In this document: one piece after another, positions 1 through 64,000 of the stretch
Position numbering within the stretch: the first letter of the stretch is position 1
Layout of the letters: every line of letters begins with the position of its first letter
Assembly: GCF_900209925.1 (NCBI RefSeq)
Contig: NZ_LT907978.1
Coordinates: forward strand, 1,113,219 to 1,177,218
Length of the DNA stretch: 64,000 nucleotides
Origin: Anaerobutyricum hallii
GTDB lineage: Bacteria > Bacillota > Clostridia > Lachnospirales > Lachnospiraceae
Reading direction: 5' to 3'
Position numbers and translations under genes: made by a program
The notes under the pieces: generated by a model
Databases searched by the model: none
Seen by the model: only the letters and a program-made list of their open reading frames with translations
Told to the model about the DNA's origin: nothing

Positions 1-335
1 ACAGTTTTTCTCTTTTTTCATAGTTTTTTAATAGACAGCAATTTGAATGTCAATCCTTTTGAATTTAATTCTACGGAAATCCATAACTTTTTGGAGAATC
101 CCCTTTTCTTTAGAAATCTCAATGTAATTCAGCAGAAAGATACTCACGTCTGGGGAATTCCCTTATTTTTTGCACAAAATTCTGATTTCATCTGGAGCCA
201 AAGAACAGAAACCCAGAAACTTTATATAGAATAAAATGTGATGTCGGAGCAAGTAAAAATGCCAGTCAGGCATTTTCTACGCCGCGACTATCTTCACATT
301 TTATTCTATATAAAGTTTCTGGGTTTCATTTCTTT
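1..335. repeat. Right part of a composite palindromic element, cut by the window start
   Basis: No gene is visible here. Positions 40-110 match the interior arm seen near 16680-16740 (shared words such as CAATTTGAATGTCAATCC and TTTTGGAGAATCCCC). Positions 208-327 form a long hairpin: the arm starting GAAACCCAGAAACTTTATA at 208 pairs with its complement ending at 327. The hairpin centre (about 247-285, AGCAAGTAAAAATGCC / GGCATTTTCTACGC) is the class II core also found near 52600 and 57100. The left half of the element should lie before the window. The small open frame at 43-234 lies inside this repeat and is not credible as a gene. Confidence 0.75.
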
Positions 336-354
336 AGTCCCTCAAATCAGGATT

Positions 355-1545
355 TTAATTTTCTTTCATTAAGGCGATAATACGTTCTGTTGCGTGTCCA
401 TCGCAGCTTCCCATGAATTTTTCTTTGAAATCAATGACTTTTTGCTTATCAAACTGTGTATCAATATTCTTGATGCTGTTTAAAAGTTCATCTTCTGTCT
501 GAACAACTGGACCTGGTGTGAATTCAGAATAGTCATAGTAAAAGCCACGCCAGTCACAGTAGTTATCATAATCATATGCATAGAAAATCATTGGTTTTTC
601 AAATAAAGAGTATTCAAATACCAGTGAAGAATAATCAGAGATACAAATGTCTGCACAACAAAGTAAGTCTTCGATAGAAAGGTACTTGGTAAGGTCTCTT
701 GCAAAATGCTGTAATTCTTCCGGAATGATTGGTGGATTTTTGACGAATGGATGATGTTTACAAACAATAACATATTCGTTGCCTAATTCACGACAAAAAC
801 GTTCAAAATCAATACAGTCCGGGGAGGAAGCAGTAGCAACATGACCTCGGAAGGTTGGAGCATAAAGAATAACTTTTTTATCTTTAGCTTCTGGCATGAT
901 TTCGTATAGTTTTTGTTTGCGGCTTTCTACGAATTCTTTATCATAGAACTGGTCAGTACGGCTGACACCGGTTGCTTTTACGATGCCTTTAGGAAGGTGC
1001 ATTGCCTCTTCATATGCCCAGATGACTTCAGGGCTGCTGACAGTTACATGAGTAAGGTTACCATAGTTTGGATATTTATCTAATGTAGCAGCGGAAGAGC
1101 CGAATTTTAATTCTGCTGTGCTGCGGCCAAACTTTTTAAATGCACCACAGGCATGCCAGAGATTGATCGCTACCGTTTCTTTTCTTAATGGAATAGAAGA
1201 AAGAATTAAAGAAGCATCGTCAACAAAGACATATTTTGCTGTTGCAAGTTCTTTGAGCATTTCATTAACGCGCTGTGTAAATTCGCGTCCGCGGATAAAA
1301 TTAAACTGTACATAAGAACATTTTAAATCATATTCGCCGGATTCTTCTAAAGCTTTATAAATAAGTTCAAATGAATTGGAAAGCTTTGTAAAACGCATTT
1401 CCAAAAACAGGACTTTATTCTCCTGTACAGGTTCAGTACAGTAGGAAGAATATACTTTTGGAAAATATACTTTGTAGCGATAGTGTTTGCGGATTCGGCG
1501 TAACTTTGAAATGAATTTCTTTTTGAATTTTTTTAATACTGACAT
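355..1545 (-). CDS. CDP-glycerol glycerophosphotransferase family protein (teichoic-acid-type polymerase)
   Basis: The 396-residue protein resembles the TagF/TagB C-terminal catalytic family (Glyphos_transf), which transfers glycerol- or ribitol-phosphate from a CDP donor onto a wall polymer at the inner membrane face. Family-like features are NLWHACGAFKKFG near residue 130, ILYAPTFRGH near residue 225, CKHHPF near residue 265 and CISDYSSLVFEYSLFEKP near residue 310, which corresponds to the conserved SDYSS donor-site motif. The N-terminus is strongly basic and may bind membrane. The length suits a catalytic domain without a second glycosyltransferase domain. The substrate cannot be told from sequence. 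It lies just downstream of a membrane protein gene on the same strand (40-nt gap), so co-transcription is possible. Confidence 0.85.
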   Translation of the reverse strand: MSVLKKFKKKFISKLRRIRKHYRYKVYFPKVYSSYCTEPVQENKVLFLEMRFTKLSNSFELIYKALEESGEYDLKCSYVQFNFIRGREFTQRVNEMLKELATAKYVFVDDASLILSSIPLRKETVAINLWHACGAFKKFGRSTAELKFGSSAATLDKYPNYGNLTHVTVSSPEVIWAYEEAMHLPKGIVKATGVSRTDQFYDKEFVESRKQKLYEIMPEAKDKKVILYAPTFRGHVATASSPDCIDFERFCRELGNEYVIVCKHHPFVKNPPIIPEELQHFARDLTKYLSIEDLLCCADICISDYSSLVFEYSLFEKPMIFYAYDYDNYCDWRGFYYDYSEFTPGPVVQTEDELLNSIKNIDTQFDKQKVIDFKEKFMGSCDGHATERIIALMKEN

Positions 1546-1584
1546 AATTTATACATACCCCTTTGTATTATTTATTTATGAGCT

Positions 1585-2325
1585 TTAAATCAGAGAAATC
1601 AGATTGGCAATTAGTGCGGAGATGATTCCGATAGAAGAAATCAGTAGATTCCATCGAAAGAGAATATCAATGCTGTATTGCAGATTCCAGTGAAATAAAA
1701 CAGAAAGACCTGAAAGAATAAGAAATATAACCTCAAGAAGAATCAGGCCTTTGCAGGCAAGATGCATATCCTGTCTGCTTAATTCCATATTTAAAGAAAT
1801 TCCCATAATGATATACAGGAATACAAACAGAAAGATTATATCAGAAGCTCGTAATTGTTGCAAGGCTTTCAGGGAAATTGCCCATCCTTTTTGGAAGGAA
1901 AAAGGGAGCATTCTGATATTTTCCGGGAGAAACCGGCTGATAATATAAATAACGGTTGGTCCAAATAAGAGTGGGCCGATCCCGATAAAAAACTGCCCTA
2001 AATCTCCCTGCAGTTTTTGCAAAAAGGAATGATTTTCATGGTGCATTTTTACAAATCCTAAAGTTCCACCTGAATGAATCGCCTTTTTTGTGGTACGGTA
2101 CAGGCAAACCTGATCAATATGGTATCCAAAGAAAAGTCCAAAAAGTAAATGTCCAAGCTCGTGAACAGGAATACCGATCAGATTAAAAAAGTCCATAATA
2201 AAATAGCCACACTTTTTGTTGGAAAAGTTTTGAATGGCTGAGTGTCTGCTTTTCCCGATAATAAATCCCAACAGGATTAAAACGAAAAGCAGCTTTAAAT
2301 TAAGCTGTACGAAACAGGTAATCAT
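1585..2325 (-). CDS. Polytopic membrane protein with HELGH zinc-metalloprotease motif (M50-like)
   Basis: The 246-residue protein is very hydrophobic, with about five to six probable membrane segments. It contains GIPVHELGHLLFG around residue 55, an HExxH zinc motif placed at a membrane segment as in M50 (site-2) proteases. The second M50 motif (NPDG-like) was not recognised, so catalytic activity is uncertain. The start is taken at 2325 because GGAGA lies 6 nt upstream; an upstream in-frame ATG at 2376 lacks such a site. Upstream it is divergent from the gene at 2477. It could also be a non-proteolytic M50 relative. Confidence 0.5.
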   Translation of the reverse strand: MITCFVQLNLKLLFVLILLGFIIGKSRHSAIQNFSNKKCGYFIMDFFNLIGIPVHELGHLLFGLFFGYHIDQVCLYRTTKKAIHSGGTLGFVKMHHENHSFLQKLQGDLGQFFIGIGPLLFGPTVIYIISRFLPENIRMLPFSFQKGWAISLKALQQLRASDIIFLFVFLYIIMGISLNMELSRQDMHLACKGLILLEVIFLILSGLSVLFHWNLQYSIDILFRWNLLISSIGIISALIANLISLI

Positions 2326-2476
2326 ATAGAATCTCCATAAAAGTCTTCGTTTATATATACTTACTAAATATAACATTTAATATTGAATTTTTTGTGAAAA
2401 ACGTATAGTATAAATATAATATAGTATTTTTTTCAAAATTACTATAATTACTGAGGAAAAAAGAGGGAGAGAAGAA

Positions 2477-3460
2477 ATGAATCTTATAATCGGAGTCGTA
2501 GTAATTGGGATTATTATTGCTGGGATTGCCTTTTTTATGGCCAGTAAGTCTGATTCAAAGAATACTACGAAAGAAGAGTTACAAAGTACGGCACAAAGAG
2601 AATTACAAAGTACTGCGAAAAGGGGGTCACAAAGCAGGACACAGGAAGAATTGCAAAGTACTGCGAAAAGAGAGTCACAAAGCAGGACACAGGGAGAATC
2701 GCAAGGTACTACGCAAAAAGAGCCGCAAAGAGAATTACAAAGTGCTGCAAAAAAAGAGTTACAGAATATTTCAACAAAAGAAGAGTCATCTGCAGATATA
2801 CAGGCAGTGAAACAAAAAGAGCAGTTATATCATTATATGACTCAGGAGCTGCAGAATTTGTTTTGTGTTTATAATAAAGAGGAATGGAGTCAGCTTAAAA
2901 AGCTTGGGGAGATATCTCAGGAATTATATAAGGAAAAGAATGATATTATTGAAGGACTTTCTACCGTTACGGGAAGAATGGTAAAAGAATACTTTACCTG
3001 TGTAGATTTCCGGGAAGAAGAAGGTAAACTTGTAGGATATGTAAATGATATCGAAAAGTTAAAGCAAGTGTTTTTACAGTTTATGATGCCGTTTTATCCG
3101 TATTATTACAAGGAGCTAAGTGAAGGGGGACTTCGTTATACTGCGCTTCTCCATCCGAATACGCTGCGTCTGTTCCAGCAGCTTACCGGTAAAAAGTTCA
3201 GACCAGGATATCGAAATCGCTATACTACAGGTGTTCGTGCTTTTGAGTGGGATAAAGATCGGTATAAAGTATATGGAAAAGATGGAAGACTTTTATGTGA
3301 TGCTGTTTTTGGTTCGGATGGAATAAAAGAAGGTTACGGACAAAAGAAATATTTGGATAAACAACATCCGGACTGGAATATTGTGGAAGAAGGAACCTGG
3401 AAAGAAGGCGTATTCCAGAGTGGGATATTACGTTATGAATATAAAAAATCTGTACAGTAA
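2477..3460 (+). CDS. Membrane-anchored protein of unknown function with octapeptide repeats
   Basis: The product is not recognised. Residues 4-21 form one hydrophobic segment, so this is probably an N-terminal anchor with the rest outside. Residues 34-101 consist of eight-residue repeats (ELQSTAKR, ESQSRTQG and variants), polar and rich in Gln, Lys and Ser. Residues 110-327 look like a folded domain; the tail (KVYGKDGRLLCDAVF, then EGTWKEGVFQSGI) has a MORN-like flavour but no clear family. AGGGAGAG lies upstream of the ATG. It is transcribed away from the HELGH protein gene. Confidence 0.6.
   Translation: MNLIIGVVVIGIIIAGIAFFMASKSDSKNTTKEELQSTAQRELQSTAKRGSQSRTQEELQSTAKRESQSRTQGESQGTTQKEPQRELQSAAKKELQNISTKEESSADIQAVKQKEQLYHYMTQELQNLFCVYNKEEWSQLKKLGEISQELYKEKNDIIEGLSTVTGRMVKEYFTCVDFREEEGKLVGYVNDIEKLKQVFLQFMMPFYPYYYKELSEGGLRYTALLHPNTLRLFQQLTGKKFRPGYRNRYTTGVRAFEWDKDRYKVYGKDGRLLCDAVFGSDGIKEGYGQKKYLDKQHPDWNIVEEGTWKEGVFQSGILRYEYKKSVQ
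2576..2779 (+). repeat. 24-bp imperfect tandem repeat inside the coding region
   Basis: About eight and a half copies of a 24-bp unit encode ELQSTAKR/ESQSRTQE-type octapeptides. Two 48-bp blocks (the ELQSTAKR-ESQSRTQG pair and the preceding one) are nearly identical, which suggests recent duplication. One unit is a half copy (EPQR). Because units are in frame, copy-number change would shorten or lengthen the stalk without breaking the gene. Confidence 0.8.
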
Positions 3461-3567
3461 CATCTTTGTTGTGCAGTTTGCTTAGTAGATTGTTTTATGA
3501 TTCATAGTCGAATTCTATTATGTACAAAGAAAAGTGCATAATTTTTTGTATTTTCTTTTGAAATAGC

Positions 3568-3596
3568 TTGAAAAGCGGAAACAAAACCGATACAAT
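3568..3596 (+). promoter_or_regulatory. Probable sigma-A promoter of pta
   Basis: TTGAAA at 3568-3573 and TACAAT at 3591-3596 are separated by 17 bp. The leader to the pta start is about 105 nt. Confidence 0.6.
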
Positions 3597-3710
3597 AAAA
3601 AATGTGTGTGCAAGTTCGTGTGATAGTCCATTGCGCGATCTGCAGTCGAAAGATTTTAGTTATTTGGATTTAGTTAAGTATATGACTGAATAACAGGAGG
3701 TAAATAAAAC

Positions 3711-4670
3711 ATGTTTAAAAAATTATCAGAGCAGTTAAAAGCAAACCCACGTACTATTGTTTTTACAGAAGGAACAGATGCCCGTATTCTTGAAGCAGCA
3801 GATAAACTTACAGCAGAGGGAGTTCTTGGTGTTATTCTTCTTGGAAAGGCTGACGAAGTAAAGGCAGCAGCAAAAGAAACCGGATTTAATATTGATAAAT
3901 GTCAGATCATTGATCCGGAACAGTATGCTGATATTGATGCGATGGTTGATGAGATGGTAACATTAAGAAAAGGCAAGATGACACCGGAACAGGTTCGCGA
4001 TGCTCTTTCTAAATCAAACTATTTTGGAACAATGTTAGTAAAGATGGGTAAGGCTGATTGTCTGTTAGGAGGAGCAACTTATTCTACAGCAGATACAGTA
4101 CGTCCTGCATTACAGTTAATTAAAACAAAACCAGGTAACAAGATTGTAAGCTCCTGCTTTATCATGGTAAAAGGTGATAAGAAGTTAGCAATGGGAGATT
4201 GTGCAATTAACATTGCTCCAAATGAAGATGAATTAGCAGAGATCGCTATTGAGACTGCAAAGACAGCAAAAATCTTTGGTATTGATCCAAAGGTTGCTAT
4301 GTTATCTTATTCTACATATGGCTCTGGAAAGGGCGAGATGGTAACATTAATGGCGAATGCTACAAAGAAAGTAAAAGAGATGGCGCCAGACTTAGATATT
4401 GACGGTGAGCTTCAGTTTGATGCAGCGGTAGCACCGGAAGTTGCAAAAGTAAAATGTGCAGGTTCTACAGTAGCAGGACAGGCAAATACTTTTATCTTCC
4501 CAGAAATCAGTGCAGGTAATATCGGATATAAGATTGCTGCACGTCTTGGTGAATATGAAGCAATCGGACCAGTTCTTCAGGGACTTAATGCACCGATCAA
4601 TGATTTAAGTCGTGGATGTAATGCACAGGAAGTTTATAAAATGGCACTTGTTACAGCAGCATTAAGCTAA
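3711..4670 (+). CDS. pta: Phosphate acetyltransferase
   Basis: Converts acetyl-CoA and phosphate to acetyl phosphate and CoA in the cytosol, the first step of acetate formation. The 319-residue protein is the short, single-domain Pta form typical of Firmicutes. Family features include TIVFTEGTDARILEAA at residue 15, NYFGTMLVKMGKAD near residue 105, LLGGATYSTADTVRP near residue 120, and the C-terminal VLQGLNAPINDLSRGC near residue 290. AGGAGGTAAATAAAAC precedes the ATG. No acetate kinase gene follows, unlike the frequent pta-ackA order; the next gene has its own promoter. Confidence 0.95.
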   Translation: MFKKLSEQLKANPRTIVFTEGTDARILEAADKLTAEGVLGVILLGKADEVKAAAKETGFNIDKCQIIDPEQYADIDAMVDEMVTLRKGKMTPEQVRDALSKSNYFGTMLVKMGKADCLLGGATYSTADTVRPALQLIKTKPGNKIVSSCFIMVKGDKKLAMGDCAINIAPNEDELAEIAIETAKTAKIFGIDPKVAMLSYSTYGSGKGEMVTLMANATKKVKEMAPDLDIDGELQFDAAVAPEVAKVKCAGSTVAGQANTFIFPEISAGNIGYKIAARLGEYEAIGPVLQGLNAPINDLSRGCNAQEVYKMALVTAALS

Positions 4671-4713
4671 ACTTAATATTATTTTCGATAATAACTTCGA
4701 ATAAAATAAATAG

Positions 4714-4780
4714 AAACGGGAAATGGATATTATAGTAGTAACTTTACAGAAACAACTATCGCATCTGTTTCCTGTTTTTT
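4714..4780 (+). terminator. Probable intrinsic terminator after pta
   Basis: AAACGGGAAATGG (4714-4726) pairs fully, with some G-U pairs, to CTGTTTCCTGTTT (4765-4777), followed by a T run. The loop is long (38 nt). Confidence 0.5.
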
Positions 4781-4801
4781 GTCTAATTATACAAAGAACT
4801 G

Positions 4802-4830
4802 TTGCTTTTTTATTAGAAAATTGTTATAAT
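4802..4830 (+). promoter_or_regulatory. Promoter of the glycerol dehydrogenase gene
   Basis: TTGCTT at 4802-4807 and a perfect TATAAT at 4825-4830, 17 bp apart. A small hairpin (AAAACCG 4840-4846 / CGGTTTT 4858-4864) followed by T-rich sequence lies in the leader and could attenuate, but this is weak. Confidence 0.7.
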
Positions 4831-4907
4831 TATAACAAGAAAACCGGGGTTACAAAGCGGTTTTTGTAGCAATTTTTTTCTATTATAAGAAAGGATGGTA
4901 TTTTTTT

Positions 4908-6005
4908 ATGGCAAACATTATTATCAGTCCAGCGAAGTACGTGCAGGGAAAGGGAGAGCTTGCGAATATTGCGCAGTACGCTACAAAGCTTGGAAAGAAG
5001 CCTTTTATTTTAATTAGTGAAAGCGGAAAGAAACGTGTTGGTGGAATTATCGAAGATAGTTTCAAAGAGACAGGATGTGAACTTGTTTTTGAAGCATTTC
5101 ATGGGGAATGTTCTAAAAACGAGATTAACCGCCTGGTTGCTATCGTAAAAGAAAAAGGCTGCGATATGGTTATCGGTGTCGGCGGCGGAAAGATTTTTGA
5201 TACAGCAAAAGCCGTTGCTTATTATGTGAACAGTCCGGTTATCGTATGTCCTACCATTGCCGCAACAGATGCACCTTGTTCTGCCCTTACTGTAGTTTAT
5301 ACAGATGATGGCGTATTTGAAGAATACTTATGGTTACCGGCAAATCCAAATCTTGTTTTAGTAGATACCGATATTATCGCAAAGGCTCCGGCGAGACTGT
5401 TAGTTTCCGGTATGGGTGATGCACTTGCAACATATTTTGAAGCAAAAGCCTGTCAGGCAAGCAATGCAACTAGCTGTGCAGGTGGTCATATTACAATTGC
5501 AGCGATTACTTTGGCAAAAGTTTGCTATCAGACATTAATAGAAGAAGGTGTAAAAGCAAAACTTGCAGTAGAAGCTGATGTATGTACTACAGCAGTAGAA
5601 AAAGTAATTGAAGCAAACACACTGTTATCTGGTATGGGATTTGAAAGTGGCGGATTAGCTGGCGCACATGCCATCCATAACGGCCTGACATGTATTAAAG
5701 AATGTCACCATTTATATCATGGAGAAAAAGTTGCATTTGGTACATTAACACAGCTTGTACTTGAGAATGCCGATGAAGATTTATTAGATGAAGTAATTAC
5801 TTTCTGCATGGATGTTGGACTTCCTACTACATTTGCAGATCTTGGAATCGAGAATCCAGATAAGGATGCTCTTATGGAAGCAGCAACATTAGCAGCTTCC
5901 CCAGATGACACATTAGGTAATGAACCATTTGAAGTTACACCAGAGAAGGTATACGCAGCAATGGTTGCAGCAGATGCCTTAGGAAGATACTACAAAGGTT
6001 TTTAA
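4908..6005 (+). CDS. gldA: Glycerol dehydrogenase (NAD-dependent, metal-containing)
   Basis: Oxidises glycerol to dihydroxyacetone with NAD, or runs in reverse, in the cytosol. The 365-residue length and motifs fit the iron-containing alcohol dehydrogenase superfamily, GldA branch: NAD-binding GVGGGKIFDTAKAVAYY near residue 93 and CPTIAATDAPCSALTVVY near residue 117. Likely metal ligands are Asp in GMGDALATYFEAK and the two His in GLAGAHAIHNGLT and HLYHGEKVAFG. Start is supported by AAGGATGG 10 nt upstream. It stands alone with its own promoter and ends at a composite palindromic repeat shared with the convergent sbcC. Confidence 0.9.
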   Translation: MANIIISPAKYVQGKGELANIAQYATKLGKKPFILISESGKKRVGGIIEDSFKETGCELVFEAFHGECSKNEINRLVAIVKEKGCDMVIGVGGGKIFDTAKAVAYYVNSPVIVCPTIAATDAPCSALTVVYTDDGVFEEYLWLPANPNLVLVDTDIIAKAPARLLVSGMGDALATYFEAKACQASNATSCAGGHITIAAITLAKVCYQTLIEEGVKAKLAVEADVCTTAVEKVIEANTLLSGMGFESGGLAGAHAIHNGLTCIKECHHLYHGEKVAFGTLTQLVLENADEDLLDEVITFCMDVGLPTTFADLGIENPDKDALMEAATLAASPDDTLGNEPFEVTPEKVYAAMVAADALGRYYKGF

Positions 6006-6017
6006 TTACTGATTTAT

Positions 6018-6695
6018 AGTTTACGAAAAAAGAAACAATACCATATCCCATCTGCTCTGTAGTCGCTGTGTTTAAGATGTTTATCCGCATCTTAAACCCG
6101 CTCCGAAGCCGCATCTGGGATATGGTATTGTTTCTTTTTTCTGTCTACTATAAATCAGCAGTTGGTGAGAAGGGGGATTCTACAGAATGTTATGGCTTTT
6201 TATGGAATTAAATTCTAAAGGGTTGACATTTAAATTGTTGTGTATATTTGGAATTTAGTAATATCAGATGCGTGACAACTTCACTTCTACATGCCATCCC
6301 ACAACAAGAAATTTTTCTCTTCTGGAGATTTTATCTGAATTGTAAGGAAAGTATGGTAAAGAAAAGAGAATTTTTATAAGCTTGATTTTGTTCCGTCGCG
6401 CTAAACGCTTTATTTTGTCTCAAAACACAAGGGGATTCTCCCAAAATCTACGCTTTCTATTCAAATAGAAACACCCAGAAGAAATGCGTCAATCCGTTAG
6501 ACTTTAATTTCCCAAGAATCCATAACCTTCTGGAGATTCCCCATCCTTACCAACTGTGGATTTAGATAGTCAGAAAAAAGAAATATTGCCCTATCCCAGA
6601 TGCGGCTTGGGAGTGTGTTTAAGATGCGGTTGAGCATCTTAAACGCAGCGACTACAGAGCAGATGGGATAGGGCAATATTTCTTTTTTCGTCTAC
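6018..6695. repeat. Composite palindromic element C1 (two class I hairpins, inverted)
   Basis: Left hairpin 6018-6148 and right hairpin 6565-6695 are reverse complements of the same class I element. The core CATATCCCATCTGCTCTGTA and partner strand GCTCCGAAGCCGCATCTGGG are conserved. The interior also carries inverted arms: about 6150-6235 matches the reverse complement of about 6508-6568. The outer ends are GACGAAAAAAG-like and CTTTTTTCGTC. It fills the whole gap between the convergent gldA and sbcC genes and holds no credible gene. Both strands end in a T run after a stem, so bidirectional termination is plausible. Confidence 0.85.
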
Positions 6696-6716
6696 ACGAA
6701 ATCTACAAAATGAATA

Positions 6717-9700
6717 TTAGGAATATTCTAATGTAATCTGGCTGCCTTTTTGTGATAGATCTGATGGAGTGACAAGGAGCTTTACGGGAACTCTTGTCTG
6801 AATGGCCTCTACATGACTGATGATGCCAATACTTCTCTTTTTGGATTGAAGCTGTTCTAAACTATTCATAACAGTGTCTAACAGATCGTCATCTAAACTT
6901 CCGAATCCCTCATCTAAGAAGAAAAATTCAAGTGGTGCAGCTCCATTAAGCTGGATGGAGGAAGAAAGCGCTAATGCTAATGCGAGGGATGTAATAAACA
7001 TTTCTCCGCCGGAAAGAGTATCGGAAGGGCGTATGGCACCGCCGTTCTTATTATCCCGTATAATAAATTCAGCGGATTCGTTAATTTCGAGAGTGTAGTT
7101 TCCACCAGATATCTTTGAGAGAATGACGGAAGCTTCTCTGGCGATATAGGCAAGCTTTGCCTGGGCCACATATTCAATGAAAGCGTTTCCCTTGAAAAGC
7201 TGTTCTAATTCTTTTATCATATCTTTTTTATGTGTTTCTTTTTCCCATTGTTCTTCTAATTTTTGCTTTTCAGTGAGTCTTTCTGTCATCTCCTGAATCT
7301 GATGGTCTAAAAGGAGAAGGGAAGAAGTTAGAGTATTAATTTGGTTTCTGGCAGAGTCCCGTTCTTCTTTTTGTCTGCGCCAGTCTTCTTCTTCAATATG
7401 ACGATTTCCAAGCTTATTTTTTAAATAAAGAATTTGTTCTTCGGTTTTTCTTGCAGAAGTATAGTAGGTGTCAATTTCGTTGTGAAGTTGATTTATTTGT
7501 ATTTCTTCCATGTAGTAACATTCAGGCTGTTCCTCTTCTTTAAAACCGAGCATATTTTTTTGGTTTTGATAAAGCTGCGTCATTTGCTTTAAATGTGTAT
7601 GTGAAGAAGCGGCAGTGCTTTCGCAGGAGCCAAGTTCTTCTCGTTTTTGCTGCAGTTCTTTTTGTTTGTTTTGGTAGACTTTTTCTGCTTTGGAAAAACA
7701 AGTTTTGATATTTTCCTGTTTTTCTTTGACCTTATTTAATGCCAGAGGAAAATCCATATCGAAAGAGAACTGTTTTGGAATTTTTTCGGTTTGTTCTGCA
7801 ATTACTTTTTTGCAGTTATCAATGGTTGCAGTGAGGGATGAACTTTCATTTTCCAAAGATATAATCTGGGAAGAAAGACTATCTTTCTCAGAAAGGAGGA
7901 TTTCTAAAGAAAGGCGTTTTTCTTTTAAAGCTTTTTCTTGTTTTTGATGATGTTCTTCCCTATTTCGAAGGTTTTTAAGAGCAATAGAAAAATTTTCGAT
8001 GTTATTTTCTTTTCGAAGAGAAAATATTTTTTCTACATAGTTTTGGAGGGTAGCGTGCTGTTCTTTCAGGAGTGTGTTCTGCTCTGTATACTGGTTTTCC
8101 TGCTGTTGAAGGTGTCCTTTTGCCTGTAAATATTCAGCATGCTGTCTGGAAATGGCAGAATAATCCGGTACGATAGGGGGATTATTCGGAGTTTTTTTCT
8201 GTAGATCAGGGGCAGAAATCATATCAGAGAGATCGTTTTGGGTAGTGATTTCCAGAGCCTCTTTTAGATTTGGGAGTTGTGTATTTAGAGAGGCAAATTC
8301 TTTTTCAATCTGCATGATTCTATTCTGCAATTGCTGTATATTTTTTTCTAGATTTTTTTGCGTTTCTTCGAGATCTTTCAACGAAAATGGGGAAGATTCT
8401 GTTGGCAGATCATGTTTTTCATAAGGAATACCGCAGACGGGACAGACCACGCCTTCTTGTAATTCTTCGCGTAAAAGCTGAGCCATATGATTTTGCTGCA
8501 ATAATTTTTGCTGTTGCTTGTTTTGAATTTCTTTCTCTCTAAAATCAGTTAATTTTTCGGTAAGATCAGAATGTTGTTTTTCTAAATAAGAAAGTCGATG
8601 GGAAAGTTGTATATAGCTGTATTCTAATTGCTTTTTTTTGAGAGCAAAGGCTTCTTTTTCTGTTATGATCTTTGCTTTTAAGTCAGATAACGCTTCTGAA
8701 TTTGTTGTATAGTTCTGATGCTTTTCCCGATAGGTTTCTTCCATGATATTTCCCTGTTCTAAAAGCGCTTTTTTTTCAGCAGTGATTTTGTCTGCATCCA
8801 GTTCCACTTCTATGTGTTCAATCTGTTTTCGAATGTCTTCTTCTTTTTTTAATTGGCTTTGCTGTTTTTCTTTTAAAGGAGACAATGTTTTTAAAAGTTC
8901 CTGGTTTTGCCTTTCGTAATCTTTTTGTGATTTAGACCAGGATTGTATTGTGTTGATAGTGGATAGAGAGTTTTCTAATAATTGCTCTTCTTTTTGAAGG
9001 GCAGGGAGAGTTTCTTTTTGTGATAGATGGACTTCATCATATGCTTTTTTTGCTGCTTCAAAAGCAACGTGAAGAGAATCTACTTCTTTTTGAATATGCT
9101 GCAATCTTTTTTCTGCTTCTTCACAAATGCTTTTTGTCTGTGAGACCTGATCAGAAAAAGAACGAAGCTGATTGGCCTTTTTTGCAGTATCAAGCTGTTT
9201 TTCCTTTTGTTTTATGGAAGAAAGTGTCTTTTCATTTTCTTTTTTTTGTTCTTCTAGGGGAGAAAGTTCCTGCTGTAAGGAGAAAAGTTCATTTGTTTCT
9301 TCAAAGTTTTTTTCTAAAACAGTGAGCTGTTCAGAGAGTGTGGCACACTGTTTAGTATTTTCTTTTTTTTCTTTTTTCAATGAAGAAAGCTTCTGGGAAG
9401 AGACATCTTCATATCCCTTTTTTTCTCCGGAAAGAGTACTTAAAAGTAAATCTTGTTTTTGCCTTGCGCGGGCAATTTTACCGGTAAGTTCTATTCCGTA
9501 TTTTTCAAGGTGAAAAATACGCTGGAGCATAACGCGCCGTTCTTTATTTTTCAGACGGAGAAATTCACTGAACTGCCCCTGCGGAAGAACGACAGTCCTC
9601 ATAAAGTCTTCACTTGTAAGTCCAAGAAGACGGATACATTCATTTGTAACTTCTGTAGGTTTGTCGGCTAAAACAGTTTCGGTATCACCTTCATACAAGA

Positions 9701-10034
9701 TAAGACGTCCGGTTGTATTTCTTACTGTAGAAACGCTATTTCCTGTGTGATAGCGAAAAGAACGTTCTGCTAAGTATTTGCGTGTCTTGTCTGTTGTGAT
9801 GGAAAAAAGAAAGGAAACGTTAGCTTTTTTTTTGTTGGTATTGATAAAGTTTTTAGTATCGCGGGGGAGTTTTGCATATAAGGCAAGAGTCATCGCATCT
9901 AAAATGCTGGACTTTCCGCTTCCGGTAGGACCAAAAATTCCGAAAAGTCCCTGCGAAGTCAGTGTTTCAAAATCAATGATCTGTTCTTCTCGGTAACTAT
10001 TAATGCCGGTTAGTTTTAATTGAAGTGGTCTCAT
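6717..10034 (-). CDS. sbcC: Exonuclease SbcC (Rad50-like SMC ATPase subunit)
   Basis: ATPase subunit of the SbcCD nuclease that opens DNA hairpins and processes double-strand ends. The 1105 residues show Walker A GPTGSGKSS at residues 35-43, long coiled coil arms, a zinc-hook CPVC near residue 530, the ABC signature LSGGEMF near residue 1007 and Walker B FFFLDEGFGSLD near residue 1040. sbcD ends directly before the ATG, and GGAGG within the sbcD end sits 8 nt upstream, so the two are translated as a pair. The protein is relevant here because SbcCD destroys long palindromes, which abound in this window. Confidence 0.95.
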   Translation of the reverse strand: MRPLQLKLTGINSYREEQIIDFETLTSQGLFGIFGPTGSGKSSILDAMTLALYAKLPRDTKNFINTNKKKANVSFLFSITTDKTRKYLAERSFRYHTGNSVSTVRNTTGRLILYEGDTETVLADKPTEVTNECIRLLGLTSEDFMRTVVLPQGQFSEFLRLKNKERRVMLQRIFHLEKYGIELTGKIARARQKQDLLLSTLSGEKKGYEDVSSQKLSSLKKEKKENTKQCATLSEQLTVLEKNFEETNELFSLQQELSPLEEQKKENEKTLSSIKQKEKQLDTAKKANQLRSFSDQVSQTKSICEEAEKRLQHIQKEVDSLHVAFEAAKKAYDEVHLSQKETLPALQKEEQLLENSLSTINTIQSWSKSQKDYERQNQELLKTLSPLKEKQQSQLKKEEDIRKQIEHIEVELDADKITAEKKALLEQGNIMEETYREKHQNYTTNSEALSDLKAKIITEKEAFALKKKQLEYSYIQLSHRLSYLEKQHSDLTEKLTDFREKEIQNKQQQKLLQQNHMAQLLREELQEGVVCPVCGIPYEKHDLPTESSPFSLKDLEETQKNLEKNIQQLQNRIMQIEKEFASLNTQLPNLKEALEITTQNDLSDMISAPDLQKKTPNNPPIVPDYSAISRQHAEYLQAKGHLQQQENQYTEQNTLLKEQHATLQNYVEKIFSLRKENNIENFSIALKNLRNREEHHQKQEKALKEKRLSLEILLSEKDSLSSQIISLENESSSLTATIDNCKKVIAEQTEKIPKQFSFDMDFPLALNKVKEKQENIKTCFSKAEKVYQNKQKELQQKREELGSCESTAASSHTHLKQMTQLYQNQKNMLGFKEEEQPECYYMEEIQINQLHNEIDTYYTSARKTEEQILYLKNKLGNRHIEEEDWRRQKEERDSARNQINTLTSSLLLLDHQIQEMTERLTEKQKLEEQWEKETHKKDMIKELEQLFKGNAFIEYVAQAKLAYIAREASVILSKISGGNYTLEINESAEFIIRDNKNGGAIRPSDTLSGGEMFITSLALALALSSSIQLNGAAPLEFFFLDEGFGSLDDDLLDTVMNSLEQLQSKKRSIGIISHVEAIQTRVPVKLLVTPSDLSQKGSQITLEYS

Positions 10035-11234
10035 TTAATTTTCCTCCATAATCTGCATCAAAAGAGCGAGTGTCTCTTCTCCGATATCAACCTGAAATCT
10101 TTTCCGGTAAAAATTTTTAACAAGTTCATCAAATGGCTGTTCTTTAATATCAGAGGCGGAAAAGTCATCAGAGTCATTCTCTGGTAAAACGGGAGTGATT
10201 GATAGAATGTCTGTTTTTAATGTCTTCATTTTTTTGATATCTTCTTCGTGAATATAGTGGTCAGTCTTGATCTCAAGGTATACCCAACAGTCCCGCTCTT
10301 TATTTTCTTCGCATTTTTCAATCGCCTCTTCAATGTTTTCACAATGCCATATTTCGATTGGTTTATATACAGGAAGCGGCAGTTCATGAATAACGCAGGG
10401 AGAGCCGGCACGAAGTTCTACGGAGATAACCTGTTTATGAAAAGAAGTTTCCTTAATATTAAAAGGAAGTGGAGAGCCGCTGTATCTTGCATTTGGACAG
10501 CCGGGAACTTTCTGTGGTTTATGGACGTGTCCAAGAGCGATATAGTCTGCTGTCTCAGGAAAGATATCTCCTCCGACCATATAGCTTCCTCCAAGCTGTA
10601 TACTTCGTTCGGAACCATCTTCAATGCTGTCCATTACAAAGAGATGGCTTGCGATAAGATGTATGGAATCTTTATGAAAATGTTCTTTAAGAGAAGAGAA
10701 GAGTGCAGACATTTTTTCTCCATATGAAGAGGCTTTCTGTGTTTCATCGTCTGTTTCATTAAGATATACTTCATTCAATCTTTTTTCACTTGGAAAAGGA
10801 ACAAGAAGCATATCAACTTCTTCATTATTTATAATTGCGTGAAAATATCCCGGGGCACTTTCTGTAATTTCGTGTTGGCCATATATCCCGGGAGTGATTA
10901 TGGAATTTGGGTTGCCGGCCATAACAATGCCATGATCTCGTGCGAGTGGTCCAGAGGCAGTCAGGCGGTCAGGATTATCATGATTTCCGGAAATCACAAC
11001 CGTCATACAGCTGCCATTTCTTGAAAGTTGTTTTAATGTATCATAAAAAAGCTGTTCCGCTATGGCAGACGGATTATAATTATCATAAATATCTCCGGCA
11101 ATAATAATCATATCTGCTTGTTCATCTTCACATATTTTTATAAAGTCTTTTAAAAACTGCCGTTGTTCCTCTAAGCGGGTGTAACCTTCGATATTTTTTC
11201 CAAGATGCCAGTCGGCAGTGTGGATTAACTTCAT
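10035..11234 (-). CDS. sbcD: Exonuclease SbcD (Mre11-like metallophosphatase subunit)
   Basis: Nuclease subunit of SbcCD. The 399 residues start with the calcineurin-type phosphoesterase motifs HTADWHLGK (residues 5-13), GDIYD (near 46), GNHDNPDRL (near 83), IASHLF (near 193) and ALGHVHKPQ (near 233), giving the two-manganese active site. The C-terminal part is the SbcD capping region. GGAGGTGATTAACTT precedes the ATG. It is the first gene of a two-gene operon with sbcC, divergent from the EamA transporter gene. Confidence 0.95.
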   Translation of the reverse strand: MKLIHTADWHLGKNIEGYTRLEEQRQFLKDFIKICEDEQADMIIIAGDIYDNYNPSAIAEQLFYDTLKQLSRNGSCMTVVISGNHDNPDRLTASGPLARDHGIVMAGNPNSIITPGIYGQHEITESAPGYFHAIINNEEVDMLLVPFPSEKRLNEVYLNETDDETQKASSYGEKMSALFSSLKEHFHKDSIHLIASHLFVMDSIEDGSERSIQLGGSYMVGGDIFPETADYIALGHVHKPQKVPGCPNARYSGSPLPFNIKETSFHKQVISVELRAGSPCVIHELPLPVYKPIEIWHCENIEEAIEKCEENKERDCWVYLEIKTDHYIHEEDIKKMKTLKTDILSITPVLPENDSDDFSASDIKEQPFDELVKNFYRKRFQVDIGEETLALLMQIMEEN

Positions 11235-11394
11235 AAGTTAATCACCTCCTTTATCATGTTCCGCGGGTTTCAAAGTCAAACACCCTATCGTACAGGCACG
11301 AACGGAGTTTTGACCTTTTGACCCTGACATCATTGTATAGTATCTTATTTTTAAATGCAAGAATACAGAACAAAGTTTCTTAGGAGAAATGAAT

Positions 11395-11422
11395 TTGACA
11401 GACGATGGATAGCTAGTATAGA
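11395..11422 (+). promoter_or_regulatory. Promoter of the EamA transporter gene
   Basis: Consensus TTGACA at 11395-11400 and TATAGA at 11417-11422 with a 16-bp spacer, about 75 nt before the start codon. Confidence 0.65.
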
Positions 11423-11497
11423 ATAGAACAGCAAAATCAAATGTTAAAGGATTGCGATAATTTTGTAAAATATGTGATAAAACAGGAGGAAAGTAAT

Positions 11498-12445
11498 TTG
11501 AAAGAACAATGGATGCAAAAGACAGGCGTTGTATGGTTTTTAGCTATGATATGCTGTCTGCTTTGGGGAAGTGCATTTCCCTGTATAAAAATAGGATACA
11601 AGATGTTTCATATTGCATCAGCAGATGCTTCATCACAGCTTTTGTTTGCAGGATGCCGATTTTTTCTTGCCGGTTTTCTTGTGCTTTTGCTTGGGACTTC
11701 CGGAAAGTATAAATTAAAAAAGATGGAAATTCCCATGGCAATGATACTGGCAGTTTTTCAGACAATATTACAATATGTATTCTTTTATATGGGACTGGCT
11801 CATGCAACAGGAGTAAAGTCTTCAATTATTAACGGAGCGAATTCCTTTCTGGTTATTTTAATTGCCAGCCTTATATTTCATCAGGAAAAGCTGACCGGAC
11901 CGAAAATTATTGGCTGTGTTATTGGTTTTGCCGGAGTGATTCTTGTTAATCTTGGTGGCGGAGGATTAGATATGAGCTTTCACTGGAATGGAGAATTTTT
12001 CATACTTGTTTCCACAGTGTCCGCTGCGTGTTCTTCTGCATTTATTAAAAAGTTTTCTACAAAAGCAAACCCGGTTCTCCTTAGCGGCTGGCAGTTTATG
12101 ATGGGTGGTACAGTGCTTATCGTTATGGGAAAAATAATGGGTGGAAAACTTCGTTTTGAGGGAATCGCACCATTGTTCCTGTTGCTGTATATGGCTTGTA
12201 TTTCAGCGGTAGCTTATACAATCTGGTCTTTACTTTTGAAATATAATCCGCCCTCAAGAATTGCAGTATTTGGCTTTATGAATCCGGTGTTTGGTGTAAT
12301 GCTATCAGCTCTTTTATTAAAAGAAAAAGGCCAGGCATTTTCATTAGCTGGCCTGACCTCATTAGTTCTTGTATGTATAGGAATTTATATTGTTAATCGG
12401 GAGAACCCTTTGAAAGAAGCATCGCCAGATAAGATTTCCGCGTAG
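11498..12445 (+). CDS. EamA/DMT-family transporter
   Basis: The 315-residue integral membrane protein has about ten hydrophobic segments and two repeated EamA halves, as in drug/metabolite transporters. Typical pieces are CLLWGSAFPCIKIGY in the first helix, KIIGCVIGFAGVILVNLGG at the end of the first half, and GLTSLVLVCIGIYIVN at the end. The substrate is unknown. The start is taken as TTG at 11498 because AGGAGGA lies 7 nt upstream; an in-frame ATG at 11441 has no ribosome site. Its last 53 bp overlap the convergent CYTH gene. Confidence 0.85.
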   Translation: MKEQWMQKTGVVWFLAMICCLLWGSAFPCIKIGYKMFHIASADASSQLLFAGCRFFLAGFLVLLLGTSGKYKLKKMEIPMAMILAVFQTILQYVFFYMGLAHATGVKSSIINGANSFLVILIASLIFHQEKLTGPKIIGCVIGFAGVILVNLGGGGLDMSFHWNGEFFILVSTVSAACSSAFIKKFSTKANPVLLSGWQFMMGGTVLIVMGKIMGGKLRFEGIAPLFLLLYMACISAVAYTIWSLLLKYNPPSRIAVFGFMNPVFGVMLSALLLKEKGQAFSLAGLTSLVLVCIGIYIVNRENPLKEASPDKISA

Positions 12446-12953
12446 TTTCTCTCAGGCTGCTGCCCATATCTAAGAGAAGTGCCTCGATGCTTTGCAGGGC
12501 ATTTTCTTTTTCTTCCAGAGTGTTTACGAGAATTTCCAGTTCCAAAAAAGAACCAAGCCCCTCTACCTGGTCTACGCAGGCAGTCATCATTCCTTTATGG
12601 TAATACTGACGGAGCTTCGTAACCGGATAGAGTCTTTTGTAACCAAGGGAGATAAGAATCTCCCTTGTAGTTTCTGCATCGTCTATGCGGGTTTCCAATT
12701 CTTTTCTTGTTGTGGAAACAGTATCAAGCTTCGCCCCTTTATAGGTGAGGAAAGAAGCTGTTTCTCTTGTGTTAAAGTTATCGCATGTTCGTATGCGAAG
12801 TGCTTCGTCTGTTTTCATAAAATCATGAAAATCGCTGGTAAAATAAAAATCCGATTCTTTCACCAGATTGCCGGGTTTAAATCCAAACTCTGTTAACGTC
12901 CGTTCCGTTACAGATCTTCGGAACAGAGGAAGTTTAATTTCTACTTCAATCAT
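12393..12953 (-). CDS. CYTH-domain protein (CyaB-like class IV adenylate cyclase / triphosphatase family)
   Basis: The 186-residue protein begins with EVEIKLPL, the ExExK signature of CYTH enzymes that bind triphosphates and divalent metal. Further family residues are LRIRTC near 53, the TYKGAK segment near 71, TRKELE near 82, a late DQVEGLGSFLELEI near 128, and the TRKSYL tail. Family members include CyaB adenylate cyclase and inorganic or thiamine triphosphatases; the substrate is not decidable here. The 3' end overlaps the convergent EamA gene by 53 bp. Confidence 0.8.
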   Translation of the reverse strand: MIEVEIKLPLFRRSVTERTLTEFGFKPGNLVKESDFYFTSDFHDFMKTDEALRIRTCDNFNTRETASFLTYKGAKLDTVSTTRKELETRIDDAETTREILISLGYKRLYPVTKLRQYYHKGMMTACVDQVEGLGSFLELEILVNTLEEKENALQSIEALLLDMGSSLRETTRKSYLAMLLSKGSPD

Positions 12954-13092
12954 AAATGTTACTCCATGATTTGTGATGTATCCTTCTTGTTTTTCTTAAA
13001 AATCTTAAAAATAGTACAGAAAAATTCCAGGCGTACACAGGTTATTAAATGTGAATAAAAAGATTCTTTGTTAGTTCTATTCCTTCTTTGTT

Positions 13093-13902
13093 TTATTTAT
13101 TTGTAAAAAGAAGGTTCTGTCCTTTATAAGACAGAGTAAGAGAGTTGTTTTCTGCATGAATTTTCATGGTGCATTTTGAAAAACCATTCGGTAAATCTTT
13201 AAAAACAGCAGGAAGATTCATAGAATCATCTTTGTACGTATAAAAAGTAAATTCATTATCCCTGCTTGAAAGATAGAAAAAATTAGTAACAAAAGCAGGT
13301 TCATTTTCAGTAGCAGCTTTCTCATCAAGAGAATGAAGTTCCATGTAATTATCATATAAACTTAATTTGTATCGGTTTGTATCGGTTGTAAAGTCTTCTT
13401 TGCTGTACCATACGTCATTTTCTGTAAGATTTAAGAGTGGTCCCGTAGTATTTGCAGAATCAGACTGTGTCCCTTCCTTATATTTTTTAAAAAGATAGCT
13501 GACATTATCATAGGTTAATACAAGGATATTTTCAGAAGGCATCGTATAAGAAAGCGTACTGCCTGAACCAAGATCATCCCATCCGGAAGGCAATCCTACA
13601 GCAGTTTCACTTCCGGTATTTAAAGAAAACTTTGATGAATCAGCAGAAAGACCTCCACTTAGGCAGGTTTTATTCTGTGTGATATCTTTCAGCGTAAACT
13701 GTCCCTCTTTATCTATGGAAAAGCTCAGATAATCACAGTTATAACTATCGTCTCTTCCTAAAGCATTCCCAACTCCATTCCACGTTCCAACCAGTTTGAT
13801 GCCATCTTTACCGAGGTTCCCCGAAACCTTATTGCTACAGCCTGTAGCAGTAAGTGCAAAAAGTAAAAAGGTGGTGAAAAGTAATAAAAAATTTTTCTTC
13901 AT
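13093..13902 (-). CDS. Putative lipoprotein of unknown function
   Basis: The 269-residue protein has a lipoprotein signal peptide, KKNFLLLFTTFLLFALTATG followed by Cys at about residue 22, so it is probably lipid-anchored outside the membrane. The mature part contains two similar-looking segments (LVGTWNGVGNAL... and DVWYSKEDFTTD...) that could be a repeated beta-rich domain, but no family is recognised. Start at 13902 is favoured over 13935 by AAAGGA 6 nt upstream and by the signal peptide position. It is divergent from the IMP cyclohydrolase gene. Confidence 0.7.
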   Translation of the reverse strand: MKKNFLLLFTTFLLFALTATGCSNKVSGNLGKDGIKLVGTWNGVGNALGRDDSYNCDYLSFSIDKEGQFTLKDITQNKTCLSGGLSADSSKFSLNTGSETAVGLPSGWDDLGSGSTLSYTMPSENILVLTYDNVSYLFKKYKEGTQSDSANTTGPLLNLTENDVWYSKEDFTTDTNRYKLSLYDNYMELHSLDEKAATENEPAFVTNFFYLSSRDNEFTFYTYKDDSMNLPAVFKDLPNGFSKCTMKIHAENNSLTLSYKGQNLLFTNK

Positions 13903-14058
13903 AATAGGTCCTTTCTGTGCGTAGTAGACACACATTTATGTGATACGTCTTAGCTTTTGTAAAAAAGACGTACTTTATTCTACCACATATCAGGCACAAG
14001 TAGGGAAAATATCTAAATCTTTTTTAATATCTTTCTTATAATTCGAAAGGTCTGACAG

Positions 14059-14087
14059 TTGCGTTTGTCAGTATCTTATTGTATTAT
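14059..14087 (+). promoter_or_regulatory. Possible promoter of the IMP cyclohydrolase gene
   Basis: TTGCGT at 14059-14064 and TATTAT at 14082-14087 with 17 bp between. The -35 lies within a small inverted repeat (CTGAC / GTCAG at 14052-14071) that could be an operator. Confidence 0.4.
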
Positions 14088-14143
14088 ATTTTATAAATAG
14101 ATTTTATTAAAAATGTTTTAGATTCAAAGGAGGAGCTTGATTC

Positions 14144-14857
14144 ATGAAAATGATTTCAATCGAAAAAGAACTGAAAGAGAATTCTTATCCGGGAAGAGGA
14201 ATTATTGTCGGACGTTCCGAAGACGGAAAAAAGGCAGCAATTGCTTATTTTATTATGGGAAGAAGTTCGAACAGCCGTAACCGTATTTTTGTGGAAGACG
14301 GGGAAGGTATTCGTACACAGGCATTTGATCCGTCAAAGTTAGAAGATCCAAGCCTTATTATCTATGCGCCAGTGAGAGTGCTTGGTAATAAAACAATCGT
14401 GACAAACGGGGATCAGACAGACACCATTTATGAAGGAATGGATAAACAGCTTACATTCGAGCAGTCTTTACGTTCCAGAGAATTTGAGCCGGACGGACCA
14501 AACTATACTCCTAGAATTTCAGCAGTTCTTCATTTGGAAAAGGGCAAATTCAATTATGCAATGTCTATTTTAAAGAGCAATAACGGTAATCCGGAAAGCT
14601 GTAATCGCTACACATTTGCATATAGTGATGTTCCGGCAGGAGAGGGTCATTTCATTTCCACTTATATGCATGATGGTAATCCTTTACCAAGCTTTGAAGG
14701 AGAGCCAAAGTGGATGGCAATTCCAGATGATATGGATGCATTTGCAGATACTCTCTGGAACAGTTTGAATGAAGAGAATAAAGTTTCTTTATTTGTACGT
14801 TATATTGACATTGCAACAGGAAAATATGAATCTAAAATTATTAATAAAAATAAGTAA
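14144..14857 (+). CDS. IMP cyclohydrolase (PurO-like family)
   Basis: Likely closes FAICAR to IMP, the last step of purine synthesis. The 237-residue protein matches from memory the IMP_cyclohyd family first known from archaeal PurO: NSYPGRGIIVGRS at residue 12, IMGRSSNSRNRIF near 38, YTPRISAVLHLE near 124 and TFAYSDVPAGEGH near 160. It is unrelated to the MGS-like cyclohydrolase domain of bifunctional PurH. The gene sits 258 bp before a stand-alone AICAR transformylase, which supports the role. AAAGGAGGAGC precedes the ATG. Confidence 0.85.
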   Translation: MKMISIEKELKENSYPGRGIIVGRSEDGKKAAIAYFIMGRSSNSRNRIFVEDGEGIRTQAFDPSKLEDPSLIIYAPVRVLGNKTIVTNGDQTDTIYEGMDKQLTFEQSLRSREFEPDGPNYTPRISAVLHLEKGKFNYAMSILKSNNGNPESCNRYTFAYSDVPAGEGHFISTYMHDGNPLPSFEGEPKWMAIPDDMDAFADTLWNSLNEENKVSLFVRYIDIATGKYESKIINKNK

Positions 14858-14894
14858 TTATTGAAGACAAGTAATTATTGAAGACAAGTAATTA
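14852..14894 (+). repeat. 17-bp tandem repeat at the end of the IMP cyclohydrolase gene
   Basis: AAGTAATTATTGAAGAC occurs at 14852-14868 and 14869-14885, with a partial third copy to 14894. The first copy contains the stop codon. The rest of the gap to 15115 is A/T-rich and holds no recognised riboswitch or terminator. Confidence 0.8.
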
Positions 14895-15115
14895 GTGCGA
14901 ATAAAAAGTAATTATTTAAAAACATATTGCAAAGTTGCAGATTAAAATTATACAGATACGCATTTGCAATTCTGGACTAAAATATAGAAAAATTTTAAAA
15001 TATGCAAATGGAGGCGTGCAGGTTACTTTTTGATATTTCAAACACGCTCTAAATATGCAATAAGAATAACCGAAATCACAAAGTCAGAACATAAACTAAA
15101 AGAGGTAAAATAAGA

Positions 15116-16291
15116 ATGAAAGAATTAGAGTTAAAATATGGATGTAACCCAAATCAGAAACCATCCCGGATTTATATGGAAGAGGGGGAACTCCCTATTC
15201 AGGTACTGAACGGAAAACCAGGTTATATTAACTTTTTAGATGCTTTTAATGGCTGGCAGCTTGTAAGCGAATTAAAAAAAGCAACGGGGCTTCCTGCTGC
15301 AACTTCTTTTAAACATGTATCTCCAGCCGGAGCAGCAGTAGGTCTTCCTCTTAGCGATACACTGGCTAAAATCTACTGGGTAGATGACCTTGGAGAATTA
15401 TCTCCTCTTGCCTGTGCTTATGCAAGAGCCAGAGGAGCGGACCGTATGTCTTCCTACGGTGATTTTATCGCATTATCCGATGTATGTGATGTTTCTACAG
15501 CCAACATGATCAAAAGAGAAGTATCTGACGGTGTGATCGCTCCAGGATATGAACCAGAAGCACTTGAGATTTTAAAATCTAAAAAAAGAGGGAACTACAA
15601 TGTAATTCAGATCGATCCAGCCTACATTCCGGCACCGATCGAGAAAAAACAGGTATTTGGAATCACTTTCGAGCAGGGAAGAAATGAATTAAATATCGAT
15701 GATAAGTTCTTTGATAATATCGTTACAGAGAATAAAGAACTGACAGAAGAAGCGAAGAGAGATTTGGCTATTTCCATGATTACTTTAAAATATACACAGT
15801 CTAACTCTGTATGTTATGTAAAAGATGGACAGGCGATTGGTATTGGAGCAGGTCAGCAGTCCAGAATCCACTGTACACGTCTTGCAGGACAGAAAGCAGA
15901 TAACTGGTGGCTTAGACAGTCCCCTCAGGTAATGGGACTTCAGTTCAAAGATGAGATTCGTCGTGCAGATAGAGACAATGCGATCGACATCTACATGGGA
16001 GATGAATACATGGATGTACTCGCAGACGGTGTATGGGAAAATACTTTCAAAGTAAAACCGGAAGTATTTACAAGAGAAGAAAAGAGAGCATGGCTTGATA
16101 AACTTACAGATGTAGCATTAGGCTCTGATGCTTTCTTCCCGTTTGGTGATAATATCGAACGTGCACATAAGAGTGGTGTAAAATACATTGCACAGCCAGG
16201 AGGATCTATCCGCGATGACAATGTAATCGAAACATGTGATAAATACGGAATCGAAATGTCATTCACAGGAATTCGCTTATTCCACCACTAA
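15116..16291 (+). CDS. purH: Stand-alone AICAR transformylase (PurH C-terminal-type)
   Basis: Transfers a formyl group from 10-formyltetrahydrofolate to AICAR, giving FAICAR. At 391 residues it holds only the transformylase part and lacks the N-terminal MGS-like cyclohydrolase domain of the usual 510-residue PurH. Family motifs are ELKYGCNPNQKPS at residue 4, AATSFKHVSPAGAAVG near 61, KYTQSNSVCYVKDGQAIGIG near 223, AGQQSRIHCTRLAG near 244 and the C-terminal AQPGGSIRDD near 366, including the catalytic Lys-His of SFKHVSPAG. The missing cyclohydrolase is provided by the gene at 14144. Confidence 0.93.
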   Translation: MKELELKYGCNPNQKPSRIYMEEGELPIQVLNGKPGYINFLDAFNGWQLVSELKKATGLPAATSFKHVSPAGAAVGLPLSDTLAKIYWVDDLGELSPLACAYARARGADRMSSYGDFIALSDVCDVSTANMIKREVSDGVIAPGYEPEALEILKSKKRGNYNVIQIDPAYIPAPIEKKQVFGITFEQGRNELNIDDKFFDNIVTENKELTEEAKRDLAISMITLKYTQSNSVCYVKDGQAIGIGAGQQSRIHCTRLAGQKADNWWLRQSPQVMGLQFKDEIRRADRDNAIDIYMGDEYMDVLADGVWENTFKVKPEVFTREEKRAWLDKLTDVALGSDAFFPFGDNIERAHKSGVKYIAQPGGSIRDDNVIETCDKYGIEMSFTGIRLFHH

Positions 16292-16310
16292 AATATGAAT
16301 CTGTAGATTT

Positions 16311-16885
16311 CGTACAGACGAAAAAAGAAATACTGCCATATCCCATCTGCTCTGTAGTCGCTGCGTTTAAGATGCTCAACTGCATCTTAAACACGCTCCG
16401 AAGCCGCATCTGGGATATGGCAGTATTTCTTTTTTCTGGCTATCTAAATCCACAGTTTGTAAGGGTGGGGAATCTCCAGAAGGTTATGGATTCTTGGGGA
16501 GTTAAAGTCTAAAGGGTTGACGCATTTCTTCTGGAGGTTTCCATTTGAATAGAAAGTGTAGATTTTTGGAGAATCCCCTTGTGTTTTGAGGGAAAATAGA
16601 GCGTTTAGCACGACGGAGTAAAATCAAGCTTATAAAAATTCTCTTTTCTTTACTGTACATTTCTTACAATTTGAATGTCAATCCTTTTGAATTTGATTTC
16701 TCGGAAAGTTATAACCTTTTGGAGAATCCCCATTCTCATCAACTGTAGATTTAGAGTAATCAGAAAAAAGAAAAATCAGCCTATCCCAGATGCGGCTTGG
16801 GAGCGTATTTAAGATGCGGATGAGCATCTTAAATACAGCGACTACAGAGCAGATGGGATAGGCTGGTTTTTCTTTTTTCGTCTAC
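16311..16885. repeat. Composite palindromic element C2 (two class I hairpins, inverted)
   Basis: Left hairpin 16311-16443, right hairpin 16754-16885. The interior (16444-16753) shares long stretches with C1 but in the opposite orientation: for example the AAGCTTATAAAAATTCTC block at about 16626 is the reverse complement of the C1 block near 6373. The inner arms 16445-16515 and 16660-16750 are mutually inverted. It fills the gap between the convergent purH and beta-helix genes. No gene is seen inside. Confidence 0.85.
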
Positions 16886-16909
16886 ACGAAATCTAAAAAT
16901 CAGGAGTTG

Positions 16910-18097
16910 TTACCATTTTTTTGTTTTGTTTTTTGAAACCTGCTTTTTCTTTGCAGAAATCACGCGGATAGCATTTCTTTTACCGCTTCTGGCATAGGCT
17001 TTATTTTTCTTAACGATTACGTTGCCGAATTTCTTTGATGTGTGGGAGAATACAAAGATTCCCTGTCTGCCGCCTTTTACGATATTGTTTTCAATGACAA
17101 CTTTATTTTTAATGCTTGTTTTTGGAGAAGAACCTTTCTGATAAGCAACAGCGAGTCCTACGGAGTAGGAATTACGTTTTAAAGGTGTTTTTGTTGTTAC
17201 GCGGCAATTTTTTACTGTGGCGCTTTTTGTATTGAAAAGAGCGAGTGCTTCTGCAGACTTTCCAGTAATATTGCAGTTCTCTATTGTAATATTAGAGTGG
17301 TAATTTCCAGCTTTTCTGTATTTTGCTTCGCTGCCTGGGAAGCTTGCGCAGATTCCTCTGGCTCCGCTGACAATACAGTTCGTTACGCTGATATTTTTGC
17401 TTGGGGTACCGTTACAGAGCTTTGGGCTTAAACGGTAAAGACCAGGAGCTGTTTTTGGTGTGGCAAGGTCGATCTGGAGCTGTTCTTCTACACATTTTTT
17501 TGGACATTTGCCCTGTGGGATTAATTTGCATCCATTAATGGAAACACCGTTGCATGCGATCAATTCAATACCATGTCCGGTGTAATTGCAATAGACGGTA
17601 GCATCATTGATAGAAATATTAGAAGCATAGGAAATTCGCATCATTGTTCCTTTTAATCCAGAGGAAGATGAATTTTTCCATACACCTCCGTTAATGGTAA
17701 GGTTTTTAAAATTATCATAGGATGCTGCAGTTGGGTCGTTTATAATTACGCCGCTTCCGGATGTGATCGTATGGTCTCCGGCATTGATTGTTGTGTTATT
17801 GCCCGGGCGTAAATAGGTATCGATGGAAATATCATTATTGATATTTATAGTTTTAGGTTCATTTCCTTCTATCAAATAGTTTAAAGCGCGGCGATTTCCG
17901 GCAGCACTTCCTGTTGGAATGAAATCATAAATTGCAGGAGAGTCTTGATAAGCGATTACCTTATGCTGGTAAGTTATTTTTTTTCGAGAAGCTTTTTTTG
18001 CATTTTTGGCATAAGCAGTGTTTCCACAGAAACAAAATAATCCTGTAATGATAGTAAGAGTGAAAGTGATAAATAATAGTTGTTTAATTTTTTTCAT
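16910..18097 (-). CDS. Secreted right-handed beta-helix protein (pectate-lyase-like fold)
   Basis: The 395-residue protein has a signal peptide (KKIKQLLFITFTLTIITGLF, cleavage after the AYA near residue 30). The body is a run of parallel beta-helix repeats such as NLTINGGVWKNS, NISINDATVYCN, GVSINGCKLIP, NISVTNCIVSG, NITIENCNITG, SATVKNCRVTT and KVVIENNIVKGG. This fold serves polysaccharide lyases, hydrolases and adhesins; no catalytic set could be assigned. The C-terminus is strongly basic. Start at 18097 is chosen because GGAGA lies 6 nt upstream; 18109 is an in-frame alternative. Confidence 0.7.
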   Translation of the reverse strand: MKKIKQLLFITFTLTIITGLFCFCGNTAYAKNAKKASRKKITYQHKVIAYQDSPAIYDFIPTGSAAGNRRALNYLIEGNEPKTININNDISIDTYLRPGNNTTINAGDHTITSGSGVIINDPTAASYDNFKNLTINGGVWKNSSSSGLKGTMMRISYASNISINDATVYCNYTGHGIELIACNGVSINGCKLIPQGKCPKKCVEEQLQIDLATPKTAPGLYRLSPKLCNGTPSKNISVTNCIVSGARGICASFPGSEAKYRKAGNYHSNITIENCNITGKSAEALALFNTKSATVKNCRVTTKTPLKRNSYSVGLAVAYQKGSSPKTSIKNKVVIENNIVKGGRQGIFVFSHTSKKFGNVIVKKNKAYARSGKRNAIRVISAKKKQVSKNKTKKW

Positions 18098-18142
18098 AAA
18101 TTTCTCCATATTTTATAACGTATTCTCAAAATCTTTCTGTGA

Positions 18143-19444
18143 TTAATTTTGTGAAAAAAGCTGTTCTAATTGTGTGAAAAATCCCGGATAGGACACATCG
18201 ACACAATCGGAATCAGTGATGATAGTTTCTCCGTCTGCGTTAAGTCCTGCAACGGCAAACGTCATTGCGATACGGTGATCCATAGAACAATTAATGTTTG
18301 TGCCGTAAAGTACAGGGATTGTATTATTACTGCGGCTATTGATAATAAAGCCATCTTCTGTATCTATGATATCAGCACCCATAGCACCTAAGTTTTCCGT
18401 CATAATAGCGATACGGTCAGATTCTTTTACACGAAGTTCGTGTGCATCTTTGATAATGGTCTGCCCCTTTGCAAAACATGCCATAAGGGCAATGACAGGA
18501 AGTTCGTCGATAAGAGCAGGGATAATATCTCCTTCTACAATTGTTCCTCGAAGGCTGCTTGTTTTTACAAGAAGATCAGCAACTGGTTCCCCGCCCTCTT
18601 CTCTGGCATTTAATAATGTGATATCAGCGCCCATATCCTGGCATACTTTCAAAATTCCAGCACGCGTGTCATTGATACCGACATTATTTATTGTGATTTC
18701 AGAATTTGGCGTAATCAGGGCGGCTACAATAAAGAAAGCGGCAGAAGAAATATCGCCGGGAACTTCGATATGCTGTCCATGCAAAGTTTCAGGTGGAGTA
18801 ATGGTGCAAGTGTTTTTATCTGATACGATATTGGCTCCAAAAGAACGAAGCATACGTTCTGTGTGATCTCTGGAAAGTGCCGGCTCAGTCACGCTTGTTT
18901 TTCCATTAGCATACAGTCCAGCAAGCAGTACACAGGATTTTACCTGAGCAGAAGCAACAGGTGAATCATAGTGAATGGCGTTTAGAGAACGGCCTTTGAT
19001 GGAAAGTGGTGCACAGCCAGTATCGTGAATACTTGTAATATCAGCGCCCATCATAGAAAGAGGTTTCATAATCCGTCCCATAGGGCGGGAATTTAAAGAA
19101 GCATCGCCGCTTAAAACAGTATCAAAGTTCTGACCGGCAAGGATTCCGGAAATAAGACGGGTTGTTGTGCCGCTATTTCCGACATCTAAAGTTTCTTCCG
19201 GTTTGTGAAGACCATGAAGCCCCTTTCCATGAACATAAATCGTGTCTTCTTTTTCTTCAATAGAAATTCCCGTTTTGCGAAAACAGTCAATAGTAGAAAG
19301 ACAATCAGCTCCTTTTAAAAATCCATGGATGGTAGTTGTTCCTTCTGCAAGTGAGCCAAACATAATGGCTCTGTGGCTGATGGATTTATCTCCGGGAACA
19401 CGAAGAGTTCCTTTAAGGCCGGTAATTCTTGTTATTTTTTTCAT
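18143..19444 (-). CDS. aroA: 3-phosphoshikimate 1-carboxyvinyltransferase (EPSP synthase)
   Basis: Joins shikimate 3-phosphate and phosphoenolpyruvate in the sixth step of the shikimate pathway. The 433-residue length is typical. Motifs are GDKSISHRAIMFGSLAEG near residue 18, LDVGNSGTTTRLISGIL near 84, SRPMGRIMKPL near 116 and the C-terminal MDHRIAMTFAVAGL near 384. It lies downstream of tyrA on the same strand with a 130-bp gap that contains a 61-bp hairpin repeat, consistent with an aromatic amino acid gene cluster. Confidence 0.95.
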   Translation of the reverse strand: MKKITRITGLKGTLRVPGDKSISHRAIMFGSLAEGTTTIHGFLKGADCLSTIDCFRKTGISIEEKEDTIYVHGKGLHGLHKPEETLDVGNSGTTTRLISGILAGQNFDTVLSGDASLNSRPMGRIMKPLSMMGADITSIHDTGCAPLSIKGRSLNAIHYDSPVASAQVKSCVLLAGLYANGKTSVTEPALSRDHTERMLRSFGANIVSDKNTCTITPPETLHGQHIEVPGDISSAAFFIVAALITPNSEITINNVGINDTRAGILKVCQDMGADITLLNAREEGGEPVADLLVKTSSLRGTIVEGDIIPALIDELPVIALMACFAKGQTIIKDAHELRVKESDRIAIMTENLGAMGADIIDTEDGFIINSRSNNTIPVLYGTNINCSMDHRIAMTFAVAGLNADGETIITDSDCVDVSYPGFFTQLEQLFSQN

Positions 19445-19470
19445 AAATAAATCCTCACTTTATGTAAATT

Positions 19471-19531
19471 TATCTCAGTCGAGAAGGCTCCCACCTATTT
19501 CAGGTGGTGAGTGACAGCGACTCGACTTGAA
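19471..19531. repeat. 61-bp hairpin repeat, copy 1
   Basis: The outer stem AGTCGAG / CTCGACT and an inner stem around CCACC / GGTGG form a branched hairpin. A second copy with about four base differences lies at 31622-31682. The copies share exact ends (TATCTCAGTCGAG and CTCGACTTGAA). It sits between tyrA and aroA. The central CTCCCACC...GGTGG(C/T)GAG part recalls the start of the 181-bp elements at 43871 and 59998. Confidence 0.75.
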
Positions 19532-19574
19532 AAATAGTCATGTACATGTTTGTAATAAAAATGCGTAATACAGA

Positions 19575-20678
19575 TCAGCGAATATGTACAATGTAATTTC
19601 TCTCTTCTAACACCTGCGCCCCTTTTTGGCAGGATTCCTCATCGTAAAGAACGATTTCTAAAACACCTTCTTCAAACTCTCGATTATATATGATACCAAT
19701 ATTTTTTAAGCTGATGCTGTTGAAAGCAAGCAGAGAAGCAACTGTAGCGATTGTACCTGGCTGGTCTGGAATATGTACATAAAGTTTATGTACTTTATCA
19801 AATAAGCCAATGGAATGGTCGGGTACAGAATTTCGATATTCACCGGCTTCTTTAAAGTATTCATTGACATATGCGCCATTCTTATTGTCAAGCTGATCAA
19901 TAACTTCCTGAAGATCATGAATCATAGAAGTAAGTAAAGTTCTTATATTGGAAGAGTTATTTTCACAGATCTGTTCCCACATAACCGGAGAAGAAGAAGC
20001 AATTCGCGTGATATCCTTAAAACCTCCGGCAGCAAGCTGCTTTAACATACCGTTGTTCCGGTCTGCACGTCGGACAAGATGTACGAGTTCTGCAGCAACA
20101 ATATGCGGTACATGGCTGATTGCGGCTGTGATAAAATCGTGTTCTTCTGGTTTTAAAGAAACGGCTAATGCGCCTAATCCCTGAATAAAGGAAGAAAACT
20201 TTGTTGTAAGTTGAAATAGTGTACGCTCACTTGGTGTCAGAAAATAGTATGCATTTTCAAGAAGGTGATCATTGGCGTAAGCATATCCAGATTTTTCAGA
20301 GCCAACCATCGGATGACCGCCAATAAAGTTTGTCTCCATATCAAGTTCTTTGATGGCAGTCTGAATTGGTTCCTTCACACTTCCGACATCGGTAAGCAGA
20401 CAGTTTTCCGAAACAATATCTTTTAATTCTTTTAAATATTCAATATTATTTGAAACCGGTGCGCAGAGAAAGATAATGTCACAGGAAGAAAATGTTGGAT
20501 CAAGTGTTTCAAAGTATTGATTTAAAGTGCCATCTTCTTTAGCTGCTTTAAGAGAGTCGGTATTTGTATCGAATCCATAAATAATGCTATCCGGATGTAT
20601 TCTTCGTATTGTTTTGGCGATAGAGCCGCCGATTAGTCCAAGGCCGATAAAGCCGATTGTCATATGATTTGCGTTCAT
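19575..20678 (-). CDS. tyrA: Prephenate dehydrogenase with C-terminal ACT domain
   Basis: Oxidatively decarboxylates prephenate to 4-hydroxyphenylpyruvate for tyrosine synthesis. The 367 residues contain the dinucleotide-binding GFIGLGLIGGS near residue 9, DVGSVKEPI near 97, GGHPMVGSEKSGY near 119 (catalytic His region), SHVPHIVAAEL near 188, and an ACT domain (LYVHIPDQPGTIATVASLL) from about residue 295, probably for feedback control by tyrosine. Start at 20678 has GGAGG 8 nt upstream. It precedes aroA in the same direction. Confidence 0.92.
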   Translation of the reverse strand: MNANHMTIGFIGLGLIGGSIAKTIRRIHPDSIIYGFDTNTDSLKAAKEDGTLNQYFETLDPTFSSCDIIFLCAPVSNNIEYLKELKDIVSENCLLTDVGSVKEPIQTAIKELDMETNFIGGHPMVGSEKSGYAYANDHLLENAYYFLTPSERTLFQLTTKFSSFIQGLGALAVSLKPEEHDFITAAISHVPHIVAAELVHLVRRADRNNGMLKQLAAGGFKDITRIASSSPVMWEQICENNSSNIRTLLTSMIHDLQEVIDQLDNKNGAYVNEYFKEAGEYRNSVPDHSIGLFDKVHKLYVHIPDQPGTIATVASLLAFNSISLKNIGIIYNREFEEGVLEIVLYDEESCQKGAQVLEERNYIVHIR

Positions 20679-20731
20679 AATTGAAGCCTCCAAGCGATAT
20701 AAGTTGATGTGAGTTTTAGAGCATCGCGAAT

Positions 20732-20763
20732 GATATACTATGTGATCAAATGGTGATCAAATG
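20732..20763 (-). promoter_or_regulatory. tyrA promoter overlapped by a perfect 11-bp tandem repeat
   Basis: On the minus strand TTGATC (20755-20760) and TATATC (20732-20737) lie 17 bp apart. On the plus strand GTGATCAAATG is repeated exactly at 20742-20752 and 20753-20763, covering the -35 and spacer, so it may be an operator. The rest of the gap to 21177 (about 480 bp between tyrA and the EF-G paralogue) is A/T-rich and contains only the promoter at 21046 that I can name. Confidence 0.5.
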
Positions 20764-21045
20764 GTATAGATATGTAATCTGATACCGTAGAATAGTAAAT
20801 AATACGATAATCTCAACGGTATTTATTGTACATGGAAAAAGAAAACGTGTCAACACTTTTCAGCGTTAAAGCAAAATCGGAAAAAGAAGGGAAAGTTGGT
20901 TGGACTATTCAGAAAATATGTTGATTTTGCGATGTTTTATTCTAGAAGAGAAGGATAATATGTGTTGGAGAGAGGGATATAGTAATAAGATTTTCTATGA
21001 ATTTAAACGAATTCAAAAAAATGTGTCAAAATGCTAAAAATACTC

Positions 21046-21074
21046 TTGTAAAATGAAGAATTTTTTAGTAAAAT
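21046..21074 (+). promoter_or_regulatory. Promoter of the EF-G paralogue
   Basis: TTGTAA at 21046-21051 and TAAAAT at 21069-21074 with 17 bp spacing, about 95 nt before the start codon. Confidence 0.5.
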
Positions 21075-21177
21075 AGTCATGTGAGATTCTTGGTATAAGA
21101 ATAATTATTCATTAATTTTACAAAAATAAAGCTGAAAATCTCGCAAATATGATTAAACAACATGGGAGGAACTGATT

Positions 21178-23271
21178 ATGAACGTATATGCAACCGAAAG
21201 TATTAGAAATGTCGTATTACTTGGACATGGTGGCTGTGGCAAGACTTCTTTAATTGAATCTATGGCTTTTACAACGGGGATTATTAAGAGGGTTCGTACA
21301 GTAACAGAAGGCGGTACAGTAAGTGATTACGATAAAGAAGAGGTTAAAAGAAAGTTTTCTATTCAGTCCTCAGTTATTCCTCTGGAGGTAGATGGAGTTA
21401 AGGTGAATCTTTTAGACACACCAGGTTTCTTTGATTTTTCAGGTGAGGTGTACGAAGCATTAAGTGTAGCAGATGGCGCGATCATCGTTATTAATGGTAA
21501 GTCCGGAGTAGAAGTTGGAACAAGAAAGAGTTTTGAATTTTGTGCGAAGAGAGGCATTCCGGTTATCGTATATATTACATGTGTAGAAGATGAACATGTA
21601 GATGCTTCTGCGATTATTGATGAACTTCGAGAAAGCTATGGTAACAAGATCGTACCGTTCCATATGCCAATGAAGGAAGGAACAGAATTTAAAGGATTTA
21701 TCAATGCAGCGAAGATGTTAGAGTGTCGTTTACAGCCGAATGGAACTTACTACGAAAAAGAAGTAGAAGAAGGCGTGAATGAGGAGCTTGATGAATATCG
21801 TCAGCAGTTGATGGAAGGTGTTGCTGAGACAAGCGAAGAACTTATGGAGAAGTTCTTTGCAGAAGAGCCATTTACAGAAGATGAGATTAAGACGGCGATT
21901 GTTTCTTCTATTGCAAAGAGAGACCTTATGCCTGTTATCTGTGGAGCAATCAATACAGATTATGGTGCTAATATTCTTCTTCATGATATGGTGAAGTATT
22001 TCTCCGCACCAGGTACCGTTACAGATCAGTTTGTTGGAATTAAAGTAAAGACAGATGAACCGGTGAGCGCAGCTTATGATGTAAGTCAGCCGGTAAGTGC
22101 TTATGTATTTAAGACGATCGCAGATCCATTTGTAGGCCGTTTTTCTTTAGTAAAGGTTACAGATGGTATTTTAAAGGCAGATAGTGCTGTATATAATGCA
22201 AACAGAGATGCAGAAGAGCGTATCGGTAAGCTCTATGTTTTAAGAGGTAAGGAACAGATTGAAGTGAATGCTCTTTATGCAGGTGATATTGGAGCAATCG
22301 CAAAACTTTCTGTTACAAAGACGGGGGATACTTTATCACCGAAGGCTAACCCTATCATCTTTGAGAAAGCTGAGATGCCGGAACCATATACATTTGTCCG
22401 CTATGTCACAAAGACAAAGGGTGATGAAGATAAAGTTTCTGCTGCTCTTAAGAAGTTGATGGATGAAGATCTTACGTTAAAAGAAGTTAATGACAAAGCG
22501 AACCGTCAGATGTTATTATATGGTTTAGGAGATCAGCATCTTGAAATTGTAAAGAGTAAGCTTGCCGACCGATATAAAGTGGAAATCGAACTTGTAAAGC
22601 CAAAGGTAGCATTTAAAGAGACGATCCGAGGCAAAGTAGAAGTTCGTGGTAAGTATAAGAAACAGTCGGGTGGACATGGTCAGTATGGTGATGTTCTTAT
22701 GGAATTTGAACCATCTGGCGATTTAGAAACACCATATGTATTTGATGAGAAGATTTTCGGTGGAGCTGTTCCAAAGAACTACTTCCCGGCAGTAGAGAAG
22801 GGTATTGCAGAAAGTTGTCTGAAGGGACCTTTAGCTGGATATCCGGTTGTTGGAATTAAAGCAACCTTGACAGATGGTTCTTATCATCCGGTTGACTCAT
22901 CTGAGATGGCATTCAAGATGGCAGCGATCACAGCATTTAAGAATGGTGTGATGGATGCAAAACCAGTTCTTCTTGAACCGATTGTAAATCTTAAAGTAGA
23001 TGTTCTTGATAAGAATACCGGTGATGTTATGGGTGACTTGAATAAGCGCCGCGGTCGTATTCTTGGAATGAATCCATTAGAAGGTGGAAGACAGGAATTA
23101 GTAGCAGACATTCCTTTGGCAAGCCTGATTGGATATTCTACAGATTTACGTTCCATGACAGGTGGAAGTGGAGAATTCTCCTATGAATTTAGCAGATATG
23201 AGCAGATGCCGGCAGATGCTCAGGAAAAAGTATTAAAAGAAGCAGCGGCTGAAAAGGAGAATATTAAATAA
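21178..23271 (+). CDS. Elongation factor G-like translational GTPase (paralogue type)
   Basis: The 697 residues have EF-G architecture: a G domain (P-loop GHGGCGKTSL near residue 17, DTPGFFDF near 80), a beta-barrel domain from about 290, and domains III to V (VGIKATLTDGSYHPVDSSEM is the conserved domain IV/V region near 560). The G4 position reads YITCVEDEH instead of the usual NKxD, so guanine recognition is altered. There are no ribosomal protein genes next to it, unlike the main fusA. It is probably an auxiliary EF-G2-type factor. GGGAGGAACTG precedes the ATG. An HD hydrolase gene follows after 3 nt. Confidence 0.85.
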   Translation: MNVYATESIRNVVLLGHGGCGKTSLIESMAFTTGIIKRVRTVTEGGTVSDYDKEEVKRKFSIQSSVIPLEVDGVKVNLLDTPGFFDFSGEVYEALSVADGAIIVINGKSGVEVGTRKSFEFCAKRGIPVIVYITCVEDEHVDASAIIDELRESYGNKIVPFHMPMKEGTEFKGFINAAKMLECRLQPNGTYYEKEVEEGVNEELDEYRQQLMEGVAETSEELMEKFFAEEPFTEDEIKTAIVSSIAKRDLMPVICGAINTDYGANILLHDMVKYFSAPGTVTDQFVGIKVKTDEPVSAAYDVSQPVSAYVFKTIADPFVGRFSLVKVTDGILKADSAVYNANRDAEERIGKLYVLRGKEQIEVNALYAGDIGAIAKLSVTKTGDTLSPKANPIIFEKAEMPEPYTFVRYVTKTKGDEDKVSAALKKLMDEDLTLKEVNDKANRQMLLYGLGDQHLEIVKSKLADRYKVEIELVKPKVAFKETIRGKVEVRGKYKKQSGGHGQYGDVLMEFEPSGDLETPYVFDEKIFGGAVPKNYFPAVEKGIAESCLKGPLAGYPVVGIKATLTDGSYHPVDSSEMAFKMAAITAFKNGVMDAKPVLLEPIVNLKVDVLDKNTGDVMGDLNKRRGRILGMNPLEGGRQELVADIPLASLIGYSTDLRSMTGGSGEFSYEFSRYEQMPADAQEKVLKEAAAEKENIK

Positions 23272-23274
23272 ACT

Positions 23275-23826
23275 ATGATTGATAAAGCGATTACATTTGC
23301 TACGAAGGCGCATGAAGGTCAATTTCGGAAAGGAACAAAGCTTCCGTATATTGTGCATCCGTTAGAGGTGGGGGTTATTGTCTCACGAATGACACAGGAT
23401 AAGGAAGTGATTGCAGCAGCAATTCTTCATGACACATTGGAAGATTGTAAAGAAGTAACGTTTTCTGTACTCTGTCAGGAATTTGGAGAAAGGGTGGCAG
23501 AGATTGTAAGAGCCGAGAGTGAGGAAAAGGGGGGGACCTGGAACGAGCGAAAGGCTAATACAGTAAGAAGATTAAAAGAAGAGAAAGTTTCTGATGTGAA
23601 GTTGGTTGCTTTGGCAGATAAGCTTTCAAATGCACGTTCCTTAAAACGAGATTATCAAATGGTTGGTGATAAGCTGTGGCAGCGTTTTAATATGAAAGAC
23701 AAAGCACAGCAGGCCTGGTATTACAGGGGGTTATGTGATTCGTTAAAGAATATGGAGGAGTTTCCAGAGTATTGGGAATTTTGTGAATTGATTGCTTATG
23801 TGTTTCGCGGTGTAGTTGTAGAGTAG
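23275..23826 (+). CDS. HD-domain hydrolase, small (p)ppGpp-hydrolase-like
   Basis: The 183-residue protein has the RelA/SpoT-type HD domain alone: AHEGQFRKGTKLPYIVHPLE near residue 12, AAAILHDTLED near 46 with the metal-binding His-Asp, and LVALADKLSNARSL near 104. No synthetase or TGS domain is present. This resembles MESH1-like small alarmone hydrolases, but some family members act on other nucleotides. It starts 3 nt after the EF-G paralogue and is probably co-transcribed, linking a translation GTPase with a possible alarmone hydrolase. Confidence 0.8.
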   Translation: MIDKAITFATKAHEGQFRKGTKLPYIVHPLEVGVIVSRMTQDKEVIAAAILHDTLEDCKEVTFSVLCQEFGERVAEIVRAESEEKGGTWNERKANTVRRLKEEKVSDVKLVALADKLSNARSLKRDYQMVGDKLWQRFNMKDKAQQAWYYRGLCDSLKNMEEFPEYWEFCELIAYVFRGVVVE

Positions 23827-23865
23827 TTTATAATATCTGTTTTTAACAAAAAAGAGTAATGTAAT

Positions 23866-23914
23866 AAAAGAACAGGTGTCATCGATGGAATAGTCGGGAT
23901 ATCTGTTCTTTTTT
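23866..23914 (+). terminator. Terminator after the EF-G/HD operon
   Basis: AAAAGAACAG (about 23866-23876) pairs with CTGTTCTTTT (from 23902), followed by more T. The rest of the 300-bp gap to 24124 holds the hom promoter. Confidence 0.65.
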
Positions 23915-24013
23915 GCGGTAAATAAATGAAGAAAATAATGCGAAAAACGATATTATTTTTGAAAAAGAATGTAACAGAAGTTGTTTTTTTAAGATTATTT
24001 TAAAAAAAAGCAG

Positions 24014-24042
24014 TTGCAAGGATGAAAATAGTATGATAATAT
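24014..24042 (+). promoter_or_regulatory. Promoter of the ACT protein-hom operon
   Basis: TTGCAA at 24014-24019 and TAATAT at 24037-24042 with 17 bp between. No T-box or known riboswitch was recognised in the leader. Confidence 0.45.
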
Positions 24043-24124
24043 CTTTGAGGTGAAAACATTTGTATTTCATAGACGAACAAATACGAGAAGGGAATCCTGA
24101 CTGTTACAGGCAGGAGATAAGAAT

Positions 24125-24568
24125 ATGGAGAACAGTTCTAAATTTTATATGGTAAAAAAGAAAGCTTTGCCCGAAATATTATTAAAAGTGGCAGAAGCGA
24201 ATGCTTTGCTAAACAGGGGGAAAGCAAGGACAATTAAGGAAGCGATAGATGCTGTTGGTATCAGTCGGAGTTCTTATTACAAATATAAAGATGATATCTT
24301 TCCTATTCATGAAAAGATACAGGGGAAAACGATTACCTTTGTAATGGAAATGGAAGACCGGCCGGGTCTGCTTTCCAGCATATTAAAGGTTGTAGCAGAT
24401 TGCAAGGCAAATATTTTGTCGATACATCAGAGTATACCGGTAAATCATATTGCGCTTATAACGTTAAGTGTAATGATTTTACCAATTACAGATGATGTGG
24501 CAGAACTTTTTGATAGAATTGAAAATGCAGATGGAATTAATAATCTGAAGATTGTTTCAGAAGAATAA
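24125..24568 (+). CDS. ACT domain-containing protein (PheB/UPF0735-like)
   Basis: The 147-residue protein has an N-terminal helix-turn-helix-like part (NRGKARTIKEAIDAVGISRS near residue 31) and a C-terminal ACT domain (ITFVMEMEDRPGLLSSILK near residue 70). The ACT fold usually binds an amino acid. It lies 11 nt before homoserine dehydrogenase, as in many Firmicutes, so it probably regulates or senses the aspartate-derived pathway. The precise ligand is unknown. The start follows GCAGGAGATAAGAAT. Confidence 0.85.
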   Translation: MENSSKFYMVKKKALPEILLKVAEANALLNRGKARTIKEAIDAVGISRSSYYKYKDDIFPIHEKIQGKTITFVMEMEDRPGLLSSILKVVADCKANILSIHQSIPVNHIALITLSVMILPITDDVAELFDRIENADGINNLKIVSEE

Positions 24569-24579
24569 GGAGGACAAAG

Positions 24580-25785
24580 ATGATAAATGTAGCGGTGTTA
24601 GGATATGGCACGATTGGTTCAGGTGTAGTAGAAGTACTGCAGACCAATGCCGCAGTCATTGCAAAGAGAGTAGGAGAGGACATTGCCGTAAAATATATTT
24701 TGGATCTGAGAGATTTTCCAGGAAATCCGAATGCGGATAAAGTTGTCCATGATTACGATATTATCGATAAAGATAGCGATATTCAGGTTGTTGTAGAGTG
24801 TATGGGCGGTGTGGAGCCGGCTTATACTTTTGTAAAAAAAGCATTGCTTAATGGAAAAAGTGTTGCAACTTCGAATAAAGAACTGGTTGCAAAACATGGG
24901 GCAGAACTCATTGCGATCGCTCGAGAAAAGAACATAAACTTTTTATTTGAAGCAAGCGTTGGCGGCGGTATCCCGATCGTTCGTCCGTTACTGCGCTGCC
25001 TCACAGCAGATGTGATTGAAGAAGTCAGTGGTATTTTAAATGGTACGACAAATTATATGCTTACAAGAATGGGAGAAGAAGGACTTTCCTTTGAAGAAGC
25101 TTTAAAGGAAGCACAGGAAAAAGGATATGCAGAACTTCATCCGGAAGCAGATGTAGAAGGTTATGATGCCTGTCGTAAGGTTGCGATATTATCTTCTCTC
25201 GCATTTGGACAGCAGGTTGATTTTGAAGATATTTATACAGAAGGTATTACAAAAATTACTGCAGAAGATTTTTGTTATGCTGCAAAAATGAAAAAGAGCA
25301 TCAAACTTCTTGGAAGCAGCTGGAAAACAGATGACAAGTTTTATGCTATGGTATGTCCGATGCTTTTAGATAATGAACATCCACTTTCAGGAGTAAAAGA
25401 TGTATTTAACGCAATTTTTGTACGTGGAAATATGGTAGATGAGACAATGTTTTATGGTAAAGGAGCTGGAAAGCTTCCTACAGCCAGTGCAGTGGCAGCG
25501 GATGTTATAGATTGTGCGAAACATATCGGAAAGAATATTAAAATTCTTTGGGAACCGGAAAAACTTACATTAAGCGATCTTGGAAACTTTGAGAGAAAAT
25601 ATTTTGTAAGAATGCCAGCAGACACTGCAGAAGAAACAATACAGAATATATTCGGAACAGTGGAGATGATTTCAGTGGATGGAATTGATGAAAAAGCATT
25701 TATCACAGGGCTTATGAAAGAAAGCGCCTTTAATGCGGCAGCAGAAAAAGCAGGAAATATTATTAACCGTATCCGTCTTGACTGA
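24580..25785 (+). CDS. hom: Homoserine dehydrogenase
   Basis: Reduces aspartate semialdehyde to homoserine for threonine and methionine. The 401-residue protein begins with the NAD(P)-binding VAVLGYGTIGSGVVEVL. Other motifs are VVECMGGVEPAY near 71, SNKELVAKHG near 98, GGGIPIVRPL near 128, GILNGTTNYMLT near 147 and EADVEGYDACRKVAILS near 190 with the catalytic Asp-Lys region. A C-terminal ACT-like segment is short or degenerate. AAGGAGGACAAAG precedes the ATG. It is translated from the same operon as the upstream ACT protein. Confidence 0.95.
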   Translation: MINVAVLGYGTIGSGVVEVLQTNAAVIAKRVGEDIAVKYILDLRDFPGNPNADKVVHDYDIIDKDSDIQVVVECMGGVEPAYTFVKKALLNGKSVATSNKELVAKHGAELIAIAREKNINFLFEASVGGGIPIVRPLLRCLTADVIEEVSGILNGTTNYMLTRMGEEGLSFEEALKEAQEKGYAELHPEADVEGYDACRKVAILSSLAFGQQVDFEDIYTEGITKITAEDFCYAAKMKKSIKLLGSSWKTDDKFYAMVCPMLLDNEHPLSGVKDVFNAIFVRGNMVDETMFYGKGAGKLPTASAVAADVIDCAKHIGKNIKILWEPEKLTLSDLGNFERKYFVRMPADTAEETIQNIFGTVEMISVDGIDEKAFITGLMKESAFNAAAEKAGNIINRIRLD

Positions 25786-25925
25786 TTATAAAAAAATATG
25801 TAGAATAGTCTGCATATAATCAAAGAGTAATTTTAATAGTTGGTTTTCCTGTATTACATCTGGAATACACTGACTTTAGATTAAAATAATAGATGAGAAT
25901 ATTGAAAGACTTAGGGAGGAACAGA

Positions 25926-27134
25926 ATGTTAATCGTTAAAAAATTCGGAGGAACATCTGTAGGAAACAAAGAAAGAATTTTAAATGTTGCCAAGAGATGT
26001 ATCGAAGATTATCAAAAGGGTAATGATGTTGTTGTTGTTTTATCCGCTATGGGTAAATCAACAGATGAACTGATCAATATGGCAAAAGATATCAATCCGA
26101 CACCATCAAAAAGAGAGCTGGATATGCTTGTTACAACAGGAGAACAGGTTTCTGTATCCCTCATGGCAATGGCAATGGGTTCATTAGGTGTGCCGGCGAT
26201 TTCATTGAATGCATTTCAGGTAGCGATGCATACAACACACCGTTATGGTAATGCACAGTTAAAGAGAATTGATACAGATCGTATCCGTAATGAATTAGAA
26301 CAGAGAAAGATCGTTCTTGTTACCGGATTCCAGGGAATTGATAAGTTTGATAACGTAACAACACTTGGAAGAGGTGGTTCTGATACAACAGCAGTAGCAC
26401 TGGCAGCGGCTCTTAATGCAGATGCCTGCGAGATTTACACAGATGTAGATGGTGTTTATACAGCAGACCCACGTTACGTGAAGAAGGCAAGAAAGCTTGA
26501 TGAGATTACTTATGATGAGATGCTTGATTTGGCTTCTCTTGGAGCGGGTGTACTTCACAATCGTTCCGTAGAGATGGCAAAGAAATATGGAGTACAGTTA
26601 GTAGTTAGATCAAGTTTAAATAATAACGAAGGAACAATCGTCAGGGAGGAAGTAAACATGGAAAAGATGCTTGTAAGCGGTGTTGCAGCCGATAAGAATG
26701 CCACAAGAATTGCAGTAATTGGATTAAAGGATGAACCGGGAATCGCATTCCATCTCTTTAATGCCCTTGCAAAATATAACATTAACGTTGATATTATCTT
26801 ACAGTCTGTAGGACGTAACGGAACAAAGGATATTTCCTTTACTGTAGCAGAAGATGAAGCGGATGAGGCAGTAGCGATCATCCAGAAGAGCTTTCCAAAG
26901 AGCGAGTATAACAAGATTGACGAAGAAAAAGACGTTGCAAAGATTTCTATCGTAGGTGCCGGCATGATGACACATCCAGGTGTTGCAGCTTCTATGTTTG
27001 AAGCGTTATATGATGCAGGCGTTAACATTAAGATGATCAGCACTTCTGAGATTCGTGTTACAGTTCTCATTGACGAGAAATATACAGAAAGAGCATTAAA
27101 TGCAGTACATGACAAGTTCGCATTAGGCGACTAA
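25926..27134 (+). CDS. lysC: Aspartate kinase (alpha subunit)
   Basis: Phosphorylates aspartate, the first step toward lysine, threonine and methionine. The 402-residue protein starts LIVKKFGGTSVG, then has VVVVLSAMGKSTDEL near residue 37, TTGEQVSVSLMAMAM near 72, TLGRGGSDTTAVALAAAL near 151 and tandem ACT domains from about residue 255. The start at 25926 has GGGAGGA 5 nt upstream; an upstream in-frame ATG at 25893 lacks one. A strong internal ribosome site precedes Met245 (see the next entry). No lysine riboswitch is visible in the 140-bp upstream gap. Confidence 0.95.
   Translation: MLIVKKFGGTSVGNKERILNVAKRCIEDYQKGNDVVVVLSAMGKSTDELINMAKDINPTPSKRELDMLVTTGEQVSVSLMAMAMGSLGVPAISLNAFQVAMHTTHRYGNAQLKRIDTDRIRNELEQRKIVLVTGFQGIDKFDNVTTLGRGGSDTTAVALAAALNADACEIYTDVDGVYTADPRYVKKARKLDEITYDEMLDLASLGAGVLHNRSVEMAKKYGVQLVVRSSLNNNEGTIVREEVNMEKMLVSGVAADKNATRIAVIGLKDEPGIAFHLFNALAKYNINVDIILQSVGRNGTKDISFTVAEDEADEAVAIIQKSFPKSEYNKIDEEKDVAKISIVGAGMMTHPGVAASMFEALYDAGVNIKMISTSEIRVTVLIDEKYTERALNAVHDKFALGD
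26658..27134 (+). CDS. lysC: Internal in-frame start: predicted aspartate kinase beta subunit
   Basis: Within lysC, GGGAGGA at 26644-26650 lies 7 nt before an in-frame ATG at 26658. Translation from here gives 158 residues made of the two ACT regulatory domains only. Bacillus subtilis LysC (aspartokinase II) is known to make such a beta subunit from an internal start and to form an alpha2-beta2 enzyme. Here the site is as strong as the gene's main start, which supports the same arrangement. Confidence 0.75.
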   Translation: MEKMLVSGVAADKNATRIAVIGLKDEPGIAFHLFNALAKYNINVDIILQSVGRNGTKDISFTVAEDEADEAVAIIQKSFPKSEYNKIDEEKDVAKISIVGAGMMTHPGVAASMFEALYDAGVNIKMISTSEIRVTVLIDEKYTERALNAVHDKFALGD

Positions 27135-27152
27135 TTCTGAACTGTAGATTTC

Positions 27153-27655
27153 GTATAGACGAAAAAAGAAAAACTGCCATATCCCATCTGCTCTGTAGTC
27201 GCTGTGATTAAGATGCTAAACCGCATCTTAATCACGCTCCGAAGCCGCATCTGGGATATGGCAGTTTTTCTTTTTTCTGTCTACTCTAAATCCATAGTTT
27301 GCAAGAGTGGGGATGTTCCAGAAGGTTATGACTTTCCGAGAAATTAAATTCAAAAGGATTGACATTCAAATCGCTGTATATATTTGGAAATTAGTTGTAT
27401 CAGATGCGTGATAACTTCACTTCTACATGACATCCCACGACAAAAAAGTTCTCTTCTGGAGTTTTTATCTGAATAAAAATCGTAGATTTCTGGACATCCC
27501 CATTCTCACCAACTGTAGATTTACAGTACTCAGAAAAAAGAAATCATCCCCTATCCCAGATGCGGCTTGGGAGCGTATTTAAGATGCGGATGAGCATCTT
27601 AAATACAGCGACTACAGAGCAGATGGGATAGGGGATGATTTCTTTTTTCGTCTAC
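27153..27655. repeat. Composite palindromic element C3 (two class I hairpins, inverted)
   Basis: Left hairpin 27153-27284, right hairpin 27524-27655. The interior is shorter than in C1 and C2 (about 240 bp), and words such as GACATTCAAAT, CAGATGCGTGA and CTTCACTTCTACATG are shared with C1 near 6225-6290. It lies between lysC and the dCMP deaminase gene, which point the same way; this is the only fully visible site that is not between convergent genes. Confidence 0.85.
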
Positions 27656-27736
27656 CTGAAATCTACAAATCAGGATTGTTTTATAAATATTTTTGTGTTA
27701 TGATTAAAGAAAATATCGAGGACAGGAGAGTAAGCG

Positions 27737-28216
27737 ATGAAAAGACAAGACTACTTATCGTGGGATGCCTATTTTATGGGTGTAGCCCTTCTTTCTGCGC
27801 AGAGAAGTAAGGATAATAATACGCAGGTTGGCTCCTGCATTGTTGATCCGCATAATAAGATTCTCTCTATGGGGTATAATGGAATGCCGACAGGATGCAG
27901 TGATGACAGAATGCCATGGGAACGGAAGGGAACTCCGCTTGATACAAAGTATTTATATGTGTGCCATGCGGAACTGAATTCTATACTTAATTATAGTGGC
28001 GGTTCTTTAAGAGGAGCGCGTATTTATACTACTTTATTTCCATGTAATGAGTGTACTAAGGCGATTATCCAGGCGGGAATTACAGAAGTAATCTACTATT
28101 CTGATAAGTATGCGGATACAGATTCTACGATTGCAGCGAAAAGAATGTTTGATATGGTAGGAATTACTTACAGGCAGTACCAGAAAGAAGAAAAAGAGCT
28201 GGTTCTGGATTTGTAA
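27737..28216 (+). CDS. Deoxycytidylate (dCMP) deaminase family protein
   Basis: Deaminates dCMP to dUMP, supplying thymidylate synthesis. The 159 residues carry the zinc and catalytic motif HAELNSIL near residue 77 and PCNECTKAI near residue 101, plus VGSCIVDPHNKILSMGYNGM near 31, typical of the ComEB/dCMP deaminase family. GACAGGAGAGTAAGCG precedes the ATG. It has no close operon partner; a promoter for infC starts about 55 bp after its end. Confidence 0.9.
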   Translation: MKRQDYLSWDAYFMGVALLSAQRSKDNNTQVGSCIVDPHNKILSMGYNGMPTGCSDDRMPWERKGTPLDTKYLYVCHAELNSILNYSGGSLRGARIYTTLFPCNECTKAIIQAGITEVIYYSDKYADTDSTIAAKRMFDMVGITYRQYQKEEKELVLDL

Positions 28217-28270
28217 AAGACATAAATGTCTTGATAGATGAATAGAATTTAAAAAAGTGACAAAAAAGAC

Positions 28271-28299
28271 TTGACATGTTGTCTGGGTAATGCTATAGT
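28271..28299 (+). promoter_or_regulatory. Promoter of infC-rpmI-rplT
   Basis: Consensus TTGACA at 28271-28276 and TATAGT at 28294-28299, exactly 17 bp apart. Confidence 0.8.
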
Positions 28300-28304
28300 A
28301 ATTA

Positions 28305-28528
28305 AGGTTATTGAGTAACAGAAAAGCAGAGTATCCACTCTCACCTTAGCACGTATGGTGACTCGGGTTAATATCGTATATATAATGAACTGTTTTGACA
28401 GGGATTATGAGATATTTTGTGGATGGTCTTGTGACTGTCCATTTTTTCTATGTTTTTCATGGGTGTTTGGGCACAAGGTGTACTTGAATTGCCGGACTAA
28501 TGTTTATTTTTTATGGAGGTGTACTACT
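28305..28528 (+). ncRNA. 5' leader of infC operon (L20/IF-3 type autogenous leader)
   Basis: A roughly 220-nt untranslated leader precedes infC. It opens with GAGTATCCACTCTCACC (about 28328) and ACGTATGGTGACTCGGGTT, a sequence I recall as common at the head of clostridial infC leaders. It ends in a terminator-like hairpin at 28420 before the ribosome site. In Bacillus the equivalent leader binds L20 and triggers premature termination. Assignment to a specific Rfam family needs a covariance search. Confidence 0.65.
28420..28449 (+). terminator. Attenuator terminator in the infC leader
   Basis: TGGATGGTC (28420-28428) pairs completely, with two G-U pairs, with GACTGTCCA (28433-28441), loop TTGT, followed by TTTTTTCT. 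It lies about 80 nt before the infC start, so it can stop transcription before the operon. Confidence 0.7.
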
Positions 28529-29035
28529 ATTAACGAATTAATGATTAATGAACAGGTACGTGACAGAGAGGTTAGAGTTATCAGCAGTGATGGAGAGCAG
28601 CTTGGAATTATGTCTTCAAAGGAAGCTATGAAGCTTGCAAGAGAGGCAGAACTTGACCTTGTAAAGATTGCTCCGAATGCAAAGCCGCCTGTGTGCAAGA
28701 TTATTGATTATGGAAAATATAGATATGAGCTTGCCCGTAAAGAGAAGGAAGCTAAGAAAAAGCAGAAGACGATTGATGTGAAGGAAGTAAGACTTTCACC
28801 GAATATCGATAAGAATGACCTGAATACCAAGATCAATCAGGCAAGAAAGTTCCTTTCTAAAGGCGATAAAGTAAAGGTAACTCTTCGTTTCAGAGGAAGA
28901 GAACTTGCTCATGTGAATTCCAGTAAGGGAATTCTTGAGGATTTTGCACAGCAGCTTTCAGATATAGCTGTTGTTGATAAACAGCCTAAATTTGAAGGAA
29001 GAAGTATGATAATGTTTTTAACTGAAAAACGTTAA
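28529..29035 (+). CDS. infC: Translation initiation factor IF-3, predicted AUU start
   Basis: IF-3 binds the 30S subunit and checks start codons. The start is assigned to ATT at 28529: GGAGGT (28515-28520) lies 8 nt upstream, whereas the in-frame ATG at 28541 is 20 nt away and the ATG at 28355 lies inside the leader. An AUU start is established for infC in Escherichia coli and Bacillus and lets IF-3 limit its own synthesis. The 168-residue product contains INEQVRDREVRVIS, AKPPVCKIIDYGKYRYE near residue 55, EVRLSPNIDKND near 85, and the C-terminal domain VKVTLRFRGRE near 112. Confidence 0.88.
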   Translation: MNELMINEQVRDREVRVISSDGEQLGIMSSKEAMKLAREAELDLVKIAPNAKPPVCKIIDYGKYRYELARKEKEAKKKQKTIDVKEVRLSPNIDKNDLNTKINQARKFLSKGDKVKVTLRFRGRELAHVNSSKGILEDFAQQLSDIAVVDKQPKFEGRSMIMFLTEKR

Positions 29036-29065
29036 TTAAGATTAGAAATTAGGAGGACTAATATT

Positions 29066-29263
29066 ATGCCAAAAATGAAAACAAGCAGAGCAGCTGCAAA
29101 ACGTTTTAAAAAGACAGGTAGTGGAAAGTTAAAAAGAAATAAAGCTTACAAGAGCCATATCTTAACAAAGAAATCTCAGAAGAGAAAAAGAAATTTAAGA
29201 AAAGCTGCAATGACAGATGCAACTAACGTAAAGAACATGAAGAAGATTTTACCATATCTTTAA
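29066..29263 (+). CDS. rpmI: 50S ribosomal protein L35
   Basis: The 65-residue, very basic protein begins [20 protein letters not shown] and ends MKKILPYL, as in bacterial L35. It is the second gene of the conserved infC-rpmI-rplT operon, 30 nt after infC, with AGGAGGACTAATATT before the ATG. Confidence 0.97.
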
Positions 29264-29286
29264 TCGTATATAGGAGGAAGTAATTA

Positions 29287-29643
29287 ATGGCTAGAGTAAA
29301 AGGCGCAATTGGCGCAAAGAAAAGACATAACAGAACACTGAAGCTTGCAAAAGGTTACAGAGGAGCAAGATCTAAACAGTATAGAGTAGCTAAACAGTCC
29401 GTAATGAGAGCTTTAACAAGCGCTTACGCAGGAAGAAAGCAGAGAAAGAGACAGTTCAGACAGTTATGGATCGCACGTATCAACGCTGCAGCAAGAATGA
29501 ACGGACTTTCTTACAGCAAGTTCATGTACGGCTTAAAGTTAGCAGGTGTAGAAGTTAACAGAAAGATGCTTTCCGAGATGGCAATCGCTGATCCGGCAGG
29601 TTTCGCAGCTCTTGCAGAATTAGCAAAGAGCAAATTAGCATAA
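29287..29643 (+). CDS. rplT: 50S ribosomal protein L20
   Basis: The 118-residue basic protein begins [20 protein letters not shown] and contains [19 protein letters not shown] near residue 55, matching L20. L20 is needed early in 50S assembly and is the usual repressor acting on the leader of this operon. AGGAGGAAGTAATT precedes the ATG, 23 nt after rpmI. Confidence 0.97.
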
Positions 29644-29654
29644 TGAAGGTTAAG

Positions 29655-29684
29655 GCCAGCAGATATTATCTGCTGGCTTTTTTA
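29655..29684 (+). terminator. Intrinsic terminator of the infC operon
   Basis: GCCAGCAGATA pairs with TATCTGCTGGC, followed by TTTTTT, directly after rplT. Confidence 0.9.
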
Positions 29685-29750
29685 TTTACAAAAAAGTTGT
29701 CCATTTATTAAATAACATTAATTTTTATTTCTAAAAGGGAGGAGATAGTT

Positions 29751-30833
29751 ATGAAAAATGTAAAGGTTATTAAAAAGGCTGCAATTTTTTTAATGGTGTT
29801 TGTTCTGGCATTCAGCTCGTTAAGTGCAGCAGCAGCAGTTACTTATAAAACAGGTAATCGTACTGTTCGCTACAGAGGTGCAAATTATAAAGTATATTAT
29901 AATAGTAAGAGAGTGAATAGTGTAACAAGACCATCTTTGATGATTAACGGAAATATTATGATTCCATATCATTATACAATGGTAAAAAGAGGACCAAAAG
30001 TATCTATATCAAAAGCGAATAAAGGAAAGACAATAACGCTTTCTGCGAATGGAAATCAAGTAAGGTTTTATCTAAATAAAAAGTACATAAAAGTAAATGG
30101 AAAAAAAGAGAATATTCGTACTGCTCCTGTTAAAGCAAAGATAGGGGGAACTAGTCTTATAATGCTTCCAGCAAGAGTTGCTTTTGAGGAGCTGGGATTT
30201 CATTATATATATAACAAATCTAAAAAGGCAATCTATGTGACAGGAAATACAACGACAACAAATGCACCGGCCTCAACACCGATTGTGAATGAACCGGCGG
30301 TGAATACAGGTCTTCAGGCAACAGCTTTTAAGAATATGAGTACACAGGAATTTATTAATGCAGTAGGACCGATTGCAAGAGAAGATTACAGAAAAACAGG
30401 TGTGCTTGCCTCTGTTACTTTGGCGCAGGCAATTAATGAGAGTGGCTGGGGTAAGTCAGGGCTTACACAGAATTCCAACAATATGTTCGGTATGAAAACT
30501 TCTCTTTCCGGTAATAGCTGGTCAGGATCAGTGTGGGATGGAAGAAGTTATGTAGAAGTGAAGACAAGAGAAGAGTATAACGGAAAGAAAGTGACTATTA
30601 CTGCGAAGTTCCGTAAATATCCTTCTGTAGCACAGTCTATCGCTGATCATTCCGCATATCTTTCTAACGCTATGAATGGTGCGAGAAGACGATATAATGG
30701 ACTTACAGACACAAAGAGTTATTCTTCTCAGCTTACAATTCTTCAAAAAGGCGGATATTGTACATGGTCGGGATATGTATCAGAGCTGACAACGCTTATT
30801 AAAAAATATAATCTGACAAAGTGGGATAATTAA
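29751..30833 (+). CDS. Secreted glucosaminidase with copper-amine-oxidase-like N-terminal domain
   Basis: A 360-residue cell-wall hydrolase likely cutting peptidoglycan glycan at N-acetylglucosamine. It has a signal peptide (FLMVFVLAFSSLSAAAA, residues 13-29), then a Cu_amine_oxidN1-type stalk (PSLMINGNIMIPYHYTM near 62 and LPARVAFEELGFHY near 142). The GH73 glucosaminidase domain follows: GVLASVTLAQAINESGWGKS near 221 with the likely catalytic Glu, and NNMFGMKTS near 244. GGGAGGAGATAGTT precedes the ATG. The next gene begins 6 nt later, so the two probably form an operon. Confidence 0.88.
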   Translation: MKNVKVIKKAAIFLMVFVLAFSSLSAAAAVTYKTGNRTVRYRGANYKVYYNSKRVNSVTRPSLMINGNIMIPYHYTMVKRGPKVSISKANKGKTITLSANGNQVRFYLNKKYIKVNGKKENIRTAPVKAKIGGTSLIMLPARVAFEELGFHYIYNKSKKAIYVTGNTTTTNAPASTPIVNEPAVNTGLQATAFKNMSTQEFINAVGPIAREDYRKTGVLASVTLAQAINESGWGKSGLTQNSNNMFGMKTSLSGNSWSGSVWDGRSYVEVKTREEYNGKKVTITAKFRKYPSVAQSIADHSAYLSNAMNGARRRYNGLTDTKSYSSQLTILQKGGYCTWSGYVSELTTLIKKYNLTKWDN

Positions 30834-30839
30834 TGGTTT

Positions 30840-31529
30840 ATGGTAAAAAAAGAAAATGATCAGGAATTGCTATCAGTAAAGAAGACGATTCTTTCGATGT
30901 CATTTTCGTTGGTATTGGTAGCAGCAGTGCTTCTATTTATTTTTGGGTTTCGATATTTTTTGAGCGGAAGAGAGTATAAAGGTGCGAATGTTCAAAAAGA
31001 AGAACGAAAGAATGATTATGATGCACATAAAGAATATCTGGAAACAGATAAGTCATTTAAGGCCGGCTATATTATGATAAAGAATTTGCCTGCAAAAGGG
31101 TTATATATATCAGAATTACCGGGAAAGAAAGAAAATAGTTCTACTTATTTAAAAAGTGGGCAGATTCTTTGGGCAAGCAAAAAGGGAACATATAAAGATA
31201 AAACATATTATCATCTGAAAAATGGAATGTATTTGTATGCCAGCGAAAAGTACATGGAAGAACTTGCTTCTTATGAGAAACTGGAAGGATATGTAGCTAT
31301 TACATATATTAGTTCCACTGGAGTAAGACTTCGTAAATGGGCGGATTTTCAGGCGGATAATGTAGTAAAGTCTGTTTATGTTGGTGATAAAGTACAGGTA
31401 AAAGGCAAGGTTACACGAAAGAACGGAGAATCTGCTTATATTACAGATAAAGGACTTTATCTTACGACAGACATTCAGTATTTAAACGACTATACAACGG
31501 AAGCAGACTCATCAGAAAATGAAAAATAA
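30840..31529 (+). CDS. Membrane-anchored protein with SH3-like domain
   Basis: The 229-residue protein has one N-terminal membrane segment (residues 17-36, FSLVLVAAVLLFIFGFRYF) and an extracellular part. Near residue 150 lies GYVAITYISSTGVRLRKW, then VVKSVYVGDKVQVKGKV, which looks like a bacterial SH3 domain of the kind that binds cell wall; an earlier segment near residue 85 may be a second, diverged copy. It follows the glucosaminidase by 6 nt, so a role in wall remodelling is likely. The ribosome site is weak, so the start is less sure. Confidence 0.65.
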   Translation: MVKKENDQELLSVKKTILSMSFSLVLVAAVLLFIFGFRYFLSGREYKGANVQKEERKNDYDAHKEYLETDKSFKAGYIMIKNLPAKGLYISELPGKKENSSTYLKSGQILWASKKGTYKDKTYYHLKNGMYLYASEKYMEELASYEKLEGYVAITYISSTGVRLRKWADFQADNVVKSVYVGDKVQVKGKVTRKNGESAYITDKGLYLTTDIQYLNDYTTEADSSENEK

Positions 31530-31537
31530 AAAGTCTT

Positions 31538-31622
31538 CTGTAGCAGATGGGAAATTAGATACAGTTAAAAGTTTAAGTACATTTTAATTGTATGAATATC
31601 ATATCTGCTACAGGGGATTTTT
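31538..31622 (+). terminator. Possible terminator with long loop
   Basis: CTGTAGCAGAT (31538-31548) pairs with ATCTGCTACAG (31603-31613), followed by GGGGATTTTTAT. The loop is about 54 nt. Confidence 0.45.
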
Positions 31623-31682
31623 ATCTCAGTCGAGAAGACTCCCACTTCTTTCAGGTGGTGAGTGACAGCGGCTCGACTTGAA
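31622..31682. repeat. 61-bp hairpin repeat, copy 2
   Basis: Nearly identical to 19471-19531 (about four base differences), with the same ends and the same AGTCGAG / CTCGACT outer stem. It lies in the gap between the SH3-like gene and the first tRNA-Leu. Beyond it, 31683-31769 is A/T-rich with nothing recognised. Confidence 0.75.
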
Positions 31683-31769
31683 TTTGCCAGAAATAGAAGA
31701 TGAAAAGGGTAAGTTTATTTTACTTATAGTTAAAAATTTTGAAAAAATTAAAAAAATTTAAAAAAGTGC

Positions 31770-31797
31770 TTGCAATTTAAAAAAACTGTGTTATAAT
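31770..31797 (+). promoter_or_regulatory. Promoter of tRNA-Leu copy 1
   Basis: TTGCAA at 31770-31775, 16-bp spacer, TATAAT at 31792-31797. Confidence 0.75.
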
Positions 31798-31829
31798 AAT
31801 TTTTGTCAGTGAGAGATAATTACTGATAA

Positions 31830-31914
31830 GCAGTTGTGGCGGAATTGGCATACGCGCTAGACTAAGGATCTAGTCCGGGCTGACTGGGTACGGGTTCAAG
31901 TCCCGTCAACTGCA
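31830..31914 (+). tRNA. tRNA-Leu (anticodon AAG), copy 1
   Basis: An 85-nt type II tRNA. The acceptor arms GCAGTTG / CAACTGC pair, the anticodon stem CTAGA / TCTAG encloses CTAAGGA giving anticodon AAG (leucine, CUU), a long variable arm follows, and the T arm is ACGGG-TTCAAGT-CCCGT. The discriminator is A and no CCA is encoded. Confidence 0.92.
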
Positions 31915-31917
31915 TGA

Positions 31918-31953
31918 GAGCTGAAGACATAAAGTTTTCAGCTCTTTGTTTTT
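31918..31953 (+). terminator. Terminator after tRNA-Leu copy 1
   Basis: GAGCTGAA pairs with TTCAGCTC, followed by TTTGTTTTT. Confidence 0.85.
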
Positions 31954-31991
31954 ATCATAAAAATATGATATGAAATTTAATAAAAAAATAC

Positions 31992-32020
31992 TTGCATTAG
32001 AAGTAATGTTATGGTATACT
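31992..32020 (+). promoter_or_regulatory. Promoter of tRNA-Leu copy 2
   Basis: TTGCAT at 31992-31997, 17-bp spacer, TATACT at 32015-32020. Confidence 0.75.
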
Positions 32021-32054
32021 AATTTTCGTTGGTGAGCAAGAGATTCACTGATAA

Positions 32055-32139
32055 GCAGTTGTGGCGGAATTGGCATACGCGCTAGACTAAGGATCTAGTC
32101 CGGGCTGACTGGGTACGGGTTCAAGTCCCGTCAACTGCA
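32055..32139 (+). tRNA. tRNA-Leu (anticodon AAG), copy 2
   Basis: Identical in all 85 nt to the copy at 31830. It has its own promoter and terminator, so the two are separate transcription units rather than one tandem transcript. Confidence 0.92.
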
Positions 32140-32141
32140 TA

Positions 32142-32178
32142 AGAGCTGAAGATGATAAGTCTTCAGCTCTTTTTGTTT
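32142..32178 (+). terminator. Terminator after tRNA-Leu copy 2
   Basis: AGAGCTGAAGA pairs with TCTTCAGCTCT, followed by TTTTGTTTT, clearly related to the terminator of copy 1. Confidence 0.85.
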
Positions 32179-32301
32179 TATAGAAAATCGCTCCTACGTA
32201 GAGTAAGAGAATGTGCGAAGACACAGTATTTGTTATTATGATTTGTTCTAAATAAAAATAGAATTCATACACTGTATAAAAATATTCAGGTACGGAGATA
32301 C

Positions 32302-32682
32302 ATGGACGGGATTTCTTATAAAAAATGGATGGATAGGATAGGAAGAGTGTTAGTGTCTGTTATAATTGCTGTTTTGCTAACAATGCTCTTTCTGGCTGTA
32401 TTTGCATTTGCTATGTTAAAGGGAAGCTTATCTGCTTCTGTAGAAAAGATTGGCCTGATTGTAATGAGCGTTATTGCCTGCTTTGTCGGTGGATTTTTTT
32501 GCGGAAAGAAAAATACGAAGAAAAGGTATTTATGGGGACTGGGGGTTGGTGCTTTATATTGTTTGTTTTTTTCAGTGATACGTGTGGGAATGGGGCAGCC
32601 TTTTATGGCAGATAAAACAGCATTTTTTACGACACTTTTATATTGTGCAGCCGGAGGGATGCTTGGAGGAATGTTGAGTTAA
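32302..32682 (+). CDS. Small four-helix membrane protein, TIGR04086-like
   Basis: The 126-residue protein has four probable membrane helices (about 15-40, 47-68, 76-98, 104-126), a glycine-rich GGFFCGKKNTKK loop and the ending GGMLGGML. From memory, the TIGR04086 family has this size and topology and is typically encoded beside the SCIFF peptide, as here (115 bp upstream of it). Its role in SCIFF biology, perhaps export or immunity, is unproven. GGAG lies 5 nt before the ATG. Confidence 0.7.
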   Translation: MDGISYKKWMDRIGRVLVSVIIAVLLTMLFLAVFAFAMLKGSLSASVEKIGLIVMSVIACFVGGFFCGKKNTKKRYLWGLGVGALYCLFFSVIRVGMGQPFMADKTAFFTTLLYCAAGGMLGGMLS

Positions 32683-32705
32683 GTAGAGGTCTCTTTAAAA
32701 AGGTC

Positions 32706-32734
32706 TTTTCTTACGGGAGGGTTTGTGTTATAAT
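32706..32734 (+). promoter_or_regulatory. Promoter of the SCIFF peptide gene
   Basis: TTTTCT at 32706-32711 and a perfect TATAAT at 32729-32734 with 17 bp between. Confidence 0.6.
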
Positions 32735-32797
32735 AACCTACAAAGTGTCATCTTAGATGCTTTGCATACTAGATTATGAAGTGAGGAGGCGTTATTA

Positions 32798-32944
32798 ATG
32801 AAACGTGTAAAGACACTGACCGGAAACAAGACATACGGTACTACCATGTGTAAAGGTGGATGCGGTGAATGCCAGACATCCTGCCAGTCTGCCTGCAAGA
32901 CATCTTGTACAGTAGGTAACCAGACTTGCGAGAGTAATAAATAA
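32798..32944 (+). CDS. SCIFF ranthipeptide precursor (seven cysteines)
   Basis: A 48-residue peptide absent from usual ORF lists because of its size. It begins KRVKTLTGNKTYGT, and the core has Cys at residues 18, 22, 25, 29, 33, 37 and 44 with the hallmark SACKTSCTVGNQTC. SCIFF (six cysteines in forty-five) peptides are modified by a radical-SAM/SPASM enzyme that forms Cys-Thr thioether bonds. Here Cys33 and Thr38 match the Cys32-Thr37 link reported for the Clostridium thermocellum peptide. Cys18 is extra to the usual six. GAGGAGGCGTTATTA precedes the ATG, and the maturase gene follows. Confidence 0.93.
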   Translation: MKRVKTLTGNKTYGTTMCKGGCGECQTSCQSACKTSCTVGNQTCESNK

Positions 32945-32957
32945 TTAAAAAGCACAA

Positions 32958-33020
32958 CAGGAAGATTGCTTCCTGACATATGCTTGAAGTAGGGTGAACT
33001 GTCTTTGCGGTCAGTTCACC
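32958..33020 (+). promoter_or_regulatory. Two consecutive hairpins between SCIFF and its maturase
   Basis: CAGGAAG-attg-CTTCCTG at 32958-32975 and GGTGAACTG (32993-33001) / CAGTTCACC (33012-33020) with TTATCTCTTG after. The second may act as a leaky terminator or the pair may protect the peptide mRNA, giving more peptide than enzyme. Confidence 0.55.
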
Positions 33021-33141
33021 TTATCTCTTGTATAGAAATTTTATAATATAAATTTTATATAAAAATTTTGTATGAAATCTTGTATGGAAAAGTATTTTCC
33101 TAAGATCACTTTATGATAATTTGATAAATATCGTAAGAATT

Positions 33142-33165
33142 CTCCTACCATTACAGGTGGGAGGA
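33142..33165. repeat. Short hairpin related to the CTCCCACC repeat motif
   Basis: CTCCTACC pairs with GGTGGGAG around the loop ATTACA. The same word pair forms the centre of the 61-bp and 181-bp repeats. It lies in the leader of the maturase gene. Confidence 0.4.
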
Positions 33166-33211
33166 TATCACATATAGAAGAGAAGTAAGAGAGTAGAAAG
33201 GGATAATTAAC

Positions 33212-34582
33212 GTGATTCACCAGTATAAAAATAATGGATATAATATTGTTATGGATGTGTGCAGTGGTGCGATCCATGTAGTTGATGATGTGACATATGA
33301 TGTAATTGCTTTATATGAAGAAAAGAATTTAGAGGAAATTAAAAAGGAATTGTCTGATACTTATAATAAGGAAGAGATTGAAGAGGCATATAAAGAAGTG
33401 ACTTCTTTAAAAGAAGAAGGTTTATTATTTACAGAAGATATTTATGAAGAGTACATTAACGAAGTTAAGAGTAGAAAGACTGTAGTAAAGGCTCTTTGTC
33501 TGCATATCGCTCATGATTGTAACCTTGCCTGCCGCTATTGTTTTGCAGAAGAGGGAGAATATAAGGGACATCGTGAGCTTATGAGCGCTAAAGTAGGAAA
33601 AGCTGCTCTTGATTTCCTTGTGAAAAATTCTGGTAATCGTCACAATCTTGAGGTGGATTTCTTTGGCGGCGAGCCAACGATGAATTTTGATGTTGTAAAA
33701 GAAGTTGTAGAGTACGGACGTTCTCTTGAAAAAGATTATGATAAACATTTCCGTTTTACTTTCACAACAAATGGTGTTCTTTTAAATGATGAAATGATGG
33801 AATTTGCTAATAAAGAGATGGATAATGTCGTTTTAAGTGTAGATGGACGAAAAGAAGTCCATGACTATATGCGTCCTACAAGAAATGGCAAGCCAAGCTA
33901 TGATCTGATCATGCCAAAGTTTATTCGCTTTGCAGAATCGAGACATCAGCAGAAATATTATGTAAGAGGAACATTTACAAATAGAAATCTTGATTTTTCT
34001 AAGGATGTTCTTCATCTTGCGGATTTGGGATTTGAACAGATTTCCATGGAGCCGGTTGTTGGACAGCCAGAAGAGCCATATGCAATTCAGGAAAAGGATC
34101 TTCCGCAGATTTTTGATGAGTATGACAGACTTGCAAAAGAAATGATTCAGAGAGAAAAAGAGGGAAGAGGATTTAATTTCTTTCATTTTATGATTGATCT
34201 TACAGGCGGACCATGTGTGGCAAAGAGACTTTCCGGCTGTGGAAGTGGAACAGAGTATTTAGCAGTAACACCTTGGGGAGACTTATACCCATGTCATCAG
34301 TTTGTAGGGGAAGATAAGTTCCTTCTTGGTAATGTTTTTGATGGAATTAAACGTACAGATATTTGTGATGAATTCCGTTCCTGTAACGTATACACCAAGA
34401 AGAAATGTAAAGAGTGTTTTGCAAGATTCTACTGTAGTGGCGGATGTCCTGCAAATTCTTATAATTTCCATGGAACAATCGATGATTCTTATGATCTGAG
34501 CTGTGATATGGAACGTAAACGAGTAGAGTGCGCAATTATGATTAAGGCAGCATTAGCAGATACAGAGGGCGAAGAGGAATAA
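33212..34582 (+). CDS. SCIFF radical-SAM maturase (SPASM domain)
   Basis: The 456-residue enzyme probably installs thioether crosslinks in the SCIFF peptide. Residues 1-90 form a precursor-binding (RRE-like) region. The radical-SAM cluster is Cys103, Cys107 and Cys110 in HDCNLACRYCFAEEG, followed by VDFFGGEPTMNFD near 150. The C-terminal Cys-rich SPASM region runs from GGPCVAKRLSGCGSG (near 329) through PCHQF, KKCKECFARFYCSGGCP to LSCDMERKR near 430 and should hold two auxiliary 4Fe-4S clusters. Start is GTG with AAAGGGA upstream. recJ starts on the next base after its stop. Confidence 0.93.
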   Translation: MIHQYKNNGYNIVMDVCSGAIHVVDDVTYDVIALYEEKNLEEIKKELSDTYNKEEIEEAYKEVTSLKEEGLLFTEDIYEEYINEVKSRKTVVKALCLHIAHDCNLACRYCFAEEGEYKGHRELMSAKVGKAALDFLVKNSGNRHNLEVDFFGGEPTMNFDVVKEVVEYGRSLEKDYDKHFRFTFTTNGVLLNDEMMEFANKEMDNVVLSVDGRKEVHDYMRPTRNGKPSYDLIMPKFIRFAESRHQQKYYVRGTFTNRNLDFSKDVLHLADLGFEQISMEPVVGQPEEPYAIQEKDLPQIFDEYDRLAKEMIQREKEGRGFNFFHFMIDLTGGPCVAKRLSGCGSGTEYLAVTPWGDLYPCHQFVGEDKFLLGNVFDGIKRTDICDEFRSCNVYTKKKCKECFARFYCSGGCPANSYNFHGTIDDSYDLSCDMERKRVECAIMIKAALADTEGEEE

Positions 34583-36355
34583 ATGGAAAAGTGGTTTGTC
34601 GCTTCAAAAAGAGCAGATTTTAATAAGATTGGAGAAGTATTTCATATCAGTCCAGTGACGGCGCGTCTGATGCGGAATAGGGACTTAACAACAATAGAAG
34701 AAATGCAGCGTTATTTGTATGGTTCCCTGTCGGATCTTTATGATCCTCATCTTTTAAAAGATGCAGATAAAGGGGCGGAAATCATAAAAGAAAAGATAGA
34801 AGCAGGGAAAAAGATTCGTATTATTTCAGATTATGATGTCGATGGTGTTTCTTCAAACTATATTTTATACCAGGGATTGAAACGCTGTGGTGCAGATGTG
34901 GATTATAAGATTCCAGATCGTGTAGAAGACGGTTATGGTATTAATGAGCATCTGATAGAGCAGGCGGCAGAGGATGGGATTGATACGATTATTACCTGTG
35001 ATAATGGAATTGCTGCATCGGCTCAGATTGCTTATGGTAATTCTTTAGGTTTGACGATTGTTGTAACGGATCATCATGATATTCCGTTTCAAAAAGAAAA
35101 TGATGAAATAACCTATCTACTTCCGCCAGCTGCTGCTGTGATTAATCCCAAACAGAAAGATTGTTCCTATCCATTTAAAAGTATATGTGGAGCAGTGGTT
35201 GTCTATAAGTTTATTCAGGTGCTTTATGATCTGTTTCAGATTGATCAAAAAGAAAGCGAGGCATTTCTTGAAATCGCAGCAATGGCAACGGTTTGTGATG
35301 TGATGCCTCTATTTGATGAAAATCGGATTCTTGTAAAGGAAGGGCTGCGCCGAATCAGGCAGACAGAGATTGTGGGTCTGCAGGCTTTGATAGAGGCGAA
35401 TCATCTTGAAGATAAGAAGTTATCTTCCTATCATTTTGGATTTATCCTTGGACCATGTATTAATGCCTCCGGACGACTTACTTCGGCAAAGGAGGCATTA
35501 GAGCTTCTTCTTTGCAAGGACAAGGAAATCTGCAGACAGAAAGCAGAGGCACTTACTGCTTTAAATGCAGAAAGAAAAGAGATGACCGCAGATGGAGTGA
35601 AAGCAGCAAAAGCATATCTGGAAAGTACAGGCCATGCAAAAGATAAAGTGTTAGTTGTATATCTGCCGGATTGTCATGAAAGTATCGCAGGAATTATTGC
35701 TGGCAGAATGAAGGAATATTATCACAAACCGGTTTTTGTCATTACAAGAACAAAAGAGGGGTTAAAAGGCTCCGGAAGATCAATTGAAGCATATCATATG
35801 TATCAGGAAATGAATAAAATCAAAGAATGTTTTGATAAATTTGGTGGTCATCCGATGGCGGCCGGTCTTTCTATGCAGGAAGACAGGTTAGAGGAATTCC
35901 GGGAGAAATTAAATACGAATACTACGCTTACAGAAGAGGATTTTGTAGAAAAGGTACATATTGATGTAGCATTACCGATTTCGTATCTGTCAGAAAGCCT
36001 GATTAAAGAATTTGAATTGCTCGAACCGTTTGGGAATGAAAATACAAAACCATTGTTTGCACAAAAAGATTTGTACATAAAGGGGATACGTGTTCTTGGA
36101 ACAACTGGTCGGTGTTTGAAGTTGTTTCTTTCTGACGGAAGTCAAACGAACATAGAAGCAATGTATTTTGGAGAATCGGATGGTTTTTTAGAAGAACTTT
36201 CTTGTTTTTGCGGAAAAGAAGAAGCACAAAGAGTTCAAAGAGGATTGCCACATCATATATGGATGGATGTAACCTATTATCCACAGATTAATGAGTGGAG
36301 AGGTCAGAAAAGTATTCAGATTGTTATTCAGAATTATCGTTTTAAACACCAGTAA
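34583..36355 (+). CDS. recJ: Single-stranded-DNA-specific exonuclease RecJ
   Basis: A 5'-3' ssDNA exonuclease in recombination and repair. The 590 residues have DHH-family motifs: IISDYDVDGVSSNYILYQ near residue 80, TCDNGIAA near 138, VVTDHHDIP near 158, and the DHHA1-like GRSIEAYHMYQEM near 396 with FGGHPMAAGLS near 418. The ATG directly follows the maturase stop codon, so translation is coupled. RecJ next to the SCIFF genes is familiar in clostridia; the secDF genes I would often expect between them are absent. Confidence 0.93.
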   Translation: MEKWFVASKRADFNKIGEVFHISPVTARLMRNRDLTTIEEMQRYLYGSLSDLYDPHLLKDADKGAEIIKEKIEAGKKIRIISDYDVDGVSSNYILYQGLKRCGADVDYKIPDRVEDGYGINEHLIEQAAEDGIDTIITCDNGIAASAQIAYGNSLGLTIVVTDHHDIPFQKENDEITYLLPPAAAVINPKQKDCSYPFKSICGAVVVYKFIQVLYDLFQIDQKESEAFLEIAAMATVCDVMPLFDENRILVKEGLRRIRQTEIVGLQALIEANHLEDKKLSSYHFGFILGPCINASGRLTSAKEALELLLCKDKEICRQKAEALTALNAERKEMTADGVKAAKAYLESTGHAKDKVLVVYLPDCHESIAGIIAGRMKEYYHKPVFVITRTKEGLKGSGRSIEAYHMYQEMNKIKECFDKFGGHPMAAGLSMQEDRLEEFREKLNTNTTLTEEDFVEKVHIDVALPISYLSESLIKEFELLEPFGNENTKPLFAQKDLYIKGIRVLGTTGRCLKLFLSDGSQTNIEAMYFGESDGFLEELSCFCGKEEAQRVQRGLPHHIWMDVTYYPQINEWRGQKSIQIVIQNYRFKHQ

Positions 36356-36369
36356 AGGAGTAAAGATGT

Positions 36370-37212
36370 ATGGAACAGAAGAATAAAAATGTCAGATTGA
36401 TAGGATTAGATTTAGATGGAACTACGCTTACTTCAGAAAAGGTATTAACCCCACATACAAAGGAAGTTCTAGAAAAATGCTTAGCCGAAGGTGTTCAGGT
36501 CCTTCCGGCGACAGGCAGAGTGAAAACAGGTATTCCAGAGTATTTAACACAGATTGAAGGAATGCGATATGTCATTTTATCAAATGGTGCAAGTGTTTTG
36601 GATTTGAAAGAAGATAAAGTACTTTATCAAAATTGTATTCCATGGAAAAGAGCTTTAGAGCTATTTGATGTGCTGGAAACTTATCATACATTTTATGATG
36701 TATATGCTTTGGGAACAGGATGGTGTGAAGCGCGTTTTTATGATAATGTAGGCAATTATGGAATTGAAAAGCATATTGAAAACCTAGTAAGAACAACACG
36801 TAACCGAATTGATGATCTGAGAGTGTGGATGAAAGAGAATAAGGCTCCGGTCGAAAAAATTAATATGTTTTTTGCCAGAGAAGAAGACAGACAAAGAGCG
36901 TTTAAGGATCTTAGAGAGATAAAAGATCTGGCAGTGACCTGCTCTCTTGGAAATAATCTTGAGATTAACGGGGCAACATGCAATAAGGGAGATGCGATGT
37001 TACATCTTGGGAAGATTCTTGATATTCCGGTAGAAAGTATTATGGCATGTGGAGACGGAAACAATGATTTTGAAATGGTAAAGATGGCGGGTGTCGGTGT
37101 TGCCATGGAGAATGGAGAAGAGTCTTTAAAAGAAGTTGCAGACTTTGTCACAAAGACAAATGATGAGGAAGGGGTGGCATATGCCATCGAATATTTTTGT
37201 GATTTAAAGTAA
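36370..37212 (+). CDS. HAD-superfamily Cof-type phosphatase
   Basis: The 280-residue protein has GLDLDGTTLTSEK (residues 12-24, catalytic Asp pair), LPATGRVKTG near 54 and the late CGDGNNDFEMVKMAGVGVAM near 223, the class IIB HAD (Cof) layout. Such enzymes dephosphorylate sugar phosphates or similar metabolites; the substrate is unknown. It starts 15 nt after recJ with AAAGGAGTAAAG upstream and is likely in the same operon. Confidence 0.88.
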   Translation: MEQKNKNVRLIGLDLDGTTLTSEKVLTPHTKEVLEKCLAEGVQVLPATGRVKTGIPEYLTQIEGMRYVILSNGASVLDLKEDKVLYQNCIPWKRALELFDVLETYHTFYDVYALGTGWCEARFYDNVGNYGIEKHIENLVRTTRNRIDDLRVWMKENKAPVEKINMFFAREEDRQRAFKDLREIKDLAVTCSLGNNLEINGATCNKGDAMLHLGKILDIPVESIMACGDGNNDFEMVKMAGVGVAMENGEESLKEVADFVTKTNDEEGVAYAIEYFCDLK

Positions 37213-37342
37213 AATGTTGATCCTGACATCTAAAATAAAAATGAAATTACGAAGGCAAATGACAAATATAAATTGTATCAGGACGCAAATGATCTTGTTG
37301 TCATAAGTTTTATAGAAAGATAATAGAAATATGCAGATTTTG

Positions 37343-37372
37343 TTGTTTTTTGTGTGAAAAATCTGCTATAAT
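37343..37372 (+). promoter_or_regulatory. Promoter of apt
   Basis: TTGTTT at 37343-37348 and a perfect TATAAT at 37367-37372 with 18 bp between. Confidence 0.6.
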
Positions 37373-37430
37373 TAACATAAGAAAAAAGTAGTAGTTTTAT
37401 GCCTGTTTTCGGGCAGAAAGGGTGGACAAA

Positions 37431-37955
37431 GTGAAGAAACTTGAAGATTATGTCATCAATATTCCGGATTTCCCAAAACCAGGAATTATTTTTAGGGATA
37501 TTACATCAATCTTACGTGATCCAGAAGGATTGAAACTTAGTGTACATGAATTGATGCACTGCCTTGAGGGAACAGAATTTGATGTTGTTGTCGGAGCGGA
37601 ATCTCGTGGATTCTTATTTGGTATGCCTCTTGCATATAATAAGAGTAAAGGGTTTGTACCTGTACGTAAAAAGGGCAAGCTGCCAAGAGAGACAGTAAGC
37701 AGGGAGTATGCTTTGGAATATGGAACAGCAGAAATAGAGATTCATAAAGAAGATATCCGTCCGGGTCAGAGAGTTGTATTTGTCGATGATCTGCTGGCAA
37801 CAGGCGGAACGGCAAAAGCAGCGATTGATTTGATCGAACAGCTTGGCGGTGTTGTTGTAAAGGTTCTTTTTGTTATGGAACTGCAGGGACTGCATGGACG
37901 AGATGCTTTAAAAGGCTATGATGTAGAAGCTGTTATCACTTATCCTGGAAAGTAA
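37431..37955 (+). CDS. apt: Adenine phosphoribosyltransferase
   Basis: Salvages adenine to AMP with PRPP. The 174-residue protein (from the preferred start) begins KKLEDYVINIPDFPKPGI and has GAESRGFLFG near residue 60 and the PRPP-binding VVFVDDLLATGGTAKAA near 116. Start is a GTG at 37431, preceded by GGTGG 5 nt upstream and matching the family N-terminus; a GTG at 37422 in the same frame leaves no room for a ribosome site. It has its own promoter and terminator. Confidence 0.93.
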   Translation: MKKLEDYVINIPDFPKPGIIFRDITSILRDPEGLKLSVHELMHCLEGTEFDVVVGAESRGFLFGMPLAYNKSKGFVPVRKKGKLPRETVSREYALEYGTAEIEIHKEDIRPGQRVVFVDDLLATGGTAKAAIDLIEQLGGVVVKVLFVMELQGLHGRDALKGYDVEAVITYPGK

Positions 37956-37978
37956 TCAGTAATGAATCATTAAGAAAT

Positions 37979-38025
37979 GAAAACTGTGCAACCGAAGTTT
38001 TTCGGAAACACAGTTTTTCTTTTTG
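37979..38025 (+). terminator. Terminator of apt
   Basis: AAAACTGTG pairs with CACAGTTTT, with an inner CCGAA / TTCGG stem, followed by TCTTTTT. Confidence 0.85.
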
Positions 38026-38103
38026 GAAAACTTTTTGCTAAATTACAAAAACAGAAAAAACGATTCCTGTTTGCAATTTTTTTGTTTAAATCCTTCATTT
38101 TGC

Positions 38104-38132
38104 TTTACAAAAACAGAAAAATGGAGTATTAT
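38104..38132 (+). promoter_or_regulatory. Promoter of the RpiR-type regulator gene
   Basis: TTTACA at 38104-38109 and TATTAT at 38127-38132 with 17 bp between. Confidence 0.6.
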
Positions 38133-38171
38133 GAAATATACTTAATTTTACAGAATAGGTGGAGTAATAGA

Positions 38172-39041
38172 GTGGAACATTTAAATTTATTACAGAGGAT
38201 TGAGCAGAAGTCTTCTGAGTTTAGTAAAGGACAGAGAAGGCTGGCTCAGTATATTACAGAGAATTATGATATTGCGGCATATCTTACTGCATCCAAGCTT
38301 GGAAAGGAAGCGGGAGTCAGTGAATCAACAGTAGTTCGTTTTGCTTATCAGCTTGATTATGAAGGATATCCGGAGTTACAGAAGGCAATTCAGGTTATCG
38401 TAAAGACGAACTCAAACTCTATTCAGAGGATGTCTCTTTCCTCTAAGAGATATCAGGAAAAAGGTGTCTTAAAGAGCATTCTTTATACAGATGCGGAACG
38501 ACTTAGAGATACGATTCAGAGTGGGGTGGATGAAAAGGAATTTAACAGGTCGGTAATGCTTATTAACGATGCAAGAAGATTATATATTTTAGGCGCGCGC
38601 AGTGCTGCATATCTTGCAGGGTTGATGGGATATTACTTTAAGATGTTATTTGACAATGTAATTATTGTGGATGCTAACAGTACCTCTGAGACATTAGAGC
38701 AGATTTATGATATCAGTGAGAATGATGTTATGATGGGCATTACTTTTCCAAGATATTCCAAAAGAACGATCTGCGCTCTTCAGTATGCAAAGAATCATGG
38801 AGCAAAGACAATCGCACTTACCGATAATATGCAGTCTCCTATTATAGAGTATGCGGACTGTAAACTAATCGCAAAGAGTGATGTGATGACAATCGTTGAT
38901 TCTCTTGTATGTCCGTTAAGCGTTGTGAATGCGATGGTTACAGCAATCGCACTGCTTCGTAAAGAAGATGTTGAGAAGCGCCTGATGGCTCTTGAGGAAC
39001 TCTGGAACGAATATGATGTTTATAACAGGAGTTTACTATAA
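38172..39041 (+). CDS. MurR/RpiR-family transcriptional regulator
   Basis: The 289-residue protein has an N-terminal RpiR-type HTH (LAQYITENYDIAAYLTASKL near residue 25, then SESTVVRFAYQLDYEGYPEL) and a C-terminal SIS sugar-phosphate-binding domain (RRLYILGARSAAYLAGLM near 135). Such proteins sense phosphosugars. Start is GTG at 38172 with GGTGGA 8 nt upstream; the longer frame from 37977 would include the apt terminator and a promoter and is rejected. Its stop overlaps the next ATG by one base, so they are translationally coupled. Confidence 0.9.
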   Translation: MEHLNLLQRIEQKSSEFSKGQRRLAQYITENYDIAAYLTASKLGKEAGVSESTVVRFAYQLDYEGYPELQKAIQVIVKTNSNSIQRMSLSSKRYQEKGVLKSILYTDAERLRDTIQSGVDEKEFNRSVMLINDARRLYILGARSAAYLAGLMGYYFKMLFDNVIIVDANSTSETLEQIYDISENDVMMGITFPRYSKRTICALQYAKNHGAKTIALTDNMQSPIIEYADCKLIAKSDVMTIVDSLVCPLSVVNAMVTAIALLRKEDVEKRLMALEELWNEYDVYNRSLL

Positions 39042-40282
39042 TGAACAAAGTAATTATTGTAGGTGGAGGGGCAGCCGGTATGATGGCTGCCATTTCTGCG
39101 TCTAAAGCAGGAAAGAAGGTATGTATTCTTGAAAAAAATGAGAAGCTTGGCAAGAAGCTTTTCATTACAGGAAAAGGCAGATGTAATATTACAAATGCTT
39201 GTCCGGCGGAGGAATTTCTTACGCATGTAGTAACAAATCCTCGTTTTTTATATAGTACATTTTCACAATTTAATAATGAGGATATGATAGAATATCTGGA
39301 GAAAATCGGTCTTCCTGTAAAAACAGAACGAGGACAGAGAGTCTTTCCGCAGTCAGATCGATCTTCTGATGTAATACAGGCATTAAAAAGAGAGTGTGAG
39401 AAAGGCAGAGTAAAGATTTATTATCATACAGAGGTAAAAGAACTGCTTTTTAATGAAGAGAAAGATCAGTGTGTAGGTGTACTTTTGTCTGATGGCAGAA
39501 AGATGGAAGGAGATTCAGTGATTCTTGCCTGTGGAGGATTTTCTTATGCATCTACTGGTTCTGATGGGGCAGGATATATCCTTGCAAAACAGGCAGGACA
39601 TAAAATTAAATCCATCGAGCCATCCCTTGTTCCGTTTGAAATGAAGGAGAACTGGTGCAAAGAGTTGATGGGACTTACATTAAAGAATGTTATGGTTCGC
39701 ATAAAAACAAAGAAGAAAACAATCTATGAAGGATTTGGAGAATTTTTGTTTACACATTTTGGAGTGAGTGGTCCGCTTGTTCTTACTGCAAGCACCTGCC
39801 TTGGCAAGTATCAAAAGGAATTAGAAGCAGGAGAATTGAAACTGTTTCTTGACTTAAAGGCTTCTCTTACACCGGAGCAGTTAGACAAACGTTTTTTAAG
39901 AGAATTTGATACGTATCGTAATAAAAATATTTCAAATGTAATGGAACGTCTGCTCCCTAAAAAGATGATTCCAGTCTTTCTTGATACGGCACAGATTCCA
40001 GAGGATAAAAAGATAAGGGATATCAGCAAAAAAGAAAGAAGACGCATGATTGAACTTATGAAGAATTTTGAGATGCATATCAGCGGTGTAAGAGGATTTA
40101 ATGAAGCGATCGTCACAAGAGGCGGTGTGAATGTAAAAGAAATTAATCCGGCAACGATGGAATCAAAGAAGGTAAAACATCTCTTTTTTGCCGGAGAGAT
40201 TATGGATTTAGATGCCGTTACAGGTGGATATAATCTGCAGATTGCATGGACAACAGGCTATGCAGCAGGAAAAAATGCGTAA
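39041..40282 (+). CDS. NAD(P)/FAD-dependent oxidoreductase, HI0933 family
   Basis: The 413-residue flavoprotein begins VIIVGGGAAGMMAAISASKA (Rossmann FAD site), followed by GKKLFITGKGRCNITNAC near residue 40 and RVFPQSDRSSDV near 100. The end has GGVNVKEINPATMESK near 360 and GYNLQIAWTTGYAAG near 396. The family (YhiN/HI0933, aminoacetone oxidase-like) has no settled function. It overlaps the RpiR gene by one base; cmk follows after 135 bp. Confidence 0.9.
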   Translation: MNKVIIVGGGAAGMMAAISASKAGKKVCILEKNEKLGKKLFITGKGRCNITNACPAEEFLTHVVTNPRFLYSTFSQFNNEDMIEYLEKIGLPVKTERGQRVFPQSDRSSDVIQALKRECEKGRVKIYYHTEVKELLFNEEKDQCVGVLLSDGRKMEGDSVILACGGFSYASTGSDGAGYILAKQAGHKIKSIEPSLVPFEMKENWCKELMGLTLKNVMVRIKTKKKTIYEGFGEFLFTHFGVSGPLVLTASTCLGKYQKELEAGELKLFLDLKASLTPEQLDKRFLREFDTYRNKNISNVMERLLPKKMIPVFLDTAQIPEDKKIRDISKKERRRMIELMKNFEMHISGVRGFNEAIVTRGGVNVKEINPATMESKKVKHLFFAGEIMDLDAVTGGYNLQIAWTTGYAAGKNA

Positions 40283-40417
40283 AAACTACGTGAATTTCAA
40301 AAAAAATATAAAAAAATGTTTTTTTTTTCGCGAAGATATGTTACACTAATCAAGTGTAGGTAAAAGTGAAATCACTATGTGAGCAGTCAGGTTTCAAAGA
40401 AATGGGAGGAAGTGTCC

Positions 40418-41083
40418 ATGTACAGTATAGCAATTGATGGTCCGGCAGGAGCTGGAAAGAGTACGATTGCAAAGGCAATCGCAGAGGATATAGGATTTAT
40501 ATATGTAGATACCGGAGCCATGTACCGGGCAATCGCTTTATATTTTTTGCGTAAAGGTATTGATGGACATGACAGGAAGCTCGTTGCAGCGGAATGTCCG
40601 AACATTCATGTAACTTTAGAATATGATGAGGAAGGAAAACAGCAGGTTATTTTAAATGGTGAGAATGTTACCGGATTTATTCGTAAAGAAGAGGTCGGGA
40701 AGATGGCATCAGTTACCTCTGCTGTACCGGAAGTAAGAGCTGCACTGTTAGATTTACAGCGCAATATGGCGAAGACTTCAGATATCCTCATGGATGGAAG
40801 AGACATTGGAACGAATGTCCTGCCGGATGCTTCTCTTAAGATTTATCTGACGGCTTCCGCTGATGTAAGAGCGAAGAGACGTTATGATGAATTACAGGAG
40901 AAAGGAACAGAGTGTGATATTGCGCAGATTAAGAGTGATATCATGGCAAGAGACAAGCAGGATATGGAGAGGGAGATTGCTCCACTATGTAAGGCAGAAG
41001 ATGCCATACTGGTAGATTCCTCAGATATGTCCATTCCACAGGTGATTGATACGATTATCTCCGAATTTAAAAAAATAAAATAA
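40418..41083 (+). CDS. cmk: Cytidylate kinase
   Basis: Phosphorylates CMP and dCMP using ATP. The 221 residues start YSIAIDGPAGAGKSTIAKAI (P-loop), then VDTGAMYRAIALYFL near residue 32, DGRDIGTNVLPDA near 126 and DKQDMEREIAPL near 182. Start at 40418 has GGGAGGA 7 nt upstream and matches the family N-terminus; an in-frame ATG at 40379 lies too far upstream. It is followed 15 nt later by ispH-rpsA, a common clostridial pair. Confidence 0.95.
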   Translation: MYSIAIDGPAGAGKSTIAKAIAEDIGFIYVDTGAMYRAIALYFLRKGIDGHDRKLVAAECPNIHVTLEYDEEGKQQVILNGENVTGFIRKEEVGKMASVTSAVPEVRAALLDLQRNMAKTSDILMDGRDIGTNVLPDASLKIYLTASADVRAKRRYDELQEKGTECDIAQIKSDIMARDKQDMEREIAPLCKAEDAILVDSSDMSIPQVIDTIISEFKKIK

Positions 41084-41097
41084 TATTGCCGGAGTAA

Positions 41098-42984
41098 ATG
41101 ATGAAGATTGACATAGCAAAATCTGCTGGCTTTTGTTTTGGAGTAAAGCGAGCTGTAGATACGGTGTATAAAGAGTCTTCTAAGAAGAACGTTTATACAT
41201 TTGGGCCGATCATTCACAATGATGAAGTTGTCGCAGATCTGGAGAGACAGGGAGTTCATGTTATTAATGACAGCAAGGAGTTTAAGTCTCTTTCAGAAGG
41301 AACGATTATTATTCGTTCTCATGGCGTGTCAAAAGCAATTTATGAGGAGATCCTTAATGCGGGTCTTGATTTAGTGGATGCGACCTGCCCTTTCGTGAGA
41401 AAGATTCATAAGATCGTTGAGCGGGAGAGTGGGGATGGCAGAGTAATCATTATTATAGGCAATAACCATCATCCCGAAGTAGAAGGGATCATGGGTTGGT
41501 GCCAGACGCATCCGATTGTAATTGAGAATCGAGAGCAGGCAGAAGGAGTTGAGTTAGATGCCGATGCGAAGATATCCATCGTGTCACAGACGACATTTAA
41601 CTACAATAAGTTTCAAGATTTAGTTGAAATTATCTCAGAAAAGGGTTATGATATAAATGTTTTTAACACGATTTGTAATGCAACTGAGGAGCGGCAGACG
41701 GAGACCAGAGAACTGGCGAAGAAGTCTGATGCGATGATAGTGATCGGTGGCAGACACAGTTCGAATACTCAAAAGCTTTTTGAGATAAGTAAAAAAGAAT
41801 GTAGTAATACTTTTTATATACAAACAAAAAATGATTTGAATATGGAGGATTTTTCTAATATCGGGATGCTCGGTATTACTGCAGGGGCTTCAACCCCAAA
41901 TAATATTATCAAGGAGGTTCATGAAAGCATGGCAGAAATGAGTTTTGACCAGATGCTGGAAGAAAGTTTTAAGACAATTAGAAATGGAGAGGTAGTTCAG
42001 GGTACTATTATCGATGTAAAAGAGGATGAGATCATCTTAAATATTGGATATAAAGCCGACGGTATCATTTCAAGAAACGAATATTCCAACGACCAGAATT
42101 TAGATTTAACAACAGTCGCTAAAGTTGGTGACGAGATGGAAGCTAAAGTTCTGAATGTGAATGATGGCGAAGGACAGGTTCTCTTAACATATAAGAGACT
42201 TAAAGCAGAAAAAGGTAACAAGAGATTAGAAGAGGCATTTAACAACCATGAAGTATTAAAAGCTCCTGTAGCTAAGGTTCTTGACGGTGGTTTAAGTGTT
42301 GTAGTGGAAGATACAAGAGTATTCATCCCTGCAAGCCTTGTATCCGATACTTATGAGAAGAACTTAAAGAAATATGACGGACAGGAAATCGAGTTCGTTA
42401 TCACTGAGTTCAACCCTCGCAAGAGAAGAATCATCGGTGACCGTAAACAGCTTTTAGTAGCAGAGAAGAAAGCAAAACAGGAAGCACTGTTTGAAAGAAT
42501 CGAAGCTGGTATGACTGTAGAAGGAACTGTAAAGAACGTAACAGATTTTGGTGCATTCATCGATTTAGGTGGAGCAGACGGACTTCTTCACATCTCCGAA
42601 ATGAGCTGGGGACGTGTTGAAAATCCTAAGAAAGTTTTCACAGTAGGTGAGAAATTAAACGTTCTTATTAAAGATATTCAGGGTGAGAAGATTGCATTAT
42701 CCTTAAAGTTCCCTGAGACAAATCCATGGCTTCACGCTGACGAAAAATACGCAGTAGGTAACGAAGTAACTGGTAAAGTTGCTCGTATGACAGACTTCGG
42801 TGCATTCGTTGAATTAGAGCCAGGTGTAGATGCTTTACTTCATGTTTCTCAGATCGCTAAAGAACATATCGAGAAACCATCTGATGTATTAAAAGTAGGT
42901 CAGGAAGTTACAGCTAAAGTTGTAGACTTCAAGAAAGATGATCGTAAGATCAGCTTAAGCATCAAAGCTTTAGATAACGAATAA
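41098..42984 (+). CDS. ispH: IspH-ribosomal protein S1 fusion
   Basis: The 628-residue protein joins two activities. Residues 1-285 are 4-hydroxy-3-methylbut-2-enyl diphosphate reductase (IspH/LytB), last step of the MEP isoprenoid pathway, with 4Fe-4S ligands in SAGFCFGVKR, DATCPFV and NTICNATEERQ. Residues about 300-628 hold four S1 RNA-binding domains (starts near GEVVQGTIID, EVLKAPVAKV, GMTVEGTVKN and GNEVTGKVAR), as in ribosomal protein S1. This fusion is known in clostridia. Base composition changes slightly in the S1 part, which uses more preferred codons. The gene ends before a class III palindrome. Confidence 0.95.
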   Translation: MMKIDIAKSAGFCFGVKRAVDTVYKESSKKNVYTFGPIIHNDEVVADLERQGVHVINDSKEFKSLSEGTIIIRSHGVSKAIYEEILNAGLDLVDATCPFVRKIHKIVERESGDGRVIIIIGNNHHPEVEGIMGWCQTHPIVIENREQAEGVELDADAKISIVSQTTFNYNKFQDLVEIISEKGYDINVFNTICNATEERQTETRELAKKSDAMIVIGGRHSSNTQKLFEISKKECSNTFYIQTKNDLNMEDFSNIGMLGITAGASTPNNIIKEVHESMAEMSFDQMLEESFKTIRNGEVVQGTIIDVKEDEIILNIGYKADGIISRNEYSNDQNLDLTTVAKVGDEMEAKVLNVNDGEGQVLLTYKRLKAEKGNKRLEEAFNNHEVLKAPVAKVLDGGLSVVVEDTRVFIPASLVSDTYEKNLKKYDGQEIEFVITEFNPRKRRIIGDRKQLLVAEKKAKQEALFERIEAGMTVEGTVKNVTDFGAFIDLGGADGLLHISEMSWGRVENPKKVFTVGEKLNVLIKDIQGEKIALSLKFPETNPWLHADEKYAVGNEVTGKVARMTDFGAFVELEPGVDALLHVSQIAKEHIEKPSDVLKVGQEVTAKVVDFKKDDRKISLSIKALDNE

Positions 42985-43003
42985 TTTAGCATAATTGGCT
43001 GAA

Positions 43004-43139
43004 TAGACGAAAATAAAAAAGACTAATAATAGCACCTGTGACTTTAGTCGTGGCGTGTTGAATGTTCGCTTTTGCGCTCACATCCAACATTTGCTCCGAG
43101 GTCACATCTGCTATTATTAGTCTTTTTATTTTCTGCCTT
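43004..43139. repeat. Solo palindromic element with class III core
   Basis: The ends GACGAAAATAAAAAAGACTA and TAGTCTTTTTATTTTC pair, followed inward by ATAATAGCA / TGCTATTAT. The core differs from classes I and II (GACTTTAGTCGTGGCGTGT and ACATTTGCTCCGAGGTC). The general plan is the same: variable outer stem, large conserved internal loop, inner stem. It lies between convergent ispH-rpsA and PAP2 genes and probably ends both transcripts. Confidence 0.75.
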
Positions 43140-43211
43140 TGAGGTAATTTCGCTTGTGAGGGATTTGAGGATTCTCCAGAAAGGCATGCGGAGGCTTTTT
43201 TTGTCTGTTTT

Positions 43212-43718
43212 TTAGCAAATCAAAAAGATATAGTTAGAAATCCACCCTGCGATGATACCAAGAAACGCTCCGGCACATACGTCGCTTATAAAATGTACGC
43301 CTCCAATTACTCTGACAATTGCGAGAAAAATGCCAGCAATAAGAAGAAAGATGCCTATTGGTTTCCAAAAATAAAACCATAATGTTGCAATTAAAAAGAT
43401 AGAAAATACATGGCGGCTTGGGAAAGACTGTCCCTTTTTCTCTTTTTTAATTAGTGACTGAATTGGAAGTTTTTCATATGGGCGCTGCTTGTTTATAACT
43501 TTTCTAAAAATTGTTATGATTAAAAAACAAATTGCAGGAATAAAAATAAAAGAACATAACGTAAGAAATTCTCCTTTTAATAGAAGAAATAACAATAACA
43601 GCGGGTAAAGAAAAAAACCACAGGCGGTCAAAAAACGGTTAGCCATTAGTAGTAAAGAAAAAGCCGATGAATGTGTGATGAAAAAATCGTGAATTCTGTT
43701 ATATTGTTCTAAATTCAT
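43212..43718 (-). CDS. PAP2-family phosphatase, membrane protein
   Basis: The 168-residue protein has about five membrane helices and the three PAP2 acid-phosphatase motifs: KVINKQRPYE near residue 72, PSRHVFS near 96 (PSGH-type, with Gly replaced by Arg) and RVIGGVHFISDVCAGAFLG near 136. Family members dephosphorylate undecaprenyl pyrophosphate or phosphatidate; which one is not clear. GAGG lies 7 nt before the ATG. It is convergent with ispH-rpsA. Confidence 0.8.
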   Translation of the reverse strand: MNLEQYNRIHDFFITHSSAFSLLLMANRFLTACGFFLYPLLLLFLLLKGEFLTLCSFIFIPAICFLIITIFRKVINKQRPYEKLPIQSLIKKEKKGQSFPSRHVFSIFLIATLWFYFWKPIGIFLLIAGIFLAIVRVIGGVHFISDVCAGAFLGIIAGWISNYIFLIC

Positions 43719-43835
43719 AAATAAACCTCATTATCAAAAAGATAGATTAAGTATAGCATAAAAAATGAATCAAGGGAATTATTATAGTGTTTTTGTTGTT
43801 TAAAGGAAAAACTCTTTAACACATTAAACTTTTTA

Positions 43836-43864
43836 TTTACGAAATCGAAAAAAGATGGTATCAT
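43836..43864 (+). promoter_or_regulatory. Promoter of the yerC-like gene
   Basis: TTTACG at 43836-43841 and TATCAT at 43859-43864 with 17 bp between. Transcription should start at about 43871, exactly where the 181-bp structured repeat begins. Confidence 0.55.
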
Positions 43865-43870
43865 AAGATT

Positions 43871-44051
43871 ATATCAGATGTGAGATGACTCCCACCTCTG
43901 TAGGTGGCGAGCAGCAAATCAGTATCAGTGGGGGAGTCAATCCCCCCATCTGATATAGCCTCCGGCAGGATTGCAGAGATGCGCAGAAGAAGGATGTCAT
44001 GCATTGCATGACGCGCATCTCGCAGCAAGAATGCCGGGGCATTCTTGAATT
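43871..44051 (+). repeat. 181-bp triple-hairpin element in the yerC leader, copy 1
   Basis: Three hairpins in a row. The first has outer stem ATATCAGATG / CATCTGATAT with inner CCACC / GGTGG and GACTCC / GGAGTC pairs. The second is GAGATGCGC / GCGCATCTC with inner GTCATGC / GCATGAC. The third is AAGAATGCC / GGCATTCTT. Copy 2 is at 59998-60177 with about eleven differences, mostly in loops. Both lie just before a ribosome site. It may be a mobile repeat or a cis-acting 5' UTR RNA. Confidence 0.75.
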
Positions 44052-44071
44052 CGTAAAGGAAGGAACATCTT

Positions 44072-44389
44072 ATGGGAAAAAATATTCCAAAAGAACGTAA
44101 AGAAGGCATGTATAAAGCTATTCTGGAGTTAAAAAGTTTAGAAGAATGTTTTGATTTTTTTGAAGACATTTGTGCAATGACTGAGCTTCGGTCTATGGAG
44201 CAGCGTTTTGAAGTTGCAAGTATGTTGAAGAAGGAAAAAGTTTATACGGAGATTATGAGTGAGACAAACGCAAGTTCTGCTACAATCAGTCGTGTGAATC
44301 GTATGCTTAATTATGGAACAGGCTGTCTTGGAGAGGTAATTGACAGACTGGATAAGAAAGAGGACAAAGAGGGAACAGAAGAATCCTGA
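44072..44389 (+). CDS. YerC/YecD-family TrpR-related DNA-binding protein
   Basis: The 105-residue protein matches the TrpR-like YerC/YecD family: LKSLEECFDFFEDICAMTEL near residue 20, then QRFEVASMLKKEKVYTEIMS and ETNASSATISRVNRML, the helix-turn-helix, near 66. The regulated genes are unknown; the family resembles the Trp repressor but lacks a proven ligand. AAAGGAAGGAAC precedes the ATG. Its leader is almost wholly made of the 181-bp repeat, which suggests leader-mediated control. iorA follows after a terminator. Confidence 0.85.
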   Translation: MGKNIPKERKEGMYKAILELKSLEECFDFFEDICAMTELRSMEQRFEVASMLKKEKVYTEIMSETNASSATISRVNRMLNYGTGCLGEVIDRLDKKEDKEGTEES

Positions 44390-44421
44390 TTTTTAAATGT
44401 GCTACAAAGTCAGATATAGCT

Positions 44422-44456
44422 AGATGCGGCTGTGCAGGACAGCCGTATCTTTTTAT
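44422..44456 (+). terminator. Terminator of the yerC-like gene
   Basis: AGATGCGGCTGT pairs with ACAGCCGTATCT around the loop GCAGG, followed by TTTTTA. Confidence 0.9.
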
Positions 44457-44496
44457 ACAAAGGAACAAATAAACAATTATAGAAAGGATATTTACC

Positions 44497-46224
44497 ATGA
44501 AACAATTAATGTTAGGTAATAAGGCACTGGCAAGAGGCTTATATGAAGCAGGTTGTAGTGTAGTATCCAGCTATCCTGGAACTCCTAGTACAGAAGTAAC
44601 AGAGGAAGCTGCGAAATATGATGAGATTTACTGTGAGTGGGCACCGAATGAGAAAGTAGCGATGGAAGTAGCTTTTGGTGCTTCTCTTGCTGGAAAGAGA
44701 AGTTTTTGTGGAATGAAGCACGTTGGTTTAAACGTAGCTGCCGATCCATTATTTACCTGTTCTTATACAGGTGTGAATGGTGGTATGGTTATTTGTGTTG
44801 CAGATGATCCGGGAATGCATTCTTCACAGAATGAGCAGGATTCAAGACATCATGCGATCGCATCAAAGATCCCTATGTTAGAGCCATCTGATTCCAGGGA
44901 AGCTTATGAATTTGCCAAGAAAGCATTTGAGCTTTCTGAAGAGTTTGATACACCGGTTATTATTAAGATGTGTACTCGTGTTGCACATTCTCAGAGTATT
45001 GTAGAACCGGGTGAACATGTTGTACCAGAAACAATTCCTTATGAGAAGAATATCGCAAAATACGTTATGATGCCAGGTAATGCAATTCGCCGTCATCCAG
45101 TTGTAGAAGAGAGAACAAGAAAACTCATCGAATACGGAAATCATTGTGATTTTAATCGTGTGGAGATGGCTGATACCAAGCTTGGAATTATTACTTCTTC
45201 CACATGTTATCAGTATGCAAAAGAAGTATTTGGAGAACAGGCAAGTATTTTAAAGATTGGTCTTGTAAATCCATTACCGGATCAGCTTATTTTAGATTTT
45301 GCAGCAAAGGTAGAAAAACTTGCGATTATTGAAGAATTGGATCCGATTTTAGAGAATCACTGTAAAGAACTTGGACTGACTGTTACAGGAAAAGATACTC
45401 TTCCGATGGAAGGGGAGTTCTCACAGAATCTGATCGCTGAGAAGTTAGGAGTAGAGATTCCGGCACATAAAGAACTTGGCGAAACTCTTCCGGGAAGACC
45501 GCCGGTTATGTGTGCAGGCTGTCCACACAGAGGACTGTTCTATACATTGTCCAAGAATAAATGTACAGTTCTTGGTGATATCGGATGCTACACACTTGGA
45601 GCTGTTGCACCGCTTAGCGCGATGGAAATGACTCTTTGTATGGGTGCTTCGATCAGTTCTATTCATGGTTTTAACAAAGCACTTGGCAAAGAAAGTGAAG
45701 GAAAGACTGTAGCCGTTATTGGAGATTCTACATTTATGCATTCCGGAATGACAGGACTTGCTAATATTGCTTATAATCAGAGTAATTCCACTGTAATTAT
45801 TCTTGATAACTCTATTACCGGAATGACAGGCCATCAGCAGAATCCGACAACCGGTTACAATATTAAAGGAGATCCAGCAGGAAAGATTGATTTAGAAAGT
45901 CTGTGTCGTTCCATGGGATTTAACAGGGTTCGCGTGGTAGATCCATATGATCTTGCTGCTTGTGACACAGTGATTAAAGAAGAATTAGCTGCAGAAGAAC
46001 CATCTGTAATTATTAGCCGTCGTCCTTGTGCGCTCTTAAAATATGTAAAACATAATCCACCATTAAAGGTTGAAAAAGAAAACTGCGTAGGATGTAAATC
46101 ATGTATGAGACTTGGCTGCCCTGCTATCAGTATAAAGGATAAGAAGGCAGTCATTGATACAACATTATGTGTAGGCTGCGGCGTATGCCAGCAGTTATGC
46201 AAGTTTGATGCATTACAGGCATAG
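44497..46224 (+). CDS. iorA: Indolepyruvate ferredoxin oxidoreductase, alpha subunit
   Basis: Oxidises arylpyruvates to aryl-acetyl-CoA with ferredoxin. The 575-residue subunit has the pyruvate-ferredoxin-oxidoreductase N-terminal domain (LGNKALARGLYEAGCSVVSS, residues 5-24) and a TPP-binding domain (RPPVMCAGCPHRGLF near 333, GDIGCYTLGAVAPL near 358, VIGDSTFMHSGMTG near 407). Two C-terminal 4Fe-4S sites follow: CVGCKSCMRLGCP near 527 and CVGCGVCQQLC near 556. AGAAAGGATATTTACC precedes the ATG. iorB and paaK follow on the same strand. Confidence 0.95.
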   Translation: MKQLMLGNKALARGLYEAGCSVVSSYPGTPSTEVTEEAAKYDEIYCEWAPNEKVAMEVAFGASLAGKRSFCGMKHVGLNVAADPLFTCSYTGVNGGMVICVADDPGMHSSQNEQDSRHHAIASKIPMLEPSDSREAYEFAKKAFELSEEFDTPVIIKMCTRVAHSQSIVEPGEHVVPETIPYEKNIAKYVMMPGNAIRRHPVVEERTRKLIEYGNHCDFNRVEMADTKLGIITSSTCYQYAKEVFGEQASILKIGLVNPLPDQLILDFAAKVEKLAIIEELDPILENHCKELGLTVTGKDTLPMEGEFSQNLIAEKLGVEIPAHKELGETLPGRPPVMCAGCPHRGLFYTLSKNKCTVLGDIGCYTLGAVAPLSAMEMTLCMGASISSIHGFNKALGKESEGKTVAVIGDSTFMHSGMTGLANIAYNQSNSTVIILDNSITGMTGHQQNPTTGYNIKGDPAGKIDLESLCRSMGFNRVRVVDPYDLAACDTVIKEELAAEEPSVIISRRPCALLKYVKHNPPLKVEKENCVGCKSCMRLGCPAISIKDKKAVIDTTLCVGCGVCQQLCKFDALQA

Positions 46225-46237
46225 GAGGACAGGCGAA

Positions 46238-46810
46238 ATGACAAAGAATATTATGATTGTCGGTGTAGGAGGACAGGGTTCCCTTCTTGCCAGCAAGTTA
46301 TTAGGACATTTGCTTTTATCAGAAGGTTATGACGTAAAGGTTTCCGAAGTTCATGGAATGAGCCAGAGAGGTGGAAGCGTTGTTACATATGTAAGATTTG
46401 GAGATAAAGTATATTCTCCGATCATCGATAAAGGAGAGGCAGATTTCATTGTTTCTTTTGAAAAGTTAGAGGCTGCCCGTTATGTAGAATATTTGAGACC
46501 AGAAGGAAGAATTGTAGTAAATACACAGGAAATTGATCCAATGCCGGTTATTACCGGTGCGGCACAGTACCCTGAAAATCTTATCGAAAAGATGGAAGCT
46601 TTAGGAATTAAAGTAGATGCGATGGATTGTCTGTCCTTAGCAGAAAAAGCAGGTTCATCAAAAGCGGTAAATATTGTTTTAATGGGAAGACTGTCTAAAT
46701 ACTTTGATATTCCAGTAGAAAAGTGGCAGAAAGCAATCGAGGAATGTGTTCCGGCAAAGTTTGTTGAACTCAATCACAAAGCATTTGCACTTGGAAGAGG
46801 CGAAGAATAG
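46238..46810 (+). CDS. iorB: Indolepyruvate ferredoxin oxidoreductase, beta subunit
   Basis: The 190-residue subunit begins TKNIMIVGVGGQGSLLASKL, the gamma-domain fold of 2-oxoacid:ferredoxin oxidoreductases, and has KVSEVHGMSQRGGSVVTYVR near residue 40. It pairs with IorA to form the enzyme. Start is at 46238 with AGGAGGA upstream and 13 nt after iorA; a longer frame from 46205 would overlap iorA and is less likely. Confidence 0.95.
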   Translation: MTKNIMIVGVGGQGSLLASKLLGHLLLSEGYDVKVSEVHGMSQRGGSVVTYVRFGDKVYSPIIDKGEADFIVSFEKLEAARYVEYLRPEGRIVVNTQEIDPMPVITGAAQYPENLIEKMEALGIKVDAMDCLSLAEKAGSSKAVNIVLMGRLSKYFDIPVEKWQKAIEECVPAKFVELNHKAFALGRGEE

Positions 46811-46859
46811 AAGAAAATGAAATCATTATAAATTAAGTGACAACAGGAGAAAGAGAAGA

Positions 46860-48164
46860 ATGGGAAATTATTATCAACCAGAGATTGAAACGATGCCGGT
46901 AGAGAAACTGCAGGCTTTACAGAGCGAAAGACTTGTAGAGCAGGTAAAGTATGTATATGATCATGTAGAATTTTATCGCAATAAAATGAAAGAAGCAGGA
47001 GTAGAACCAGAAGATATAAAAGGAATCGAAGATCTTCATAAACTTCCTTTCGTTACTAAAGATGATTTGAGAGATCAGTATCCATACGGTTTTCTTGGGG
47101 TACCATTATCTGAATGTGTGAGAATGCAGTCTACAAGTGGTACAACAGGTCGTCGAGTAGTTGCTTTCTATACACAGGAAGATATTAATATTTGGGAGGA
47201 TTGCTGTGCGCGTGCAATCATGGCAGCTGGTGGAACAAAAGATGATGTATGCCATGTAGCCTACGGTTATGGACTCTTTACCGGCGGAGCAGGTCTGCAT
47301 GGAGGCTCTCATCGAGTGGGCTGTATGACACTTCCAATGTCTTCAGGTAATACAGAAAGACAAATTCAGTTTATGGAAGATTTAGGATCTACCATTCTTT
47401 GCTGTACTCCTTCTTATGCTGCAAGCCTTGGAGAATCAATTAATGAAGGCGGACATAGAGAGAATATCAAGTTAAAGGCAGGTATTTTTGGAGCAGAGCC
47501 ATGGACAGAGGAAATGCGTCATAATATCGAAGAATCTCTTGGTATCAAAGCATATGATATTTATGGACTGACCGAGATTTCCGGTCCGGGTGTATCCTTT
47601 GAATGTGAAGAGCAGAAAGGAATGCATATACAGGAAGATCACTTCATTCCTGAGATTATTAATCCAGATACAGGAGAAGTTCTTCCAGAAGGAGAAATAG
47701 GAGAGTTAGTATTTACCTGTATTACAAAGAAAGCCTATCCATTACTCCGTTACCGCACAAGAGATTTATGTTATCTTACAAGAAAGAAATGTTCCTGTGG
47801 ACGTACCCATATCCGTATGCATAAACCAATGGGCAGAAGCGATGATATGATGGTAGTAAAAGGTGTTAATGTATGGCCATCTCAGATTGAAGCTGTTTTA
47901 TTAAAACAGGGATATCAGGCAAACTATCAGATTTTAGTAGATCGTATTGGTAATAACGATACAATCGAAGTTCAGGTAGAGATGACACCGGAAATGCAAC
48001 AGGAAGATGTTGCTATCGCAGCTAGAGAAAAGAAAATCGTACATGGTTTAAAGAATATGCTTGGAATCAAAGTAGATGTCAGCATCTTAGAGCCAAAGAC
48101 TATTACAAGAAGCGAAGGAAAAGCGGTTCGAGTAGTCGATAAGAGAAATCTCTATAATAAATAA
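46860..48164 (+). CDS. paaK: Phenylacetate-CoA ligase family protein
   Basis: An AMP-forming ligase of 434 residues, typical PaaK size. Motifs are MQSTSGTTGRRVVAFYTQED near residue 90 (P-loop), AEPWTEEMRHNIEE near 213, YDIYGLTEISGPG near 231, RYRTRDLCYL near 297 and GRSDDMMVVKGVNVWPSQIE near 322. Together with IorAB in the same operon it points to aromatic amino acid catabolism: arylpyruvate to arylacetyl-CoA, and from there to arylacetate with ATP gain, or the reverse direction. The direction is not given by sequence. AGGAGAAAGAGAAGA precedes the ATG. Confidence 0.9.
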   Translation: MGNYYQPEIETMPVEKLQALQSERLVEQVKYVYDHVEFYRNKMKEAGVEPEDIKGIEDLHKLPFVTKDDLRDQYPYGFLGVPLSECVRMQSTSGTTGRRVVAFYTQEDINIWEDCCARAIMAAGGTKDDVCHVAYGYGLFTGGAGLHGGSHRVGCMTLPMSSGNTERQIQFMEDLGSTILCCTPSYAASLGESINEGGHRENIKLKAGIFGAEPWTEEMRHNIEESLGIKAYDIYGLTEISGPGVSFECEEQKGMHIQEDHFIPEIINPDTGEVLPEGEIGELVFTCITKKAYPLLRYRTRDLCYLTRKKCSCGRTHIRMHKPMGRSDDMMVVKGVNVWPSQIEAVLLKQGYQANYQILVDRIGNNDTIEVQVEMTPEMQQEDVAIAAREKKIVHGLKNMLGIKVDVSILEPKTITRSEGKAVRVVDKRNLYNK

Positions 48165-48172
48165 TCTTAGAA

Positions 48173-48237
48173 AGAAAATAAAAAGTATCCTATAGTAGCT
48201 GTGATATTAGCTGCTATAGGATATTTTTTATTTTCTA
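48173..48237. terminator. Bidirectional terminator between paaK and the split regulator
   Basis: AGAAAATAAAAAGTATCC... pairs with its complement ...GGATATTTTTTATTTTCT around AGCTGTGATATTAGCT. It is a plain hairpin with the same A-rich/T-rich ends as the composite elements, and it overlaps the stop of the minus-strand gene. Confidence 0.85.
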
Positions 48238-48945
48238 GAATTCTACAATTGGTATGATCATATTTTCAAAAGCATTTCTCATTTTAGGATGCCGGATGAG
48301 AAAATGAATTGCAGGGGTTCTGTTTTTAGATACGAGAACCCATTTTTTTTCGTGAATCCTGATCTGAATATTTCGAAAAGCAGATTGTTGATTTTGCTTT
48401 ATACAATAGTTTTGATGTGTTTTTTCGTAATTTAGAGTGCTTTCTAAATGCTGCTTATACATTTCCCAGGTATAATAGATGTTTTCTTCATAAAAAATAT
48501 CGGATAATGGAAGCGCAATCGGAAATCTACTAAATTCTTCTTTGGATAAAATAGGGAATTCTTCCGTAATCATATCATGGGAAAGAATCTGCTGAATCTG
48601 AGCAGACTTTTTATCAATATATGCTTTGATTTTCTGAGCATCTTCTTTATTAATCTGATTCTGATTTAAAATGTCCTCAAGTAAAGAAGAATTTAGAGTT
48701 TGAAGCGGTAAAGCAGATAAAATGTGATATCGTTTTCCGCTGGTCTTTGCATCTGCCTGTAAAAAAGCATGATAGGGCATCATGGAGTTTTCCCGAAATA
48801 TTTCCATGAGAGGAGAAGCCTTTTTTAAAAGCAGCTCAGCCATTTCTTTGTAATAAGATATTTCAGTTTTATGCTTCGTAAGATAATAACGTCCCTGTCT
48901 GTGTGTGATGTCCATAAATTGCCTCACCCTGAAGTGCGGCAGCAC
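48235..48945 (-). pseudogene. C-terminal part of a frameshifted regulator
   Basis: A 236-residue frame whose sensible sequence begins at about GRYYLTKHKTEISYYKEM. It continues without a gap the reading of the upstream 371-residue frame, which ends in an out-of-frame tail just past GEAIYGHHTQ. The overlap (48869-48945) is in different frames. The N-terminal 15-20 residues of this frame (LPHFRVRQFMDITHRQ) are the shifted reading of the upstream gene. The family of this C-terminal region is not recognised. No ribosome site is apparent for separate translation. Confidence 0.6.
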
Positions 48946-49984
48946 CGGAAACTTTTAATAAATGCATGAAGGTATGTCCGGTGCTTTCCTTTAAATAATA
49001 AGGAGAAATCTGACCTGTCATATACATAGGAATCCAGCTTTCAAGCCCAAGCATCATTTCGGCAAACGGCCGGTCGATTTGGTGAATCTGATGCAAATGT
49101 AATCCTTTCTTTAGCATACAGGCCATTCCGAACATCCACTTTTTAGAAAATTCCAAATCTTTCGCCATCTCTTCAATAGGCATATCACTATACATAATAA
49201 CATCTTCCTGTGATTTAGAAAGAACCGTTGCTTTTAAAAAATCGAGTTCACTATTCATCATCTCTTTTAATCCAAAATAATTTTTAGAACCGGGAAACTG
49301 AAAAGGTGCCGTTGGGACTTTTAATTCATTAAAATGAATAACACGAATATAGTCATCTAAATTGAATTCATCCAATTTTTGCAGAAAATGGGATAAAGAT
49401 TGCTGTTCTTTGTCTGTATTCGTATGCTTTGTTTGAAGCCAGTGTTTTAAAAGAGATAAATACGTTTTTTCCTCTCGCAAATCTTCCAAAGAACAATCAA
49501 ATAAATTTGCTAATATAGAAAGATCTGTTTTTTTCGTATATCTTTTTGTTACAAAAAGAGCAGTATTAACAAGAAAGAGTTCTGGATCAGCAGGCTGCCG
49601 TTCGCCGCTTTTTATGCGGGAAATATAAGAGGCATCATAATTTAAAAATCTGGCAAACTCTGAAGTATTTATTGACAGCATAGTAAATAAAGTATTCAAA
49701 TTTGCCTGCAAAATAGAAAAATCAGCCGATATATCCGGTAAAAAACGCAGAAAATCAGAATGTACCGTTATGTCATTAATAGAAGAAAGATTTCTTTTTT
49801 GGGCAAGTTTAACGATACCGTAAATCAGTTGCTTTAAATTGTCACTTTCTACATCAGGTATTCGTTCTCCGGAACGATAGCGGCTGATCGTTGCGGCAGA
49901 AAGTCCGGAACTATCTGCAAGCTCCTTTGAGGAACAATCCAGTTCTTCCATATATTTTATTAAAATATCTTTAAAATCGGTCAT
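48869..49984 (-). CDS. Helix-turn-helix regulator, N-terminal part (probable frameshift at 3' end)
   Basis: The 371-residue frame has two XRE-like helix-turn-helix segments: CSSKELADSSGLSAATISRY near residue 17 and NTSEFARFLNYDASYISRIK near 115, so it is a DNA-binding regulator. The remainder is helical with no recognised sensor. The end (GTLLSYEA) appears to be a shifted reading of the following GRYYLTKHK region. The full protein would be about 590-600 residues. AGGAGAAGG precedes the ATG. It is divergent from the secreted protein gene at 50233, which it could control. Confidence 0.65.
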   Translation of the reverse strand: MTDFKDILIKYMEELDCSSKELADSSGLSAATISRYRSGERIPDVESDNLKQLIYGIVKLAQKRNLSSINDITVHSDFLRFLPDISADFSILQANLNTLFTMLSINTSEFARFLNYDASYISRIKSGERQPADPELFLVNTALFVTKRYTKKTDLSILANLFDCSLEDLREEKTYLSLLKHWLQTKHTNTDKEQQSLSHFLQKLDEFNLDDYIRVIHFNELKVPTAPFQFPGSKNYFGLKEMMNSELDFLKATVLSKSQEDVIMYSDMPIEEMAKDLEFSKKWMFGMACMLKKGLHLHQIHQIDRPFAEMMLGLESWIPMYMTGQISPYYLKESTGHTFMHLLKVSGAAALQGEAIYGHHTQTGTLLSYEA

Positions 49985-50232
49985 CTTACCTTCTCCTAAA
50001 TTAAAAGTTTAAATGAATCGAAGATTATGTACCAGGCTTTATGTGGTAGATTTTGTAATCCTGAAAGGTTTCATTTAATTCTATTATATCGTAAAAGCAG
50101 CAGACAAAAAACCCATAAAGTATGATTTCCGTTTTGGCAATGACTGACTGGAAAGAATCAGAAAATATAGAGTGGAATTTTGTATAATGTAATTATCAAA
50201 AAACAACATAGCAAACGATATGAGGAGGGATT

Positions 50233-51123
50233 ATGATGAGAAGATGGAAAAAGATAATGGCACTTTGTTTTGCGTTTTTAATGTCATTTGTGATGCTGGG
50301 AAGTTCGGTCGAAGCGGCAAATGGACCAAATGAGCAGGATTGGAGTAGTGCATATATAGTGATTGATGATGGAAGTGCAAATCCTAAACAGCTTTATAAC
50401 GCCAATAAATCAGTGACTATCAGCACAGTTAAAAACATCAGCTATGATAAAAAAACAAATACTCTTACTTTAAACGGATATCAGGAAGCTGAAAAGAAAA
50501 TTGTGGCAAATGAAATGGGGGATGATTTTAAAGTAAAAGTAGTGGGAAATAATCAGATACAGGGAATTGCTGTATGGGGTTACTCTTATGGCGGAAGCCT
50601 TACATTAGAAGGAAATGGTTCCTTAGAGATTAATAAAAACAGAGTACAGGGGGAACCGATTTTTTTAATGGCAGAAGAGGCAAACGCACAGTTTAAAGTA
50701 AAACAAGGGGTTACTTTAAAAGTGTATCGTGATAATAAATTTCCTTCTTCTATAGTTGTTTCTTATTCTGCCGCAGCAAAAGATGGCATTGTATTTGAAG
50801 GAAATGATACATTAAACCAAAAAGTACAGAAAACACCACAAAAAGAAGCAAAACAGATGACTGCGGCAGTCTATGAGCTGGCAGACTTTATTCCATGTAC
50901 GCCAAAAGACGATTCTGTAACAGGGATATATGGGGCTTTACGACAAGCAGGATGCAGTGACGATGAACCATACTATAATATTTATAAAATACAGGAAGTT
51001 TTCCCTGGAATTTGGATTGCTTCTATGCAGGATGAAGCAGGAAACTATTTCTGGTCAAGCAATTTTAATATAAATACGAATGCACAGAAAATAAAAGCGT
51101 ATACAACTATACAACACATGTAA
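50233..51123 (+). CDS. Secreted protein, N-terminal part (probable frameshift at 3' end)
   Basis: The 296-residue frame has a signal peptide (KKIMALCFAFLMSFVMLGSS, cleavage at VEAAN near residue 33) and a beta-rich mature part with NTLTLNGYQEAEKK near 76 and SLTLEGNGSLEINK near 122, like carbohydrate-binding or beta-helix repeats. It is open to a stop at 51123, but the next frame (stop-free from 51069) continues with Ig-like domains, so one protein of about 570 residues was probably encoded. GAGGAGGGATTATG precedes the start. Confidence 0.6.
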   Translation: MMRRWKKIMALCFAFLMSFVMLGSSVEAANGPNEQDWSSAYIVIDDGSANPKQLYNANKSVTISTVKNISYDKKTNTLTLNGYQEAEKKIVANEMGDDFKVKVVGNNQIQGIAVWGYSYGGSLTLEGNGSLEINKNRVQGEPIFLMAEEANAQFKVKQGVTLKVYRDNKFPSSIVVSYSAAAKDGIVFEGNDTLNQKVQKTPQKEAKQMTAAVYELADFIPCTPKDDSVTGIYGALRQAGCSDDEPYYNIYKIQEVFPGIWIASMQDEAGNYFWSSNFNINTNAQKIKAYTTIQHM

Positions 51124-51134
51124 CATCATACAGC

Positions 51135-51956
51135 TTGATGATGCTAAATAAAAAGACATCTTCAGGTACAGTGCCAGATTACGTAGCACGCTTTGATTAT
51201 GATCAGCAAAAAAATGAAGAAGTATGTTCTATTTATAAAATTAAAAAGAAAGATAATAAAAATTATGCAATTCCAGTAGAAGGAGAACAAAACCAGCCAA
51301 TGTCCATTCTGGATAAGTATGAGATAGTATCTACCGGAAGAATCTTTTATAATTATAACTTCAGTGGAGATATTTTGTATTCAGGCAACGGCCAGAATAC
51401 AAAACCGAATATAGACACAAATAGTAATAGAAGGTTAGTATCTTCTATTCGTCTCTCCGGTATTTCCAAAAAAATTGCCGCAGGCAAAAAGCTTACTTTA
51501 AAAGCGACAGTTTTACCAAACAATGCATCCAATAAAAAGCTAATCTGGAAGTCCAGCAACCCAAAAGTTGCAACGGTAACCCAAAGTGATATAGTCACCC
51601 TGAAAAAGAAAACAGGTGGTAAAAAAGTAACGATTACAGCAACAGCAAAAGATGGCAGTAAAAAATATGCTTCCTGGAAGATTACATCTATGAAAGGCAT
51701 TGTAAAGAAAGTTAAGATTACGGGGAGTAAGCCAATAAAAGCAGGCAAGAAGCTAAAACTAAAAGCCAAAGTAACTGCCACAAAGAAAGCAAATACAAAA
51801 CTTCTCTGGACATCAGGTAATGCAAAATATGCCACCGTAAATGCCAAAGGAATCGTAACAACGAAAAAATCAGCCAAAGGGAAAACTGTAAAAATTACAG
51901 CAATGGCAACTGATGGAAGCGGGAAAAAACATACTGTAAAAATCAAAATAAAATAA
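51135..51956 (+). pseudogene. C-terminal part of the secreted protein, bacterial Ig-like (Big_2) domains
   Basis: The 273-residue frame has no signal peptide and no ribosome site. It carries two Big_2-type domains: ISKKIAAGKKLTLKATVLPN near residue 110, with WKSSNPKVATV, and KAGKKLKLKAKVTATKKANT near 200, with WTSGNAKYATVNAKGIVTT. Such domains are typical of cell-surface proteins and need export, so this frame makes sense only as the continuation of the gene at 50233. A one- or two-base indel in the A-rich stretch around 51087-51096 would join them. Confidence 0.65.
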
Positions 51957-51975
51957 ATTACTATTTAATTCATTA

Positions 51976-52687
51976 GGAAACAGACGAAAAAAGAAATAAT
52001 ACCATATCCCATCTGCTCTGTAGTCACTGTGTTTAAGATGCTTATCCGCATCTTAAACACGCTCCGAAGCCGCATCTGGGATATGGTATTATTTCTTTTT
52101 TCTGTGTTTTGGCTCCAGAAGGAATGAATGCAATAGTCTTTGGGAAGGAAAAGGGGGAGAGGTCAGAAGTTCGTGGCTTATTCTGATGTCATTTTCACTA
52201 TGCCGAATCTTTTTCTGTTTCTGTATTTTGGCTCCAGAAGGAATGAATGTAATAGTCTTTGGGAGGGAAAAGGTGGCAAGGCCAGAAATCTCTTATTGCT
52301 CAAAAGGTATATCGTTCAGAAGATTAGGTACTCTCTTTAACAAACAGTAAAGAGAAAGGGCATTGTCATTTTCCCAAAAAATAAAGTAGTCACCTTTATA
52401 TATAATGATAAATTCATCATGTACAGTGATAGCTGGCGATATCATTTTACCATCATTGACAGCATAGCGGAGACAGTATCAGAATAAGCCACGACCTTCT
52501 GACCTCGCCCCCTTCTCTCCTCAAAAACTATTGCATTCATTCCTTCTGGAGCCAACAAGCAGAAAATAAAAATAATAGACCATTGCAAATGTAATGTGAG
52601 AGCAAGTAAAAATGCCGAACAGGCATTTTCTACGCAGTGATATCTTTACAGTTGCAATGGTCTATTATTTTTATTTTCGTCTGTTTT
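51976..52687. repeat. Composite palindromic element C4 (class I left, class II right)
   Basis: Left hairpin 51976-52110 is class I, right hairpin 52557-52687 is class II. The interior is a further inverted repeat: TTGGCTCCAGAAGGAATGAA at 52109 is complemented by TTCATTCCTTCTGGAGCCAA near 52535, and a partial direct duplication of this arm lies near 52210-52270. The element covers the whole gap between the convergent secreted-protein and amidohydrolase genes. Small open frames within it are palindrome by-products. Confidence 0.85.
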
Positions 52688-52698
52688 CCTCTAATGAA

Positions 52699-53547
52699 TT
52701 AAATAGTAAAAAGATTTTTTGCATTTTCAGAAAGAATCTGTTCGAGTTCTTTTTTTGTAAAAGCCATATGGGAGATTCTTTTTACATAATCTTTCTGGTC
52801 TTCCCACGGAGAATCAGTGCCAAAAAGGATCTTGTCTGTACCATGTTTTCTCACAAGACGTACAAAGTCCTTTGGATGAAGATTATAGGAAATATACGGA
52901 GCTCTTGGGGCATCGGGGAGTGGAGTTACCGGGCCATAAGAAAAAGCAGTGTCAAAATAGACAGGCGCTCCGGCAAGATCACTCTCGACTTCGTTCCAGC
53001 AGCCCCAGTTTCCCATATGTGCAAGAACCAGCTTTTCTGGAGCAACTTCTTTTAATAATTTTAAAATATGAGCAACAGAAGAATAATTGTGGTCATAAAT
53101 ACCAATATCAATGCCAGCATGGACTAATGTGATCAGCCCCTGTGAAGAAGCCTCATCAATGATACGCATCATACGAATATCATCAAGATCTACATTTTGA
53201 TATGCAGGGTGTAATTTGATACCGGGAATGCCAGCCTGCTTCAATCGCAGGAGTTCTTCTTTATAGTTTACATAATCAGGATGCATTCCTCCAAAAGTAA
53301 TGATCTTCATATCAAGAAGATATTCTTTTTGCATGATCAATGAGGAATTAACCTTCTCTACCTGTCCGGGTTTTGTCATGACAGGCAGATTTACAGAATA
53401 GTCAATATCGGCCTCTTTCATAGAAGAAAAGAGACCGATAACGGAGCCGTCTGTATGTGGAGGGATGCATCCAGTATGTGCAAGGTGATTCACAATCTTT
53501 TCGGATAATTGATCCGGAAAAGTGTGGGTGTGAAAATCGATAATCAT
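52699..53547 (-). CDS. Amidohydrolase family protein
   Basis: The 282-residue protein starts IIDFHTHTFPDQLS (metal-binding HxH) and has KLHPAYQNVDLDD near residue 127, VHAGIDIGIYD near 160, HMGNWGCWNE near 190 and LFGTDSPWEDQ near 250, the amidohydrolase 2 (TIM barrel) pattern. The substrate is unknown; decarboxylation or hydrolysis are both known in the family. Start at 53547 has GGAGG 6 nt upstream. It follows the aminotransferase gene by 23 nt on the same strand and is probably co-transcribed. Confidence 0.85.
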   Translation of the reverse strand: MIIDFHTHTFPDQLSEKIVNHLAHTGCIPPHTDGSVIGLFSSMKEADIDYSVNLPVMTKPGQVEKVNSSLIMQKEYLLDMKIITFGGMHPDYVNYKEELLRLKQAGIPGIKLHPAYQNVDLDDIRMMRIIDEASSQGLITLVHAGIDIGIYDHNYSSVAHILKLLKEVAPEKLVLAHMGNWGCWNEVESDLAGAPVYFDTAFSYGPVTPLPDAPRAPYISYNLHPKDFVRLVRKHGTDKILFGTDSPWEDQKDYVKRISHMAFTKKELEQILSENAKNLFTI

Positions 53548-53570
53548 AATCTGCCTCCAACAGTACACAT

Positions 53571-54758
53571 TTATTTATATGATTTGGCAAGTTTTTCGAA
53601 TGCAGCGAGAGAGCGTTCAACCTGCTCGGTAGGGACACAGTAAGAGATTCTTGCGTGTCCAGGACATCCGAAGCCGGTTCCTGGTACGATTAAAAGATTA
53701 TGCTCTAATTTTGCTTTTTCGCAAAAAGCAATATCGTCATCAATTAATGTACGAGGGAACATATAGAAGGTTCCGCCTGGTTCTACAACGTGATATCCCA
53801 TGTCACGAAGTCCTTTTGTGAGAATATTTTTATTTGTCTCGTAGACGGAGATGTCAGAAGTTTCATTTGCACAAAGGGCACAGACTCTCTGGAATAATCC
53901 AGGAGCATTTACATAGCCAAGAGAACGGCCGGCACCTGCAATCGCAGCATAAACCAGTTCGTGATCGTCCATTTCATCTGGCACAACAACATATCCCATA
54001 CGTTCTCCAGGAAGAGATAAAGATTTTGACCAGGAATAACATACTAAAGTATTGTTATAGTACTTTGGAAGATAAGGAACAAAGGTACCTTCAAATGCAA
54101 TCTCACGATACGGTTCATCAGCAATTAAATAAATTGGATGATGATACTCTGCTGACTTTGCTTCAAGGATTTCAGCAAGTTTCTTGATTGTTTCCTCAGA
54201 GTAGACTGCTCCGGAAGGATTATTAGGAGAGTTTACAAGAACTCCTTTTGTATGTTCGTTAATTGCTTCTTCAAACGCTTTAAAATCAATCTGGAAGGCT
54301 TCAATATCTGCAGGGATTAACTTCATAGATGCACCAGTAGCTTCAATGAATACTTTGTATTCAGGGAAGTATGGAGCAAATACGATAAATTCATCTCCAG
54401 GGCAGGCAAGACCGTTTAAGCAGCAGCATAAAGCAGCAGCAGCACCAACAGTCATGTAAAGATTATCCGCAGTAAAGGATGTCTGGAAGCGGGAGTTAAG
54501 GGAGTCTGCAATCATCTTACGAACACCGGCATCACCTTGTGCACTTGTATATCCATGAAGAATAACGGAATCCATCTCTTTCAGCAGTTTTATTGCAGTT
54601 TCATTTACACAGTCAGGAGCAGGAACACTAGGATTTCCAATGGAAAAATCAAAGACATTCTCTGCGCCTACTTCGGCAGCACGCTGTTTGCCATACTCGA
54701 ATAATTCACGAATAACAGAACGCTGGGTGCCGAGAGCAACCATTTTTTCATTTAACAT
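53571..54758 (-). CDS. Pyridoxal phosphate-dependent aminotransferase (class I/II)
   Basis: The 395-residue protein starts LNEKMVALGTQRSVIRELFE and has FDFSIGNPSVPAPD near residue 36, GYTSAQGDAGVRKMIADSL near 70, NSPNNPSGAVYSEE near 175, LIADEPYREI near 207, and SWSKSLSLPGERMGYVV near 240 with the PLP lysine, followed by PGTGFGCPGHARISYCV near 360. This is the aspartate aminotransferase-like fold I family; the amino acid specificity is not known. Start at 54758 has GAGGA 7 nt upstream. A consensus promoter lies just before it. Confidence 0.9.
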   Translation of the reverse strand: MLNEKMVALGTQRSVIRELFEYGKQRAAEVGAENVFDFSIGNPSVPAPDCVNETAIKLLKEMDSVILHGYTSAQGDAGVRKMIADSLNSRFQTSFTADNLYMTVGAAAALCCCLNGLACPGDEFIVFAPYFPEYKVFIEATGASMKLIPADIEAFQIDFKAFEEAINEHTKGVLVNSPNNPSGAVYSEETIKKLAEILEAKSAEYHHPIYLIADEPYREIAFEGTFVPYLPKYYNNTLVCYSWSKSLSLPGERMGYVVVPDEMDDHELVYAAIAGAGRSLGYVNAPGLFQRVCALCANETSDISVYETNKNILTKGLRDMGYHVVEPGGTFYMFPRTLIDDDIAFCEKAKLEHNLLIVPGTGFGCPGHARISYCVPTEQVERSLAAFEKLAKSYK

Positions 54759-54794
54759 AATTTTATCCTCGTTTCTGTTTATTTTTACCATATA

Positions 54795-54823
54795 ATGATA
54801 GTGCAAAAAAGGAAATCTGTCAA
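54795..54823 (-). promoter_or_regulatory. Promoter of aminotransferase-amidohydrolase operon
   Basis: On the minus strand TTGACA (54818-54823) and TATCAT (54795-54800) are 17 bp apart. Further right, TTGACT at 54933-54938 with TACTTT at 54956-54961 is a weaker plus-strand candidate for the AMP ligase gene. Nothing else is recognised in the 330-bp divergent gap. Confidence 0.75.
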
Positions 54824-55087
54824 CGAAGCATCGTAAATCAACTGGATGATTTATAGAAAAATCTTGTATACAATCTGCATATAAAATATTTTTTTGAACT
54901 GGTAAAAAAAGAGCTGGAATGGCGAGATAGCGTTGACTTTTTTCACAAAATATGATACTTTATCATAGTGCAACACTTTAATAAATAAAAGTGAAAAAGA
55001 ATTAGGAAAATTAAGAGATACAGACGCAGAGAAAGGGGTGTCTGTATTTTAAATATTTAAATTTTTTAAGAAAAGGATGGTAGCGTT

Positions 55088-56722
55088 ATGCCAGTTACAG
55101 ATTTACTTGAGAGAAATCATAAGCTTTACGGAGATGAGGTTGCTTTAGTAGAGTTGAATCCTACGATGAAGGATACAAGAAAGACAACATGGAAGGAATA
55201 TGACCTTGTACAGCAGACCTCTTCTGTTCCATATCGTCGTGAGATTACATGGAGTGTTTTTGATGAAAAGGCGAATCGTGTGGCGAATATGTTATTAAGC
55301 CGAGGCGTTCAGAAAGGGGATCGCGTAGCAATCTTAATGTTTAACTGCCTGGAATGGCTGCCAATTTATTTTGGTATTTTAAAAACAGGAGCGATTGCCG
55401 TACCGTTTAATTTCCGTTTTGCCTCTGATGAGATTAAGTACTGTGCAGATTTGGCAGAAGTTCATGTGCTTTTCTTTGGACCGGAGTTTATTGGTCGAAT
55501 TGAAGCAATTGAGGAAGAACTTAGCAAAGGGCGTCTTTTGATTTATGTAGGAGATGGCTGTCCGACATTCGCAGAAAGTTATCGAGAACTTGTAGCAGAT
55601 TGTTCAAGTCAGGCTCCGTTAGTTCTTTTAGAGGATGAAGATGATGCAGCGATTTATTTTTCATCAGGAACAACAGGATTTCCGAAGGCAATTCTTCATA
55701 ATCATGAAAGTCTTCTACAGGCTGCCCAGATGGAGCAGAAGCATCATTTGACGAACAGAGACGATGTATTTTTGTGTATTCCTCCGTTATATCATACCGG
55801 AGCAAAGTTCCACTGGATGGGCAGTCTTTGTGCAGGAAGTAAGGCGGTATTATTAAAGGGTACAACACCGGAGATCATTCTTGATGCAGTGTCAAAAGAA
55901 CATTGTACGATCGTATGGCTTTTAGTTCCTTGGGCACAGGATATTTTAGACAGTCTTGACAGAGGAGATCTGAAGCTGGAGAATTATGAACTTTCGCAGT
56001 GGCGCTTAATGCATATTGGTGCACAGCCGGTACCACCATCATTAATTAAGCATTGGAAAGAATATTTCCCAAATCATTTATATGATACGAATTATGGACT
56101 TTCAGAATCTACAGGTCCAGGTTGTGTACATCTTGGAATAGAGAATATTAATAAGGTTGGAGCAATTGGAATTCCAGGATATCGCTGGTCCTGTAAGATT
56201 GTAGATGAAAATGGTACAGCACTTTCACAAGGGGAGGTTGGAGAACTTTGCGTGCAGGGTCCTGGAATGATGACCTGTTATTATAATGATCCAAAGGCGA
56301 CTGCAGAGACACTTAAAGATGGATGGCTTTTTACCGGAGATATGGCAATGCAGGATGAAGACGGCTTTTATTTTCTTGTAGATCGTAAGAAGGATGTTAT
56401 CGTAAGTGGAGGAGAGAATATTTATCCAGTACAGATTGAGAACTTTTTAAGTGCTTATGATAAAGTGAAAGACGTAGCGGTAATTGGTCTTCCGGATAAG
56501 CGTTTAGGAGAGATTACCGGAGCAATCATCTCTGTAAAAGACGGTATGGAATGTACAGAAGAGGAGATTGAAGAATATTGCATGAAGCTTCCACGTTATA
56601 AACGTCCAAAGAAGATTATTTTTGCAGATGTACCTAGAAATGCAACCGGAAAGATTGAGAAACCTGCACTCCGTAAAAAATATGGAGCAGAATATCTCGT
56701 AGCACAACAGAATAGAGCTTAG
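55088..56722 (+). CDS. AMP-forming acyl/aryl-CoA ligase family protein
   Basis: The 544-residue protein is a class I adenylate-forming enzyme. Motifs are IYFSSGTTGFPKAILHNHES near residue 188 (P-loop), YDTNYGLSESTGPG near 335, GWLFTGDMAMQDEDGFYFL near 414, DRKKDVIVSGGENIYPVQIE near 435 and NATGKIEKPALRKKY near 518 with the catalytic Lys. It probably activates an organic acid to its CoA thioester. Its placement opposite an aminotransferase and an amidohydrolase gives no firm substrate. AAGGATGG precedes the ATG. It is convergent with the unknown gene at 57191. Confidence 0.88.
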   Translation: MPVTDLLERNHKLYGDEVALVELNPTMKDTRKTTWKEYDLVQQTSSVPYRREITWSVFDEKANRVANMLLSRGVQKGDRVAILMFNCLEWLPIYFGILKTGAIAVPFNFRFASDEIKYCADLAEVHVLFFGPEFIGRIEAIEEELSKGRLLIYVGDGCPTFAESYRELVADCSSQAPLVLLEDEDDAAIYFSSGTTGFPKAILHNHESLLQAAQMEQKHHLTNRDDVFLCIPPLYHTGAKFHWMGSLCAGSKAVLLKGTTPEIILDAVSKEHCTIVWLLVPWAQDILDSLDRGDLKLENYELSQWRLMHIGAQPVPPSLIKHWKEYFPNHLYDTNYGLSESTGPGCVHLGIENINKVGAIGIPGYRWSCKIVDENGTALSQGEVGELCVQGPGMMTCYYNDPKATAETLKDGWLFTGDMAMQDEDGFYFLVDRKKDVIVSGGENIYPVQIENFLSAYDKVKDVAVIGLPDKRLGEITGAIISVKDGMECTEEEIEEYCMKLPRYKRPKKIIFADVPRNATGKIEKPALRKKYGAEYLVAQQNRA

Positions 56723-56742
56723 TTACTATTTCATTTATTTAG

Positions 56743-57176
56743 AGGAAACAGACGAAAAAAAGAAACAATGTCATATCCCATCTGCTCTGTAGTCGCTGTG
56801 TTTAAGATGCTTATCCGCATCTTAAACACGCTCCGAAGCCGCATCTGGGATATGACATTGTTTCTTTTTTTCTGTGTTTTGGCTCCACATGGAATGAATG
56901 AAATAGTCTTTGGGGAGATGAAGGGGGAGAGGTCAGAAGGTCGTGGCTTATTATGATACTGTCTCCACGATGCTGTCAAGATGCCATCGCCAGCGATCAT
57001 TCTCATCTCTCCTAAAAATTATTGAATACATTCCTTCTGGAGCCAACAAACAGAAAATAAAAATAGTAGCCCATTGCAAATGTAATGTGAGAGCAAGTAA
57101 AAATGCCGGACAGGCATTTTCTACGCAGTGATATCTTTACAGTTGCAATGGGCTACTATTTTTATTTTCGTCTGCT
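56743..57176. repeat. Composite palindromic element C5 (class I left, class II right)
   Basis: Left hairpin 56743-56880 is class I, right hairpin 57049-57176 is class II. The interior (168 bp) has inverted arms beginning TTTGGCTCCACATGGAATGA at 56877 and CATTCCTTCTGGAGCCAAC at 57029. C5 is a shortened version of C4, with matching words in both arms. It lies between convergent genes. Confidence 0.85.
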
Positions 57177-57190
57177 CTCTTCCCAATGAA

Positions 57191-58087
57191 TCAAATAGCA
57201 AATGGAATTGAAGGATATGTTAACCAATATCTTTCTTTTATGATTATTTCATAAACAGCCTTTTTGTCTTCTTCTGTTACAGTATCCTGACCAGAGTCAG
57301 ATTTTTTTGAAAGAAAGAAGGAGAACAGAGGTCTTTCCTTACTTAATTCTTTAAAGATTTCCCTAGATTTAAAGTTCTCTATATCTGATGCAGAATAATA
57401 ATAATGTACGGCATAGGGGAGTTTTCGGATTCTAAGCTGCTTAAATACATCGGTGGAAGGTGTCGGGTGTTTATGATTATTTTTATTATAAGCAACAGAA
57501 ATAAAAAGATTTTTTGTCAGCTTTGCGGCATCGAGGAATTTTTCTGTTAAGCAGGAAGCGGGGCAAAACAAGAAGAATGCACAGTCTTTTTCTTTTTTTA
57601 TGAATGGAAGTAGTTTCCATGCATTTTTTTCGATAAAAAGTATAAAACAGTGGGTTCCGTTCTTTTTTGCGCTGGTAATCTGTGCTTTATATTGTGCTGC
57701 TTTTTTTTCATAACAGATTCCATCAATTGACAACTTAAAAGCCCAGAGAGCATTAAAAATGCTCTCTGGGGAGTGTAGCTGTGTATTTTTTGAGGCGGTA
57801 AAAAGACTATTATATCCAATATTCATTGCTAAAGTAACCAGATGTTCCGTATTTATTTTAGGAAGGATATCATGGAAAAGCTGGTAATATCCGCTTTGTG
57901 TATCCTGAAGTTTTTCAGGCGTGATATGTAGAAGATACTTTTCCAAAGGACTGTCTGGTTTTTCTAAAAGCTGTTTTGTTAAAGTATGGATGGTCTGTGC
58001 CGGATCTTGTTTTAATGCTTTTATCTGTTTACGGATATAAGACTCCGCTAAAGTTTTAGATACAATATTTATGTTTTTACCTGCCAT
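57191..58087 (-). CDS. Protein of unknown function
   Basis: The 298-residue protein is not recognised. It begins AGKNINIVSKTLAESYIRKQ, is rich in Lys and aromatic residues, has no signal peptide and no clear membrane segments. A central stretch (CFILFIEKNAWKLLPFIKK, then CAFFLFCPASCLTEKFLDAA) looks like alternating beta strands and helices. A C-terminal ERYWLTYPSIPFAI is conspicuous. Start at 58087 has GAGAGGATGG upstream; an earlier in-frame ATG at 58120 overlaps the symporter end. It lies 23 bp after the symporter on the same strand, so it may be co-transcribed with it. Confidence 0.6.
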   Translation of the reverse strand: MAGKNINIVSKTLAESYIRKQIKALKQDPAQTIHTLTKQLLEKPDSPLEKYLLHITPEKLQDTQSGYYQLFHDILPKINTEHLVTLAMNIGYNSLFTASKNTQLHSPESIFNALWAFKLSIDGICYEKKAAQYKAQITSAKKNGTHCFILFIEKNAWKLLPFIKKEKDCAFFLFCPASCLTEKFLDAAKLTKNLFISVAYNKNNHKHPTPSTDVFKQLRIRKLPYAVHYYYSASDIENFKSREIFKELSKERPLFSFFLSKKSDSGQDTVTEEDKKAVYEIIIKERYWLTYPSIPFAI

Positions 58088-58109
58088 AAGATTCCATCCT
58101 CTCGTATGA

Positions 58110-59642
58110 TTATTTTCCAAGTGCGGTTTTTTGTGTTACTGTATTGGTCTTGTCGTAGCAGGCAAAGGTATTTTCAATTAGTGCAGTGTCTGGTTTCTTT
58201 GTAAAAAGACTGACAACAGGTACAATGATTAATCCGGCGAGCATTGCAAATGCACCACAGTTAATCGGGGACTGCAATAATGTTGGAAAATGAGATCCTG
58301 CAACGAGATTCAGAACCATGATTATACACCCGAATATGAAAGATGTCCAGCAAGCTGCCTTTGTTGTTTTCTTCCAGTAGAGGGAGTAGAGGAACGGTGC
58401 AAGGAAAGAGCCTGCAAGTGCACCCCAGGAGATTCCCATTAACTGTGCGATAAATGTAACGGCGCTCTTGTACTGGATGATCGCGATGATTGCAGAAATT
58501 GCAATAAAGATGACAATAAGTACGCGGATACAAAATACTTGTTTTTTATCACTCATTTCTTTTACGATATTATCTTTGATCAGGTCGATTGTCAGTGTGG
58601 AACTTGAGGCAATGACCAAAGAAGATAAGGTAGACATTGAGGCGGATAATACAAGAATAACAACAAGAGCAATCAATAAAGGATGTAAGTTTTCAAGCAT
58701 TGTCGGAATGATAGAGTCATATCCGTTAGCAGCAATATCGATTTTATCAGAGAAAAGACGGCCAAAGCCACCTAAGAAGTAACATCCTCCAGAAACAACT
58801 AATGCAAAAAAGGTAGAGATGATGGTTCCTTTTTTGATGGAATCTTCATTGTCAATTGCATAAAATTTCTGAACCATCTGTGGAAGTCCCCATGTACCAA
58901 GAGAAGTGAGGATTACAACAGAAAGCAGACTAAGTGGATCAGGTCCGAAGAAAGATCCAAAAATTCCAGGAGTGGAGGATACAGCCGGATCACTTATATG
59001 TCCAAGACCATCTAAAGCTGCCATAAATCCACCTTTGCTGTTAAGTACAGCAATGATAATAGCTGCAATTCCGGCAAGCATGATAATTCCCTGAATAAAG
59101 TCGTTGATTGCTGTTGCCATATATCCACCTGCGATAACATAAATCGCAGTAAGAATTGCCATGAGGACAATGCATACAGAATAATCAATATGAAATGCCA
59201 TTCCAAATAAACGGGAAAGACCGTTATAAAGGGAAGCGGTATACGGAATCAGGAAAATAAAAATGATGATTGATGCGGCTATTTTCAGAGAATTACTTTG
59301 GAAACGTTCTCCAAAGAACTGCGGCATTGTTGCAGAGTCAAGGTGCTGTGTCATGATTCGGGTACGCCGTCCGAGAATCACCCATGCAAGGAGGGAGCCT
59401 ATAAGAGCATTACCGATACCGGCCCATGTTGCTGCGATACCGAAACGCCAGCCAAACTGTCCGGCATAACCGACAAAAACAACAGCAGAAAAATAAGAAG
59501 TTCCGTAAGCAAAGGCAGTAAGCCATGGTCCAACAGAACGTCCTCCAAGAACAAAGCCATTTACATCGGTTGCCTTCTGCCGACAGACAAAACCGATTGT
59601 AATAAGTACAATAAAATAAGCGATTAAGATTAGTAACTTCAT
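58110..59642 (-). CDS. Sodium:solute symporter family protein
   Basis: The 510-residue protein has about 13 membrane helices and the SSS-family signature: VLGGRSVGPWLTAFAYGTSY near residue 31, GSLLAWVILGRRTR near 85, VIAGGYMATAINDFIQGIIM near 168, and SASMSTLSSLVIASSSTLTI near 333, which corresponds to the sodium-site helix. It is closest in feel to PutP-type importers of small organic solutes; the substrate is unknown. GAGAGG lies shortly before the ATG. Promoter at 59792. Confidence 0.88.
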   Translation of the reverse strand: MKLLILIAYFIVLITIGFVCRQKATDVNGFVLGGRSVGPWLTAFAYGTSYFSAVVFVGYAGQFGWRFGIAATWAGIGNALIGSLLAWVILGRRTRIMTQHLDSATMPQFFGERFQSNSLKIAASIIIFIFLIPYTASLYNGLSRLFGMAFHIDYSVCIVLMAILTAIYVIAGGYMATAINDFIQGIIMLAGIAAIIIAVLNSKGGFMAALDGLGHISDPAVSSTPGIFGSFFGPDPLSLLSVVILTSLGTWGLPQMVQKFYAIDNEDSIKKGTIISTFFALVVSGGCYFLGGFGRLFSDKIDIAANGYDSIIPTMLENLHPLLIALVVILVLSASMSTLSSLVIASSSTLTIDLIKDNIVKEMSDKKQVFCIRVLIVIFIAISAIIAIIQYKSAVTFIAQLMGISWGALAGSFLAPFLYSLYWKKTTKAACWTSFIFGCIIMVLNLVAGSHFPTLLQSPINCGAFAMLAGLIIVPVVSLFTKKPDTALIENTFACYDKTNTVTQKTALGK

Positions 59643-59791
59643 ACATTTTTCCTCTCTTTGTAATATGTACGCTTGAAGTCTTTATGGTATCAGTACTTTT
59701 ATGGGTGATTTTTCATTAGTAGTACAAGAAGATTCTAAGAGTACATGAATAATAGATTTACTTTTATACTTTAATTGTGTAAACTACAAAA

Positions 59792-59820
59792 ACTTTAACA
59801 CATAAAATTTAAAAAGTCAA
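59792..59820 (-). promoter_or_regulatory. Promoter of the symporter gene
   Basis: On the minus strand TTGACT (59815-59820) and TAAAGT (59792-59797) with 17 bp between. The leader to the start codon is about 140 nt. Confidence 0.6.
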
Positions 59821-59859
59821 TAAAAATTAACAATCGAATCTTTGCGTTTCGTTGATTCG

Positions 59860-59888
59860 TCTGTAAACTCCTTTATTTTTGGTATAAT
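59860..59888 (+). promoter_or_regulatory. Possible promoter upstream of spo0A
   Basis: A perfect TATAAT at 59883-59888 with only a poor -35 (TCTGTA at 59860-59865). A sigma-H type site was not recognised. The resulting leader would be about 300 nt and contain the repeat at 59998. Confidence 0.4.
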
Positions 59889-59997
59889 AGCAAAAATAAC
59901 ATCATAATATATTAAAGAATCAAGGTAATTGCGGTAAAAACAAATAGTTTTTTGCGTTATCTAACTTTCAAGAATGCCCAGGTATTCTTGCTGTAAT

Positions 59998-60177
59998 ATA
60001 TCAGATGTGAGATGACTCCCACCTCTTCAGGTGGCGAGGAGCAAATTAGTATCAGTGGTGGGAGTCAATCCCCCATCTGATATAGCCTCCGGCAGGATTG
60101 CAGAGATGCGCAAAAGAAATATGTCATGCTTTGCATGACGCGCATCTCGCAGCAAGAATGCCGAGGCATTCTTGAAT
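59998..60177 (+). repeat. 181-bp triple-hairpin element upstream of spo0A, copy 2
   Basis: Same plan and near-identical sequence as 43871-44051. Differences fall mostly in loops, for example ATTGC versus TTTGC within the second hairpin. A further hairpin CAAGAAT / ATTCTTG at 59969-59990 just before it resembles the third hairpin of the element, so this copy may be longer. It ends 10 nt before the AGGAGGATG ribosome site of spo0A. Confidence 0.75.
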
Positions 60178-60199
60178 GTAATTTACAGGAGGATGTTAT

Positions 60200-61012
60200 A
60201 TGTCAAATATTAATGTAGCGATTGCGGATGATAATGAGCGAATTCGTCAGAATTTACAGGAGATTATTTCTAAAGAGAAGGATATGACACTCGTGGGGAG
60301 TGCCTCGGATGGTCTTGACACTTTGTCTATGATAAGGACAAGTCATCCGGATGTTGTACTGTTAGATATCATTATGCCTAAAATGGATGGGTTGAAAGTT
60401 CTTGAAGAAATAAACAAAGATGAAAGCAGCTTAAAAAAACCGGCATTTATTATTTTGACAGCATTAGGGCAGGAAGAAGTAATGGAAGAAGCAATAGGAT
60501 TAGGCGCTGAGTATGTTATACTGAAACCTTTTGAACGGACTTCGTTAATTAAAAAAATACGTCAGATAAAAAACGGAAAACTCCTATCTGATCAGGAAAA
60601 GTTTATTAAGCTAGAAGAAGAACATCAGGATGAAAAATATCGTTTGGAAATTATTGTAACGAATGTTATTCATGAAATAGGGGTGCCGGCACATATTAAA
60701 GGGTATCAGTACTTAAGAGATTCTATCATTATGTCAGTAAATGATATGGACATATTAAATTCTATTACGAAACAGTTGTATCCAACAATCGCAAAAATGC
60801 ATAATACGACACCATCAAGAGTAGAGAGGGCAATTCGTCATGCGATTGAAGTGGCATGGAATAGAGGGAAGATGGATACAATTAATGAATTATTTGGATA
60901 TTCTATTCAGGCAGGAAAAGGAAAGCCAACAAATTCAGAATTTATTGCGTTAATTGCGGACAAAATTCGTTTGGAATATAAAGGGAAAATAAAAAGTTCT
61001 GCAGTCATGTGA
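60200..61012 (+). CDS. spo0A: Spo0A-type sporulation response regulator, first copy
   Basis: The 270-residue protein is a full Spo0A. The receiver domain shows the acidic pair Asp10-Asp11 ([10 protein letters not shown]), phospho-acceptor Asp56 ([13 protein letters not shown]), Thr87 and Lys109 (ILKPFERTS). The C-terminal Spo0A DNA-binding domain begins near 150 ([20 protein letters not shown]) and has the recognition helix [18 protein letters not shown] near 212. It probably controls entry to sporulation. ACAGGAGGATGTTAT precedes the ATG. The usual spoIVB neighbour is absent; a second Spo0A gene follows after about 40 nt. Confidence 0.93.
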
Positions 61013-61054
61013 TTTAAAATTATATAAAAAAGATGGATGGGGAGGAAAATGAAT

Positions 61055-61879
61055 ATGAAAAACGAAAAAAAGATCAAAGTGCTAGTAGCAGATAATTCAG
61101 AATTTGCCCGAAATAATTTAAAAAAATTTTTAGAAAATAATGAAAAAATACAGTTGTTAAATATTGCAGATAACGGAAAAGATGCTTACCGAGTCATTAT
61201 TGATGAAGTTCCGGATATTGTTCTTATTGATGTTATCTTACCAGTTATGGACGGATTTACTGTTATTGAAAAAACAAATGGAAACAGAAGTATTAAGAAA
61301 AAACCGATATTTATCGTCATTTCCTCTATGGGAAATCAATCAATGGTAGAATATGCCTGTAAATTAGGAGTACATTATTATATAATGAAGCCTTATAATT
61401 TAGACAGTGTGATACACCGTATTTTTCAGGCAATGCTTGTACGAAGAAAAGCAGAGCTGCAAATAAAGGAAAAAGAGAGAAGATATGCGATGCAGAAATA
61501 TGGCATGAATCAATATACGGAAAATACATTGGAAAATGATGTGACACATATTATAAGAGAAATCGGTATACCGGCTCACATCAAAGGATACCAATATATA
61601 AGAGAAGCGATTATGATGACAGTAAATGATATCAATCTATTGAATTATATTACAAAGCTTCTCTATCCAACAATTGCTAAAAAGTATAAAACAACTTCAA
61701 GCAGCGTAGAGAGAGCAATCCGTCATGCAATCGAGGTAGCATGGAACAAGGGGCAGATTGATGTTCTTGAAGATATGTTTGGCTATACGATTAGTGCAGG
61801 AAAAGGAAAACCAACAAACTCGGAATTTATTGCACTTATCGCAGATAAACTACGATTAGAATATAGAATGAATGCATAA
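61055..61879 (+). CDS. Spo0A-type response regulator, second tandem copy
   Basis: The 274-residue protein has the same two domains as the first copy, and its DNA-binding domain is highly similar ([18 protein letters not shown] near residue 220). The receiver keeps the phospho-acceptor Asp59 ([13 protein letters not shown]) and Lys112 (IMKPYNLDS), but the acidic pair reads Asp13-Asn14 ([10 protein letters not shown]) and the switch Thr is Ser90. This suggests weakened or altered phosphorylation. The start 61055 is best spaced from GGGGAGG (9 nt); ATG 61049 is an in-frame alternative. It is probably co-transcribed with the first copy. Confidence 0.9.
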
Positions 61880-61943
61880 TTAAACTAGGGGAGACAAAAA
61901 AAGAAGAATTCTCTTTCCTGTTCTTTAACGAAAGAAATCGTAA

Positions 61944-61972
61944 TTGTATAGCTATTTCTTTTATGTTATGAT
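61944..61972 (+). promoter_or_regulatory. Promoter of glgA
   Basis: TTGTAT at 61944-61949 and TATGAT at 61967-61972 with 17 bp between. Confidence 0.6.
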
Positions 61973-62029
61973 GTTAGGGTCAAAAGGTATTTTGCCTTAC
62001 TAAAAATAAAAAACAGGATGGAGAAAACT

Positions 62030-63466
62030 ATGAAGAAGATACTATTTGCCAGTGCAGAATGTGATCCGTTTGTAAAGACAGGAGGATTAGGTGCAGTAGT
62101 CGGCTCTCTGCCAAAGCAGTTAAATCATAAAAAATATGATGTAAGGGTTGTTTTACCGGGGTATCATTGTATTGATAAAAAGTGGCGTGATCAGATGGAA
62201 ACGGTTGTGACTTTTCCTATGTATCTTGGCTGGAGAATGCAGACAGTGACCGTAAAAACATTAAGTTATGAAGGAATTATTTATTATTTCATTGAAAATA
62301 ACTTTTATTTTTGCGGAGATTCCCCATATTATGACATGTGGGTAGATATAGAGAAGTTCAGTTATTTTTCTAAAGCAGTACTTGAGATGTTATCCTATCT
62401 TGATTTTGAACCGGATATTATTCATTGCCACGACTGGCAGTCTTCTTTAGTGCCGGTATTTTTAAAAGCATTTTATTGTGCCGACCCATTTTATCGTAAT
62501 ATTAAAACTGTGATGACAATACATAATTTAAAGTTTCAGGGAATTACGGAAATCGACCGTTTAAAAGATATAACCGGTCTTCCTGACGATATGTTTACTT
62601 ACGACAAACTAGAATATAATAATTCGGCAAATCTTTTAAAAGGTGGACTTGTTTTTGCAGATAAGATCACAACAGTAAGTAAAACATATGCGGAGGAGAT
62701 TAAACAGCCAGAATATGGAGAAGGATTAGATAGTGTGCTACAGCATAGAAGTGATGATCTTTGCGGAATTGTCAACGGAATTGATTATGATATCTATAAT
62801 CCTTCTACAGATGAATACATTCCTTGCCATTATGATGATAAAACCTTTGATAAAGGAAAGAAAAAGAATAAAGCATCTCTTCAGGCAAAAACAGGTCTTC
62901 CAAAGAAGAGAACAGCATTTACATTAGGAATTGTTTCAAGATTGACTGAACAGAAAGGCTTTGCACTCTTTTCTTATATGATGGAACGTCTCATGAAGAA
63001 GCCGGTACAGCTTTACGTATTAGGCGATGGGGAAGAGGAATATCGAAATATGTTTCTTTCCTATCAGGAACAGTATCCGGATAAAGTATATGTACAATTA
63101 GACTATACCGATGAAATGGCAAAATACATCTATGCTGGCTGTGATGCGATATTAATGCCATCACGCTTTGAACCATGTGGACTTTGTCAGCTTATGTCCC
63201 TTCGTTACGGAGCAGTTCCGATCATAAGAAAGACAGGAGGTCTTAAAGATACCGTAAGCATCTATAATCCAAAGAGCAAAACAGGAACAGGTTTTGGATT
63301 TACAGATTATAATGCGGAAGCCTTTTTAGATGCAATTCTTGCAGCCTTAGATGTTTATAAAAAGAATCCAGAAGAATGGAAAAACCTTACTGCAAAAGGA
63401 ATGAGGAAAAACTATTCATGGAAAGCATCTTCCAGAAAATACGAAAAATTATATTCTGATTTGTAG
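62030..63466 (+). CDS. glgA: Glycogen synthase (ADP-glucose type, GT5)
   Basis: Adds glucose from ADP-glucose to alpha-1,4-glucan. The 478-residue protein has KKILFASAECDPFVKTGGLG at residue 2 with the KTGGL nucleotide-binding motif, HCHDWQSSLVPVFL near 132, and the C-terminal domain with GIVSRLTEQKGFALF near 302, MPSRFEPCGLCQLMSLRYG near 382 and RKTGGLKDTV near 405. Start at 62030 has GGATGGAG 6 nt upstream; 62018 is an in-frame alternative. Its last codons fall inside the palindrome that follows, so the C-terminus SDL is encoded by the repeat end. Confidence 0.93.
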   Translation: MKKILFASAECDPFVKTGGLGAVVGSLPKQLNHKKYDVRVVLPGYHCIDKKWRDQMETVVTFPMYLGWRMQTVTVKTLSYEGIIYYFIENNFYFCGDSPYYDMWVDIEKFSYFSKAVLEMLSYLDFEPDIIHCHDWQSSLVPVFLKAFYCADPFYRNIKTVMTIHNLKFQGITEIDRLKDITGLPDDMFTYDKLEYNNSANLLKGGLVFADKITTVSKTYAEEIKQPEYGEGLDSVLQHRSDDLCGIVNGIDYDIYNPSTDEYIPCHYDDKTFDKGKKKNKASLQAKTGLPKKRTAFTLGIVSRLTEQKGFALFSYMMERLMKKPVQLYVLGDGEEEYRNMFLSYQEQYPDKVYVQLDYTDEMAKYIYAGCDAILMPSRFEPCGLCQLMSLRYGAVPIIRKTGGLKDTVSIYNPKSKTGTGFGFTDYNAEAFLDAILAALDVYKKNPEEWKNLTAKGMRKNYSWKASSRKYEKLYSDL

Positions 63467-63621
63467 ATTTGATGTAGACGAAAAAAGAAAGAATACCATA
63501 TCCCATCTGCTCTGTAGTCGCTATATTTAAGATGCTCGTCCGCATCTTAAATACAGCGACTACAGAGCAGATGGGATGTATTATTTTTTTCTTTTTTCGT
63601 CTACACCAAATCTACAAATCA
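63456..63621. repeat. Solo palindromic element, class I, almost perfectly self-complementary
   Basis: Unlike the other class I hairpins, both strands of the core carry the CTGCTCTGTAGTCGC version (left) and its exact complement (right), so the usual internal loop is missing. It looks like the left half of a left hairpin joined to the right half of a right hairpin. The palindrome extends to CTGATTTGTAGATTTG and its complement, including the stop codons of both flanking genes. It lies between convergent glgA and rqcH. Confidence 0.85.
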
Positions 63622-64000
63622 GAAATTTCTTTGATACTGCTGATATCCGGATCAATGAGCATAGAGTAATTTGTATGATAAATGACGTATCCTGGTTTTG
63701 CCTGAGGCGGTTTCTTTAAGTTTCGTCGTTCGGTGTAATCAACCTCAACTTTCGGAGCATTTTTCCCTTTAGAGTAGTGAGCGGCAAGTCTTGCGGCCTC
63801 TTCGTAGGTGCGGTCAGGAAGTTCATTTGCGGTTCCGAGCTTTACGATGACGTGGGAACCTGCCATTTTCTTAGCATGAAACCACATATCTTTTCCGTTA
63901 GCGAATTTAAAAGATAATTCGTCGTTCTGGAAGTTATTTTTTCCGACATACATATGGAATCCGTCAGAAGAAATATAGTGAAGCGGTTTACTTTTGCCCT
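63612..64000 (-). CDS. rqcH: NFACT-family protein, C-terminal part (RqcH-like)
   Basis: Only the last 129 codons are in the window; the gene continues past 64000. The sequence GKSKPLHYISSDGFHMYVGK and then FANGKDMWFHAKKMAGSHVI match the NFACT-R (DUF814) RNA-binding domain of RqcH/Rqc2/FbpA proteins, which act in ribosome-associated quality control by C-terminal alanine tailing. The end PGYVIYHTNYSMLIDPD is typical. It is convergent with glgA. Confidence 0.88.
   Translation of the reverse strand, partial: GKSKPLHYISSDGFHMYVGKNNFQNDELSFKFANGKDMWFHAKKMAGSHVIVKLGTANELPDRTYEEAARLAAHYSKGKNAPKVEVDYTERRNLKKPPQAKPGYVIYHTNYSMLIDPDISSIKEISDL

Follow-up and report, generated by a model that had tools for sequence, protein, structure and literature searches.

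The window, the whole 64,000-nucleotide (64-kb) stretch of DNA analysed here, holds 13 copies of a dispersed family of palindromes of about 140 nt that resemble REP/BIME elements and share a base motif and a core. The genome carries some two hundred long hairpins, mostly just 3' of genes. Our preferred account, in which we place about as much confidence as doubt, is that copying at the DNA level keeps the two arms of each hairpin matched, with selection acting on the core, the base and the stem length. What is new is the combination and the scale.

Elements in the window

Twelve of the 13 elements in our own table have a sense gene's stop codon no more than 35 nt away, and the elements often occur as inverted pairs.

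170–320, − strand: class II element (bounds approximate)
6006–6147, + strand: class I, after a glycerol dehydrogenase-like gene
6566–6707, − strand: class I, after an sbcC-like gene (bounds approximate)
16301–16442, + strand: class I, 10 nt 3' of the purH stop
16749–16890, − strand: class I, inverted partner of the preceding element, 20 nt 3' of the stop of gene 16910–18109 (bounds approximate)
27142–27283, + strand: class I, after the aspartate kinase gene
27522–27663, − strand: class I, no sense stop nearby, the sole exception of the 13 (bounds approximate)
42995–43125, + strand: A. hallii-type element with its own stem sequence (bounds approximate)
51967–52108, + strand: class I, after gene 51135–51956
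52530–52670, − strand: class II-like, arm variant GACC/GGTC (bounds approximate)
56736–56877, + strand: class I, after an AMP-binding enzyme gene
57020–57165, − strand: class II-like, arm variant GCCC/GGGC (bounds approximate)
63461–63602, + strand: chimeric copy, both core halves left-type, variable segments unmatched

All eight class I hairpins named in the earlier note are present in the window, as are both of its class II arm variants. The positions it gave lie near the hairpin starts and not at the variable segment (16331–16339 for the hairpin at 16301–16442), its arms AATCAGC/GCTGGTT (16754) pair except for one + strand T-G cell that is an A-C mismatch in the orientation of the hairpin, and its list lacked the chimeric copy at 63461–63602.

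An SbcC-like gene (6717–10034, − strand) directly adjoins one inverted hairpin pair. SbcC is a subunit of a nuclease that cuts DNA hairpins, and its place here is probably a coincidence. The window also contains another short repeated palindrome (19469–19531 and 31620–31682, 94% alike), which on the minus strand reads AGTCGCTG or AGCCGCTG, with core-like letters; a 181-nt repeat (43870–44050 and 59997–60177, 91% alike) with strong minus-strand folds and without the class I core; and two tRNA genes of equal score (31830–31914 and 32055–32139) in a 149-nt tandem repeat, 90% alike.

Copy number and distribution

The genome that holds the window is a single contig of 3,515,670 bases, and the purH protein of the window shares 99% identity with its counterpart in Anaerobutyricum hallii DSM 3353. 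The source is a species of Anaerobutyricum close to A. hallii, perhaps A. soehngenii. We compared it with a second genome of the genus that appears to be A. hallii, since its purH hairpin matches that of a named A. hallii record. The class I core pattern, with at most three mismatches, occurs at 180 places in the genome (105 forward and 75 reverse; reversed control 0), and a pattern for the right half of the core occurs at 169. Of 158 core matches in the stretches examined, 142 have a left and a right half and ten a single half, while the remaining six rows are three loci counted once on each strand, two of them right/right and one left/left; the 142 class I copies are thus a sample of the 180 places, picked by core sequence alone. 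Exact core matches number 116 and 128 in the two sister species.

The class I pattern was found in one of 299 genomes drawn from the family, the source genome itself, and in two of 24 genomes of the genus, where a looser core pattern was likewise found in two of 24. In a smaller family draw the looser pattern matched three of 100 genomes, and the two foreign single matches look like chance because the reversed control gave four. With these patterns, the family draws of 299 and 100 genomes yielded no convincing carrier beyond the source genome. Spread by phage or plasmid was considered and rejected: a phage collection and a plasmid collection contained no match to the element, and IMG/VR contained no exact match of a 20-base class I core.

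A search of Rfam at the gathering score matched no hairpin and returned only the two tRNAs of the window. A permissive scan gave low-scoring miRNA-type matches, taken as chance, and a known RNA family was accordingly rejected. The names hallii and Lachnospiraceae are absent from the available main text of a paper on RNAs of the human microbiome (PMC8040213), and the available parts of the literature on Anaerobutyricum or Eubacterium hallii offered nothing relevant to such hairpins.

Anatomy of the class I hairpin

The hairpin at 16301–16442 (+ strand) has a predicted folding energy of −71.7 kcal/mol (z −11.3 against 200 shuffles), and the inverted pair region at 16290–16910 one of −315 kcal/mol (z −38 against 20 shuffles). 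From the outside in, class I consists of a lead, often with CTGATTTG, the base AGACGAA/TTCTG, the outer stem, an unequal core with TAGTCGCT on its left side and GCTCCGAAGCC on its right, and an inner stem-loop.

16316–16322, + strand: left base motif AGACGAA, opposite TTCTG at the other foot
16331–16339, + strand: variable mid-stem, left arm
16346–16362, + strand: conserved unequal core, left strand
16363–16394, + strand: inner stem-loop
16395–16410, + strand: conserved unequal core, right strand
16417–16425, + strand: variable mid-stem, right arm, complementing 16331–16339

At the right foot, TTC is the end of a T tract and CTG lies at 16436–16438. The base pairs −21 and −22 keep a mismatch in about 113 of the 142 class I copies. 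To our knowledge, the class I core fits none of the K-turn, bulged-G and hammerhead motifs.

Class II and the A. hallii family have a base and a core related to those of class I, and different stems. The distance from core to base (left/right) could be measured in 127 of 139 class I copies, and is 35/29 in 102 of these and 36/30 in 14. In class II it is 37/30 for 11 of the 13 copies measured, out of 32, and in the A. hallii family 36/29 for 15 of the 22 measured, out of 51. The measurement used exact motifs, which the other copies lack. Common to all families are the base motif, a near-constant stem length and the conserved unequal core.

The arms vary and remain paired

The earlier note had proposed that pairing is kept while sequence is free; this was borne out in three families and two species, and the covariation among aligned copies on which it had staked the claim was strong in the sample of copies analysed. 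Pairs −1 to −10 are Watson-Crick in 132–141 of the 142 class I copies, each with two to four Watson-Crick types; pair −9, for example, is TA in 60 copies, AT in 59, CG in 13, GC in 4 and something else in six. Over nine variable class I positions in the 136 copies in register, 40 of 1224 cells (3.3%) are non-Watson-Crick against 35.7% expected with independent arms. For 49 A. hallii copies (one of 50 was omitted for its short core) the covariation score is 0.614 against 0.153 when shuffled, with 0 of 500 shuffles reaching the observed value, and there are 443 two-sided cells against 130.8 when shuffled. In this family 97.5% of outer-stem cells pair, and the inner stem covaries as well, at six of ten pairs.

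When arms were re-dealt among copies, the Watson-Crick fraction fell from 0.916 to 0.803 in class I (136 copies; these totals include two core-proximal mismatched pairs), from 0.964 to 0.797 in class II (30 copies) and from 0.964 to 0.616 in the A. hallii family (50 copies). Every one of pairs 2–21 is Watson-Crick in 23 of the 30 class II copies (shuffle mean 1.2) and in 35 of the 50 A. hallii copies (shuffle mean 1.1); in class I this holds for one of 136 copies because there the interval includes the two conserved-mismatch pairs; without those two, 97 of 136 class I copies are free of mismatches over 27 pairs, and the mismatch-free copies of class II and the A. hallii family number 14 of 30 and 29 of 50. 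The sets of 136, 30 and 50 were drawn from 139, 32 and 51 copies with at least 22 of 45 arm matches, and copies out of register were dropped (3/139, 2/32 and 1/51), so that these sets favour paired arms. Selections made by core alone (the 142 class I copies and the A. hallii listing) give the same pairing picture.

Could the arms match by descent, having been inherited jointly from a few matched masters, with new mutations too young to show? We consider this improbable. Arm haplotypes do recur, with AAGAAATAATACCAT in 21 of 142 class I copies, and several A. hallii copies have blocks in common. Against descent, there are 63 distinct 20-nt left arms in 136 class I copies, 24 in 30 class II and 44 in 50 A. 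hallii copies, and the tails and flanks of the copies have identities of 0.70–0.81, near the 0.66–0.73 of shuffled sequence, so the copies are not young. Sliding the partners, which keeps relatedness, cuts the A. hallii score to 0.072–0.161. Descent would also leave the origin of matched arms in new masters unexplained.

Outer stems show no wobble excess

In RNA, a G-U pair is tolerated far better than an A-C mismatch. We counted 40 G-U and 53 A-C cells in the outer stems, which are counts over copies and not independent events (class I 14/31, class II 10/7 and A. hallii 16/15 for G-U/A-C; this recount omits the two core-proximal class I pairs). As distinct position-and-type events the numbers are 27 and 36. 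A two-to-one G-U excess is rejected at a one-sided p of 2.4e-6, a value that treats the cells as independent, which they are not. A tRNA control gave three G-U and no A-C in 192 cells, and its 16 tRNAs are too few to calibrate the test.

These counts run counter to selection for an RNA stem as the cause, one of the two sources the earlier note had proposed for the pattern. Under such selection the elements would be terminators or 3'-UTR structures that undergo ordinary compensatory changes. Placement and polarity 3' of stop codons, the A/T tract at the class I foot and the strong folds are all as this would have it. It nonetheless seems quite unlikely to us: besides the missing G-U excess, the A. 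hallii inner stem has 53 A-C against two G-U, mostly at one pair, Rfam gave no match at the gathering score and chance-like ones below it, the element went uncalled in a simple terminator scan, and there is no T tract in the A. hallii family.

As G-U is not in excess over A-C, the force that matches the arms seems, as far as sequence can tell, to see DNA pairing, either through arm copying or through selection on a DNA hairpin. In the latter case a protein such as a transposase, recombinase or nucleoid protein would require the stem between base and core to be fully paired and constant in length, and copies without such pairing would be lost or unable to spread. The core-to-base length is near-constant although the stems of the families are unrelated, core and base are conserved, G-U and A-C are equally rare as in DNA pairing, and the elements pair in BIME-like inversion. 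One mismatch in about 29 pairs should, however, hardly matter to so stable a hairpin, and yet the mismatch-free copies counted above are many; moreover, we found no candidate protein, the Y1 transposases being IS200/IS605-like with a TnpB-like neighbour. Overall, we judge selection on a DNA hairpin or cruciform unlikely.

Proposed arm-to-arm copying at the DNA level

The earlier note had also held that such covariation is not expected of copied transposon ends. This was too strong: the elements are dispersed repeats, and according to the available text of PMC8794818 DNA template switching from arm to arm in a quasi-palindrome can yield covariation without selection for pairing. We propose that the nascent strand, folding back on the inner hairpin and core, takes the opposite arm as its template, as in quasipalindrome template switching, so that a change in one arm would be either erased or written into both. 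The unequal core, the motif AGACGAA/TTCTG at the base and a stem length of about 29–30 pairs are conserved, which suggests that these are under selection, and the stem sequence would be free. Because direct conversion events are few, we infer this mechanism from the pattern the arms have left.

Several observations count toward copying. The compensated cells are transversion-rich (ts/tv 129/173, 31/72 and 141/246). The 36/30 class I copies differ from the usual 35/29 by a matched length change in both arms. Between A. hallii copies, left arms have an identity of 0.70 against 0.69 when shuffled, and the core 0.87. Conversion-type events are seen as the two loci with right/right cores and one inverted loop of 140, and one further locus (L178) has lost most of its core with its arms still paired in their own sequence. 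Mismatches rise from the core outward in the A. hallii family (4/500, 18/500 and 30/450) and in class II (5/300, 6/300 and 20/270), a rise that could be fraying.

Other observations count against copying. Class I shows no such outward rise (15/1088, 33/1360 and 15/1224). Chimeric copies with unmatched arms persist (L022, L154, L169 and 63461), and conserved mismatches stand unrepaired at base pairs −21/−22 and at the two core-proximal class I pairs, unpaired in 135 and 133 of 136 copies. Inner A-C mismatches occur in 44 of 49 A. hallii copies and, for class I, in 37 and 23 of 140 copies. Covariation within the A. hallii inner stem likewise speaks against copying. Mean arm mismatches in copies with damaged and other cores are 0.70 and 0.37 in class I, 1.67 and 0.88 in class II and 1.00 and 1.06 in the A. 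hallii family, and Spearman correlations of arm mismatches with core damage (0.11, 0.04 and 0.03) are not significant.

A more specific form of arm copying, which we offer tentatively and consider less probable than copying in general, is that the inner hairpin and unequal core are a built-in primer for arm resynthesis. Such a fold-back primer would account for a matched outer stem beside a primer that is not itself matched. It would keep some two hundred gene-end stems matched, of fixed length and free in sequence, and the covariation would come from DNA copying and not from selection for RNA pairing.

Placement after genes and turnover of sites

Among 132 class I copies with a classed gene context, 66 lie between tandem, 60 between convergent and six between divergent genes, the orientations resting on our own ORF calls; overlap with an ORF call occurs in nine of 142. 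In 99 of the 132 cases the gene on the 5' side runs toward the element, and in 92 of these the foot of the stem lies 3–38 nt after the stop, whereas of the 33 genes pointing away four are within 40 nt. A second ORF call placed a sense stop near the 5' side of the element in 100 of 138 cases for class I, 17 of 31 for class II and 37 of 45 for the A. hallii family. This placement and polarity suggest that the element, if transcribed, would form the 3' end of the gene's RNA, as a terminator or mRNA-end hairpin.

Comparison of 35 A. hallii loci with the source genome gave long alignments for 20 (17 distinct regions) and short repeat matches only for two. At six aligned sites we compared the elements directly: purH, ask and three others hold elements of different stem families in the two species, and at the glgA site both species have class I. 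The comparison between species also took in two more class I sites. The same gene ends carry different stem families, and thus element sites outlast their stem sequence, which may come about by divergence in place, by replacement or by repeated insertion. At the ask site no element was seen by eye in any of 14 other genus members with a readable gene end (four of 18 loci were unreadable). In one small lineage the elements seem to have colonised gene ends.

Individual sites offer further observations. The glgA site (63461–63602; L121 1180–1620) looks as if a single ancestral inverted pair had suffered a different loss in each genome, apparently a loop-to-loop deletion in the source genome and loss of the first hairpin in A. 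hallii. The tails at L221 850–1300 and L123 1000–1640 contain a second hairpin with similar flanks in both species and a different paired stem. Downstream of purH in Ca. A. avicola (L042 7170–7900) there are other strong nested hairpins without the class I core.

Implications for covariation analysis

Covariation is widely read as proof of functional RNA structure. The elements form a natural set of more than 100 hairpins in each of two sister species with strong covariation and no wobble excess, and they are a caution that DNA-level palindromes may be mistaken for RNAs in covariation screens. With this set one can also test directly if template switching is able to maintain pairing in long stems, a point that the available text of a 2022 study (PMC8794818) left less clear.

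Comparison with known systems

The elements recall several known systems. Integron attC sites keep structure above sequence and have conserved unpaired bases. The elements likewise keep structure more than sequence and have conserved non-pairing bases, but they follow ordinary chromosomal genes in both orientations and form no cassette array. Like intrinsic terminators, which are G+C-rich stems with a T tract behind them, they lie 3' of stop codons, and class I has, by eye, an A tract and a T tract; unlike terminators they are very long and have a conserved core, and the other families have no T tract.

The likeness to REP/BIME sequences is closer. As described for the GTAG and CGTC super-families in the accessible parts of PMC3733652, where we found no mention of Firmicutes, these are many dispersed intergenic palindromes, often in inverted pairs and mostly 3' of genes, between convergent or tandem genes. 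REP sequences have an unpaired GTAG or CGTC tag at one end; by letters only, the likeness may extend to the 5' foot of the elements, where AGACG is CGTC on the other strand (a CGTC-like tetramer within TTCGTCT) and is often preceded by GTAG. A REP unit is given there as 20–40 bp with a stem of 5–13 bp, whereas the elements here are about 140 nt with a 29–30-pair stem, an unequal core and a free stem sequence. Because size and stem length miss that definition, we do not file them as REP, REP/BIME-like as they are in location and pairing. Mobilisation by a RAYT, the dedicated transposase of the GTAG kind, was tried as an explanation and rejected. The genome has seven Y1_Tnp matches, and no RAYT was seen in the six loci read. 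Each of the six has a long neighbouring ORF, which by eye resembles TnpB in five. Two of the loci have a family hairpin no more than about 1.5 kb away, but it does not flank the transposase.

In the behaviour of their arms, the elements are closest to hairpins maintained by template switching, for which the accessible text of PMC8794818 describes arm copying that gives matched double changes, loop inversions and perfect stems, and calls its own evidence for stem maintenance circumstantial. The available literature on template switching with REP offered nothing relevant. The PMC8794818 study treats RNA genes, whereas the hairpins described here are a repeat family with many long stems per genome.
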